Source: an uncultured Caryophanales bacterium (GTDB lineage: Bacteria > Bacillota_I > Bacilli_A > RF39 > UBA660). Taken from it: a DNA stretch of 35,456 bases. Both the position numbers and the translations under genes were made by a program. Below the pieces are notes generated by a model. That model was given only the letters and a program-made list of their open reading frames with translations, did no database searches and was not told where the DNA came from. This document shows, in pieces, positions 1 to 35,456 of this stretch. The stretch covers positions 1 to 35,456 of the forward strand of contig CAMOWA010000014.1 of assembly GCA_946628005.1 (NCBI GenBank), written 5' to 3'. The stretch's first letter is position 1, and each line of letters opens with the position of its first letter.

Positions 1-55
1 ATTTAGTGTTTTTTCTTTCTATATTATATATGTATACCAAATGACATTGATTGGA
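1..55. repeat. Terminal direct repeat, left copy
   Basis: These 55 bases are identical to the last 55 bases of the window (35402-35456). A perfect repeat of exactly 55 bp with nothing beyond it on either side is what a k=55 de Bruijn assembly leaves at the ends of a circular contig, so the real molecule is probably a 35,401-bp circle. The alternative, attL/attR of an integrated prophage, is less likely because serine integrases usually leave much shorter shared cores and no host DNA is seen outside the repeats. Confidence 0.9.
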
Positions 56-76
56 ATTAAGTCCATTTGGTATACA
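31..76. other. attP: Candidate attP of the serine integrase
   Basis: A perfect 13-bp inverted repeat, TGTATACCAAATG (31-43) and CATTTGGTATACA (64-76), flanks a 20-bp centre. The exact centre of symmetry is the non-palindromic dinucleotide GG at 53-54. Large serine recombinases act on attP sites of about 40-50 bp with two inverted arms around a non-palindromic crossover dinucleotide, and this dyad lies 14 bp from the 3' end of the integrase gene. It is not a good terminator because neither strand shows a T-run after the stem. The assignment to attP is inference from position and symmetry. Confidence 0.6.
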
Positions 77-89
77 ATAAAAAAATCTT

Positions 90-1562
90 TTATTTATAAG
101 TAATTTCAATTGTTTCTTCTTGTTTATTATATACTATTTTTTCAAATAATTTGTGAGCTAGTGTATCTTTTATATTAGGTGGAACAGAATCATCAGATAG
201 TATTTTATATGCTTCTTCACATATTTTATAAGTTCTTTCTTTTCTCATCTTGACTGATTGATTATAGTTTAGTTTTTCTAGTTCTTTTTTTAAATTAGAT
301 TCTTCTTTATCAAGTTCTGTTTTATTTTCTTTATACTCATTTATTGTATCAATCCCATTAATATATGCATCTTTTATTCTTTTCCTTTTTATTTCCAATC
401 TATCAAGTTGCTTTTTTAATAAACTTATTTCACTTAGTTCAATACTTTCAGTATTTTCTCCAATATTAATGTCTAGTCTTTCGCTATAATCTTTTTTTAG
501 TTGTTCTAAAATGGTAGGAATTATTACAGAGTCACGTATATAATGGCTGCTTAAACATCTTCCTTTATTATATCCACAGCATTGAAAATGGCCACTTCTT
601 CCTTTCATTGCATTTACATGAGATAATGATGCTCCACATTCAGAACATTTTATTATACCTCTTAGCCAATGCTCGTTTTTTGAATATTCTTTTTTATATT
701 TATACCACTTGTCTTTATGTTCTTGCATTTTCTTTTGAGCTAAATTCCATAATTCATCATCAATTATTGGTGGATGTTTTCCTTGACTAATTATCATATC
801 AGGATGATCATAATTTCTTTTCATTCCACCTTCTGTAAATCGCACTTTACCAGTATATGTAATATTTTGTAATATTAATTTCATACTTCTATCACACCAT
901 TTATGTCCTCTAGTAGTTTTAAAGTTTGTATCATTCATAAACTTGCATAGCTTTCTAATTGTGGTATCTGGCTCAATCCACTTTTTAAATATCATTTTTA
1001 CTATTTCGGCTTTTTCTTCATCTATGTATAATTGCTGTGTATTTTTATCATATTTATATCCATATGGTGCTACTCCTTGAAATTCTCCACGTGTAGCTTT
1101 TTCTTTTTTTCCTCTTTTAACATTTTCTGATAAATTTAATGAGTAATATTCATCCATCGCTTCATAAATAGATTCTAGAATTACAGATTCTTTTTTCTTT
1201 TCATCAATAGGTTGAGTTATTGATATGATTTCTATTTCTAATTTTTTTCTTAATAGAGTTTTATATGTTACAGACTCTTCTCTATTTCTCGCAAATCTAG
1301 AAAAATCATAAACGAGAATTGTATTAAATGGTTTTGGCTTTTTCTTGGCATTAGCTATCATTTTTTGAAATTGTGGCCTTTTGTCAACTGTTCTTCCAGA
1401 TATACCATTTTCCCGATATATATGCTCTGGAAGTATATCAATATTATTATCCTTTGCATATGCTATACATAATTTCATTTGTGAATCTGGAGAATACTCA
1501 GTTTGATCATCTGTTGAAACTCTTATATAAACTGCTGCTTTCTTTTCATTTAATTCTGTCAT
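90..1562 (-). CDS. int: Large serine recombinase (phage integrase)
   Basis: This 490-aa protein has the layout of large serine integrases. The N-terminal resolvase domain opens with YIRVSTDDQ, making Ser16 the likely nucleophile with Arg14 beside it, and DFSRFARN (about 86-93) supplies further active-site arginines. A recombinase domain follows, then a zinc ribbon with Cys306/Cys309 and Cys328-329/Cys336, then a charged coiled coil near 375-435 of the kind that controls integration versus excision. It would integrate the phage by attP x attB recombination without host factors. An AGAAAGGAAA ribosome site precedes the ATG. That site lies in the loop of a 9-bp hairpin ending at the start codon (see 1562-1628). 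No separate recombination directionality factor is recognisable, but one of the small early genes could serve. Confidence 0.95.
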   Translation of the reverse strand: MTELNEKKAAVYIRVSTDDQTEYSPDSQMKLCIAYAKDNNIDILPEHIYRENGISGRTVDKRPQFQKMIANAKKKPKPFNTILVYDFSRFARNREESVTYKTLLRKKLEIEIISITQPIDEKKKESVILESIYEAMDEYYSLNLSENVKRGKKEKATRGEFQGVAPYGYKYDKNTQQLYIDEEKAEIVKMIFKKWIEPDTTIRKLCKFMNDTNFKTTRGHKWCDRSMKLILQNITYTGKVRFTEGGMKRNYDHPDMIISQGKHPPIIDDELWNLAQKKMQEHKDKWYKYKKEYSKNEHWLRGIIKCSECGASLSHVNAMKGRSGHFQCCGYNKGRCLSSHYIRDSVIIPTILEQLKKDYSERLDINIGENTESIELSEISLLKKQLDRLEIKRKRIKDAYINGIDTINEYKENKTELDKEESNLKKELEKLNYNQSVKMRKERTYKICEEAYKILSDDSVPPNIKDTLAHKLFEKIVYNKQEETIEITYK

Positions 1563-1628
1563 TATAGCACTTTCCTTTCTATGTTTAATGTGCTATAATT
1601 GTATAGAAAAACTCATATACAATTATAG
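1562..1628 (-). promoter_or_regulatory. Overlapping inverted repeats in the integrase leader
   Basis: Two perfect dyads overlap directly upstream of int. The first pairs 1562-1570 with 1590-1598 (TTATAGCAC/GTGCTATAA), puts the ribosome site in the loop and ends on the A of the ATG. The second pairs 1593-1605 with 1616-1628 (CTATAATTGTATA and its complement, 10-bp spacer). They share 1593-1598, so in one RNA they cannot form together. The outer arm also holds a minus-strand TATAAT (1627-1622). If that is the -10, the second dyad is an operator rather than RNA structure. Confidence 0.5.
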
Positions 1629-1683
1629 TGTATGTCTCATTATTTTTGTTATAGATTAGTAGTCTTTTGGGTTTTTCATTTTG

Positions 1684-1714
1684 GATCTAGAGTAGCCGCT
1701 CTAGATCTTTTTTT
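1684..1714 (+). terminator. Plus-strand terminator between int and repressor
   Basis: GATCTAGAG (1684-1692), a 6-nt loop and CTCTAGATC (1699-1707) form a 9-bp stem followed by seven T residues on the plus strand. Both flanking genes are on the minus strand, and the minus-strand exit from the stem has no T-run. The site would therefore stop transcripts running antisense through int before they reach the repressor gene. Confidence 0.7.
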
Positions 1715-2096
1715 ATTTTTTATTAATAATAAAATCTTTATTCATTTTTATAAATTCTAGTATTTTATCCAAGTTTTCTTCTGTTAGTTCTTTATCTTCA
1801 AATAAATTACTATGTGTTAGTACATTTTGCAATGCCTCCTTAATATCAAAAACTGTTGTTTTTTCTTCCCAATCAAGCATATAGTTGGCATCTACTTTTA
1901 GTATTTTACAAAGAAGATAAATCGTATCTGCATCTGGTTTACTTGTTCCTCTTTCCCAATTTGAAATAGCAGTATCTCCATACTTCATATCTTTAAAACC
2001 CTCTTCATTAGCAAGTTGGGTTATTTTTTCTGCTAATTGTTTTTGACTAAGATTATTTTTAATCCTAGAATTTTTTATATTCAGCCCTAGACTCAT
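1713..2096 (-). CDS. XRE-family repressor (CI-like)
   Basis: This 127-aa protein has an N-terminal helix-turn-helix of the XRE/HTH_3 type (about residues 5-72), with NLSQKQLAEKI as helix two and TAISNWERGTSKPD as recognition helix and turn. A short acidic helical tail follows, with no LexA-like peptidase domain. It is divergent from a Cro-like gene across an operator region and next to the integrase, which is the position of the lysogeny repressor. The GAGGTG ribosome site lies 9 nt before the ATG. A minus-strand promoter can be read as TTGAAG, 18-nt spacer, TATAAT. The -35 falls in operator O1, suggesting autoregulation. Lacking a cleavage domain, induction must work some other way (antirepressor or partner protein). 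Confidence 0.85.
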   Translation of the reverse strand: MSLGLNIKNSRIKNNLSQKQLAEKITQLANEEGFKDMKYGDTAISNWERGTSKPDADTIYLLCKILKVDANYMLDWEEKTTVFDIKEALQNVLTHSNLFEDKELTEENLDKILEFIKMNKDFIINKK

Positions 2097-2141
2097 TCTT
2101 TACGTCACCTCGCTTTGATTATATCATATAGACTGTAAAAA

Positions 2142-2230
2142 CTTCAAGAAAATTGAAGAAAAATTCAAAAAAGCATTGACAACTTCAAATACAATGGATA
2201 AAATGGAATTAACTTCAAGATACTTGAAGT
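2142..2230. promoter_or_regulatory. Operator array of the genetic switch
   Basis: The region between the divergent repressor and Cro-like genes repeats one 17-bp dyad design: CTTCAAG-nnn-CTTGAAG. The best copy is perfect and extends to 19 bp (2212-2230). A second is at 2142-2158 with one mismatch, and weaker ones can be seen at 2163-2179 and 2183-2199. They cover the -35 regions of both the leftward and rightward promoters. These are the expected binding sites for the XRE repressor and the Cro-like protein. Confidence 0.75.
2176..2204 (+). promoter_or_regulatory. Rightward early promoter
   Basis: TTGACA (2176-2181), a 17-bp spacer and TAAAAT (2199-2204) make a near-consensus sigma-A promoter. 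A half operator (ACTTCAA) directly follows the -35, and a perfect operator lies just downstream, so repressor binding should shut it off. It would drive the Cro-like gene and the early genes after it. Confidence 0.8.
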
Positions 2231-2247
2231 CGGATGGAGGTGAAAAA

Positions 2248-2445
2248 ATGAGAATATATGAACGCATAAAAAAATATCTTGATGATAATGGAATTAAACA
2301 AAATGAGATTGCAAAAAGAAGTAATATTCCAGAAAATACTTTTTCAATGATATTAAATGGAAAAAGAAAATTAGAAGCAGATGAAGCACTTAGTATTTTA
2401 AAAGCATTAGGTGTAGATGCAAATACAATTTTTAACTATGAATAA
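2248..2445 (+). CDS. Cro-like HTH regulator
   Basis: A 65-aa protein that is almost entirely one XRE-type helix-turn-helix: GIKQNEIAKRSNIPENTFSM is helix 2, turn and helix 3, followed by LNGKRKLEADEALSILKALG. I chose the ATG at 2248 because GGAGG sits 7 nt upstream; an in-frame ATG at 2176 lies inside the promoter and would add an unlikely 24-residue tail. It is the first gene of the rightward early operon, opposite the repressor, so a Cro role is likely. An alternative is a second activator or CII-like factor. Confidence 0.85.
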   Translation: MRIYERIKKYLDDNGIKQNEIAKRSNIPENTFSMILNGKRKLEADEALSILKALGVDANTIFNYE

Positions 2446-2459
2446 CATTTGGAGGATTT

Positions 2460-2612
2460 ATGAAAAAAGAAAAGAAAAGTAGTAAATCTTTAAAGGTTAT
2501 AGTTGTAAATCCACCCAGTAAAGAAAAAGCGGCTAAAATGATAAGACAAATATCTAAAGATATTAGTAATATTCATTTAAAAAAAATGGGTGATGATCAA
2601 AATGAAGAATAA
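2460..2612 (+). CDS. Small basic early protein with VNPPSKEKA motif
   Basis: A 50-aa lysine-rich protein preceded by GGAGG (5 nt spacing). It contains VIVVNPPSKEKAAKMIRQI, a pattern I associate with short conserved phage proteins of Gram-positive hosts that sit right after the cro gene; no function is known to me. The strong ribosome site and the position between two plausible genes support it as real. Confidence 0.65.
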   Translation: MKKEKKSSKSLKVIVVNPPSKEKAAKMIRQISKDISNIHLKKMGDDQNEE

Positions 2613-2640
2613 GACTACTAATAAAATTAAGGAGACATTT

Positions 2641-2859
2641 ATGAAAAAAAGAATAAAAATTAAATTTAAAAATTTAGCAGTATTAATTATTGCTTCGATT
2701 GCAGCATTAGTAATATTACATGATATTTATTATGTATCTGTATATAGTTGGATTTCAAAAATTACTTATTCATGGACTTGGTATGGTTTTATATCATTTA
2801 TAGTTTGTGTTGGAATTTTAGATTTATGCTGTGATTATTTATTTAATTATGAAAAATAA
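2641..2859 (+). CDS. Small membrane protein, two helices
   Basis: A 72-aa protein with two hydrophobic stretches, roughly residues 10-28 (LAVLIIASIAALVIL) and 48-64 (WYGFISFIVCVGIL), after a strongly basic N-terminus. The ATG at 2641 follows AAGGAGA at good spacing. Upstream in-frame ATGs at 2590, 2593 and 2602 exist but overlap the previous gene. Early-region membrane proteins in temperate phages may act in superinfection exclusion, but nothing here proves that. Confidence 0.6.
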   Translation: MKKRIKIKFKNLAVLIIASIAALVILHDIYYVSVYSWISKITYSWTWYGFISFIVCVGILDLCCDYLFNYEK

Positions 2860-3028
2860 TTTAGGGTGAGGTTGGATATTTAAAAATACTAAATAGGAGA
2901 CTAAATATGATATGTAAAATATCCAAAAAAAAGAGAGAACTCAACTACCACGAAAAGTTCCCTTTGTCAAAATGACGTCTATATTTTAACATACAAGATC
3001 ATATTTGTCAATTGAATAGGAGGTAGCA
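2860..3028 (+). promoter_or_regulatory. Leader region of the replication operon
   Basis: This 169-bp gap holds a perfect 10-bp inverted repeat, TTGGATATTT (2872-2881) and AAATATCCAA (2917-2926), whose loop contains a ribosome site and the start of a 22-codon ORF (2907-2975) of doubtful reality. A promoter candidate follows: TTGTCA (2964-2969), 17-bp spacer, TAACAT (2987-2992), giving a start near 2999 and a short leader before the initiator gene. The stem has no T-run, so it is not an obvious terminator. Confidence 0.5.
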
Positions 3029-3670
3029 ATGGAAAACAAACCTAATTATTATGCAGTTATCCCAGCAACTGTCAGATACGATACAAGACTTAAAGATAAA
3101 GCTAAACTATTATATGGTGAAATAGCAGCATTAACCAATAAACATGGTGAATGTAGTGCTAGTAATAAATACTTTGCTGAACTCTATGATGTAGATATAT
3201 CTACAATTTCCAGATTGATAAAAAATCTAAGTGATTATGGTTACATAAAAACAACGATTGTTTATAAAGAAAATACAAAAGAAATTGAAAAGAGGTATAT
3301 GCAAATTTGCATAGAGGGTATATGCAAAAAAGTCAAAGATAATAAAGAAGAAGAATATAAAGAAATAAATAAAGAAAGTAATATTTTTGAATTAGTAGAA
3401 AAAAACTTAGGAAGAGTACTTAGTCCTATAGAAATAGAAGTTATTAATAAATGGGATTATGATACTAAAATTATAGAATTAGCTATTAGAGAATCTATTT
3501 TAAATAATGCTAAAACAATTAAATACATAGACAGAGTTCTATTTAACTGGAAGCAAAACAAAGTAGAAACTTTAGAAGATGCTGAAAGATATATAAAAGA
3601 ATTTAGTAATAAAGTTAAACCTAGAAAAAAAGAAAAAGATTTATCTGATAACTATTATAAAGAACTATAA
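3029..3670 (+). CDS. Phage replication initiator, DnaD-like
   Basis: This 213-aa protein has a winged-helix N-terminus (about 15-80; LYDVDISTISRLIKNLSDYG reads as a recognition helix) and a C-terminal DnaD/DnaB_2 domain (about 117-178) with the LSPIEIEVINKW start and the YIDRVLFNWKQN end typical of that fold. The middle (about 88-115) is low-complexity and encoded by repeats that probably form the phage origin. Such proteins bind the origin and load the replicative helicase. The helicase gene begins on the base after this gene's stop codon, matching that role. Ribosome site AGGAGG, 6 nt before the ATG. Confidence 0.88.
   Translation: MENKPNYYAVIPATVRYDTRLKDKAKLLYGEIAALTNKHGECSASNKYFAELYDVDISTISRLIKNLSDYGYIKTTIVYKENTKEIEKRYMQICIEGICKKVKDNKEEEYKEINKESNIFELVEKNLGRVLSPIEIEVINKWDYDTKIIELAIRESILNNAKTIKYIDRVLFNWKQNKVETLEDAERYIKEFSNKVKPRKKEKDLSDNYYKEL
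3291..3395. other. ori: Putative replication origin inside the initiator gene
   Basis: A perfect 16-bp palindrome (TATGCAAATTTGCATA, 3298-3313) is followed by a third TATGCAAA copy at 3321-3328. The longer unit AGAGG(G)TATATGCAAA occurs as a direct repeat at 3291 and 3313. Immediately downstream is an almost pure A/G purine tract with very high A content (about 3335-3395), a good unwinding element. Iterons inside the initiator gene are the known origin arrangement in many Gram-positive temperate phages. Function here is inferred. Confidence 0.55.
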
Positions 3671-4879
3671 ATGAATGATGTAGAAGAAACTATTTTAGGT
3701 CATTTATTACTAAAACCAAATCTTTTTAAAAGAACAGTAATATCTGATAATCATTTTCTAAATGAACAAAACAAGTTCATATTTAAATTAATAAAAAAAC
3801 AATATGATGATATTCAAAGTATTGATTTGATCGGAATAACAACCAACTATCTTAATGAATTTAACACAAAAAATCCAGCAAACATTATCATACCAAAGAT
3901 TAGTGAAATAATGGATCAAGTATTATTGCAGGAAAATCATTACGATTATTATCAGGAATTATTATTTGACAAGTACATTGATAATGAGATGATGAAATCC
4001 ATTAACAAATTTAAATCACAGCAAATTAATAAGGAAACGTTATTACAAGAAATACATAATTTAGAATCACAATCAATAAAACTTGAAGATAACAAACTAA
4101 ATAGTAATGAAATATTTCAGTTAATTAATTCCAAGAATAGAAATATTAATTTTAGGTTTAATAAGTTATCCGAAACAGCAAATATCCAGGAACATGATCT
4201 AGTAATTATTGCAGCTAGGACAGGTTTAGGAAAAAGTGGATTTTGTTTAAATCTTTTAGAAGATTTATCTGATAGATATAACTGTTTATATTTCAATATG
4301 GAAATAGCTGAAAAACAGCTATATCAAAGATTAGTATCAATTAATTCAAAAATAGATATGAAGTATTTAGATAATCCAGCAACTGATTATCAAAAAGATG
4401 CTATTAAGAAAGCTTGTGAGTCTATAGCATCTAAAAAAATAAAAATATATTCGCAAGGTCAAACAGTAGCAACAATCAGAAAAAAGATAACAAAAGAATC
4501 TAAGCAAGGTCATACGATAGTTTTTATTGATCATGTAGGCCTTATAAAATCTAAAAAAGATTCTTCACTATATGAGAATCTAACAGAAATAGTTAAAGAA
4601 TTAAGACAAATATCTTTAGATTGTGATTGTACTATTATTTTAGTTAGTCAGTTAAACAGAAGTGCTGATAATAAACAATTACCTAAGATATCAGAATTAA
4701 AAGACACAGGTGAGCTAGAGCAATCAGCAACAACAGTAATTCTTATGCATGATGAGAATCAAGAAAAAAATATGTCAAAAGATAAAGTGCCTATTACTTT
4801 CTTAATAGGAAAAAATCGAAATGGATCTTTAGGAATGACACATTATCAATACAACAAATTAAATCAGAGATTCGAATAA
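3671..4879 (+). CDS. Replicative DNA helicase, DnaB type
   Basis: This 402-aa protein follows the DnaB plan. A small helical N-terminal domain (about 1-110) starts with the typical VEETILGHLLLKP. The RecA-like core follows, with Walker A ARTGLGKS (182-189), Walker B IVFIDHVGL (283-291), the SQLNR sensor loop (326-330), LKDTGELEQSA, and a basic IGKNRNG near the end. It unwinds DNA at the phage fork as a hexameric ring. The ATG immediately abuts the stop of the DnaD-like initiator, its likely loader, so the two are translationally coupled. It is shorter than bacterial DnaB (about 450 aa), which is common in phages. Confidence 0.92.
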   Translation: MNDVEETILGHLLLKPNLFKRTVISDNHFLNEQNKFIFKLIKKQYDDIQSIDLIGITTNYLNEFNTKNPANIIIPKISEIMDQVLLQENHYDYYQELLFDKYIDNEMMKSINKFKSQQINKETLLQEIHNLESQSIKLEDNKLNSNEIFQLINSKNRNINFRFNKLSETANIQEHDLVIIAARTGLGKSGFCLNLLEDLSDRYNCLYFNMEIAEKQLYQRLVSINSKIDMKYLDNPATDYQKDAIKKACESIASKKIKIYSQGQTVATIRKKITKESKQGHTIVFIDHVGLIKSKKDSSLYENLTEIVKELRQISLDCDCTIILVSQLNRSADNKQLPKISELKDTGELEQSATTVILMHDENQEKNMSKDKVPITFLIGKNRNGSLGMTHYQYNKLNQRFE

Positions 4880-4898
4880 TAAAAGTGAGGTGTATATT

Positions 4899-5093
4899 TT
4901 GGAAAAAATAGATTATGAACAAATGAACAAATTATTAAATACATTAGAAAAAGCTAGAGTATCACATAATACGATATTAAGTATCTGTAATGTTAAATAC
5001 TTACAAGATATAACAGTAGTTCAATATAACAACATATTACTTCTATTCTCACATTTTGAAGCAGTTCTAAACAATAAGGAAGATATATGTTAG
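4899..5093 (+). CDS. Small hypothetical early protein
   Basis: A 64-aa helical protein of unknown function. I place the start at TTG 4899 because GTGAGGTG lies 7 nt upstream. A GTG at 4890 is in frame but is itself part of that ribosome site. The 3' end overlaps the next gene by 7 bp. No recognisable motif. Confidence 0.6.
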   Translation: MEKIDYEQMNKLLNTLEKARVSHNTILSICNVKYLQDITVVQYNNILLLFSHFEAVLNNKEDIC

Positions 5094-5467
5094 ATAATGA
5101 ACTAAAAGAAGAAAATATTATTGTTAAAGATGAAATTCTTTATAACAAGACATCTATAGCATTAAGGCAATATTTTCCAAAGGCATATGATTATTTAAGA
5201 TTTGAAATCATCCCAAGAATATCCAAAAAAGGAAAACTTGATGGATCATATTCAATTAATCTCCCAACTCCAAAGCTATTTGAAAAAGCATATGGAAAAA
5301 TCCAATTAGAGTTTTGTGTACAACATGACGTACTAATTATTGAACAAATTAAACCAAGTGATATTTTAATTAAATGTTTTAAGAACACTCCATCATTATA
5401 TAAAGGTATTCCTTATTTCACAGAAAAAGAATACTTCAAACTACAATTATTCGATAAATATGAATAA
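5087..5467 (+). CDS. Hypothetical early protein
   Basis: A 126-aa protein, mixed alpha/beta by composition, with a central SYSINLPTPKLFEKAYGKIQ stretch and a hydrophobic beta-like HDVLIIEQIKPSDILIKCF segment. I do not recognise a family. It overlaps genes on both sides by 7-8 bp, pointing to translational coupling in the early operon. Confidence 0.7.
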   Translation: MLDNELKEENIIVKDEILYNKTSIALRQYFPKAYDYLRFEIIPRISKKGKLDGSYSINLPTPKLFEKAYGKIQLEFCVQHDVLIIEQIKPSDILIKCFKNTPSLYKGIPYFTEKEYFKLQLFDKYE

Positions 5468-5672
5468 GATACAGTATTTTATTGAACATATTGGACTCTA
5501 TTGGAAAAGTAAATATTATGATTTAAAAAAAGAATACGATGAATATCGAGAAAAACACGAAACACATGATAATGATTTAAGAATAATGTATTCTCAACAA
5601 AAGCATATGAAAAATGAAATAAGTCAGTTAAAGAAAAAAAAGAGGAAAAAAAGAGGGAGAAAAAAGAAATGA
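5460..5672 (+). CDS. Small basic coiled-coil protein
   Basis: A 70-aa protein with a charged coiled-coil centre (about 18-57) and an extreme lysine/arginine tail (14 of the last 15 residues basic or Gly). The tail suggests nucleic-acid contact, but this is inference. The gene overlaps both neighbours (8 bp upstream, 4 bp downstream). Confidence 0.6.
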   Translation: MNKIQYFIEHIGLYWKSKYYDLKKEYDEYREKHETHDNDLRIMYSQQKHMKNEISQLKKKKRKKRGRKKK

Positions 5673-5941
5673 GAACAATTGAATTAAATACTTACGAGTA
5701 TTCTGATCTTATTAATTATTTAGAAAAACTAAAAGAATTAATAAGAACTAATAAAAGAGTTGAATCATCAAACCCACATGATCGTTGGGATAATACAAAT
5801 TATGACATTATGAAAATAGATAGATTGTTAGATATAATTCAAGGCAAAGTTTTTTCAGAAGGATATTTCAGACAAAAACCAAAACCATCGCAACAAAAAG
5901 ATGATGATTCTGATGATTTGTTTTCGTTCTTAAAGGATTAG
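5669..5941 (+). CDS. Hypothetical protein with acidic tail
   Basis: A 90-aa protein with a helical N-terminal half and the acidic C-terminus DDDSDDLFSFLKD. Acidic tails ending in aromatic residues recall the protein-docking tail of single-stranded DNA-binding proteins, but there is no OB-fold here, so this is only a resemblance. It starts with an ATGA overlap on the previous gene. Confidence 0.65.
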   Translation: MRTIELNTYEYSDLINYLEKLKELIRTNKRVESSNPHDRWDNTNYDIMKIDRLLDIIQGKVFSEGYFRQKPKPSQQKDDDSDDLFSFLKD

Positions 5942-5950
5942 GAGGTCTAT

Positions 5951-6031
5951 ATGAATGTAGAATTATTAAAAACAATTATTATATGTGGAACAGTTTGTTT
6001 CTGTTTCTGGATAATGTATAGAAAAAAATGA
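5951..6031 (+). CDS. Tiny single-helix membrane protein
   Basis: A 26-aa peptide with one hydrophobic helix (residues 5-22, rich in I, C and F) and a YRKK basic end. AGGAGG precedes the ATG at 7 nt and its TGA overlaps the next ATG (ATGA). The strong start and tight packing support expression. Function unknown. Confidence 0.55.
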   Translation: MNVELLKTIIICGTVCFCFWIMYRKK

Positions 6032-6552
6032 TTATTGGAAATGAAGTTTGGAAAAATATTGATTATGATTCCAGGTATCAAGTTTCTAATTTTGGAAGAA
6101 TTAGGAAAAAGATTGCCAAAGGTTATCGTTATTTAAAACCATTTAGAAAAGGAAATTTATTCCTGGTAAAAATAAAAGATAAAGATATGAATTGTGCTAG
6201 GCTTGTTGCTAATGCTTTTATACAAAAATTAACAAATAAGGATAGAGTGTATCACAAAAATAAATTAGATTTTGATAATTATTATAAGAACTTAGAAATT
6301 GTATCTTTAGAAGAATTAGGTAAAAGAACAGGACACATATCTAAATCAAAACGTGTTGTTGAAGTCAAAGATAATGAAATAATAAGAGATTGGAGATCTG
6401 CTAGAACAGCTGCAAAAGACTTGTTTGTTTCGTATCAGACAGTAATGGACTACTGTAATAAAAAAGTTCAAAAACCCATGTATAACTTAATGTGGGAAGA
6501 TGATTATTTTAATGAAGTGTTTGATCCATTTACATGGGAACACAAAAAATAG
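6028..6552 (+). CDS. NUMOD4/HNH/NUMOD1 endonuclease-like protein
   Basis: This 174-aa protein shows the three parts of a free-standing HNH homing-type endonuclease. NUMOD4 is at 5-25 (EVWKNIDYDSRYQVSNFGRI). An HNH_3-like centre runs from RLVANAFI (about 58) through VYHKNKLDFDNYYKNLEIVS. A NUMOD1-like DNA-binding repeat (about 108-150) ends it. In the family the nuclease core reads xNHxDgNxxNNxxxNLexV; here His and several Asn remain but the NHxDG part is altered to YHKNK, so catalytic activity may be weakened or lost. Such genes are often selfish passengers. It is coupled to the preceding tiny gene by ATGA. Confidence 0.8.
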   Translation: MIIGNEVWKNIDYDSRYQVSNFGRIRKKIAKGYRYLKPFRKGNLFLVKIKDKDMNCARLVANAFIQKLTNKDRVYHKNKLDFDNYYKNLEIVSLEELGKRTGHISKSKRVVEVKDNEIIRDWRSARTAAKDLFVSYQTVMDYCNKKVQKPMYNLMWEDDYFNEVFDPFTWEHKK

Positions 6553-6560
6553 GAGGAAAT

Positions 6561-6773
6561 ATGGAATTAAGTGATTTAAGACGAGGTGATATAGTTACAT
6601 ATGCTTCTGGAAGAACAAATTATGTAAATAAGCCTCAAAATTATGAAATAAATTATACTAAAAAATTAACTAACATTGGATTAGGACCAGATTTTACAAT
6701 AATGAAAATTCAAAGATATAAGAAAGTATTGTGTTTTTATATTTTAGTAACAATTTTTAAAAGAAAATTTTAG
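6561..6773 (+). CDS. Small hypothetical protein, SH3-like start
   Basis: A 70-aa protein. The ATG at 6561 follows AGGAGG at 5 nt; an in-frame ATG at 6534 lies inside the previous gene and lacks a ribosome site. MELSDLRRGDIVTYASG resembles the opening strand of small phage proteins that begin with an L..GDIV motif and end with a 'DFTIMKI' strand. The C-terminus (LCFYILVTIFKRKF) is unusually hydrophobic. Function unknown. Confidence 0.6.
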   Translation: MELSDLRRGDIVTYASGRTNYVNKPQNYEINYTKKLTNIGLGPDFTIMKIQRYKKVLCFYILVTIFKRKF

Positions 6774-6785
6774 GAAGTGGTTATT

Positions 6786-6968
6786 ATGAATAAAACGAAT
6801 ACTTTCGATATATTACTAATAGTTGTTTTAATTGCAGCATATGCATCATTTATTTATTTTATAAAAGTATGTATTGATCTAAAAATATATGATAGTTGCT
6901 ACAATAAACCAGCTACAGAATTTTATAATAATCACCAAAAGTTATGTAAAAAGTATGAGGATTATTAA
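6786..6968 (+). CDS. Small membrane protein, one helix
   Basis: A 60-aa protein with one strong transmembrane helix (about 8-28, ILLIVVLIAAYASFIYFI) and a polar tail with three cysteines. The ATG at 6786 has AGGAAGTGG upstream; GTG 6777 is in frame but overlaps that site. No family recognised. Confidence 0.6.
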   Translation: MNKTNTFDILLIVVLIAAYASFIYFIKVCIDLKIYDSCYNKPATEFYNNHQKLCKKYEDY

Positions 6969-6970
6969 TT

Positions 6971-7519
6971 ATGGAAAATATACAAACAAATATATTTTAT
7001 GAAATAGATAAACAAAAAAACAAAGATCATGTAGCTACTCCTAGATGGGTAGTTGAAGACATTTACAAATTAATTGAAATCGAGTCATTTAATAATATTT
7101 GGTTTCCATTTAATAATTATGATTCACATTTTAAATTATATGCTGATGAATTAAAACTTAGATATAAAGCTACACATATTTTTGATGATTTAGGTAATGA
7201 TTTTTTTAAAACAGAGCCACCTAAAGATTGTGATTTATTAATTAGTAATCCACCATTTAGTGAACAAAATGAAATAATTAAAAGAACATTTGAATTAGTT
7301 GAACAGGCAAAAATAAAATCTTTTTGTTTACTATTACCATTAGCAACATTAGAAACACCAACTAGAGCAGAGATGTACGAAAAATATGTTGATAAATTAT
7401 CAATATTAATATTTAAAAAAAGAATAAAATTCTTAAATACAAAAGGCAGTTTTAATAAAGGATGTTGTTGGATTTGCTATAACATTCCAAATTTAAAAAG
7501 ACAAATATATTGGATATAG
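6971..7519 (+). CDS. Adenine-methyltransferase-like protein
   Basis: A 182-aa protein with the N6-adenine methyltransferase catalytic motif NPPF (93-96, in DLLISNPPFSEQNEI) and a following beta strand FCLLLPLATL. An N-terminal HVATPRWVVEDI helix and the strand IWFPFNNYDSHF stand where the SAM-binding FxGxG loop should be, but the glycines are missing, so cofactor binding is uncertain. It may methylate phage DNA to evade restriction, or be a degenerate relative; phage proteins of this kind carry several annotations. It lacks a visible target-recognition domain. Confidence 0.65.
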   Translation: MENIQTNIFYEIDKQKNKDHVATPRWVVEDIYKLIEIESFNNIWFPFNNYDSHFKLYADELKLRYKATHIFDDLGNDFFKTEPPKDCDLLISNPPFSEQNEIIKRTFELVEQAKIKSFCLLLPLATLETPTRAEMYEKYVDKLSILIFKKRIKFLNTKGSFNKGCCWICYNIPNLKRQIYWI

Positions 7520-7532
7520 AGGAGGAAATAAA

Positions 7533-7706
7533 ATGTATATATTAAAAATTAATGACAATAAAGCAATATTTTATAGTTTAGCATCTTTACAAGATGTTCT
7601 AAAAAGATGTTTTAGATTATCTTTAGAAGAAATAAGAATTGGTAGACCATATATATTTCAACGAAAAAATAAGCAGTCAGTCAAACTGTTACTTATTAGG
7701 AGATAG
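7533..7706 (+). CDS. Small hypothetical protein
   Basis: A 57-aa ORF with GAGGAGG about 7 nt before the ATG, filling the gap between the methyltransferase-like gene and the next gene. Its last codons contain the ribosome site (AGGAGA) of the downstream gene. Sequence ends in basic KLLLIRR. No motif recognised. Confidence 0.55.
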   Translation: MYILKINDNKAIFYSLASLQDVLKRCFRLSLEEIRIGRPYIFQRKNKQSVKLLLIRR

Positions 7707-7709
7707 AAT

Positions 7710-8102
7710 ATGGAATTATTGATAAGAAGTCAGAATAAGATGTCCTTAATAAAATATAACAAAAGTATTTGTATATCAAAAAATAATCCAGGTGTAATAA
7801 TTATAGATATTGATCTAAAAAAATCAGATAAAAAAGATGCATATAGCATATTTGTTGATGGTGAAATAGCAGGTACTTATTTATCCAAAGCAAGAGCATT
7901 AGAAGTACTTGATGAAATAAACAGTAAAATAAAAAGCCAATATCTTGTTAAATGTAATGCTTTATTAAAAGATGAAGATATGCAGAGAATAAAGAGGCAT
8001 TTAACAAAAGAATATTTAGGGGATTTTATTTTAGAAGCTCCACCCATTGAAATAAAACCATTAAATTCAAATATTATCTATTATGAAATGCCAGAAAAAT
8101 AA
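7710..8102 (+). CDS. Phage protein with RSQNK...LG-YxxxxRALEVLDEI domain
   Basis: A 130-aa protein. Residues 1-72 follow a pattern I recognise from uncharacterised Gram-positive phage proteins: (L)(L/W)IRSQ(N/D)K at the start, a central beta region, and YLSKARALEVLDEI closing the unit. The second half (about 78-130) is different and may be a fused domain with a LTKEYLGDF helix. No biochemical role is known to me. AGGAGA precedes the ATG. Confidence 0.7.
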   Translation: MELLIRSQNKMSLIKYNKSICISKNNPGVIIIDIDLKKSDKKDAYSIFVDGEIAGTYLSKARALEVLDEINSKIKSQYLVKCNALLKDEDMQRIKRHLTKEYLGDFILEAPPIEIKPLNSNIIYYEMPEK

Positions 8103-8111
8103 GGAGGAAAT

Positions 8112-8387
8112 ATGAAAAAAATTTTAAATATAACTACAGTATATATATTAAGCTGCATAGGATTAATAATGATTTTTACAGGATTATTATTAGAAATTAA
8201 TAATTTAAATAAACAAGTAAAAGAACAAAGCGAATTTATAAATGTTCAAGGTAATCAAATAAATAAATGCAATGCTGAAAACAGTTCTCTATATAAGAAC
8301 TATCTAGAATTAGAAGAAAAAAATATGGTATTGGAGGCGAAAAATAAAATATATGAAAAAGAATCAGAAACTAAGGGAAATAATTAA
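8112..8387 (+). CDS. Membrane-anchored coiled-coil protein
   Basis: A 91-aa protein with an N-terminal membrane anchor (about 7-27, ITTVYILSCIGLIMIFTGLL) followed by a long charged coiled coil to the end. Topologically it resembles an i-spanin, but it sits in the early region, far from the lysis genes, so a role in anchoring or sensing at the membrane is as likely. AGGAGG gives a strong start. Its 3' end overlaps the MazG-like gene by 35 bp. Confidence 0.65.
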   Translation: MKKILNITTVYILSCIGLIMIFTGLLLEINNLNKQVKEQSEFINVQGNQINKCNAENSSLYKNYLELEEKNMVLEAKNKIYEKESETKGNN

Positions 8388-8715
8388 TCATTATGGAATA
8401 GCAAAACAATTGAAATACTTACAAAGTGAAGTGTTTGAATTAAATGAAGCTGTTATAAAATACGAAGAGAGTAAAAGAAATCCACTAGATGTAATTGTCT
8501 CTGTCATCGAGCCAATATTTGCCTACATTAACAATAGAAAGCCAGTTAATATAAAAGAAAATATAGCTGGAGAACTAGCTGATGTAATGGTCATGTTAAA
8601 GCAAATTCAATTACATTATGATATCAAAACAGAAACTATTAACGAGATAATGTTATATAAAATAGACAGACAATTAGAAAGAATAAAAGGGGAATCTAAT
8701 GAAACTAATAATTAG
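8353..8715 (+). CDS. MazG-like nucleotide pyrophosphohydrolase
   Basis: A 120-aa all-helical protein with the metal-binding signature of the MazG/dUTPase superfamily: Glu26 and Glu29 in LQSEVFELNEA, Glu74 and Asp77 in AGELADVMVML. These enzymes hydrolyse NTPs or dNTPs to the monophosphate and help phages adjust nucleotide pools or blunt (p)ppGpp signalling. The stretch between the two motifs is longer than in minimal MazG. It overlaps the previous gene, and GGAGG lies about 14 nt upstream of the ATG, a little far. Confidence 0.8.
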   Translation: MKKNQKLREIINHYGIAKQLKYLQSEVFELNEAVIKYEESKRNPLDVIVSVIEPIFAYINNRKPVNIKENIAGELADVMVMLKQIQLHYDIKTETINEIMLYKIDRQLERIKGESNETNN

Positions 8716-8842
8716 AAAAGATTGTGATCCTAAATTTCTAAGTCTAAGAATGGTTAGAGAATATAGATTTAAAATAGTTGCTAAAATATTTAAACTATAT
8801 TGGAAATTAAAAGGATATGAAGTAGAGGAATTGGATTTATGA
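8699..8842 (+). CDS. Small basic hypothetical protein
   Basis: A 47-aa ORF overlapping the end of the MazG-like gene by 17 bp, with AGGGGAA upstream of the ATG. Rich in Arg, Lys and aromatic residues (VREYRFKIVAKIFKLYWKLK). It ends with an ATGA overlap into the next small gene. Function unknown. Confidence 0.5.
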   Translation: MKLIIRKDCDPKFLSLRMVREYRFKIVAKIFKLYWKLKGYEVEELDL

Positions 8843-8919
8843 AATATTTATTATTAATTGTTTTAGCAATAATTATCATATTTATATATTGTTGCTTAAA
8901 GGTAGGAGGTAAATCATAA
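8839..8919 (+). CDS. Tiny single-helix membrane protein
   Basis: A 26-aa peptide that is one hydrophobic helix (LLLIVLAIIIIFIYCC) with a short KVGGKS tail. It starts by ATGA overlap, and its own last codons hold the GGAGG ribosome site of the next gene. Similar in size and design to the 5951 peptide. Function unknown. Confidence 0.5.
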   Translation: MKYLLLIVLAIIIIFIYCCLKVGGKS

Positions 8920-9276
8920 ATGATGGAATCACAAATAGGTATTAAAAAAATATCAATAATAAATGATGATGGAACTTCATCAGAAATAGCATCTGGAACA
9001 ATTAATGCAAATATTAAATCTTTGGAAGATGATTGGGATTTATTTAAACAATCATTACAAACAGGTCTTGAAAAATCTTTTTATTTCACATTAAAAAAAA
9101 TTAGATATAGAAGAAAAAAGAAGAACAGCAGGTGGATTTTAACAAAGACATATGTGACAGCAGCAACTATCCTTGATTTTTTAGGTCCTCTATATTTAAA
9201 CCCAAGAAAGAAGAAAAGTCCTAAAGGATTATTTATAAAAGTTGGAAGGAAGCATAAATGCCAAATAAGACATTAG
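8920..9276 (+). CDS. Hypothetical protein with basic C-terminal half
   Basis: A 118-aa protein; either ATG 8920 or 8923 could start it, both served by the GGAGG at 8906. The N-terminal third (IGIKKISIINDDGTSSEIAS) is beta-like and acidic; residues 60-118 are strongly basic (RYRRKKKNSR, NPRKKKSPKG). No family recognised. Confidence 0.65.
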   Translation: MMESQIGIKKISIINDDGTSSEIASGTINANIKSLEDDWDLFKQSLQTGLEKSFYFTLKKIRYRRKKKNSRWILTKTYVTAATILDFLGPLYLNPRKKKSPKGLFIKVGRKHKCQIRH

Positions 9277-9422
9277 AAGAATATGAAAAATTATATGGCT
9301 ATAAAATAGATGATTATCCTATTTTGATAATTTGCGATGCTTGTTTCCAAAAGTTGATAAAAGAGTATCCAATAGAACAATTTAAAAAAGAAATATTAGA
9401 TAAGGAAGTGAAAGATAATTGA
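9258..9422 (+). CDS. Small hypothetical protein
   Basis: A 54-aa ORF overlapping the previous gene by 19 bp, with AAGGAAG upstream of its ATG. It contains ILIICDACFQKLIKEYP, with a CxxC pair too short to be a full zinc site on its own. Its end overlaps the TTG start of the next gene. Confidence 0.55.
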   Translation: MPNKTLEEYEKLYGYKIDDYPILIICDACFQKLIKEYPIEQFKKEILDKEVKDN

Positions 9423-9784
9423 AAGCTAGTATAAGATATAAAATGCATGATTTTATATATGAAGATAAGCAGGAAAAAAAGCATTCTAAATTAATATGCA
9501 AGCTATCTAGTGATGAAGAAGCACTCGAAAAATATATATCTGAATATGAAAAAATGCAAAGAGATGTAGAAAATCATAAAGAAAAATCTAAAAAACAAAA
9601 TCAAAAAATAAAACAACTACAAAAAGAAAAAAAAATCAATGATTATAATTTTGAATCTGCTGAAAGGTGTATTAGAAATATTAAATGGAAGTTAAGGGAA
9701 GTTCCAGACTATGAAGTAGATCCAATAATGGGAGCAATCCAGGAATATATTAATAATTATGCGAAGGAGAAGAAATATGTTTAG
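9419..9784 (+). CDS. Coiled-coil hypothetical protein
   Basis: A 121-aa protein that starts at TTG with AAGGAAGTG upstream. Residues 35-80 are a continuous charged coiled coil; the C-terminus (about 85-120) is a separate helical piece with REVPDYEVDPIMGAIQEYI. It overlaps the PspA-like gene by 8 bp, so the two products may work together. No family recognised. Confidence 0.6.
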   Translation: MKASIRYKMHDFIYEDKQEKKHSKLICKLSSDEEALEKYISEYEKMQRDVENHKEKSKKQNQKIKQLQKEKKINDYNFESAERCIRNIKWKLREVPDYEVDPIMGAIQEYINNYAKEKKYV

Positions 9785-10427
9785 AAAAATAAAAATAGTA
9801 CTTGAAAAATTATTTAATAAAATAGTTCATGTATCATCTGTAGAGGAATTAGAAGAACAAAAAAAATTAATGAAAGCGACTCTTGATAAAGTTCAAGAAA
9901 ATAAAAACAATACTAAAGCTGAATTAAAAATAGAACAAGAAAAATTATCAGAAGCACAATATGACTTAAAATGTCTTGAAAGAAAAATAGAAGAATATAT
10001 TAAAGACAATGATATGAAAAAAGCTAAGGAAGGTTATCAATACAAATTACAGCTAGAAAAAGATATAAATAGATCAAAAAGGAATATATCAGCTTTTAAT
10101 TCAATGGTAAGTAGCATTCAAAATCAAATCAATATCTATAAATCAAAAATAGATCAAATTGATAACAATATTGACGAATTAAAGGCAAAAGAAAAATTTA
10201 CCGAAACAGCAAAACAATTTAGAAATGACATGAATTCATTAGAATGTAAAGATATAAAAGATATAACTAGTGAAATAAACAAGGCTTTTTATTCAGAAAA
10301 ATTTGCTTTAAAAGATATACAAAAGCAAGATGATAAAAGTATTAACAAATATATACAAAAAGATCAAATGTCATTTGACGAATATGTTGCAAAAATAAAA
10401 AATAAAAATACTAAGGAGGATAAATAA
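9777..10427 (+). CDS. PspA/IM30-like coiled-coil protein
   Basis: A 216-aa protein, nearly all helical coiled coil (about 20-175), with a basic amphipathic N-terminus (MFRKIKIVLEKLFNKIV). The run of helices and spacings (KKAKEGYQYKLQLEKDI, then NSMVSSIQNQINIYKSKID) looks like PspA/IM30, membrane-binding proteins of the ESCRT-III superfamily about 220 aa long that respond to envelope stress. The ATG at 9777 follows AAGGAG; upstream codons in frame overlap the previous gene. Generic coiled-coil similarity is the main alternative, so the family call is tentative. Confidence 0.5.
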   Translation: MFRKIKIVLEKLFNKIVHVSSVEELEEQKKLMKATLDKVQENKNNTKAELKIEQEKLSEAQYDLKCLERKIEEYIKDNDMKKAKEGYQYKLQLEKDINRSKRNISAFNSMVSSIQNQINIYKSKIDQIDNNIDELKAKEKFTETAKQFRNDMNSLECKDIKDITSEINKAFYSEKFALKDIQKQDDKSINKYIQKDQMSFDEYVAKIKNKNTKEDK

Positions 10428-10498
10428 TGAAATTAATAATCCATCTGCTTGCATATTATTTTTGTTATAAGTTGGGGCAAATGAGTAGAGAGAGGTAA
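10427..10498 (+). CDS. Tiny hypothetical peptide
   Basis: A 23-aa ORF that overlaps the previous stop by one base and has AAGGAGG about 8 nt upstream. It is mildly hydrophobic at the start (LIIHLLAYYFCY) and ends with a basic REREK-like tail (MSRER). The ribosome site for the next gene (GAGAGAGG) lies in its last codons. Confidence 0.4.
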   Translation: MKLIIHLLAYYFCYKLGQMSRER

Positions 10499-10504
10499 TT
10501 GATT

Positions 10505-10690
10505 ATGTTATCAAAAGAAAAAGAACTACAGAATTTAGATGCTACTTCCAAATTTGAATTAGAATCATATGAATTTAAGAATAAAGATTTTATAGACAAA
10601 TTTAATAAAATTATTCCTTTATTTCATTATCAAAAAGTATATTTAGATTTATTGATAGAAAAGAGTAAAAGAGGAAGTGATAAAGAGTGA
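10505..10690 (+). CDS. Small hypothetical protein
   Basis: A 61-aa helical, acidic/basic mixed protein. ATG 10505 has AGAGAGG at about 10 nt; a TTG at 10499 is in frame but too close. Its last seven codons match those of the 10705-11082 gene almost exactly (SDKE end), as if the gene ends were duplicated. Confidence 0.55.
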   Translation: MLSKEKELQNLDATSKFELESYEFKNKDFIDKFNKIIPLFHYQKVYLDLLIEKSKRGSDKE

Positions 10691-10704
10691 GCAAAGAATA
10701 ATTT

Positions 10705-11082
10705 ATGAAAATGCTAGAACAAGCAAAAGAAGATGAATATGGTAGATTATATGTTTTAGGAAAATATAATAATAAAATTTATTTTGGAACAATGACTACT
10801 GTTTGTGAAGATATATTTGTATTAGATCATAGTGAAGAAAATTTAGATACTGCCGAGCTTTATGATAGACACTTTTGGAATGATGATACTTTTGAAGCAT
10901 TTGTTATTTCAAATAGACATAACGAAAAAATTGAATATAAGCAACCAAAAAGAATTAAACCATTAAATTTGGGTGTAACAACACAACACATGAAATATAT
11001 GCAAGACAAAATAAATGAAATAATTAAGGTATGCAATAGATATGAATGTATTATTGAAAAAGAGGATAGTGATAAAGAGTGA
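10705..11082 (+). CDS. Hypothetical protein
   Basis: A 125-aa protein with a beta-like N-terminal domain (YGRLYVLGKYNNKIYFGTM) and a helical C-terminus. The ribosome site is weak (AAAGAA). A second ATG at 10711 is possible. It shares its C-terminal sequence with the upstream 61-aa gene. No family recognised. Confidence 0.65.
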   Translation: MKMLEQAKEDEYGRLYVLGKYNNKIYFGTMTTVCEDIFVLDHSEENLDTAELYDRHFWNDDTFEAFVISNRHNEKIEYKQPKRIKPLNLGVTTQHMKYMQDKINEIIKVCNRYECIIEKEDSDKE

Positions 11083-11369
11083 AATTATGTGCTATTGATC
11101 CAAAAGAATTAGAAGAAAAAATATTAACTAGGTTTGCAGAAAATCAAAATGATGAACTATTAGAAGACTTATCAGATTACGTAATTAATTCACAAAAAGA
11201 AATAGAAAGACTAAATAAAAGAATACTTACATTAGAAGAAACAATAAGGAGAGCAAACAATAATGTTCTAAAAGATATTGCTATGATTAAAACACATGAA
11301 ATGATAAAACAAGAAATAGTACAAAGACTATTTGAAACATCAAAAATGCTGAAAAAAGGAAGTGATTAG
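11079..11369 (+). CDS. Coiled-coil hypothetical protein
   Basis: A 96-aa helical protein starting at GTG within the previous gene's stop region, with GAGGA about 12 nt upstream. Residues 35-60 form a coiled coil. The end (KKGSD) again resembles the gene-junction repeat seen at 10671 and 11062, and that sequence supplies the ribosome site for the recombinase gene. Function unknown. Confidence 0.6.
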   Translation: MKLCAIDPKELEEKILTRFAENQNDELLEDLSDYVINSQKEIERLNKRILTLEETIRRANNNVLKDIAMIKTHEMIKQEIVQRLFETSKMLKKGSD

Positions 11370-11987
11370 GTGGCTAAGTATTATCCAATAAAATATGGTA
11401 GATCTACTGTAAGACCATTAAAAAAAGAAGATGCATCTAATTTAATGATAATGCTCCAGAAGAAAAGAGATAATGAGCCTAATGAGACTTTAAAGAAGAT
11501 GTATGATAGAGATTATTTACTAGTTAAATTAGGATTAAACACAGCATTTAGGATTAATGATCTATTAAAGATACAAGTAAATGAAAATCTTATTAAAGGT
11601 ATTATGTATATTAGAGAGAATAAAACAAGGAAAGAACAATATTGGGAATTAAATCCTAAACTACATAAGGATGTAATGGATTATATATCCAGGAATAATC
11701 TATATGATGGTGAATACTTATTTCCATCAAGAGTAGGTACTAATAAACCTATAACTTCAACTAATGCTTGGATGAGGATAAAGAAGTATACAAAAGAATT
11801 AGGAATAAATTATTTAGTAGGATGTCATTCATTGAGAAAATGCTTTGCTAGAACATTCTATGAGAACACAAAAGATTTAATTACATTACAGAAAATGTTA
11901 AATCATTCTAGTCCACAGGTTACATTAATTTATATATGCTGGGATGATGAAGATCAATTAAAATCGAGAAAAGATTTTTATTTTTAA
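11370..11987 (+). CDS. Tyrosine recombinase (XerD-like), catalytic domain only
   Basis: A 205-aa protein with the full catalytic set of tyrosine recombinases: Arg61 (NTAFRINDLL), Lys85, His153 and Arg156 (GCHSLRKC), His179 (MLNHSS) and Tyr188 as nucleophile. The usual N-terminal core-binding/arm domains are mostly missing (about 45 residues precede the catalytic fold, versus 100-170 in integrases). GTG start with AAGGAAG upstream. The phage already has a serine integrase, so this protein more likely resolves multimers, inverts DNA or acts in replication. It is the last early gene before the late regulator. Confidence 0.88.
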   Translation: MAKYYPIKYGRSTVRPLKKEDASNLMIMLQKKRDNEPNETLKKMYDRDYLLVKLGLNTAFRINDLLKIQVNENLIKGIMYIRENKTRKEQYWELNPKLHKDVMDYISRNNLYDGEYLFPSRVGTNKPITSTNAWMRIKKYTKELGINYLVGCHSLRKCFARTFYENTKDLITLQKMLNHSSPQVTLIYICWDDEDQLKSRKDFYF

Positions 11988-12106
11988 AAGTATATAATTA
12001 AAAAAATGAAAATTACAAAGTAGATACTAAAAATAGATGTGAATAAAATATTGAAAAACATTTAATAAATAAAAGAAAAATATCCACAATGTTGGTACTA
12101 AAACGA

Positions 12107-12136
12107 ACTTAACAGAATTATCTCATTTTGTTAAGT
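12107..12136. promoter_or_regulatory. Dyad upstream of the late regulator
   Basis: ACTTAACA (12107-12114) and TGTTAAGT (12129-12136) form a perfect 8-bp inverted repeat with a 14-bp spacer, about 35 bp before the late-regulator start. It lies in the 183-bp gene-free gap 11988-12170, which is otherwise A-rich with no clear consensus promoter. It could be an operator; no T-run follows, so it is not a terminator. Confidence 0.35.
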
Positions 12137-12170
12137 ATAGGATAGGGGTTGTTGGATAGGAAGGAGTCAA

Positions 12171-12566
12171 ATGAGTGAAAAAGAATTAAGTCAATATTAT
12201 TGGTTAAAACAAGAAATAAAAAGATTAGAAGACAGTATAGTTGAATTTGGATCTGGAGTGGGAGCCATTAAATATAACGATTCTATTAAATCTACTAAAA
12301 AAGTGGATTCTATCCAGGAAAAAAAAGTAGAACTTATAGATCAACTAATTGAGTTCAGATTAAGTGCCTTAGAAAAGTATTTAGAAATTGAGAGATATAT
12401 TGAGACAGTCGATGATAGCGAAATTAGACACATTATGAGACTTAGATTTCTTGACTTAAAGGATTGGTCAACCATAGGTGAAGAAATCAATTGTGATAGG
12501 ACTACAGCAGCTAGAAAACTAAGAAAATATATTAAGTTTCAAAAAGTTGCCCACAAATCCCATTGA
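12171..12566 (+). CDS. Late transcription regulator, DUF1492 / sigma region-4 type
   Basis: A 131-aa protein. An N-terminal coiled coil (about 5-28) with a serine-rich insert is followed by the C-terminal helix-turn-helix IRHIMRLRFLDLKDWSTIGEEINCDRTTAARKL (95-127), matching sigma-70 region 4 and the DUF1492/ArpU/RinA group. Such proteins stand between early and late genes and switch on packaging, structural and lysis transcription. The position directly before the HNH, holin and structural modules supports this. Strong AAGGAG start. Confidence 0.8.
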   Translation: MSEKELSQYYWLKQEIKRLEDSIVEFGSGVGAIKYNDSIKSTKKVDSIQEKKVELIDQLIEFRLSALEKYLEIERYIETVDDSEIRHIMRLRFLDLKDWSTIGEEINCDRTTAARKLRKYIKFQKVAHKSH

Positions 12567-12598
12567 TTCTGTGATATTGTATATTGTAGAAAATAATC

Positions 12599-12621
12599 AA
12601 GAGAGAAAAACTCTCTTTTTT
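12599..12621 (+). terminator. Terminator after the late regulator
   Basis: AAGAGAG (12599-12605), loop AAAAA, CTCTCTT (12611-12617), running into a T-run (12616-12621) and a further TGTTTT. A typical intrinsic terminator that closes the early transcript, so the late genes must have their own promoter nearby. Confidence 0.8.
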
Positions 12622-12670
12622 GTTTTCTAAATATCTTATATGGCACTTATCTTAACAGATAGTGGAAGGC

Positions 12671-12727
12671 AGTGATAAACTGCCTAGAGTTGATATATTT
12701 TATATCTATTCTAGGGTGTTTATCACT
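12671..12727. other. 57-bp near-perfect dyad upstream of an HNH gene
   Basis: Around the centre at 12699 the sequence folds back on itself: AGTGATAAAC (12671-12680) pairs with GTTTATCACT (12718-12727), CCTAGA (12683-12688) with TCTAGG (12710-12715), and GATATA (12692-12697) with TATATC (12701-12706), leaving a TTT loop and two small mismatched bulges. It lies between a terminator and the RBS of the HNH-like gene (12739). It could be a late-promoter operator, an mRNA processing or stabilising stem, or a DNA site for the nuclease next to it. No T-run follows. Confidence 0.6.
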
Positions 12728-12752
12728 AAAAAATAATTTGAGGTGCATTCAT

Positions 12753-13136
12753 ATGAAAAATATAACGAGTGAAATGCTAAAGATTTATGTACCTTATTCT
12801 AATTTGGATTGGATGAACTATAAGTTAGTAAAAAAAGATGTAACTTTTCATCATATCCAAAAAAGATGTGATAATGGTGCAAGAACTATTGAGAATGGTT
12901 GTTTACTCATGCCTAATGCACATAATTATTTACATTTGATTGAATTTAAAGATATTGAGACATATACTGCTTTAAATAAAATATTTAAATATATTAATCA
13001 GCAGAGATATGAGCCTACAACCGAGCAAAGAGAACTAATTGAATATCTATTAGTTCAATTTGAAACTGAACACAGATGGGATAAAGGTAGCAAAGGTAAG
13101 CTACTTTTAAAACATAAATATTTAGAAAGATGGTAA
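12753..13136 (+). CDS. HNH-like endonuclease domain protein
   Basis: A 127-aa protein with the core TFHHIQKRCDNGARTIENGC followed by LLMPNAHNYLHLIE, which matches the His-His...Asn...His layout of HNH nucleases (first HH, central ENG, final H..LH), but without the usual CxxC zinc pairs. The ATG at 12753 has TGAGGTG upstream; a longer reading frame begins at 12672 inside the dyad and is unlikely. It is the first late gene. It may nick or cleave DNA in packaging or recombination. Confidence 0.7.
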   Translation: MKNITSEMLKIYVPYSNLDWMNYKLVKKDVTFHHIQKRCDNGARTIENGCLLMPNAHNYLHLIEFKDIETYTALNKIFKYINQQRYEPTTEQRELIEYLLVQFETEHRWDKGSKGKLLLKHKYLERW

Positions 13137-13163
13137 GAACGAGAATATCGTTCTTTTTCTTTT
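13135..13163 (+). terminator. Terminator after the HNH-like gene
   Basis: AAGAACGA (13135-13142), loop GAATA, TCGTTCTT (13148-13155) and a T-rich tail. The stem begins inside the TAA stop codon of the HNH-like gene. Readthrough or a new promoter is needed for the holin gene 20 bp further. Confidence 0.75.
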
Positions 13164-13180
13164 GGAAAGGAGATGTGTTT

Positions 13181-13378
13181 ATGAATTTAAGATGGTGGAA
13201 AGCAGCAGGAATAAGAGCAATTAAGACAGTTGCTCAAACTGCAGTTGCAATGATTGGAACTAGTGCTGTTATGGGTGATGTTGATTGGATCATGGTAGGC
13301 AGTGCCAGTTTATTAGCAGGAATACTAAGTTTATTAACTAGTGTTGCTGGTTTACCAGAATTAGAAAATGAAAAATAG
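13181..13378 (+). CDS. Holin, phage r1t type
   Basis: A 65-aa protein with two hydrophobic helices (about 14-33 and 38-57) around a short GDVDW turn, an N-terminal RWWKAAGIRAIKT and a charged PELENEK end. This matches small r1t-family holins, which form membrane lesions that release the endolysin. The endolysin gene follows within about 110 bp. AAAGGAGA precedes the ATG at 13181; upstream codons in frame run through the terminator and are unlikely to be translated. Confidence 0.85.
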   Translation: MNLRWWKAAGIRAIKTVAQTAVAMIGTSAVMGDVDWIMVGSASLLAGILSLLTSVAGLPELENEK

Positions 13379-13394
13379 AAATGGAGTGATTTAA

Positions 13395-13499
13395 ATGGCA
13401 ACAGAAAAAGTTGTAGAAAAAGTTGAAGAAGAAGTTGTTGAAGTAGTCGGAGATGATGAAGCAGTAATTAAAGAAGAAGGTGCTGAAAATGAAGGCTAA
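13395..13499 (+). CDS. Tiny acidic peptide between holin and endolysin
   Basis: A 34-aa ORF made almost wholly of Glu, Val, Lys and Asp (VVEKVEEEVVEVVGDD). GGAGTGAT precedes its ATG and its 3' end overlaps the endolysin start by 11 bp, so it may serve in translational coupling. Function unknown. Confidence 0.5.
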   Translation: MATEKVVEKVEEEVVEVVGDDEAVIKEEGAENEG

Positions 13500-14433
13500 T
13501 GATTTAGTAAATAAATTAAAAGATATAGCAATTAATTATAAGACATTATATGTTTATGCTTGTTTTGGATCACCATTAAACAATGCAAATAAACAAAGAT
13601 ATACTAACAATTGTGATTATAATAGACAACCAAGTAGAAGAAACAAAATCAATGCAGCAAGTTCTGATACATTTGGTTTTGACTGTGTAAATCTTATTAA
13701 AGGTGTTTTATGGGGATGGAATGGAAATCTTAATAAAACATATGGTGGAGCAGTATATGCTTCTAATGGAGTTCCTGATACAAACGCAAATGGTATGTTC
13801 TGGGATTGTTGCTATAATCAATCAAGTGATTTTAGTAATATAGTACCAGGAGAATTTGTATGGTTAGATGGCCATATTGGTGTATATATTGGTGATGGTC
13901 TTGCAGTAGAATGTACTCCTGCATTTCAGGATAAAGTTCAAATTACTGCAGTAGGTAATATTGGAGCAAAAAGTGGATATGCTACAAGAACATGGACTTC
14001 ACATGGTAAATGTAAATTTATAGATTATTCTGGATCAGGTGGAGGTGGAGGTAGCACTGGACCTGATCAGATACTTCATAAAGGATCCAAAGTTATGATT
14101 AATGGAGTATTTAAGATAAATGAGATTAAATTACCTGGTGGAAAATACAAGAATGGAGCAGTAGGCTGCTACGATTTATGTTATGGCTCTCCTGTAGGAG
14201 AAAACGATTGGATTCCATGTGGACCATTAGGAGAATGTCAATCAGATAAAGAAAGAGCAAATTATGATAGTGATAATATAAATGTAGGAGAATATTTTAT
14301 CTGCGATAAGATATTTACAGTTATAGATGTAGAAGATCCTACCAATGATACTCCAAATGGAGTAGCAATATTAGAAGCTGATGGAGTACAATTCAGAATG
14401 GATTGTGGACCATTAGTAGAAATAGCAGATTAG
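13489..14433 (+). CDS. Endolysin with NlpC/P60-like cysteine peptidase domain
   Basis: A 314-aa two-part lysin. Residues 1-178 look like an NlpC/P60 or CHAP-like amidase/peptidase with Cys66 (FGFDCVNLI), His129 (LDGHIGVYIGDG) and Glu141 as likely catalytic residues. A Gly/Ser linker (GSGGGGGSTG, about 182-191) leads to a C-terminal domain (195-314) rich in Gly, Cys and Trp that probably binds the cell wall; it does not match a standard LysM or SH3b repeat by eye. I chose ATG 13489, with GAAGAAGG 8 nt upstream, over GTG 13480. It cuts peptidoglycan after holin action. No signal peptide, so holin-dependent release is expected. Confidence 0.88.
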   Translation: MKANDLVNKLKDIAINYKTLYVYACFGSPLNNANKQRYTNNCDYNRQPSRRNKINAASSDTFGFDCVNLIKGVLWGWNGNLNKTYGGAVYASNGVPDTNANGMFWDCCYNQSSDFSNIVPGEFVWLDGHIGVYIGDGLAVECTPAFQDKVQITAVGNIGAKSGYATRTWTSHGKCKFIDYSGSGGGGGSTGPDQILHKGSKVMINGVFKINEIKLPGGKYKNGAVGCYDLCYGSPVGENDWIPCGPLGECQSDKERANYDSDNINVGEYFICDKIFTVIDVEDPTNDTPNGVAILEADGVQFRMDCGPLVEIAD

Positions 14434-14445
14434 AAGGAGAAGAAT

Positions 14446-14808
14446 ATGATAAAAAGTGTTAAGATAAGTGGAAAAGAGTATGTAATGCAATCCAGTGCAT
14501 ATACTCAATTCGCATATAAAAATGAAACTGGAAGAAAGTTGTTAGATGATTTAAAAGAAATCACAAAACTAAAAAATGCAAAAACAGATGTGTTGTTATC
14601 AAAATATGATGATGTTGTAGAAATATTATTAAGAATTGCTTATACAATGATTCAAGAAAATGATAAAAACCAGGTATCTTCATTTGAAGATTTCTTAAAA
14701 TCCATAACTAATTTATTTGAAGATACAGACTGGATTAGTGATGTTGTTGATCTTGCACAAGCACCCATATCAGGGGGAAATAAAAGAACTTCCCCACAAA
14801 GCAAATAA
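14446..14808 (+). CDS. Tail assembly chaperone, G-like
   Basis: A 120-aa protein starting with a short beta hairpin (IKSVKISGKEYVMQSSAYTQFAYK), then helices and a region rich in acidic residues, as in Gram-positive siphovirus tail-assembly chaperones. These proteins coat the tape measure during tail building and are lost from the virion. The diagnostic feature is the second frame over its 3' end (see 14446-14986). Normally this gene lies between the major tail protein and the tape measure. Here it is about 9 kb upstream of the tape measure, just after the endolysin. Strong GGAGAAG start. Confidence 0.75.
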   Translation: MIKSVKISGKEYVMQSSAYTQFAYKNETGRKLLDDLKEITKLKNAKTDVLLSKYDDVVEILLRIAYTMIQENDKNQVSSFEDFLKSITNLFEDTDWISDVVDLAQAPISGGNKRTSPQSK

Positions 14809-14986
14809 TGAAAAACCAATAGATGAATTTGAAGTTGTCGCTTTAGCAAAAAGATTAGGAATTACGATAGAAGAGATGAAAGATATGACTTTTGTCTCTT
14901 TATTAAATGTTTTAATTAGCAGTGTCGATAATAATGAATCTGATACTAGGGAAGCAACTCAAGAAGATATTGACAAATATTTCTGA
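14446..14986 (+). CDS. Frameshifted tail assembly chaperone, GT-like
   Basis: The G-like frame can be continued into the frame that ends at 14986, giving about 179 aa. The downstream part (DEFEVVALAKRLGITIEEMK, then VSLLNVLIS, then REATQEDIDKYF) is the typical T portion, including the conserved ATQEDID end. The T frame has no good start of its own. Moving from G to T needs +1 (equivalently -2). The GGGGGA run at 14773-14778 allows a glycine tRNA to slip from GGG to GGG. Phage G/GT pairs normally use -1, with -2 and +1 cases known. The shift itself is inferred. Confidence 0.7.
14773..14779 (+). other. Programmed frameshift site of the G/GT chaperone
   Basis: Five G residues (14773-14777) followed by AAA lie in the zero frame as GGG GGA AAT. 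A P-site tRNA on GGG (14773-14775) can re-pair on GGG one base later (14774-14776) and then read GAA, entering the T frame; a -2 slip after GGA enters the same frame. The zero frame stops 27 bp downstream. Confidence 0.6.
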
Positions 14987-14999
14987 TAGGAGTGTTAGT

Positions 15000-16163
15000 A
15001 TGCAAAACATATTTTATTTTAAAAAAATTAGTAGAATAGGTGGAACAGAACAATTTCTTTATGAAATAGCTAAAAAATATGAAGATTGGGATATTACAGT
15101 TTTCTATGATGAAGCAAACATTGATCAATTAGCAAGATTAAGAAAATATGTAAGATGTAAAAAGCATATTCCAGGAGAAGTGGTGGAATGTGAAAAAGCC
15201 TTTTATAATTTTAATATTGATATGATGGATGATGTTATTTCAAAGAAAAATACATTTGTTTCTCATGCTAATTATGAAGAAATAGGTTATAGGCCACCGA
15301 TTACCGATAGAAGATTAGATGATTTTATTGGAGTATCTAATTTTGCTGCATCTAAATTAGATGAATATGGTAAGAAACTAGGAATGGATATTAAAACAAA
15401 AAAGTGTTATAATCCATTGACAATTGAGCCAAAAGAAAAAGTACTAATATTAGTTAGTGCTGGAAGATTGGATGATGAGGTTAAAGGTGGAAAAAGGACA
15501 CTACAATTAATTGATTCATTAGATAAGTATTGTGAAAAAACAGGTAGACATTATCTGTTTTTAATATTTTCTAATCCAGTTAATTTCGCAATTAAATCAA
15601 AAAATGTTACACTAATGACTCCTAGAGTCGATGTAAGACCATACATATCAATGGCTGATTATGTTATTCAATTATCTAATGATATGGAAACATACTGTTA
15701 TACAATTAATGAAGCATGGTCATATGGAGTACCATGTGTAACTACTCCATTAACCATATGTAAGGAATTACCTATTAATGATAATATGAGATTAGAATGT
15801 GATTGGGATATGAATAACGTAGATGAAATAGTAAAGGAGATGTTTGAGAGGAAAGCATCTCCTTTTAAATACGTTCCACCAGAAGATGATTGGAGCAAGA
15901 TATTAGCTCCAGGGAAAAGCACTTGGAAGGAGGAAAAGAATATGAAAGTTAAAGTTAGATGTATAAGAGATTACTTTGATTTAGAGTTAGATACTATTAT
16001 TAGAGCTAATCCAGAAGATCCTAATTATGAGAGAGTCATAACTAGAGAACGTGCAGATAAGTTATTAGAACTTAACTTAATAGAAGAGCTTGGAGTTGTT
16101 AAAGAAGAGAAGAAAGAACAAGCAACAAAGCCTACAAAAAAAGTAGAAAAAGCAGTTAAATAA
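15000..16163 (+). CDS. GT-B glycosyltransferase with C-terminal extension
   Basis: A 387-aa protein. Residues 1-310 resemble phage-encoded family 4-like glycosyltransferases: IFYFKKISRIGGTEQFLYEI opens the N-terminal Rossmann domain, LVSAGRLDDEVKGGKRTLQLI begins the nucleotide-sugar domain, and TYCYTINEAWSYGVPCVTTP holds the E-x-x-x-x-G-x-P-region that binds the donor. It may modify virion proteins, phage DNA or the host surface. The last 74 codons follow a strong internal ribosome site and may be a separate product (15942-16163). ATG 15000 has TAGGAG upstream; the frame is open further 5' but overlaps the chaperone gene. Confidence 0.82.
   Translation: MQNIFYFKKISRIGGTEQFLYEIAKKYEDWDITVFYDEANIDQLARLRKYVRCKKHIPGEVVECEKAFYNFNIDMMDDVISKKNTFVSHANYEEIGYRPPITDRRLDDFIGVSNFAASKLDEYGKKLGMDIKTKKCYNPLTIEPKEKVLILVSAGRLDDEVKGGKRTLQLIDSLDKYCEKTGRHYLFLIFSNPVNFAIKSKNVTLMTPRVDVRPYISMADYVIQLSNDMETYCYTINEAWSYGVPCVTTPLTICKELPINDNMRLECDWDMNNVDEIVKEMFERKASPFKYVPPEDDWSKILAPGKSTWKEEKNMKVKVRCIRDYFDLELDTIIRANPEDPNYERVITRERADKLLELNLIEELGVVKEEKKEQATKPTKKVEKAVK
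15942..16163 (+). CDS. Possible in-frame internal product of the glycosyltransferase gene
   Basis: An AAGGAGG at 15927-15933, 8 nt before an in-frame ATG (15942), could start a 73-aa protein. Its sequence (VKVRCIRDYFDLELDTIIRA, then ITRERADKLLELNLIEEL, then a Lys/Glu tail) resembles the small stand-alone phage head-module proteins with a 'K.R..D......G.......RA..L...G.VE' plan followed by a charged tail. Either two genes have fused in frame with the old start kept, or both long and short forms are made. Confidence 0.5.
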   Translation: MKVKVRCIRDYFDLELDTIIRANPEDPNYERVITRERADKLLELNLIEELGVVKEEKKEQATKPTKKVEKAVK

Positions 16164-16501
16164 TGAGCTATGGTGTAAGAAAAAGCTTTTACAATTCCAA
16201 AGCATGGAAGCAAGTAAAGAATAATATATGGATTAAACAACATCTATTATGCAATAGATGTCATAAGCCAGTGTATGTAAATGGATTAAGTGATTATCTA
16301 CCTAAAGAAAAAAGAAGAACTGGGATAGTTCATCATAAAATATACTTAGATAATGAGAACGTTTATGATGATGCTATTGCTTTAAATGAAAATAATTTAG
16401 AAGGAATTTGCAAAGAATGTCATGAACTTGAACATCATCAAGATCAAGTTACTAGAAGTGAATATACTTTCGATGAGCAAGGTAATTTAATTTTAAGATA
16501 A
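16163..16501 (+). CDS. HNH endonuclease, packaging-associated
   Basis: A 112-aa HNH nuclease with a zinc-binding CNRC (about 29-32) and CKEC (about 82-85), the VHHKIY motif (about 55-60), Asn/Leu of NNLEGIC and final CHELEHH. It lies directly before the candidate cos region and TerS. In HK97-like cos phages an HNH protein next to the terminase assists large-terminase cleavage at cos. The ATG overlaps the previous stop codon by one base. Confidence 0.9.
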   Translation: MSYGVRKSFYNSKAWKQVKNNIWIKQHLLCNRCHKPVYVNGLSDYLPKEKRRTGIVHHKIYLDNENVYDDAIALNENNLEGICKECHELEHHQDQVTRSEYTFDEQGNLILR

Positions 16502-16610
16502 GGGGGGCTATATAAGATAGCACAGTGCCATATGAGAAACCGAGGCCAGAGCCTTCAAAAATTGCTCATAATCGTGCATATCCCCCCATCTTTGCTGAAA
16601 GGAGGATAAA
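16502..16610. other. cos: Candidate cos/packaging region
   Basis: This 109-bp gap between the HNH and TerS genes is much richer in G+C than its surroundings. AGGGGGGCTATAT near 16501-16513 and ATATCCCCCC near 16579-16588 form inverted ends of the region, and GAGGC/GCCTT makes an inner stem. A GC-rich dyad between HNH and TerS is the usual cos position in HNH-bearing cos phages. The TerS ribosome site (AAGGAGG) lies at its 3' end. Cleavage positions cannot be read from the sequence. Confidence 0.5.
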
Positions 16611-16937
16611 ATGGATAAAATCAAGCCAGTTAATTTTAAAAAATTAAAAACTACTTTCAATAAAATGGATGACGATAAGGGAATGCTAGGATTATCTTTA
16701 GTCAAAGAATTAGAGTTTATGAAAACAACAATTAATAAACTTCAAAAAGAGATTAAAAGTAAAGGTGTAGTCACTCTAATGGATCAAGGTAAATACTTTG
16801 TTGAAAGAGCTAATCCAGCTTTAGTGCAGTATAATTCTTTGGTTAAAAATTATCAATCCACAGTCAAACAAGTAAATGACTTATTACCAGATTCTGGATC
16901 AGGTAATATTGATGACTTTGACAATGATGATCTATGA
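16611..16937 (+). CDS. terS: Terminase small subunit, P27 family
   Basis: A 108-aa helical protein. A basic N-terminus, a long helix pair (VKELEFMKTTINKLQKEIKS, then GVVTLMDQGKYFVERANPAL) and an acidic Asp-rich tail are typical of P27-type small terminases. It recognises the packaging site and recruits the large subunit, whose gene overlaps by 4 bp (ATGA). AAGGAGG precedes the ATG. Confidence 0.85.
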   Translation: MDKIKPVNFKKLKTTFNKMDDDKGMLGLSLVKELEFMKTTINKLQKEIKSKGVVTLMDQGKYFVERANPALVQYNSLVKNYQSTVKQVNDLLPDSGSGNIDDFDNDDL

Positions 16938-18616
16938 CATATATAGAAGAATATTACAAGTGGATTGAGAAAAACCCTAATAAAGTCTGTAAGAAAGTCA
17001 AGACAATTTATCAAAGGCTAGTCATGGATTTAAAGAAACCAAAAACGGTTTCTTTTTTTAATAAGGCAACAGGTGAAAATGAAACCCATACTTATATTTT
17101 TGATGAAAGAAAAAGTCTAAGATGTATTCATTTTATTGAAAAGTATTGTCGCCAATCAAAAGGTATTTGGAATGGTAAACCTTTGAAACTAGAACTATTT
17201 CAAAAAGCATTTTTACAAGCCTTGTTTGGATTTGTAGATAAAGATACAGGATTGAGAAAGTACAAAAAAGCTGTATTATTCGTAGCTAGAAAAAATGGTA
17301 AATCTGTTTTAGATTCAGGTATTGCATTATATATGCTTACAAAAGATGGAGAAGGTGGAGCAGAAATTTATTCTGTTGCGACAAAGAAAGAACAAGCAAA
17401 AATTGTTTGGGAAGAATCAAAAAAAATGGTTAAAAAGAGTCCAGCATTAGCCAAAAGAATAAGATGTCTAATCGGTGGAATTTATTATGATGATAATGAT
17501 TCTAGTTTTAGAGCTTTATCAAGTGATTCTAATTCATTGGATGGATTAAATGCTCATTTGGTAATAGCTGATGAGGTCCATGCATGGAAAGATAAGAATT
17601 TATTAGATGTTACCTATGATTCAATGGGAGCAAGAACTCAACCAATATATTTAGAAACATCTACTATGGGAACTGTAAGAGAAAATGTATTTGACATAGA
17701 ATACGATTATGATTCCCAGGTAATAGATGGAACAATTGAAGATGAAACACTATTGCCTGTTATTTATGAATTGGATAACGAAAATGAGTGGACTGATGAA
17801 GAATGTTGGTTTAAAGCAAACCCATCTTTAGGAAGAATAAAATCAATAAAAAATCTAAGAGAAAAAGTTCAAAGGGCAAAAAACAATCCAATAGAATTAG
17901 TTAATTTACTATGTAAGGATTTTAATGTTAGACAAAATTCTTTAAATTCATGGCTAACTTTTGATGATCTTAATAATGAAAAAGTATATAAAGAATGGAA
18001 AGATAGTTATTGTATTGGAGGATGTGATTTATCCAGTACAACTGACTTAACTTCTGCAACAATACTTGGAGTAGTAAAAGGCGAAATAAGAGTTAAGCAA
18101 ATGTATTGGATTCCTACTAATTTACTAGAAAAAAAAGTAATTGAAGATAAAATTCCATATGATAAATGGTTAGCAGCAGGATTAGTAAGATTATCAGGAA
18201 CATCAAAAATCGACTATCATGATGTAACACTATGGTTTTTGGAGCAAGTTCAAGAATTTGATTTAAGACCATTGTGGGTAGGATATGATTCGTGGAATGC
18301 ACAATTTTGGTGTGATGAAATGATAGAAAATGGTTTTGATATGGTAGAAATAAGACAAGGATATAAAACAGAATCTGCTCCATTAAAACAAATGAAAGCA
18401 GATTTAATGGATAAAAAAATAAATTACAACAATAATCCGATTCTAAAATGGAATTTATCAAATGTTGTTGTAAAAGTTGATGATAACGAAAATATTATGT
18501 TATCAAAAGAAAAAGCACGTCAAAGAATTGATGGTGCTGCAAGTTTAATGGATGCTTATGTGCTGTATGTAAATAAGCAACAAGAATTTTTAAATTATAT
18601 TAATGAGGAGGTTTAA
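16934..18616 (+). CDS. terL: Terminase large subunit
   Basis: A 560-aa packaging motor. The ATPase domain has Walker A VARKNGKS (117-124), Walker B LVIADE (209-214) and the coupling ETSTMG (241-246). The RNase H-like nuclease domain opens at CDLSSTTDLT with Asp365 as first metal ligand. It pumps DNA into the prohead and cuts at the packaging site. The sequence belongs to the Terminase_1/YmfN-like group that goes with P27 TerS, HNH and HK97-type capsids. Length is normal for that group. Confidence 0.95.
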   Translation: MTYIEEYYKWIEKNPNKVCKKVKTIYQRLVMDLKKPKTVSFFNKATGENETHTYIFDERKSLRCIHFIEKYCRQSKGIWNGKPLKLELFQKAFLQALFGFVDKDTGLRKYKKAVLFVARKNGKSVLDSGIALYMLTKDGEGGAEIYSVATKKEQAKIVWEESKKMVKKSPALAKRIRCLIGGIYYDDNDSSFRALSSDSNSLDGLNAHLVIADEVHAWKDKNLLDVTYDSMGARTQPIYLETSTMGTVRENVFDIEYDYDSQVIDGTIEDETLLPVIYELDNENEWTDEECWFKANPSLGRIKSIKNLREKVQRAKNNPIELVNLLCKDFNVRQNSLNSWLTFDDLNNEKVYKEWKDSYCIGGCDLSSTTDLTSATILGVVKGEIRVKQMYWIPTNLLEKKVIEDKIPYDKWLAAGLVRLSGTSKIDYHDVTLWFLEQVQEFDLRPLWVGYDSWNAQFWCDEMIENGFDMVEIRQGYKTESAPLKQMKADLMDKKINYNNNPILKWNLSNVVVKVDDNENIMLSKEKARQRIDGAASLMDAYVLYVNKQQEFLNYINEEV

Positions 18617-18617
18617 T

Positions 18618-19847
18618 ATGGAATGGAGAAGTATTTTTAAGAATATATTTGGTAATAATTCTAATACAAAGCAACCTTCTACTTCAACAGAAATAGAGAT
18701 TATTGATGGTAGAAAAGCAGTTTTTACAAGATACAACGGAGATTTTGTAAATGATCCAGATGTAATAACTTGTGTTGATACGATTGCTAGAAATGCAGCA
18801 AAAATGCATCCTGTACATTTAAGTGATTTTGCTGGAAAGAAAAGAAGAGAACAGGATAAAATTTCAAATTATGTTGCTAAAAAGCCAAATGAATTACAAA
18901 ATGCATATAAATTCTATTATCAAGTTGTTTCAAATTTGTTTTTTTATAACGATTCTATTATATATGTTCAACGAGATGAAAACTATAAACTAACAGGATT
19001 ATATCCATTAGATTTTAGTGAAGGTAAATTTTATGAATATCAAGGTAAAATATGGGTTAAATTCAAATTTGGAAGAAAAAAAGAAAGATTTGTGCCTTAT
19101 TCAGATTGTATTCATTTAACTAGATTCAATGATTTAGATGGACTGGTCGGAGGTAGTCAAAGACCATTGGTAAAAGTACTTTCATTTAAACACGTATTAG
19201 ATGAAGGTATCATAAACGCAATAAAAACTACTCAAAGCATTAGAGGTATTTTAAAATCAACTAAGTCAATTTTAAAACCAGAAGATGTAAAAAAGATGAG
19301 AGACCAATTTGTTAAAGATTTTATGGATGCAGATAATACTACTGGTATTGGTGGATTAGATGCAACAACAACTTTCGATCCTGTTGAGTTAAAGCCGACA
19401 GTAGCGACAGCAGAACAAGCAAAAAGTATTGATAATAAGATACTTTCTTATTTTGGTTTAAATGAAAACATTATTCAATCAAAATACAATGAAGATGAAT
19501 GGAATGCTTTTTATGAGTCTGTATTAGAGCCAATTGGTATTCAAATGTCATTAGAATTTACTGACAAGATTTTCACTCCAACAGAAAAGAATTATGGTCA
19601 TGAAATAATATTTGAGAGTAATAGATTACAATATGCTTCTAATAAGACAAAAATTGAAATATTAAGATATGGAGGTAATATCTTTTATGTTGACGAGTTA
19701 AGAGAAGTGTTTAATATGGCTCCTCTTCCAGATGGAGAAGGCCAAAAGATATTAATTGATCAGAATCATCAGCAAAATAATAATATTGATGATTCTAATG
19801 ATGAAAATGAGGAGGGAGATGAAGAAAATGAAGGAGAAGGAAATTAG
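18618..19847 (+). CDS. Portal protein, HK97 type
   Basis: A 409-aa protein with the HK97-family portal pattern: DPDVITCVDTIARNAAKMHPVHL near the start, HLTRFNDLDGLVGGSQRP in the middle, QSKYNEDEWNAFYESVLEPI later, and the acidic, Gln/Asn-rich C-terminus. The dodecamer forms the DNA channel at one capsid vertex and anchors the terminase. ATG 18618 follows GAGGAGG; an upstream in-frame ATG at 18603 overlaps TerL and has no ribosome site. Its 3' end overlaps the protease gene by 20 bp. Confidence 0.92.
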   Translation: MEWRSIFKNIFGNNSNTKQPSTSTEIEIIDGRKAVFTRYNGDFVNDPDVITCVDTIARNAAKMHPVHLSDFAGKKRREQDKISNYVAKKPNELQNAYKFYYQVVSNLFFYNDSIIYVQRDENYKLTGLYPLDFSEGKFYEYQGKIWVKFKFGRKKERFVPYSDCIHLTRFNDLDGLVGGSQRPLVKVLSFKHVLDEGIINAIKTTQSIRGILKSTKSILKPEDVKKMRDQFVKDFMDADNTTGIGGLDATTTFDPVELKPTVATAEQAKSIDNKILSYFGLNENIIQSKYNEDEWNAFYESVLEPIGIQMSLEFTDKIFTPTEKNYGHEIIFESNRLQYASNKTKIEILRYGGNIFYVDELREVFNMAPLPDGEGQKILIDQNHQQNNNIDDSNDENEEGDEENEGEGN

Positions 19848-20421
19848 AAAACTAGATATTCAATTAAGAGCATCAGAAGCAGAAGACAATAAAATGGAAA
19901 TAAAAGGATATGCAGTAGTTTTTAATAGTCCAGAAACATATTATGGATATACAGAAGTTATTGCTCCAACTGCTTTTGATGAAGCTGATATGTCAGATGT
20001 TGTTTTGAGATATAATCATAATGATAGTTTTATTATATTGGCAAGAACAAGAAATAAATCATTAAAACTTGATACAGATGGGACTGGTTTAAGTATTGAT
20101 GCATTTTTACAAGAAGATATATCAGATCATAGAAATATATTTAATGCAATTAAAACACAATTGATTGATAAGCAAAGTTTTGGTTTCACTGTAGAAGAAG
20201 ATGAGTATGATTATGAGTCAGATACAAGAACAATTACCAAAATTGGTAAATTATTTGATGTATCTGTAGTAGATCAACCATTTTATAATGGAACTGATGT
20301 ATCTGTTGCTAGAAATATATCTGATGATTTCTTAAAGAGAAGAGCTGAACTTAGAAAAGAATATGAAGCTAAAGAAGCCTTAAAAAAGGCAAAAGAAAGA
20401 CTAATGTCAAAATTAGGTTAA
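19828..20421 (+). CDS. Prohead protease, HK97 type
   Basis: A 197-aa serine protease of the HK97/U35 family. It has a beta-rich MEIKGYAVVFNSPE start, the catalytic His64 in RYNHND, Ser117 in DKQSFGF and the conserved LFDVSVVDQPFY strand (142-153). It removes the capsid delta domain during maturation. I prefer ATG 19828, 10 nt from GGAGGGAG; the frame is open further upstream, but that reads the portal gene's acidic tail in another frame. Confidence 0.9.
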   Translation: MKEKEIRKLDIQLRASEAEDNKMEIKGYAVVFNSPETYYGYTEVIAPTAFDEADMSDVVLRYNHNDSFIILARTRNKSLKLDTDGTGLSIDAFLQEDISDHRNIFNAIKTQLIDKQSFGFTVEEDEYDYESDTRTITKIGKLFDVSVVDQPFYNGTDVSVARNISDDFLKRRAELRKEYEAKEALKKAKERLMSKLG

Positions 20422-20433
20422 TACGATTATGGG

Positions 20434-20510
20434 AAAGGAACTGGAGAGTTCCTTTTTTGTTGGTGGAGACTAACTAAGTCGTTTTAATAAATACTTGGAG
20501 AAGTATTTTT
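20434..20510 (+). terminator. Two stacked hairpins before the capsid gene
   Basis: AAAGGAACT (20434-20442) and AGTTCCTTT (20447-20455) pair around a GGAG loop and run into six T residues, a strong terminator. A second stem, AAATACTT (20489-20496) with AAGTATTT (20501-20508), has the same GGAG loop and a short T tail. They would lower readthrough from the portal/protease mRNA into the capsid gene or stabilise a processed capsid mRNA. No consensus promoter is visible between them and the capsid start. Confidence 0.7.
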
Positions 20511-20560
20511 AGATGGAATTTAGGAGGCCAAAAAGAACTAAAAAATATGAGGAGGTCTAT

Positions 20561-21781
20561 ATGAATAGATTACAAGAAATAGAGCAACGTAAGGCTGAAA
20601 TAGATAAACGTAAGACTGAAATTAGATCTGAATTGGAAACAGTTGAAGATGTCAACAAAGTTGAAGAATTAGAAAAAGAAGTTGATTCGTTAGATCAAGA
20701 AGCAACTGCTCTAACAGAAGAGTCTGAATTAATTTCAGAACATAATGAAAATGAAAAAAAAGCTTCTGCTGTAGAAGAAAAATCAGCAGTAAAAGCAAAA
20801 AAAATGGAGGAAAAGAATATGAACGAAGAAAGAAAGTATAATTTATCTAGTCCAGAGTATCGTACTGCTTGGGCTAAAAAAGTAATGGGTTTATCAGATG
20901 ATAAATTCACTGCAGAAGAAAAAAGAGCTTTAGGAGATGCCATTACTACAACTGCAACAGAATTTGTAGCTTCTGATGCAGATACACAAGGAATTAATAA
21001 TGGTGGATTATTTATTCCAACAAGTGTCAGAATGGAATTAATGGAGTTAATGGAAAAGGCTTCACCATTCTTTAGAGACATTAGAAAATTAGCTGTTCAA
21101 GGTAATGTTGATTTACCATACTTATTTGAAGCAGATGATGCTAATTGGTATGCTGAAACAACTGAAACTAAGAACGAAGGTCAAGAATATAAAAACCTTC
21201 AATTAACTGGTTGGGAGTTAGCTAAAGATGTAGTTATTACATGGAAATTAGAGGAAATGGCTGTTGATTCATTTATTGACTTTATCATTGATGAATTATT
21301 CAATAAAATGGCTAAAACTTTAATCACTGCTACTATTTATGGTACAGGATCTAATATGCCAACTGGTGCAATCTATGGAGAAACTCCAGTACAAACAGGA
21401 GATGATTCAATTGCACGTGTATTAAATACATATGGAGCATTATCAGAAGATGCTAAAATTGGTGCTAATGTATATATTTCATCAGCTGTTAATTTAGATA
21501 TTATTTCTTACAAAGATAATAATGGAAATTATCCATATTTAGCTGGTCTTCCAAAAGTAAGTGGATTTAATGTAGAAGTTGATCCATATTTAAAAGAAAA
21601 AGATATCCTTGCAGGAAATGCAAGATATTATATCTTAAATGAAAATACTCCTGTAAGACTTGATAAAGAAAGAACTGTTAAAGGTAGAAAAGTAACTTAT
21701 GGTGCTTATGCTATCTATGATGGTAAACCAAAACCAGGATACTTCAAAAAAGGTACAACTGCTAATTTACCATCTGCTTAA
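20561..21781 (+). CDS. Major capsid protein, HK97 fold
   Basis: A 406-aa protein. Residues 1-86 are a charged coiled coil (delta domain) that scaffolds assembly and is cut off by the protease. The rest has typical HK97-type features: GINNGGLFIPTSVRMELMEL, SPFFRDIRKLAVQGNVDLPY, an E-loop region near DANWYAETTE, and a C-terminal ILNENTPVRL...GKPKPGYF. ATG 20561 follows GAGGAGG. A second in-frame ATG at 20819, with its own GGAGG, marks the delta/mature boundary and may start a scaffold-free form. It is preceded by terminator hairpins. Confidence 0.93.
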   Translation: MNRLQEIEQRKAEIDKRKTEIRSELETVEDVNKVEELEKEVDSLDQEATALTEESELISEHNENEKKASAVEEKSAVKAKKMEEKNMNEERKYNLSSPEYRTAWAKKVMGLSDDKFTAEEKRALGDAITTTATEFVASDADTQGINNGGLFIPTSVRMELMELMEKASPFFRDIRKLAVQGNVDLPYLFEADDANWYAETTETKNEGQEYKNLQLTGWELAKDVVITWKLEEMAVDSFIDFIIDELFNKMAKTLITATIYGTGSNMPTGAIYGETPVQTGDDSIARVLNTYGALSEDAKIGANVYISSAVNLDIISYKDNNGNYPYLAGLPKVSGFNVEVDPYLKEKDILAGNARYYILNENTPVRLDKERTVKGRKVTYGAYAIYDGKPKPGYFKKGTTANLPSA

Positions 21782-21808
21782 TTGTTAGAAAGAAGGTATG
21801 AGTAGGCT

Positions 21809-22111
21809 ATGCTAGAAGATATAAAAAAAGCTCAAGGTATTAACCATGATGAGTTTGATGATACAATAAAAAATCTTATCGCAGCAGCGAAAAAAGATTT
21901 AAAAGCTGTTGGCATAGCCGATAGCTTTTTAGATAAAGAAGTAGATCCTTTAGTTCGTCAAGCAATTAATACATATGTATTATCTAACTTAGATGTAGGT
22001 AATAGCGAAATGTATGCTAACAGTTATTTATCTCAAAAAGATGCATTGAGACATTATAATGAATATCATTCTAATCCAGAAATCAGTGAGGTTGAAGATG
22101 GAGTACACTGA
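21809..22111 (+). CDS. Head-tail connector, gp6-like
   Basis: A 100-aa helical protein: a short N-terminal helix, DEFDDTIKNLIAAAKKDLKAVG, then DPLVRQAINTYVLSNLD and an ending LSQKDALRHYNEY. This matches the HK97 gp6 / QLRG-type connector that docks under the portal. The position after the capsid gene agrees. AGAAGG lies upstream of the ATG. It overlaps the next gene by 14 bp. Confidence 0.8.
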   Translation: MLEDIKKAQGINHDEFDDTIKNLIAAAKKDLKAVGIADSFLDKEVDPLVRQAINTYVLSNLDVGNSEMYANSYLSQKDALRHYNEYHSNPEISEVEDGVH

Positions 22112-22415
22112 AATTATTTATCTAATGCGTAGAAGTGTTGAATTAGATGATATAGGTAATAATATATCATCTAATTTTGAAACACGTTTTAAATGCTATG
22201 CAAAAAAGCAAAGTGTTAGAACAAATGAATTTTATAATGCTACTCAAATAGGGCTTTCTCCATCAGTGGAATTTGTTATAAAAAGACTAAATTATCACGA
22301 TGAGGAAGAATTATTTTGGAATGATAAGAGATATAAAATAATAAGAACTGTTGATCCTAAAAACAAAAATGATATTGTTTTAGTTTGTGAAAGACAAATT
22401 GGTATAAATGAATAA
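22098..22415 (+). CDS. Head-tail joining (stopper/adaptor) protein
   Basis: A 105-aa beta-rich protein of the SPP1 gp16 / phage head-tail adaptor kind: an N-terminal IIYLMRRSVELDDIGNN strand pair, then FEFVIKR-like strands, then LFWNDKRYKIIRTVDPKNKN, which is the closing motif of this family. It seals the filled head and links it to the tail. ATG 22098 has GTGAGGTTG upstream; the open frame before it overlaps the connector gene. Confidence 0.8.
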   Translation: MEYTEIIYLMRRSVELDDIGNNISSNFETRFKCYAKKQSVRTNEFYNATQIGLSPSVEFVIKRLNYHDEEELFWNDKRYKIIRTVDPKNKNDIVLVCERQIGINE

Positions 22416-22791
22416 TAATAGCATTTTAGATGTCGTATCTATTCTGGATGATTATTCTAAAGATATTCAGGAAGGAATAGAAGATTCAGCAGTAGAAGTA
22501 GCTAAAAAAGGTGCTTCTACTCTGAAAAAGACATCACCAGTTAATAAAAAAAAGACATCCCATAAAGGTAAATATGCCAAAGGATGGAGAACTAAAACAG
22601 AAAAGAGTTTTGGATCAGTTAATGTTATTATTCACAATGCAACTGATTATCAATTAACACATCTATTGGAAAAGCCACATTTAACCAGGAATGGTGGAAT
22701 CACTAAACCTAATGTGCATATTAAGCCAGTAGAAGATACTTGTATTAATGAATATGAGAGAAAGGTAGAAGAGGTAATACAAAATGCATAA
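22408..22791 (+). CDS. Tail completion protein, HK97 gp10-like
   Basis: A 127-aa protein with the HK97 gp10 family pattern: an N-terminal helix (VVSILDDYSKDIQEGIEDSA), a polar KTSPVNKKKTSHKGKYAKGW loop and a beta region with THLLEKPHLTRNGG and a long C-terminal helix. It helps to finish the tail end that joins the head. It overlaps both neighbours by 8 bp. Confidence 0.85.
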   Translation: MNNNSILDVVSILDDYSKDIQEGIEDSAVEVAKKGASTLKKTSPVNKKKTSHKGKYAKGWRTKTEKSFGSVNVIIHNATDYQLTHLLEKPHLTRNGGITKPNVHIKPVEDTCINEYERKVEEVIQNA

Positions 22792-23095
22792 AAAAATATA
22801 CGATTTATTATGTCAATTAGAAATACCTGTAGCATATGATCATTTCGCTACAAATAAGAATATAGAGCCACCATTTATTGCTTATAGAGAGATTCCAGAA
22901 GATACTTTCAAAGCAGATGGGAAAACTTATTATAGAGATTATAGTTTTGAAATAGAAATGGTAACCATTAAAAAAGATATTGCATTACAGAAAAAACTTG
23001 AAGAACTATTAGATTCTAACAATATTCCATACGATATTGGTGATGAAGTATGGGATAGTGATGAAAAAATATATCACAATTATTATGAAATATAG
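22784..23095 (+). CDS. Tail terminator-like protein
   Basis: A 103-aa protein: an N-terminal helix (KKIYDLLCQLEIPVAYDHF), then PPFIAYRE and a beta hairpin around YYRDYSFEIEMVT. Size, order and pattern fit tail terminator proteins (gpU/gp17-like) that cap the tail tube and fix its length. Position directly before the major tail protein agrees. Confidence 0.75.
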   Translation: MHKKIYDLLCQLEIPVAYDHFATNKNIEPPFIAYREIPEDTFKADGKTYYRDYSFEIEMVTIKKDIALQKKLEELLDSNNIPYDIGDEVWDSDEKIYHNYYEI

Positions 23096-23104
23096 GAGGA
23101 AATT

Positions 23105-23671
23105 ATGAATAAAGTAAAGTTTGGTCTTAGTAATGTTCATATTGCTAAGATTATTTATGGTGCAAATAATGAAATTACATATGACACAGTATTTGCTATT
23201 CCAGGAGCAGTAACTTTAACTTTGGATCCATCAGGAGAAGAAGTTGATTTTCATGCAGATAATACATCTTATTTTAAAGATAGAGGCAATGATGGTTATT
23301 CTGGATCTTTGGAACTTGCATTAGTGCCAGATGAATTTAAAACAAAAATTCTAGGACTTACTACTGATGCAAATGGTGCATTATTTGAAAATAAAGATGA
23401 TAAAGTAAATGATTTTGCTTTAGGATTCCAAATTGATGGAGATGCTGAAAATAGAAAGTATTGGTATTATAATGTTAATGCTTCAAGACCTTCTGTAGCT
23501 TCTAAAACTAGAGAAAAGTCAAAAGAGCCTGTTACTGAAACTTTAAATATAACTGCATCTGCAAGACCTACAGATGGACAAGTTAAGACAGAATTAGCTC
23601 CAACAGTTGCTAATAAGACTGCATATGATGCATTCTTTGAATCTGTTTATGAAAAAACTCCATCTGCATAA
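23105..23671 (+). CDS. Major tail (tube) protein
   Basis: A 188-aa protein with the pattern of Gram-positive siphovirus tube proteins: VKFGLSNVHIAKI opening strand, PGAVTLTLDPSGEEVDFHAD, a GYSGSLELALVPDEFK helix-strand, GFQIDGDAENRKYWYYNV, and an end with LNITASARPTDGQVKT. It forms the hexameric rings of the tail tube. A tandem hairpin terminator follows its stop codon. AGGAGG precedes the ATG. Confidence 0.9.
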   Translation: MNKVKFGLSNVHIAKIIYGANNEITYDTVFAIPGAVTLTLDPSGEEVDFHADNTSYFKDRGNDGYSGSLELALVPDEFKTKILGLTTDANGALFENKDDKVNDFALGFQIDGDAENRKYWYYNVNASRPSVASKTREKSKEPVTETLNITASARPTDGQVKTELAPTVANKTAYDAFFESVYEKTPSA

Positions 23672-23676
23672 AAAGA

Positions 23677-23724
23677 ACTACTCTTTTGAGTAGTACAAAA
23701 ACTACTCATTAGGGTAGTTTTTTT
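23677..23724 (+). terminator. Tandem hairpins between tail tube and tape measure
   Basis: ACTACTC/GAGTAGT (23677-23683 and 23688-23694, TTTT loop) is followed by AAACTACTC/GGGTAGTTT (23699-23707 and 23712-23720, one G-T pair, ATTA loop) and seven T residues. The second stem with its T-run is an intrinsic terminator. The repeated ACTACTC arm lets the two stems compete. The chaperone genes usually occupy this spot in siphoviruses. Confidence 0.8.
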
Positions 23725-23748
23725 AGTATTCAAAAGAAGGAGGATTAT

Positions 23749-26109
23749 ATGGCATCAAAAAATATTAAAGGTATTACTATTGAAATTGGTGGTAATACTA
23801 CTAAATTACAAAATGCTTTGAAAGATGTAGACAGTGTTGTATATAAAACCAATACTGAATTAAAATCTTTAAATCAAGCATTAAAATTAGATCCTAAAAA
23901 TACTGAATTATTGGCACAAAAACAAGATGTTTTAAAAAAGAACATTGCAGCAACTACTGAAAGATTGAATACTTTAAAAGAAGCTCAAAGGCAAATGGGA
24001 AACTATAATTCTCTAACCGATGAACAAAAAGAAAACTATCGAGCTTTAAGTGTAGAAATAGCCAAAAGCGAATCTGCTCTTAATAAGCTAAATAAAGAAT
24101 TGAAAACATCTTCAGGAATAAATTTAGATGGTTTAAAGGAAGGATTAAAAAAAGTTGGAGATGTAGCAGCAACAGTAGCAAAAAAAATGGCCGAAGTAAG
24201 TGCAGTTGTCGGTGGTGCATTAGCTGGAATTGTTGCAGCAGGAGTCAAGTCTTATTCCTCATTAGAACAATCTATTGGAGGTGTAGAAACTCTTTTTGGT
24301 GATAGTGCAAAAACAGTAATACAAAATGCAGAGCAAGCATATAAGACAGCAGGTGTATCAGCCAATGAATATATGGAAGGCGTTACATCATTTGCAGCTT
24401 CTTTATTACAATCAGTAGGAGGAAATACAGAAGAAGCAGCTAAAACAGCAGATATGGCTTTTAAAGATATGTCTGATAATGCTAATAAGTTTGGTACAGA
24501 TATGCAGTCTATTCAAAATGCATATCAAGGATTTGCTAAGCAAAATTACACTATGTTAGATAATCTAAAATTAGGATATGGTGGAACAAAATCTGAAATG
24601 GAAAGACTGCTTTCTGATGCAGAAAAATTAACTGGAGTACAATATGACATTTCAAATCTTAATGATGTTTATAATGCAATTCATGCTATTCAAGAAAATT
24701 TAGGTGTTACTGGTACAACTGCTCAAGAAGCAGAAAAAACAATTAGTGGATCAGTAAGTGCTATGAAAGCAGCATTTGACAATTTCTTGAATGGCAGTGG
24801 TAGTCCAGAAGCACTTGCAGAATCTATTTCTAATGTTTTAAAAAATATAGGTGATGCAATAACTAAATTGGCTCCAAATATTTTAAATGGAATTGTTTCT
24901 TTAGTAGAAACACTAGTACCACAAATAGGAACAATGTTAGTTACGTTAATACCACAGTTGTTAGATGCAATCACTAATATGATTGATAGTTTATTAAATT
25001 TGTTAACTCAAAATACTGATGGCTTACAACAAACTATTACCATGTTAATTAATAAAGCTGTAGAGTTCATAGCTACTAATCTACCTAAGATAATTCAAGC
25101 AGGATTAACTTTGATAGTAGCACTTGCTAAAGGAATAGCAGAAAGCATACCAACTCTTATTCCAACGATAATTGATTGTATTATGACTATTGTTCAAACA
25201 TTATTAGATAATCTTCCACAGATTATTGAAGCTGGAATCCAATTATTAATCAGTTTAATTCAAGGTATAGTAGATGCAATCCCTATGTTGATAGATATGC
25301 TACCAACAATTATTGAAACAATAGTAGAAGTATTAATAGAAAATTTACCATTAATTATTAATGCTGCAATCGAAATAATGATTGCTTTAATTAACGGATT
25401 AATAGTATCTCTTCCTAAATTAGTAGCAATGATTCCTAAAATTACAATGGCTATAATTAATGGTTTAATTAAAGCATTACCTCAATATCTAGAAAGAGGT
25501 GGAGAAGTAATTGCCACGTTAATTAAAGGTATTTCATCTATGCTAGGAACATTAGGATCAACTATCGGAAATGTAGTTTCAACTATAATAAATGGAATTA
25601 AAAATCTTCCTGGTCAAATGGTTAATTGGGGTAAAGATATGATTCAGGGATTAGTTAATGGTATAAAAGGTATGATTGGAAAAGTTGGTGATGCTGTAAA
25701 AGGTATAGCTAATAAGATTAAAAATTTCTTACACTTCTCTAGGCCAGATGTAGGACCATTGAGAGATTATGAAGAATGGATGCCAGACTTTGTTGAAGGA
25801 TTAGCATCTGGAATTAAAAAGAGTACCCATTTAGTTCAAAGTGCAGTTGATGATTTATCTAGCACAATGTCAAATGGTTTATCATTTGATTCTGTTTTAT
25901 CTAATGTTGATATGGCTATGAAAGGATTAAATACAAGTGTTAAAAATTCAATTAATCCAGTAATTAATCCAAATGTAACTTATGAATCTAATTACAATAT
26001 GTTAGCCCAAGCAGTTAAAGAGGCACTAGCTGGAATGACAGTGGAACTAGATGAAGATCGAGTTGGTAAATTTGTTATTAAAAAAGTAACAGATGAAATA
26101 TATAGTTAG
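23749..26109 (+). CDS. Tape measure protein
   Basis: A 786-aa protein that sets tail length (roughly 1.5 A per residue in known phages, so near 120 nm). The N-terminus (KGITIEIGGNTTKLQNALKD, then NTELKSLNQALKLDPKNTELL) is the typical start in Gram-positive phages. A Gly/Ala-rich hydrophobic helix lies about 140-165, and residues 365-640 are repeating hydrophobic amphipathic helices. The SRPDVGPLRDYEEWMP motif near 665-682 is also common in this family. AAGGAGG starts it. Confidence 0.94.
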   Translation: MASKNIKGITIEIGGNTTKLQNALKDVDSVVYKTNTELKSLNQALKLDPKNTELLAQKQDVLKKNIAATTERLNTLKEAQRQMGNYNSLTDEQKENYRALSVEIAKSESALNKLNKELKTSSGINLDGLKEGLKKVGDVAATVAKKMAEVSAVVGGALAGIVAAGVKSYSSLEQSIGGVETLFGDSAKTVIQNAEQAYKTAGVSANEYMEGVTSFAASLLQSVGGNTEEAAKTADMAFKDMSDNANKFGTDMQSIQNAYQGFAKQNYTMLDNLKLGYGGTKSEMERLLSDAEKLTGVQYDISNLNDVYNAIHAIQENLGVTGTTAQEAEKTISGSVSAMKAAFDNFLNGSGSPEALAESISNVLKNIGDAITKLAPNILNGIVSLVETLVPQIGTMLVTLIPQLLDAITNMIDSLLNLLTQNTDGLQQTITMLINKAVEFIATNLPKIIQAGLTLIVALAKGIAESIPTLIPTIIDCIMTIVQTLLDNLPQIIEAGIQLLISLIQGIVDAIPMLIDMLPTIIETIVEVLIENLPLIINAAIEIMIALINGLIVSLPKLVAMIPKITMAIINGLIKALPQYLERGGEVIATLIKGISSMLGTLGSTIGNVVSTIINGIKNLPGQMVNWGKDMIQGLVNGIKGMIGKVGDAVKGIANKIKNFLHFSRPDVGPLRDYEEWMPDFVEGLASGIKKSTHLVQSAVDDLSSTMSNGLSFDSVLSNVDMAMKGLNTSVKNSINPVINPNVTYESNYNMLAQAVKEALAGMTVELDEDRVGKFVIKKVTDEIYS

Positions 26110-26118
26110 GAGGTTTTT

Positions 26119-26826
26119 ATGAGATATTATGTAACAATTAATAATAAAAATTCGTTAGAATTAACAGGATTATATATCAGTAAACTTCCAGATATATCAA
26201 AGCCAAGTAAAAGAGCAACGATAGAAGAGATTGATGGCAGAGATGGAGATATTATTACTACTCTGGGTTATAGTGCATATGATAAGGAACTTGAAATTGG
26301 TTTATTTGGTTTATATGATCTTGACGAAATAATAACTTTTTTTAATCAAGATGGAATAATAACATTTTCTAACGAGCCAGATAAATATTATAAATTTTCA
26401 CTTTTAAATAAAATTGACTTTGAGGAACTATTAAAATTTAGGAAAGCAAAAATAACATTTCATTGTCAACCTTTTAAGTTTTCCACAATTGAAGAAAAGA
26501 AGGTATTTAATAATTTATCAGAAAATGAATTGTCTATTAAAAACAATGGTAATGTTTATTCTAAACCAATTATTACAATAACAGGTGATGGAACTATAAA
26601 TTTATCTTTGAATGAAGAAGAAGTGATTGTTTTAACATTAGATAATGAAACGATAGAGATAGATACAGATAAATTAGAAGCTTATAATCCATCAACTAAA
26701 GTTTTAATGAATCGAAAAGCAACTGGAAATTATGAAAATTTATATTTAAAAAAAGGAATTAATACCATTTCTTGGACTGGAACAATATCAGAAATAGATA
26801 TTAAAAACTATTCAAGATGGATATAG
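26119..26826 (+). CDS. Distal tail protein (Dit)
   Basis: A 235-aa protein matching the Dit/Sipho_tail N-terminal domain: RATIEEIDGRDGDIITTLGYSAYDKELEIGL-like strands (key GRDG at about 42-45) and a C-terminal galectin-like region (SIKNNGNVYSKPIITITGDG, GINTISWTG). It forms the ring at the tail tip to which hub and receptor-binding parts attach. The Tal gene would normally be next, but here the DGR cassette lies between. Confidence 0.88.
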   Translation: MRYYVTINNKNSLELTGLYISKLPDISKPSKRATIEEIDGRDGDIITTLGYSAYDKELEIGLFGLYDLDEIITFFNQDGIITFSNEPDKYYKFSLLNKIDFEELLKFRKAKITFHCQPFKFSTIEEKKVFNNLSENELSIKNNGNVYSKPIITITGDGTINLSLNEEEVIVLTLDNETIEIDTDKLEAYNPSTKVLMNRKATGNYENLYLKKGINTISWTGTISEIDIKNYSRWI

Positions 26827-26839
26827 AGGAGGAAATAAA

Positions 26840-27196
26840 ATGGAATACGATAATATATATATGAATAGAGGAGATACTCTTGATTTTAAGTTTGATGTTA
26901 TAGGTGCCGAAGCTGATTTGTCTTCTGCTTTCTTTTCATGCAAAAAAGATCCCAACGATGATGAATATATTTTTCAAAAATCATTAGGTGATGGAATTGT
27001 TAAAGTTTCAACAGCAGAAGATGGAACAAGAACTTATTCAGTTACAGTAGATCCATCTGATACAGTGGATTTAGAATATAAGACTTATTATTATGATTTA
27101 CAAATCGCTTTCAGTGAAAGTCAAGTGTATACTCCTTTTAAAGGATTATTAAAAATAGATTGGGATATTACAAGACCAGAAGAAGAGGGGGAGTAA
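26840..27196 (+). CDS. BppU-like baseplate protein, N-terminal type
   Basis: A 118-aa Ig-like beta protein: MNRGDTLDFKFDV, then SAFFSCKKDPNDDEYIFQKS, then DTVDLEYKTYYYDLQI and GLLKIDWDITRPEEEGE. This is the fold and pattern of BppU N-terminal domains that attach receptor-binding proteins to the baseplate. It lies 3 bp before the DGR target gene and could be its adaptor. GAGGAGG starts it. Confidence 0.7.
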   Translation: MEYDNIYMNRGDTLDFKFDVIGAEADLSSAFFSCKKDPNDDEYIFQKSLGDGIVKVSTAEDGTRTYSVTVDPSDTVDLEYKTYYYDLQIAFSESQVYTPFKGLLKIDWDITRPEEEGE

Positions 27197-27199
27197 TAA

Positions 27200-29233
27200 A
27201 TGGCAGGGAATTTTAAAGTAAGAATGTATGATCTTCAAAACAGATACAAATTCAAAGTGTTTTGTTCTGGGACTCCATATGATGATTCAGGAGTTAAACA
27301 GGATATTAGTGATTTAAAAAATAGTAAAGCAAATAAAAGTGAAACATATTCTAAATCAGAAGCTAATACTTTATTAAATGCAAAAGCAAATACATCGGAT
27401 GTATATACAAAAAGTGAAATTGATGCCAAAGTATCGTCAGTGTATAAATACAAAGGATCTGTACAAAATTATAGCAATTTACCAACAACAGGATTAACAG
27501 TAGGAGATGTTTATGATATTAAAAATGCTGATAGTACACATGGCATAAAAGCAGGAGATAATGTTGCTTGGAATGGAACGACATGGGATGTGTTAAGTGG
27601 AATAGTTGATTTATCAGAAATAAATAATAACATTGCCAACATAAATGGATTTTTGTTTGACGGAACAAATCCAACTAAAATAAAAGATTTTCTAACAATG
27701 ATGAGAGCTATGTTAGTTACAGAAGGCGAATATGGTGTTGAATGGGATTTATTCGCAACTAACAATAGTTCTAGTTGTACTAAATTATATGATAATGTAG
27801 GATTAAGTATCACTCCTGGAACTGATTCAGTTGCAGAAGTAAATAATTATCCTAAAATATTTGACTCAATTGATTGTAATTACATTAATATTAATGGGGA
27901 AGATATCATTACAGCATTAAAAGGAATGTCTAATTATGGTGAGACTCCTTCAGAAATACAAGATGTTACAATTGATGGAGTAACTTATACTCCTGATGTT
28001 GGAACTGTACATTTTTCAAGATATGAAAAATATGGAATAAATAGTTCAGGGAAAATGGAATACTCTATGTCATGGATTCCAAGAGATGGATATACTCTTA
28101 TTGATTTAGGAAAAGATAAAAATGGAAACTTTAAACCATATTTCATTATTGCAAAATATGTTGCAGGATATGATGGAAATAATAAAGTAAGAAGTGCTGC
28201 AGGGTTAGATCCAGCGTGTCATTTAACTGGTAGTTCTGCAGGAGATGAGAATGCAGATCACAATATGAATTATACTAATTGTATTAATATATTCCATACT
28301 AGAGGAAATTATTATTCAGCAGCTTTAATGTCTGAATACGGTTTCATTATGAGAGATTTTTGGTTAAAGTTTGGAACAAGAAACACTCAATCAATTATGG
28401 CTGGAAATACATCAAACAGTTATCAATATGCTGTAGCGACTGCTGAAACTGATGTACATAGAGTTGTATTAACTAATGCACAAGCAGCTAATATTGATTT
28501 ATTAAGTTGTGTTTCTGTTGGTGATAGAGGTACTGCTACTAATAACGATCGTATTAATAAATATATGCACAATATTTGTAAATGTGCTAGAGTAATAGCT
28601 AAAGAAACTGTAGATACAGATCATACAGCTTTAATTCTTGATCATGCTAACTTTAACACTACTTCAACTACATATGTTTCTACAATGCACGAAAGAAGTG
28701 GTTATAGTAAGTATGTAAGAGGTAGATATGGTTCACCAGTAAATAATACTAACGGAAAGCATGGTATGGTATTTAATGGTATAGAAATAGCTGTAGGAGG
28801 TTATGAAGTTGCTGGTAATGCAATATTAGATATTGTAGATGATACAGGAAAGAGAGAGGTTTATGTTATGAATAATGCAACAAAACTAAGTGGAACTGTT
28901 GCAACTATTAAAGATACATATACAAAGTCCTCTTTATCAATTCAACCAACTACATTAAACACATGGAATTACATAACTAGATACGATTATGATATTACTA
29001 ATGGTTTAATGGTACCTACAGAAGCAGGTCAAAGTGGATCAGGAACTTCTACAGGATTTGCAGATGGATTATATGTGGATAATGCAGCAAGTGGTCAAAG
29101 GGAATGCTTGTGGCTCGGCTTTCTGAATAATCTTGGTAATGCTGGCTTGTCCTGTCTCAATGCGTATATTGGAATGTCAAGTGGTGATTGGTTTATCCTC
29201 GCTCGTCTCTCAACAAATGGTGTAAGGGGGTGA
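27200..29233 (+). CDS. DGR target: tail fibre/receptor-binding protein with variable C-terminus
   Basis: A 677-aa tail protein. Residues about 30-75 hold fibre-stalk repeats (ETYSKSEANTLLNAKANTSD, VYTKSEIDAK) typical of trimeric phage fibres; a YKYKGSVQNYSNLP...WNGTTWDVLSG domain follows. The C-terminal part ends in CLWLGFLNN...GLSCLNAY...GDWFILARLS (636-670), which fits the C-type-lectin ligand-binding fold of DGR-diversified proteins. This last part is the variable repeat. Residues 641, 645, 655, 656, 657, 659, 661, 663 and 665 differ from the template-encoded residues, mostly Asn in the template. It likely binds the host receptor. The gene starts with GAGGGGGAG before ATG. Confidence 0.9.
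   Translation: MAGNFKVRMYDLQNRYKFKVFCSGTPYDDSGVKQDISDLKNSKANKSETYSKSEANTLLNAKANTSDVYTKSEIDAKVSSVYKYKGSVQNYSNLPTTGLTVGDVYDIKNADSTHGIKAGDNVAWNGTTWDVLSGIVDLSEINNNIANINGFLFDGTNPTKIKDFLTMMRAMLVTEGEYGVEWDLFATNNSSSCTKLYDNVGLSITPGTDSVAEVNNYPKIFDSIDCNYININGEDIITALKGMSNYGETPSEIQDVTIDGVTYTPDVGTVHFSRYEKYGINSSGKMEYSMSWIPRDGYTLIDLGKDKNGNFKPYFIIAKYVAGYDGNNKVRSAAGLDPACHLTGSSAGDENADHNMNYTNCINIFHTRGNYYSAALMSEYGFIMRDFWLKFGTRNTQSIMAGNTSNSYQYAVATAETDVHRVVLTNAQAANIDLLSCVSVGDRGTATNNDRINKYMHNICKCARVIAKETVDTDHTALILDHANFNTTSTTYVSTMHERSGYSKYVRGRYGSPVNNTNGKHGMVFNGIEIAVGGYEVAGNAILDIVDDTGKREVYVMNNATKLSGTVATIKDTYTKSSLSIQPTTLNTWNYITRYDYDITNGLMVPTEAGQSGSGTSTGFADGLYVDNAASGQRECLWLGFLNNLGNAGLSCLNAYIGMSSGDWFILARLSTNGVRG
29105..29206 (+). 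repeat. DGR variable repeat (VR)
   Basis: These 102 bp align without gaps to the template repeat 213 bp downstream. Twelve positions differ and each is an A in the template (7 A to T, 4 A to G, 1 A to C); none of the 74 non-A positions differs. The identical GC-rich 3' end TATCCTCGCTCGT is the likely initiation-of-mutagenic-homing segment. Weaker similarity (CTCAA) continues to 29213 with one further A-to-C and a C-to-T change. Confidence 0.95.
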
Positions 29234-29263
29234 ATTGGCCTTGCCAAGAGGGGATTCCCCCCT
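29225..29263 (+). other. Hairpin/cruciform just after the variable repeat
   Basis: AGGGGG (29225-29230) can pair with CCCCCT (29258-29263), enclosing TTGGC-CTT-GCCAA (29235-29247); an alternative is GGGG-ATT-CCCC (29250-29260). The GC-rich fold begins 18 bp after the VR and overlaps the stop codon of the target gene. In the Bordetella phage DGR a hairpin/cruciform placed just downstream of VR increases retrohoming; this looks like the counterpart. Confidence 0.65.
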
Positions 29264-29278
29264 AATTAATTAAAAGTA

Positions 29279-29287
29279 TGCTATAAT
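29279..29287 (+). promoter_or_regulatory. Extended -10 promoter of the template RNA
   Basis: TGCTATAAT is a perfect TGnTATAAT extended -10 element, which can work without a -35 box (none is seen). Transcription would start near 29294, about 24 nt before the template repeat, giving an RNA that contains the template and the spacer up to the RT gene. Confidence 0.6.
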
Positions 29288-29293
29288 ATTAAA

Positions 29294-29644
29294 TGAGGAC
29301 CCGAAAAAGAGGTTTTTTGCTTGTGGCTCGGCAATCTGAATAATAATGGTAATGCTGGCTTGTCCTGTCTCAATACGAATAATGGAATATCAAATGGTAA
29401 TTGGAATATCCTCGCTCGTACCTCAAGATATAATTAATATGAGTTAAATTTTCAGGGCCGTACCTAAGAAGGACATAGATGTAAATCTATCTCATTTAGC
29501 ATAGCTAAAATTTAAGATTGAAACACCAACTTGAAAGTTCTACAAAGCACATCAAGAGAACGATTAGAGACGTTATATGTTAATGGATATAATGTGGGGT
29601 TAGTAGTAAAGTCCGAAAGCCCCTGATATCTTGAGAGGTGTCAT
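29294..29644 (+). ncRNA. DGR template RNA: template repeat plus structured spacer
   Basis: The template repeat is 29318-29419; if translated in the VR frame it would give many AAT (Asn) codons, the usual DGR design. The spacer (29420-29644) has no ORF but visible stems: ATAGAT-GTAA-ATCTAT (29475-29490, a GNRA-type tetraloop), TTTAGC-ATA-GCTAAA (29495-29509), and GGGG (29596-29599) with CCCC near 29620. Such TR-spacer RNAs prime cDNA synthesis by the RT. The RNA ends are inferred; transcription may continue into the RT gene, whose GAGAGGTG site closes the region. Confidence 0.75.
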
Positions 29645-30889
29645 ATGAAAAGATATTTAAGTAATTTTGAACTAACAGAAGAGTTTGTAAGAAAATCTGT
29701 TTTTGATTGTTTAGGTGGATCACCTACAAGAAAATCAAGATGGAAAGAAAAGAAAACCATCTTTTTTCTTGCAGAATATTTAATGAAGTGGGAATATCAG
29801 CATAATTTTAGAGAAGTATCTAATATTAAGACAATTGGATATCGGTTATATAATTATGCAATTAACAATAAAGAAAGGCTTTATCCATTAGTTAATTATA
29901 TTGCTCATGAAATGTATTTAGAAATCAAAAATAGATCTATTAGATTAAGAAAAATTAATTATAATACTATAATTGATAAAGGATCTAAAAAGACTCGTGT
30001 AATAGGCTCTGCTAGCATGAAACAACAATGTTATGATTATGTAGTAGTAAATGCATTAAAAGAGATGTTTGATGCTAAAATAGGCCATTATCAATGTGCT
30101 AGTCTTCCAAACAAAGGTCAGTTATTTGGAAAGCAAGCTATTGAGTCCTGGATTCGGACTAATCCTAAAAAGTGTACATGGTTTTTCAAAGGCGATGTTA
30201 AACAGTTTTATCCTAGTGTTAATCACAGGATTGCAAAAAGATTATTAAATAGAGATATCAAAAATAAAGATATACTTTATTTAGCATATACATTAATTGA
30301 TACATATGGAGACGTAGGATTATGTATTGGATCATATTTTTGCCAGTATATGGCTAATTATATAATGTCATATCCTTATCATTATGTTACTGAAATGTTA
30401 TATGTAAATAGACGTGGAAAACGATATAATTTAGTTCACCATGCTTTGTTTTATATGGATGACGTAATTCTTATCGGAAGTAATAAAAAACACGTCAAAA
30501 AGGCTGCTATTGAGCTTGAAAAGTATCTTAATAAATTCTTTGATTTAAAATTAAAACTAGATTATCAATTATTTCCCATTGATAGTAGGCCGATTGATAT
30601 GATGGGATATAAAATATATTCTGATTATACAACTGTTAGAAAAAGAATATTTAAGCCAGCTAATAGGGTTTTCAATCAAGTTAAAGGAAAAGATACAATG
30701 ACATTAGAAGAAGCTCATAAAGTGGTTTCTTATTATGGATATTTTAAATATACCGATAGTTATAAATATAGAAAAAAAGTAAAAATGAGTCGCTCATTAA
30801 GAGTGGCAAAGGAGGTAATATCAAATGAAGCAAAGAATAGCAGAGTTCCCAACAGCACAGGGACCATATCTGTATCAACTGCAATCTGA
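29645..30889 (+). CDS. DGR reverse transcriptase
   Basis: A 414-aa group II/DGR-type reverse transcriptase. Seen motifs: KKTRVIGSASMKQQCYDYVV (116-134, RT1-2 region), KGDVKQFYPSV (182-192, catalytic Asp184), GLCIGSYFCQYMANY (225-239, motif 4), FYMDDVILIG (269-278, Asp272/Asp273), then a lysine-rich thumb. DGR enzymes usually have IG...SQ in motif 4; here Ser is Cys (IGSYFCQ). It copies the template RNA with errors at adenines, and the cDNA replaces the VR. No maturase or endonuclease domain, and no Avd partner gene nearby. The 3' end overlaps the next gene by 65 bp. Longer than the Bordetella enzyme (about 330 aa). Confidence 0.93.
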   Translation: MKRYLSNFELTEEFVRKSVFDCLGGSPTRKSRWKEKKTIFFLAEYLMKWEYQHNFREVSNIKTIGYRLYNYAINNKERLYPLVNYIAHEMYLEIKNRSIRLRKINYNTIIDKGSKKTRVIGSASMKQQCYDYVVVNALKEMFDAKIGHYQCASLPNKGQLFGKQAIESWIRTNPKKCTWFFKGDVKQFYPSVNHRIAKRLLNRDIKNKDILYLAYTLIDTYGDVGLCIGSYFCQYMANYIMSYPYHYVTEMLYVNRRGKRYNLVHHALFYMDDVILIGSNKKHVKKAAIELEKYLNKFFDLKLKLDYQLFPIDSRPIDMMGYKIYSDYTTVRKRIFKPANRVFNQVKGKDTMTLEEAHKVVSYYGYFKYTDSYKYRKKVKMSRSLRVAKEVISNEAKNSRVPNSTGTISVSTAI

Positions 30890-31151
30890 TGGAAGTGCAG
30901 TTGTTTTTATTAGAGAATTTATTCGAGAAGAACATAGAGAAACAGAAGAAGGATCCGAAGAGGTCCTTTTTGTTTACAATGAAAATGAGTTCAGAGTAGA
31001 TTCTAAAGAAATAACAGAAGAGATGATTGCAGCAGATCCATTAAGTTGGCTTACTTATGATGATACAATCCCATCATTTGAAACACAGGTAATAACTGCT
31101 TTAAATGATTTAGGAGAAGTAGTAGGAGAACTATTAGGAGGGATGGTTTAA
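30825..31151 (+). CDS. Hypothetical protein after the RT
   Basis: A 108-aa protein that starts inside the RT gene with a strong AAAGGAGG site. The first half is beta-like (YLYQLQSDGSAVVFIREFIREEHR); the end is helical (FETQVITALNDLGEVVGELLGGMV). It is too acidic and of the wrong composition for Avd, a basic helical-bundle protein of about 125 aa. Genes of this shape are found before CD1375-type genes in tail modules, so it is probably a tail-region protein rather than a DGR part. Confidence 0.65.
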   Translation: MKQRIAEFPTAQGPYLYQLQSDGSAVVFIREFIREEHRETEEGSEEVLFVYNENEFRVDSKEITEEMIAADPLSWLTYDDTIPSFETQVITALNDLGEVVGELLGGMV

Positions 31152-31255
31152 TGGTACAGATATACGTTAAATTAATTAAAGAAGGAAAAAGAACTATTGA
31201 GCAAGTTCCACCAATTTGGAGAGCTGCTGTAGAGGAAGCATTAAAAGAAAGGTAG
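31151..31255 (+). CDS. CD1375-family small protein
   Basis: A 34-aa peptide: QIYVKLIKEGKRTIEQVP, then IWRAAVEEALKER. This matches the short CD1375-type family (xxYxxLIxxGxxTIExVPxxxRxxVxxxL) found next to tail genes in Clostridia phages; its role is unknown. The ATG overlaps the preceding stop codon. Confidence 0.75.
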   Translation: MVQIYVKLIKEGKRTIEQVPPIWRAAVEEALKER

Positions 31256-31262
31256 TGATAAT

Positions 31263-32939
31263 ATGATTAAGCTTTTTTCAGAGACTGATCATATTTTTTC
31301 TTCCAATGGAGATAAAATAATTAGACCTAAAAAAGCCATTATTCACAAAGAGGATAATGGCTCTTTTTATTTAGATATAGAAACAGACTTGTCATATGTA
31401 GAAGATTTAGTAACAAACAAGATATTAGTCTGTCCTACTCCTCAAGGTGAGCAAGCTTTTCGTATTATTAATCCAGAAATATCAAAACATAAAATCAAAA
31501 TTAGAGCTAATCATGTTTTTTATGATTCTAATAATTATTTAATTGAAGATTCATATGTTGTTGACAAAAATTGTAATGATGCATTAGATCATTTAAATAA
31601 TGCAACAAGTGATTTAAGTCCATTTACAACATTATCTAATGTTCCTGGAATTAATTCTTATAGGTGTGTAAGAAGTTCTTTGTTTGAGGCTTTTAATGTG
31701 GTTTTAGAAAGATGGGGAGGACATTTAGTTAGAAATAACTATGATGTACAAATCAGATCATCTATAGGCCAAGATAATGGTGTTACTATTAGATATAAAA
31801 AGAATTTAAAAGATATATCTTCTACAGAAAATTGGGATGATGTTGTTACTAAACTAATGCCAGTTGGTAAAGACGGCTTATTATTACCAGAAAAATATGT
31901 TTTTTCAACAGTACAATATCAAATTCCTTTTACAAAAAAAGTGTCTTTTGAACAAAATGTAAATGAAGATGATTATAAAGATTCCGAAGGAAATATAAAT
32001 GAAGAGGCATACGAAGAAGCTTTGATTATAGATTTGAGAAATCAAGCTCAAATATATGTTAATAATCATTATATACCAAAAATAAACTATACTTTAAAAG
32101 CTAACTTAGAAAAGATAAGTGATGTCGGAGATACAGTTGAAGTAATAGACGAACGTTTAGATATTAATATAATTACTCATTTAATATCTTTTGATTATGA
32201 TGTTATTTCAAAAAAATACATAGAATTAGAATTTGGAAATTTTAAAAAGAAGTTAGATAATTTACGAAATGATATATCTACAACAGTTGATTATAAGGTA
32301 GAAGAATCAACTAATGTATTAAAAGTTGTTTTAAGTGATGAACTAGCAGAAGCAAATAATAAAATATGGTCAGTATTAGGATCTAGTTATGGAATATTTG
32401 AAGGAGATAAATTATTATTTGTTGATACTCTACCTAAAGAGCAAGCTACCAATGTTCTTATGATAAACTCTGGTGGAATAGGATTTTCACAATCAGGGAT
32501 AAATGGGCCTTTCAAAAGTGCCTGGACTATTGATAACAAATTGAACATGGATAAAATCAATGTCATAGGATTAACAGCAGATTTAATAAAAGGTGGGACA
32601 CTAAAATTAGGATCATCTTTAAATCAAAATGGAATTTTAGAAGTATATGATGAAGCAAATAATTTAATTGCTGAATTGAACAAAAATGGCCTTAAAATGT
32701 ATGGTCAAGATAATTCATATATAAAAATTAATAATGAAGTTGGTTTTGCTGGATATGATAGAAATGATAGCAAAATATATTGGGTTGATAGAGATGAATT
32801 TCATCAGAAAAAGTCAGTAATAGAAGAAGAAGTAACAATGTTAAACAGATTTAGATATCTTCCAATAACTACATATGACTCTAACAATCAAATTGATAAC
32901 GTAGGAATGGGGCTTGTTCCAGTTGGGAGTGATGTATAA
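31263..32939 (+). CDS. Tail hub / tail-associated protein (Tal-like)
   Basis: A 558-aa protein of the prophage-tail/Tal (gp27-like hub) kind. The N-terminal 350 residues show NGDKIIRPKKAIIHKEDNGS, LVCPTPQGEQAFRI, KIKIRANHVFYDSNNYLIED and WDDVVTKLMPVGKDGLLLP, the typical hub sequence. The C-terminal part (about 370-558) is a beta-rich structural segment, with no visible lysin domain. It closes the tail tube below Dit. TAG-GTAGTGATA upstream gives only a modest ribosome site (AAAGG at about 31249). The ATG of the next gene overlaps its stop codon. Confidence 0.85.
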   Translation: MIKLFSETDHIFSSNGDKIIRPKKAIIHKEDNGSFYLDIETDLSYVEDLVTNKILVCPTPQGEQAFRIINPEISKHKIKIRANHVFYDSNNYLIEDSYVVDKNCNDALDHLNNATSDLSPFTTLSNVPGINSYRCVRSSLFEAFNVVLERWGGHLVRNNYDVQIRSSIGQDNGVTIRYKKNLKDISSTENWDDVVTKLMPVGKDGLLLPEKYVFSTVQYQIPFTKKVSFEQNVNEDDYKDSEGNINEEAYEEALIIDLRNQAQIYVNNHYIPKINYTLKANLEKISDVGDTVEVIDERLDINIITHLISFDYDVISKKYIELEFGNFKKKLDNLRNDISTTVDYKVEESTNVLKVVLSDELAEANNKIWSVLGSSYGIFEGDKLLFVDTLPKEQATNVLMINSGGIGFSQSGINGPFKSAWTIDNKLNMDKINVIGLTADLIKGGTLKLGSSLNQNGILEVYDEANNLIAELNKNGLKMYGQDNSYIKINNEVGFAGYDRNDSKIYWVDRDEFHQKKSVIEEEVTMLNRFRYLPITTYDSNNQIDNVGMGLVPVGSDV

Positions 32940-34717
32940 TGGCTAATATAACATTAAATGGTAACTGGCAGAATGTTGCTTCTCATCAGATATCTTTGTC
33001 ATCTGGATTTAAATGTACGTTTTATATTGATGCTTATATTGGTAGTCAGGATACTTCAAATAATAAAACACCTGTATACACAAGATTGACATCAGTAGTA
33101 AATTCAGGATCCTGTGCAGGAAGTGGATTTAAATTTGAATTAACAGGTGCTGCTGCTTATGAAGGTGGTAGTGTTTGGACTTTTGAAAATGAAACCATTT
33201 TATCAGGTGGTTTTTGGCAAAATCATAATGATGATGGAACAGCAGAAATTGGTTTATCTGCTCACGTTTATAATAAATATCATGGAATTGACTTTTGGTT
33301 TTCTACATCAGGTAGTGGTAATAGAATATTTTTACCAACTATTCCAAGAGCATCTCAACCATCAATTAACACATGGCCACAAAATACTCCTAATTTTAAT
33401 CTTGAAGATGAAATTACAATCCATATGAATCGTAAATCAAGCGATTTTTTACATGAAGTATATTTTATTTATAATAATGTTGAATATTTGGTTGGAGATG
33501 GAATAAGAGATAATGTTACCTTTGATACATCATTAATTGCAGATAATATTTATGAATTAATTCCAAATGAAAAATATTATGAAAATAATATTAAGGTTAG
33601 GACCTACAAATTGGTAAATGGATCTAAGTCGTATATTAGTTCTGCCAAAACTTGTGCATACAAAGCAAATGTTGTAAATGCAAATCCTACATTTAACCAT
33701 GCATATCAAGATATTAATCCAACGACAGTAGCAATAACAGGTGATAATACAAAAATTATTAGAAATAATTCTCACTTGCAAATATATGTTACTAATACAG
33801 ATTCCAAAAAAGGATCATCTTTAAGCAGTTTAAAAGCAATTATTGATGGAGTTGAGTATGAAGGATCACTTAGAGGTACAGGAGGATCTATTGAAACAGG
33901 AACGTTAAATCTTTCAAGTGATACAACAGCAGAAGTAATTTTGACTGATAGTAGAGGTTTTTCTACTACTCATTCTGTAACTATTAATATTTTAGATTGG
34001 GTAATACCAAATGGTATAATAATTCTGGCTAGGCATGATAATTTCTATTCACAAACAGACATTACAGTTGATGCCAATTATTCTAGTTTAGACAGTTTAA
34101 ACCAGATATCAATAAAAGTTAGATATAAAAAGACATCAGAACAGTCATATTCTAATTATGTTATTCTTAGTGATAACATAACATCTGTTTTAACGTTGGA
34201 TAATGATTATTCATGGGATATTCAAGTTTTAATAGAAGATTTAATTGGAAGTATGACATATAATTTGACACTTGCAAGAGGAATTCCTTTGGTTTTTTAT
34301 AGCAAAAACAAATCTTCTGTCGGAGTCAATTGCTTTCCAAAATATAGTAATAGTTTGGAAGTAAATGGTGTAGATATTTCTAATACCTATTCAACAGATG
34401 AAAGACCAATAGGAACATGGATTGATGGGAAAATCATTTATAGAAAAGTTATTTCTATAGGAGCAGTCGATAGTGGGAATATTAGTGTAGATCACGATAT
34501 TACTAATCTAGGCACTGTAATTAATATTTATGGTATGGGAATCAATACATATAATAACAATACAACACAATATCCTATTCCTAAGGTATCTAATTCTAGT
34601 GCAGACAATCAAATGGGAGTTCAAGTATCATCGTCTCAAATAACTATTTTAAAAGGAAATACAACAACATTCAATGAAGATAGTTTTGTTGTAATAGAAT
34701 ATACAAAATCTAATTAA
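32939..34717 (+). CDS. Minor structural protein, DUF859-like
   Basis: A 592-aa beta-rich tail protein. FWFSTSGSGNRIFLPTIPRA near 111-130 and the C-terminal FYSKNKSSVGVNCFPKYSN fit the DUF859 family of siphovirus structural proteins. Middle regions look like repeated Ig-like or fibronectin-like domains (TVDANYSSLDSLNQISIKVR). It probably forms part of the tail tip, carbohydrate binding or an upper baseplate, and is a second possible receptor-binding protein besides the DGR target. Confidence 0.75.
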   Translation: MANITLNGNWQNVASHQISLSSGFKCTFYIDAYIGSQDTSNNKTPVYTRLTSVVNSGSCAGSGFKFELTGAAAYEGGSVWTFENETILSGGFWQNHNDDGTAEIGLSAHVYNKYHGIDFWFSTSGSGNRIFLPTIPRASQPSINTWPQNTPNFNLEDEITIHMNRKSSDFLHEVYFIYNNVEYLVGDGIRDNVTFDTSLIADNIYELIPNEKYYENNIKVRTYKLVNGSKSYISSAKTCAYKANVVNANPTFNHAYQDINPTTVAITGDNTKIIRNNSHLQIYVTNTDSKKGSSLSSLKAIIDGVEYEGSLRGTGGSIETGTLNLSSDTTAEVILTDSRGFSTTHSVTINILDWVIPNGIIILARHDNFYSQTDITVDANYSSLDSLNQISIKVRYKKTSEQSYSNYVILSDNITSVLTLDNDYSWDIQVLIEDLIGSMTYNLTLARGIPLVFYSKNKSSVGVNCFPKYSNSLEVNGVDISNTYSTDERPIGTWIDGKIIYRKVISIGAVDSGNISVDHDITNLGTVINIYGMGINTYNNNTTQYPIPKVSNSSADNQMGVQVSSSQITILKGNTTTFNEDSFVVIEYTKSN

Positions 34718-34746
34718 TAAAAAATAAAATAATAGGGGAGAAAAAA

Positions 34747-35031
34747 ATGACAATATTACAATTCATTAAAGAGTATTGGGTACAAATAATATTTTTATCA
34801 GGAATATTAGGAAGCTCTTTAGCATTTATAAAAAATTATCGTGAAGCCACAAAATGCTCACTTAGAAACGATATTTTATCGTTTTATTTATTACATAAAG
34901 AAGAGAAAAAAATATCATTATATGAAAAAGAATCAATTATGCTTTCATATGCTATTTATAAAAAATTAAAAGGTAATTCTTTTGTTGATCGTATAGTAGC
35001 AGAAGTAAACACATGGTCAGTAACAAACTAG
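34747..35031 (+). CDS. Membrane protein, holin-like
   Basis: A 94-aa protein. FIKEYWVQIIFLSGILGSSLAF is one transmembrane helix, followed by RNDILSFYLLHKEEKKISLYEKESI and a GNSFVDRIVAEVNTW end. This resembles small phage 'holin-like' proteins whose shared plan is one helix, a gap with a 'LL.....I...Y' helix, and a G-N-(G/S)... end. The main holin/endolysin pair is elsewhere (13181-14433), so this could be an accessory holin. GGGGAG starts it, and a strong terminator follows. Confidence 0.6.
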   Translation: MTILQFIKEYWVQIIFLSGILGSSLAFIKNYREATKCSLRNDILSFYLLHKEEKKISLYEKESIMLSYAIYKKLKGNSFVDRIVAEVNTWSVTN

Positions 35032-35057
35032 GGATTTTTCCCTAGTTTTTTCTTTTT
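35025..35057 (+). terminator. Terminator at the end of the late operon
   Basis: AAACTAGGGA (35025-35034) and TCCCTAGTTT (35039-35048) form a 10-bp stem with a TTTT loop, followed by TTT, C and five T residues. It closes the structural transcript. Confidence 0.92.
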
Positions 35058-35182
35058 GCAAAAAAAATAAAAATAGTACAAATTTGCATTTTTAGACGCA
35101 TTCTTGCACAAAAAACGTAAATATCACGCATTATTTTACAATTTTGCGTATAAAATGTATCTGAATTTTAAAAAATGGTCAT

Positions 35183-35211
35183 TTGCACTTATATTTTTAT
35201 TGTTATATTAT
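35183..35211 (+). promoter_or_regulatory. Promoter of the last small gene
   Basis: TTGCAC (35183-35188), exactly 17 bp, then TATTAT (35206-35211) is a good sigma-A promoter, placing the start near 35218, a few bases before the AAGGAGGGA ribosome site. The gap from 35058 to here is A/T-rich with scattered TTTGCA/ACGCAT repeats, which might be binding sites; no gene is seen there. Confidence 0.7.
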
Positions 35212-35233
35212 ATCGCCGAAAGGAGGGATTATA

Positions 35234-35407
35234 ATGTACCAAACAAGAATACTAAATGAACAAGAAATAGAAGATTTTAATAAAAAGTTCAATACTGATT
35301 ATAAGGTTATACACATAAGGCAAAGAGGTAAAAAATATTTTGCATATCTTGATTGCAGTATAGAAATTTTATTAAGGCAAAAAGAAGCACTAAATTATTT
35401 TATTTAG
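35234..35407 (+). CDS. Stand-alone small gene with own promoter (moron-like)
   Basis: A 57-aa protein (YQTRILNEQEIEDFNKKFNT, YKVIHIRQRGKKYFAYLDCS). The ATG at 35234 follows AAGGAGGGA. It lies between the late terminator and the attP-like site, has its own promoter, and faces the integrase gene end-to-end in the circle. Such isolated genes in prophages are often expressed in the lysogen; excisionase/RDF is another option, since that gene can lie near attP. Its stop codon lies within the terminal repeat. Confidence 0.65.
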   Translation: MYQTRILNEQEIEDFNKKFNTDYKVIHIRQRGKKYFAYLDCSIEILLRQKEALNYFI

Positions 35408-35456
35408 TGTTTTTTCTTTCTATATTATATATGTATACCAAATGACATTGATTGGA
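35402..35456. repeat. Terminal direct repeat, right copy
   Basis: Identical to bases 1-55. Joining 35401 to base 1 gives a continuous sequence in which the 57-aa gene, the attP-like dyad and the convergent integrase gene follow one another without interruption. Confidence 0.9.

Follow-up and report, generated by a model that had tools for sequence, protein, structure and literature searches.

A retroelement within a tail gene module

The DNA analyzed here, referred to as the window, is a stretch of 35,456 nucleotides whose tail module holds a target gene ending in a variable repeat (VR), a template repeat (TR) and a reverse transcriptase (RT) gene. The features of this diversity-generating retroelement (DGR) and its surroundings are as follows.

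27200..29233, + strand: DGR target gene, encoding a 677-aa tail or receptor-binding protein with the VR at its 3′ end (open reading frame; phrog_17147; between Dit and the tail endopeptidase)
29105..29206, + strand: VR, target codons 636–669 of 677 (TR/VR alignment)
29207..29208, + strand: VR "CT" against TR "AC", the same in the window and in related contigs L004, L005 and L024
29235..29247, + strand: inverted repeat TTGGC-CTT-GCCAA, a candidate homing hairpin 28 bp past the VR
29318..29419, + strand: TR, noncoding, between the target stop and the RT start; 28 A among 102 positions
29420..29644, + strand: TR–RT spacer, putative 3′ part of the DGR RNA (conservation)
29580..29641, + strand: RT-18-like hairpin element (covariation, models), core 29596–29623
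29645..30889, + strand: DGR RT, 414 aa, FYMDD active site, IGSYFCQ motif (tree, profiles, phmmer, Foldseek)
30825..31151, + strand: small tail-module ORF, 108 aa, in the XkdW position, overlapping the RT 3′ end; same position in phages FP_Epona and LBR48
31151..31255, + strand: XkdX-like ORF, 34 aa (translation); XkdX sits at the same position in FP_Epona

TR and VR differ at 12 of 102 positions, and every difference falls on a template adenine (12 of 28 A changed, 0 of 74 other bases); the VR received T at seven of these positions, G at four and C at one. Were 12 mismatches placed at random over the 102 positions, the probability that all would fall on A is 2.3e-8. A preliminary description of this DNA had given the repeat coordinates, the 213-bp VR–TR spacing and the mismatch counts, all exact on recount. 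It had also remarked that the changed codons are mainly AAT, which cannot give a stop; AAT makes up 11 of the 34 template codons, and a stop is reachable from none of the 14 variable codons, whose diversity capacity is about 10^14.8 proteins. More than 15 related contigs repeat the A-only pattern in sequences of their own, and the TR is identical in the window, L004, L005 and L024, whose RTs are 87–88% identical. Homology between the two repeats extends to about 29213/29426. Because the CT/AC difference lies at the 3′ end of this homology and is fixed in close relatives, we read it as the expected IMH/IMH* distinction and not as mutagenesis. The inverted repeat that follows has a 5-bp stem, shorter than the 7–10-bp GC-rich stem of the hairpin or cruciform described after the VR of DGRs, and a CTT loop instead of GRNA (PMC3240598); in relatives the stems are 6–9 bp and of other sequence, with pairing kept.

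The preliminary description had looked to reads from the source sample for variation confined to template adenines. We compared the window with alleles of phages from other metagenomes (L081 and L084), a comparison that stands in for read mapping. Relative to L081, the target body shows 0 differences over 905 nt while the VR differs at 18 of 25 template adenines and 0 of 61 non-A positions; relative to L084, the corresponding values are 2 of 905, 19 of 28 and 0 of 74. Turnover of the VR in nature is thus visible at the sequence level as different VRs on the same gene body, and these A-only differences between alleles, together with those between TR and VR, support the adenine-directed mutagenesis proposed earlier. 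A pattern scan of the collection supplied further VR alleles (L036–L041).

The reverse transcriptase and its target

The RT starts 225 nt past the 102-bp TR. Its placement had been left to a tree, in which it branches inside the DGR clade (support 94/92) and forms a subgroup (100/100) with the RTs of LBR48, Arawn and FP_Epona; group II intron, retron and AbiP2 RTs fall elsewhere, outside the clade. Among solved structures, the Bordetella DGR RT is the closest relative (phmmer 2e-15; Foldseek 1.3e-14), and the match to TIGR04416 scores 45.9 bits, far below the cut-off of 300. An N-terminal extension of about 95 aa is helical, with four helices in the predicted model, a count that by itself gives no ground for reading the extension as a fused Avd (the accessory protein of BPP-1). 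In the SQ motif, C stands in place of the S found in most relatives, although L008, L009 and L013 also have C there.

The C-terminal ~530 aa of the target constitute a C-type-lectin-type DGR variable protein that carries the VR. An AlphaFold model of the target (538 residues; pLDDT 91.8, pTM 0.91) matches the Thermus aquaticus DGR variable protein TaqVP (PDB 5VF4) with Z 20.9 over 289 residues (rmsd 4.3, 16% identity) and Mtd with Z 9.8; the predicted fold is the C-type-lectin fold of DGR targets.

Two readings under which the locus would not be a working DGR are very improbable. The lesser is that an enzyme of retron, group II intron or abortive-infection type adjoins the repeats by chance, and we rejected these identities on the basis of the tree and profiles. 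Weak, sub-threshold matches to TIGR04416 and DRT models, together with the reading of the homologous Arawn RT as phage immunity (PMC7372960), speak for it, but bona fide RTs of the retron, AbiP2 and group II intron kinds lie apart from this enzyme in the tree, its nearest solved structure is a DGR RT and TR and VR differ at A alone. Scarcely more credible is a degenerate, inactive element in which both repeats are relics and the VR changes date far back. Although each sample's population could be fixed, about 70% of template adenines are changed between VR alleles of a gene otherwise identical over 905 nt, the TR is unchanged among relatives, and the RT reading frame and active site are intact.

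The element is a genuine, complete and naturally active DGR from a rumen phage whose life style is probably temperate. The TR/VR pattern, the RT clade and the lectin-fold target all agree with the earlier claim of a complete DGR. The accompanying suggestion that the arrangement and target may not be described did not survive comparison: the element order and target family are common to many Bacillota phage DGRs, the arrangement being matched in FP_Epona, Arawn and LBR48 and the target belonging to a large DGR-target family. As a DGR it therefore adds one more case to a well-known class, one in which natural activity shows with unusual clarity: the gene body is constant and the lectin face changed.

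An RT-18-like hairpin in the spacer

The TR–RT spacer contains a hairpin absent from the preliminary description. Its core reads GGGGU-U-AGUA-G-loop-C-GAA-A-GCCCC and bears AGUA opposite GAA, a putative bulged-G (sarcin-ricin) signature. Relative to L004 and L024, the spacer is 97.7% conserved, compared with 87% for the RT and 91–93% for the target body, and TR plus spacer are 97.7–100% identical where the RT is at 87%. In single-sequence folding, the whole spacer was no stabler than shuffled sequence (z 0.21), so the support for structure is comparative. Covariation in the hairpin scored 0.537 against 0.213 after shuffling (0 of 500), and 0.549 against 0.289 within the window-type clade. Since the initial selection of hairpins demanded a stem as well as the pattern and so overstates pairing, we repeated the analysis by pattern alone and with a cross-branch model. 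Pattern alone yielded 74 distinct motifs with core pairs at 85–92%, lower when slid. By inspection at the consensus level, 25 of the 28 sequences that the model found without selection for the motif retain AGUA/GAA, and its closing pair varies among such sequences (G-C, A-U, C-G or G-U). Of 123 sampled members of a single DGR clade, 95 have the hairpin ahead of the RT, against 0 of 19 outside that clade; across 295 genomes of the phylum, three matches reached at least 30 bits, the window included, all directly upstream of a DGR RT.

RT-18 RNA (RF03021) occupies the same site and has the same AGUA/GAA hairpin, yet its Rfam model recognizes LBR48-type loci (58–70 bits) and not the window, where it gave no match at E≤5 and did not reach the gathering score; nor did it match 16 further loci of the window's branch, or Arawn. 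A model trained on window-type sequences alone (R2) matched the site in 29 of 32 RT-18-type loci (18 at E<1e-3), with no significant match in 31 hairpin-less loci. By these model comparisons, the window's hairpin is a homolog of RT-18 RNA in a branch that Rfam misses. We had entertained a new RNA family; this was dropped, and the claim of novelty lowered, when an Rfam scan of relatives returned RT-18 in another branch. RT-18 reportedly comes from a 2017 survey, and none of the other papers searched names it together with DGRs. The hairpin ties this Rfam family to DGRs.

A proposed role for the hairpin and comparison with known DGRs

A search for bAvd (PF22296) in the window's genome (G000) and near relatives gave no match, against 2e-37 for the BPP-1 control; the absence is as defined by PF22296, which a very diverged Avd could escape. 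The sampled DGRs that carry Avd are without the hairpin, and the hairpin-bearing DGRs searched are without Avd. In a study of F. prausnitzii phages, just two had Avd homologues (PMC5883640). We also weighed the 108-aa ORF downstream of the RT as a stand-in for Avd but discarded the idea; the ORF has no family match in profile searches and is likely a tail gene. For the recruitment of RT to template in Avd-less DGRs, the small, conserved, covarying hairpin offers a concrete candidate element. In BPP-1, the spacer RNA folds, recruits RT–Avd and primes cDNA (PMC12875486). We read the hairpin as the putative docking RNA of the RT where Avd is lacking.

Under this model, the TR and following spacer would be transcribed as a single RNA, whose spacer folds so that the RT-18-type hairpin just upstream of the RT gene docks the RT and, in place of Avd in BPP-1, helps it to start cDNA at the TR 3′ end. 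The RT would misread template adenines, and the cDNA would replace the VR at the tail-protein C terminus, with the IMH/IMH* difference and the candidate post-VR hairpin guiding it there. Replacement would redraw the ligand-binding face of the C-type-lectin tip through its 14 variable codons and so, judging from fold and location, probably alter receptor range and host recognition.

Alternatively, the hairpin could act on translation of the RT gene, for instance by binding the RT or folding over the ribosome-binding site, with no part in cDNA synthesis. We consider this unlikely, if far from negligible: in the window-type clade the hairpin adjoins the ribosome-binding site, ending 23–34 nt ahead of the RT start codon, but the LBR48 element is farther away (locus 719–779, RT at 822), conservation spans the whole TR and spacer and not the leader alone, and the same interval in BPP-1 is the RT-docking, priming RNA (PMC12875486). 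We favor RT docking and put at roughly 0.93 the probability of the joint reading, a complete, active DGR of a temperate rumen-Bacillota siphovirus in which the hairpin docks the RT in Avd's place and VR rewriting alters the lectin tip. More speculative, though a real possibility, is that DGR machinery falls into two types: one dependent on Avd, as in BPP-1, and one that is common across Bacillota phages and relies on a conserved RT-18-like bulged-G hairpin and a helical RT N terminus instead of Avd, with the window in the branch that Rfam misses. Compact Avd-free DGRs could serve directed protein diversification.

Among known systems, the DGR of Bordetella phage BPP-1 (mtd-avd-TR-brt) shares with the window its kind of RT, A-specific TR-to-VR change, lectin-fold tail target, TR–RT spacer and inverted repeat after the VR. 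In contrast to BPP-1, the window is without Avd, its TR lies 111 bp past the VR with no gene between, its RT has a longer helical N terminus, and its spacer carries the RT-18-like hairpin that BPP-1 is without. Faecalibacterium phage FP_Epona has the window's order of target (VR), TR, RT, small overlapping ORF and XkdX, and the order in Butyrivibrio phage Arawn and Lactobacillus phage LBR48 also matches. These three hold the nearest named RT relatives, and none has a bAvd match; their RTs, however, are only 27–32% identical to the window's and have shorter N termini. Arawn and LBR48 have the hairpin in common with the window, whereas FP_Epona has no detectable hairpin and a target annotated as BPP-1 Mtd-like. 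TaqVP shares the C-type-lectin fold and C-terminal VR of the window's target, which is longer and has an N-terminal tail-attachment sequence. The rumen/gut phage contigs L004 and L024 (the latter a prophage of RUG12568) have the same layout, an identical TR and an RT 88% identical to the window's but, in DNA about 10% diverged, different VR alleles.

Adenine-directed variation in a phage tail protein

The ends of the window share a 55-bp overlap or terminal repeat (1–55 and 35402–35456) and L006, an identical contig, spans the end-to-end junction, indicating a closed phage contig of ~35.4 kb and not a chromosomal stretch; it is the entire contig 14 of G000, binned with that MAG. Its genes for a large serine recombinase, repressor, DnaB helicase, terminase, portal, capsid, tape measure, Dit, and tail endopeptidase suggest a temperate siphovirus. 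Its putative host assignment is based on binning and on a relative (88% RT identity) in a 90-kb contig of G026, a genome of the same genus, which matches the rumen MAG RUG12568, labelled Erysipelotrichaceae. The serine recombinase lies at 90–1562 (-); a short tyrosine-integrase-like protein is encoded at 11370–11987 (+), possibly a recombinase for inversion or regulation. A glycosyltransferase domain (Pfam Glyco_trans_1_4) is weakly matched, at 27.4 bits, at 14922–16163, just upstream of the terminase region. The diversity-generating retroelement (DGR) comprises:

27200–29233: target gene, 677 aa, phrog_17147, with the variable repeat at its C-terminus
29105–29206: variable repeat (VR), 102 positions
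29235–29247: inverted repeat, 28 bp after VR, with counterparts of different sequence in relatives
29318–29419: template repeat (TR), offset 213 from VR
29596–29623: core of the spacer hairpin, shortly upstream of the RT gene (stem - U - AGUA - G - loop - C - GAA - A - stem)
29645–30889: reverse transcriptase (RT), 414 aa, matching RVT_1 and the PHROG RT family

VR and TR differ at 12 of 102 positions, all 12 at template adenines (TR has 28), and none of the 74 non-A positions is changed (p = 2.3e-8 for 12 randomly placed mismatches all landing on template A). The preliminary description had these repeat positions, offset, and counts exactly, and its interpretation, a complete DGR diversifying a tail protein, was correct on all main points but one. 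Homology extends to ~29213/29426; positions 29207–29208, CT in VR and AC in TR, are unchanged among close relatives, a difference consistent with the IMH/IMH* distinction seen in known DGRs. Of the 34 template codons, 11 are AAT and 14 can vary; none can yield a stop, and ~10^14.8 protein sequences are reachable from TR.

In place of reads, we compared VR turnover across close relatives from other metagenomes. Against L081, the target body differs at 0/905 nt and VR is changed at 18/25 template adenines and 0/61 other positions; against L084, the values are 2/905, 19/28, and 0/74, bearing out the proposal that variation is confined to template adenines. L082, L004, and L024 behave likewise, with at most three non-A changes at 4–9% body divergence. 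Several contigs stop inside VR or TR, as would be expected if differing alleles and repeats interrupt assembly.

The last 538 residues of the target gave a high-confidence model (pLDDT 91.8, pTM 0.91) that aligns with TaqVP, the variable protein of another DGR with a C-type-lectin fold (PMC6328139), at Z 20.9 over 289 residues, and next with BPP-1 Mtd at Z 9.8; in both, as in the window's target, VR is C-terminal. Homologous domains occur on varied N-terminal parts in dozens of DGR loci fetched here. The predicted fold and the gene's position, flanked by Dit and the tail endopeptidase, suggest that the target is receptor-binding.

The reverse transcriptase and its relatives

By sequence search, the RT matches the Bordetella phage DGR RT (8ub7) at 2e-15, and the top Foldseek matches of its AlphaFold model (pLDDT 83) are four DGR RNP RT chains; ~95 residues of helices precede the polymerase domain. 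A 48-row tree places it among DGR rows (94/92), in a 100/100 subgroup with those of phages LBR48, Arawn, and Epona, with group II introns, retrons, and AbiP2 outside; a 145-row tree agrees, confirming the expected DGR placement. G000 also has an Ec107-like retron RT (C44, L058) and an AbiP2 RT (C48, L067), and the G082 chromosome (same class) has 29 RVT_1 matches, many of them equal-scoring group II intron RT copies.

The RT of Butyrivibrio phages Arawn and Idris (L043) was originally read as phage immunity (PMC7372960). Arawn has a clear TR/VR pair with 9/9 mismatches at A, and its element is therefore a DGR. At L015:3282–3384 (contig 3300029822_000353), an adenine-poor TR differs from sister TRs at 15/24 A columns and 3/62 others, as though adenine mutagenesis had struck the template itself; this 5.8-kb contig yielded no second TR.

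A conserved hairpin in the spacer RNA

TR is identical in the window, L004, L005, and L024, and relative to L004 and L024, TR plus spacer (29318–29644) is 97.7–100% conserved, versus 91–93% for the target body and 87% for the RT gene, so the DGR RNA is constrained as a whole. The AGUAG...CGAA motif with its stem lies upstream of RT in 103/220 fetched RT loci (a redundant set) versus 0.6% of shuffled upstream regions. Core positions are paired in 85–92% of 74 distinct copies selected on the motif alone. Across 58 distinct hairpin sequences, each of the four core pairs shows 4 to 6 pair types, and the whole-structure covariation score is 0.537; shuffling gives 0.213 (0/500) and sliding no more than 0.217.

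A covariance model, R1, finds a single site in the window, whose sequence was part of its training set, and at E<1e-3 finds sites in 29/84 loci in which the exact motif, or its stem, is missing; each of these sites lies shortly before RT. By inspection, 25 of 28 model-found sequences keep both AGUA and GAA, with a closing pair of G-C (8), A-U (13), C-G (1), or G-U (3). AGUA facing GAA typifies the sarcin-ricin (bulged-G) motif, which the consensus suggests the hairpin may form.

Rfam reports RT-18 RNA (RF03021) at the equivalent site in relatives, e.g., LBR48 and Levilactobacillus; it returned no match in the window (501 nt gave no RT-18 hit at E<=5), in 16 further loci of its branch, or in Arawn. 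R2, a model built from 29 window-type sequences only, matches the RT-18-type site in 29/32 loci (18 below 1e-3) and nothing significantly in 31 hairpin-less loci. These matches argue that the window's hairpin is a diverged branch of RT-18.

Comparison with Avd-carrying elements

In the 145-row tree, all 95 hairpin-positive rows fall in one 123-row clade (SH-aLRT 99), together with 19 rows without the hairpin, 11 of them one subclade that includes Actinomycetota, and nine doubtful rows. Of 19 DGR rows outside, among them BPP-1, Vibrio VP58.5, crAss LMMB, and Bacteroidota elements, 18 are hairpin-negative and the remaining row is doubtful (E 0.25). A scan of 295 genomes of the phylum gave three matches at or above 30 bits, one of them the window's, and each sits directly 5' of a DGR RT; this does not hold for a fourth, at 23 bits.

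With BPP-1 as positive control, the profile for the helper protein Avd (bAvd, PF22296) matched neither the window's genome nor those of near relatives, and in 32 further hairpin-positive records no bAvd match overlapped the hairpin loci compared. Conversely, the hairpin is found in 0/15 bAvd loci, 11 with RT adjoining Avd, and not in BPP-1 (best E across all of these, 0.25). This contrast is strong but essentially one phylogenetic split, and so shows association, not replacement. G355 holds both types, with hairpin-type and Avd-type RTs on different contigs (C8, L251; C13, L272). Hairpin-type DGR contigs L091 and L139, binned with a Methanosphaera and an Akkermansia MAG, are probably misbinned Bacillota phage contigs.

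The BPP-1 spacer adopts a fold and brings in the RT-Avd complex, and an adenine of the spacer serves as primer for cDNA synthesis (PMC12875486). The window's spacer would, by analogy, serve both docking and priming, with its hairpin most likely the site at which RT docks. In BPP-1, homing is aided by a hairpin after VR (PMC3240598); the window's inverted repeat is shorter than that published hairpin. An undescribed arrangement, as the preliminary description had hoped for, was the sole main point not upheld: the window's DGR belongs to a known class, and its Avd-less RNA architecture merits experimental attention.
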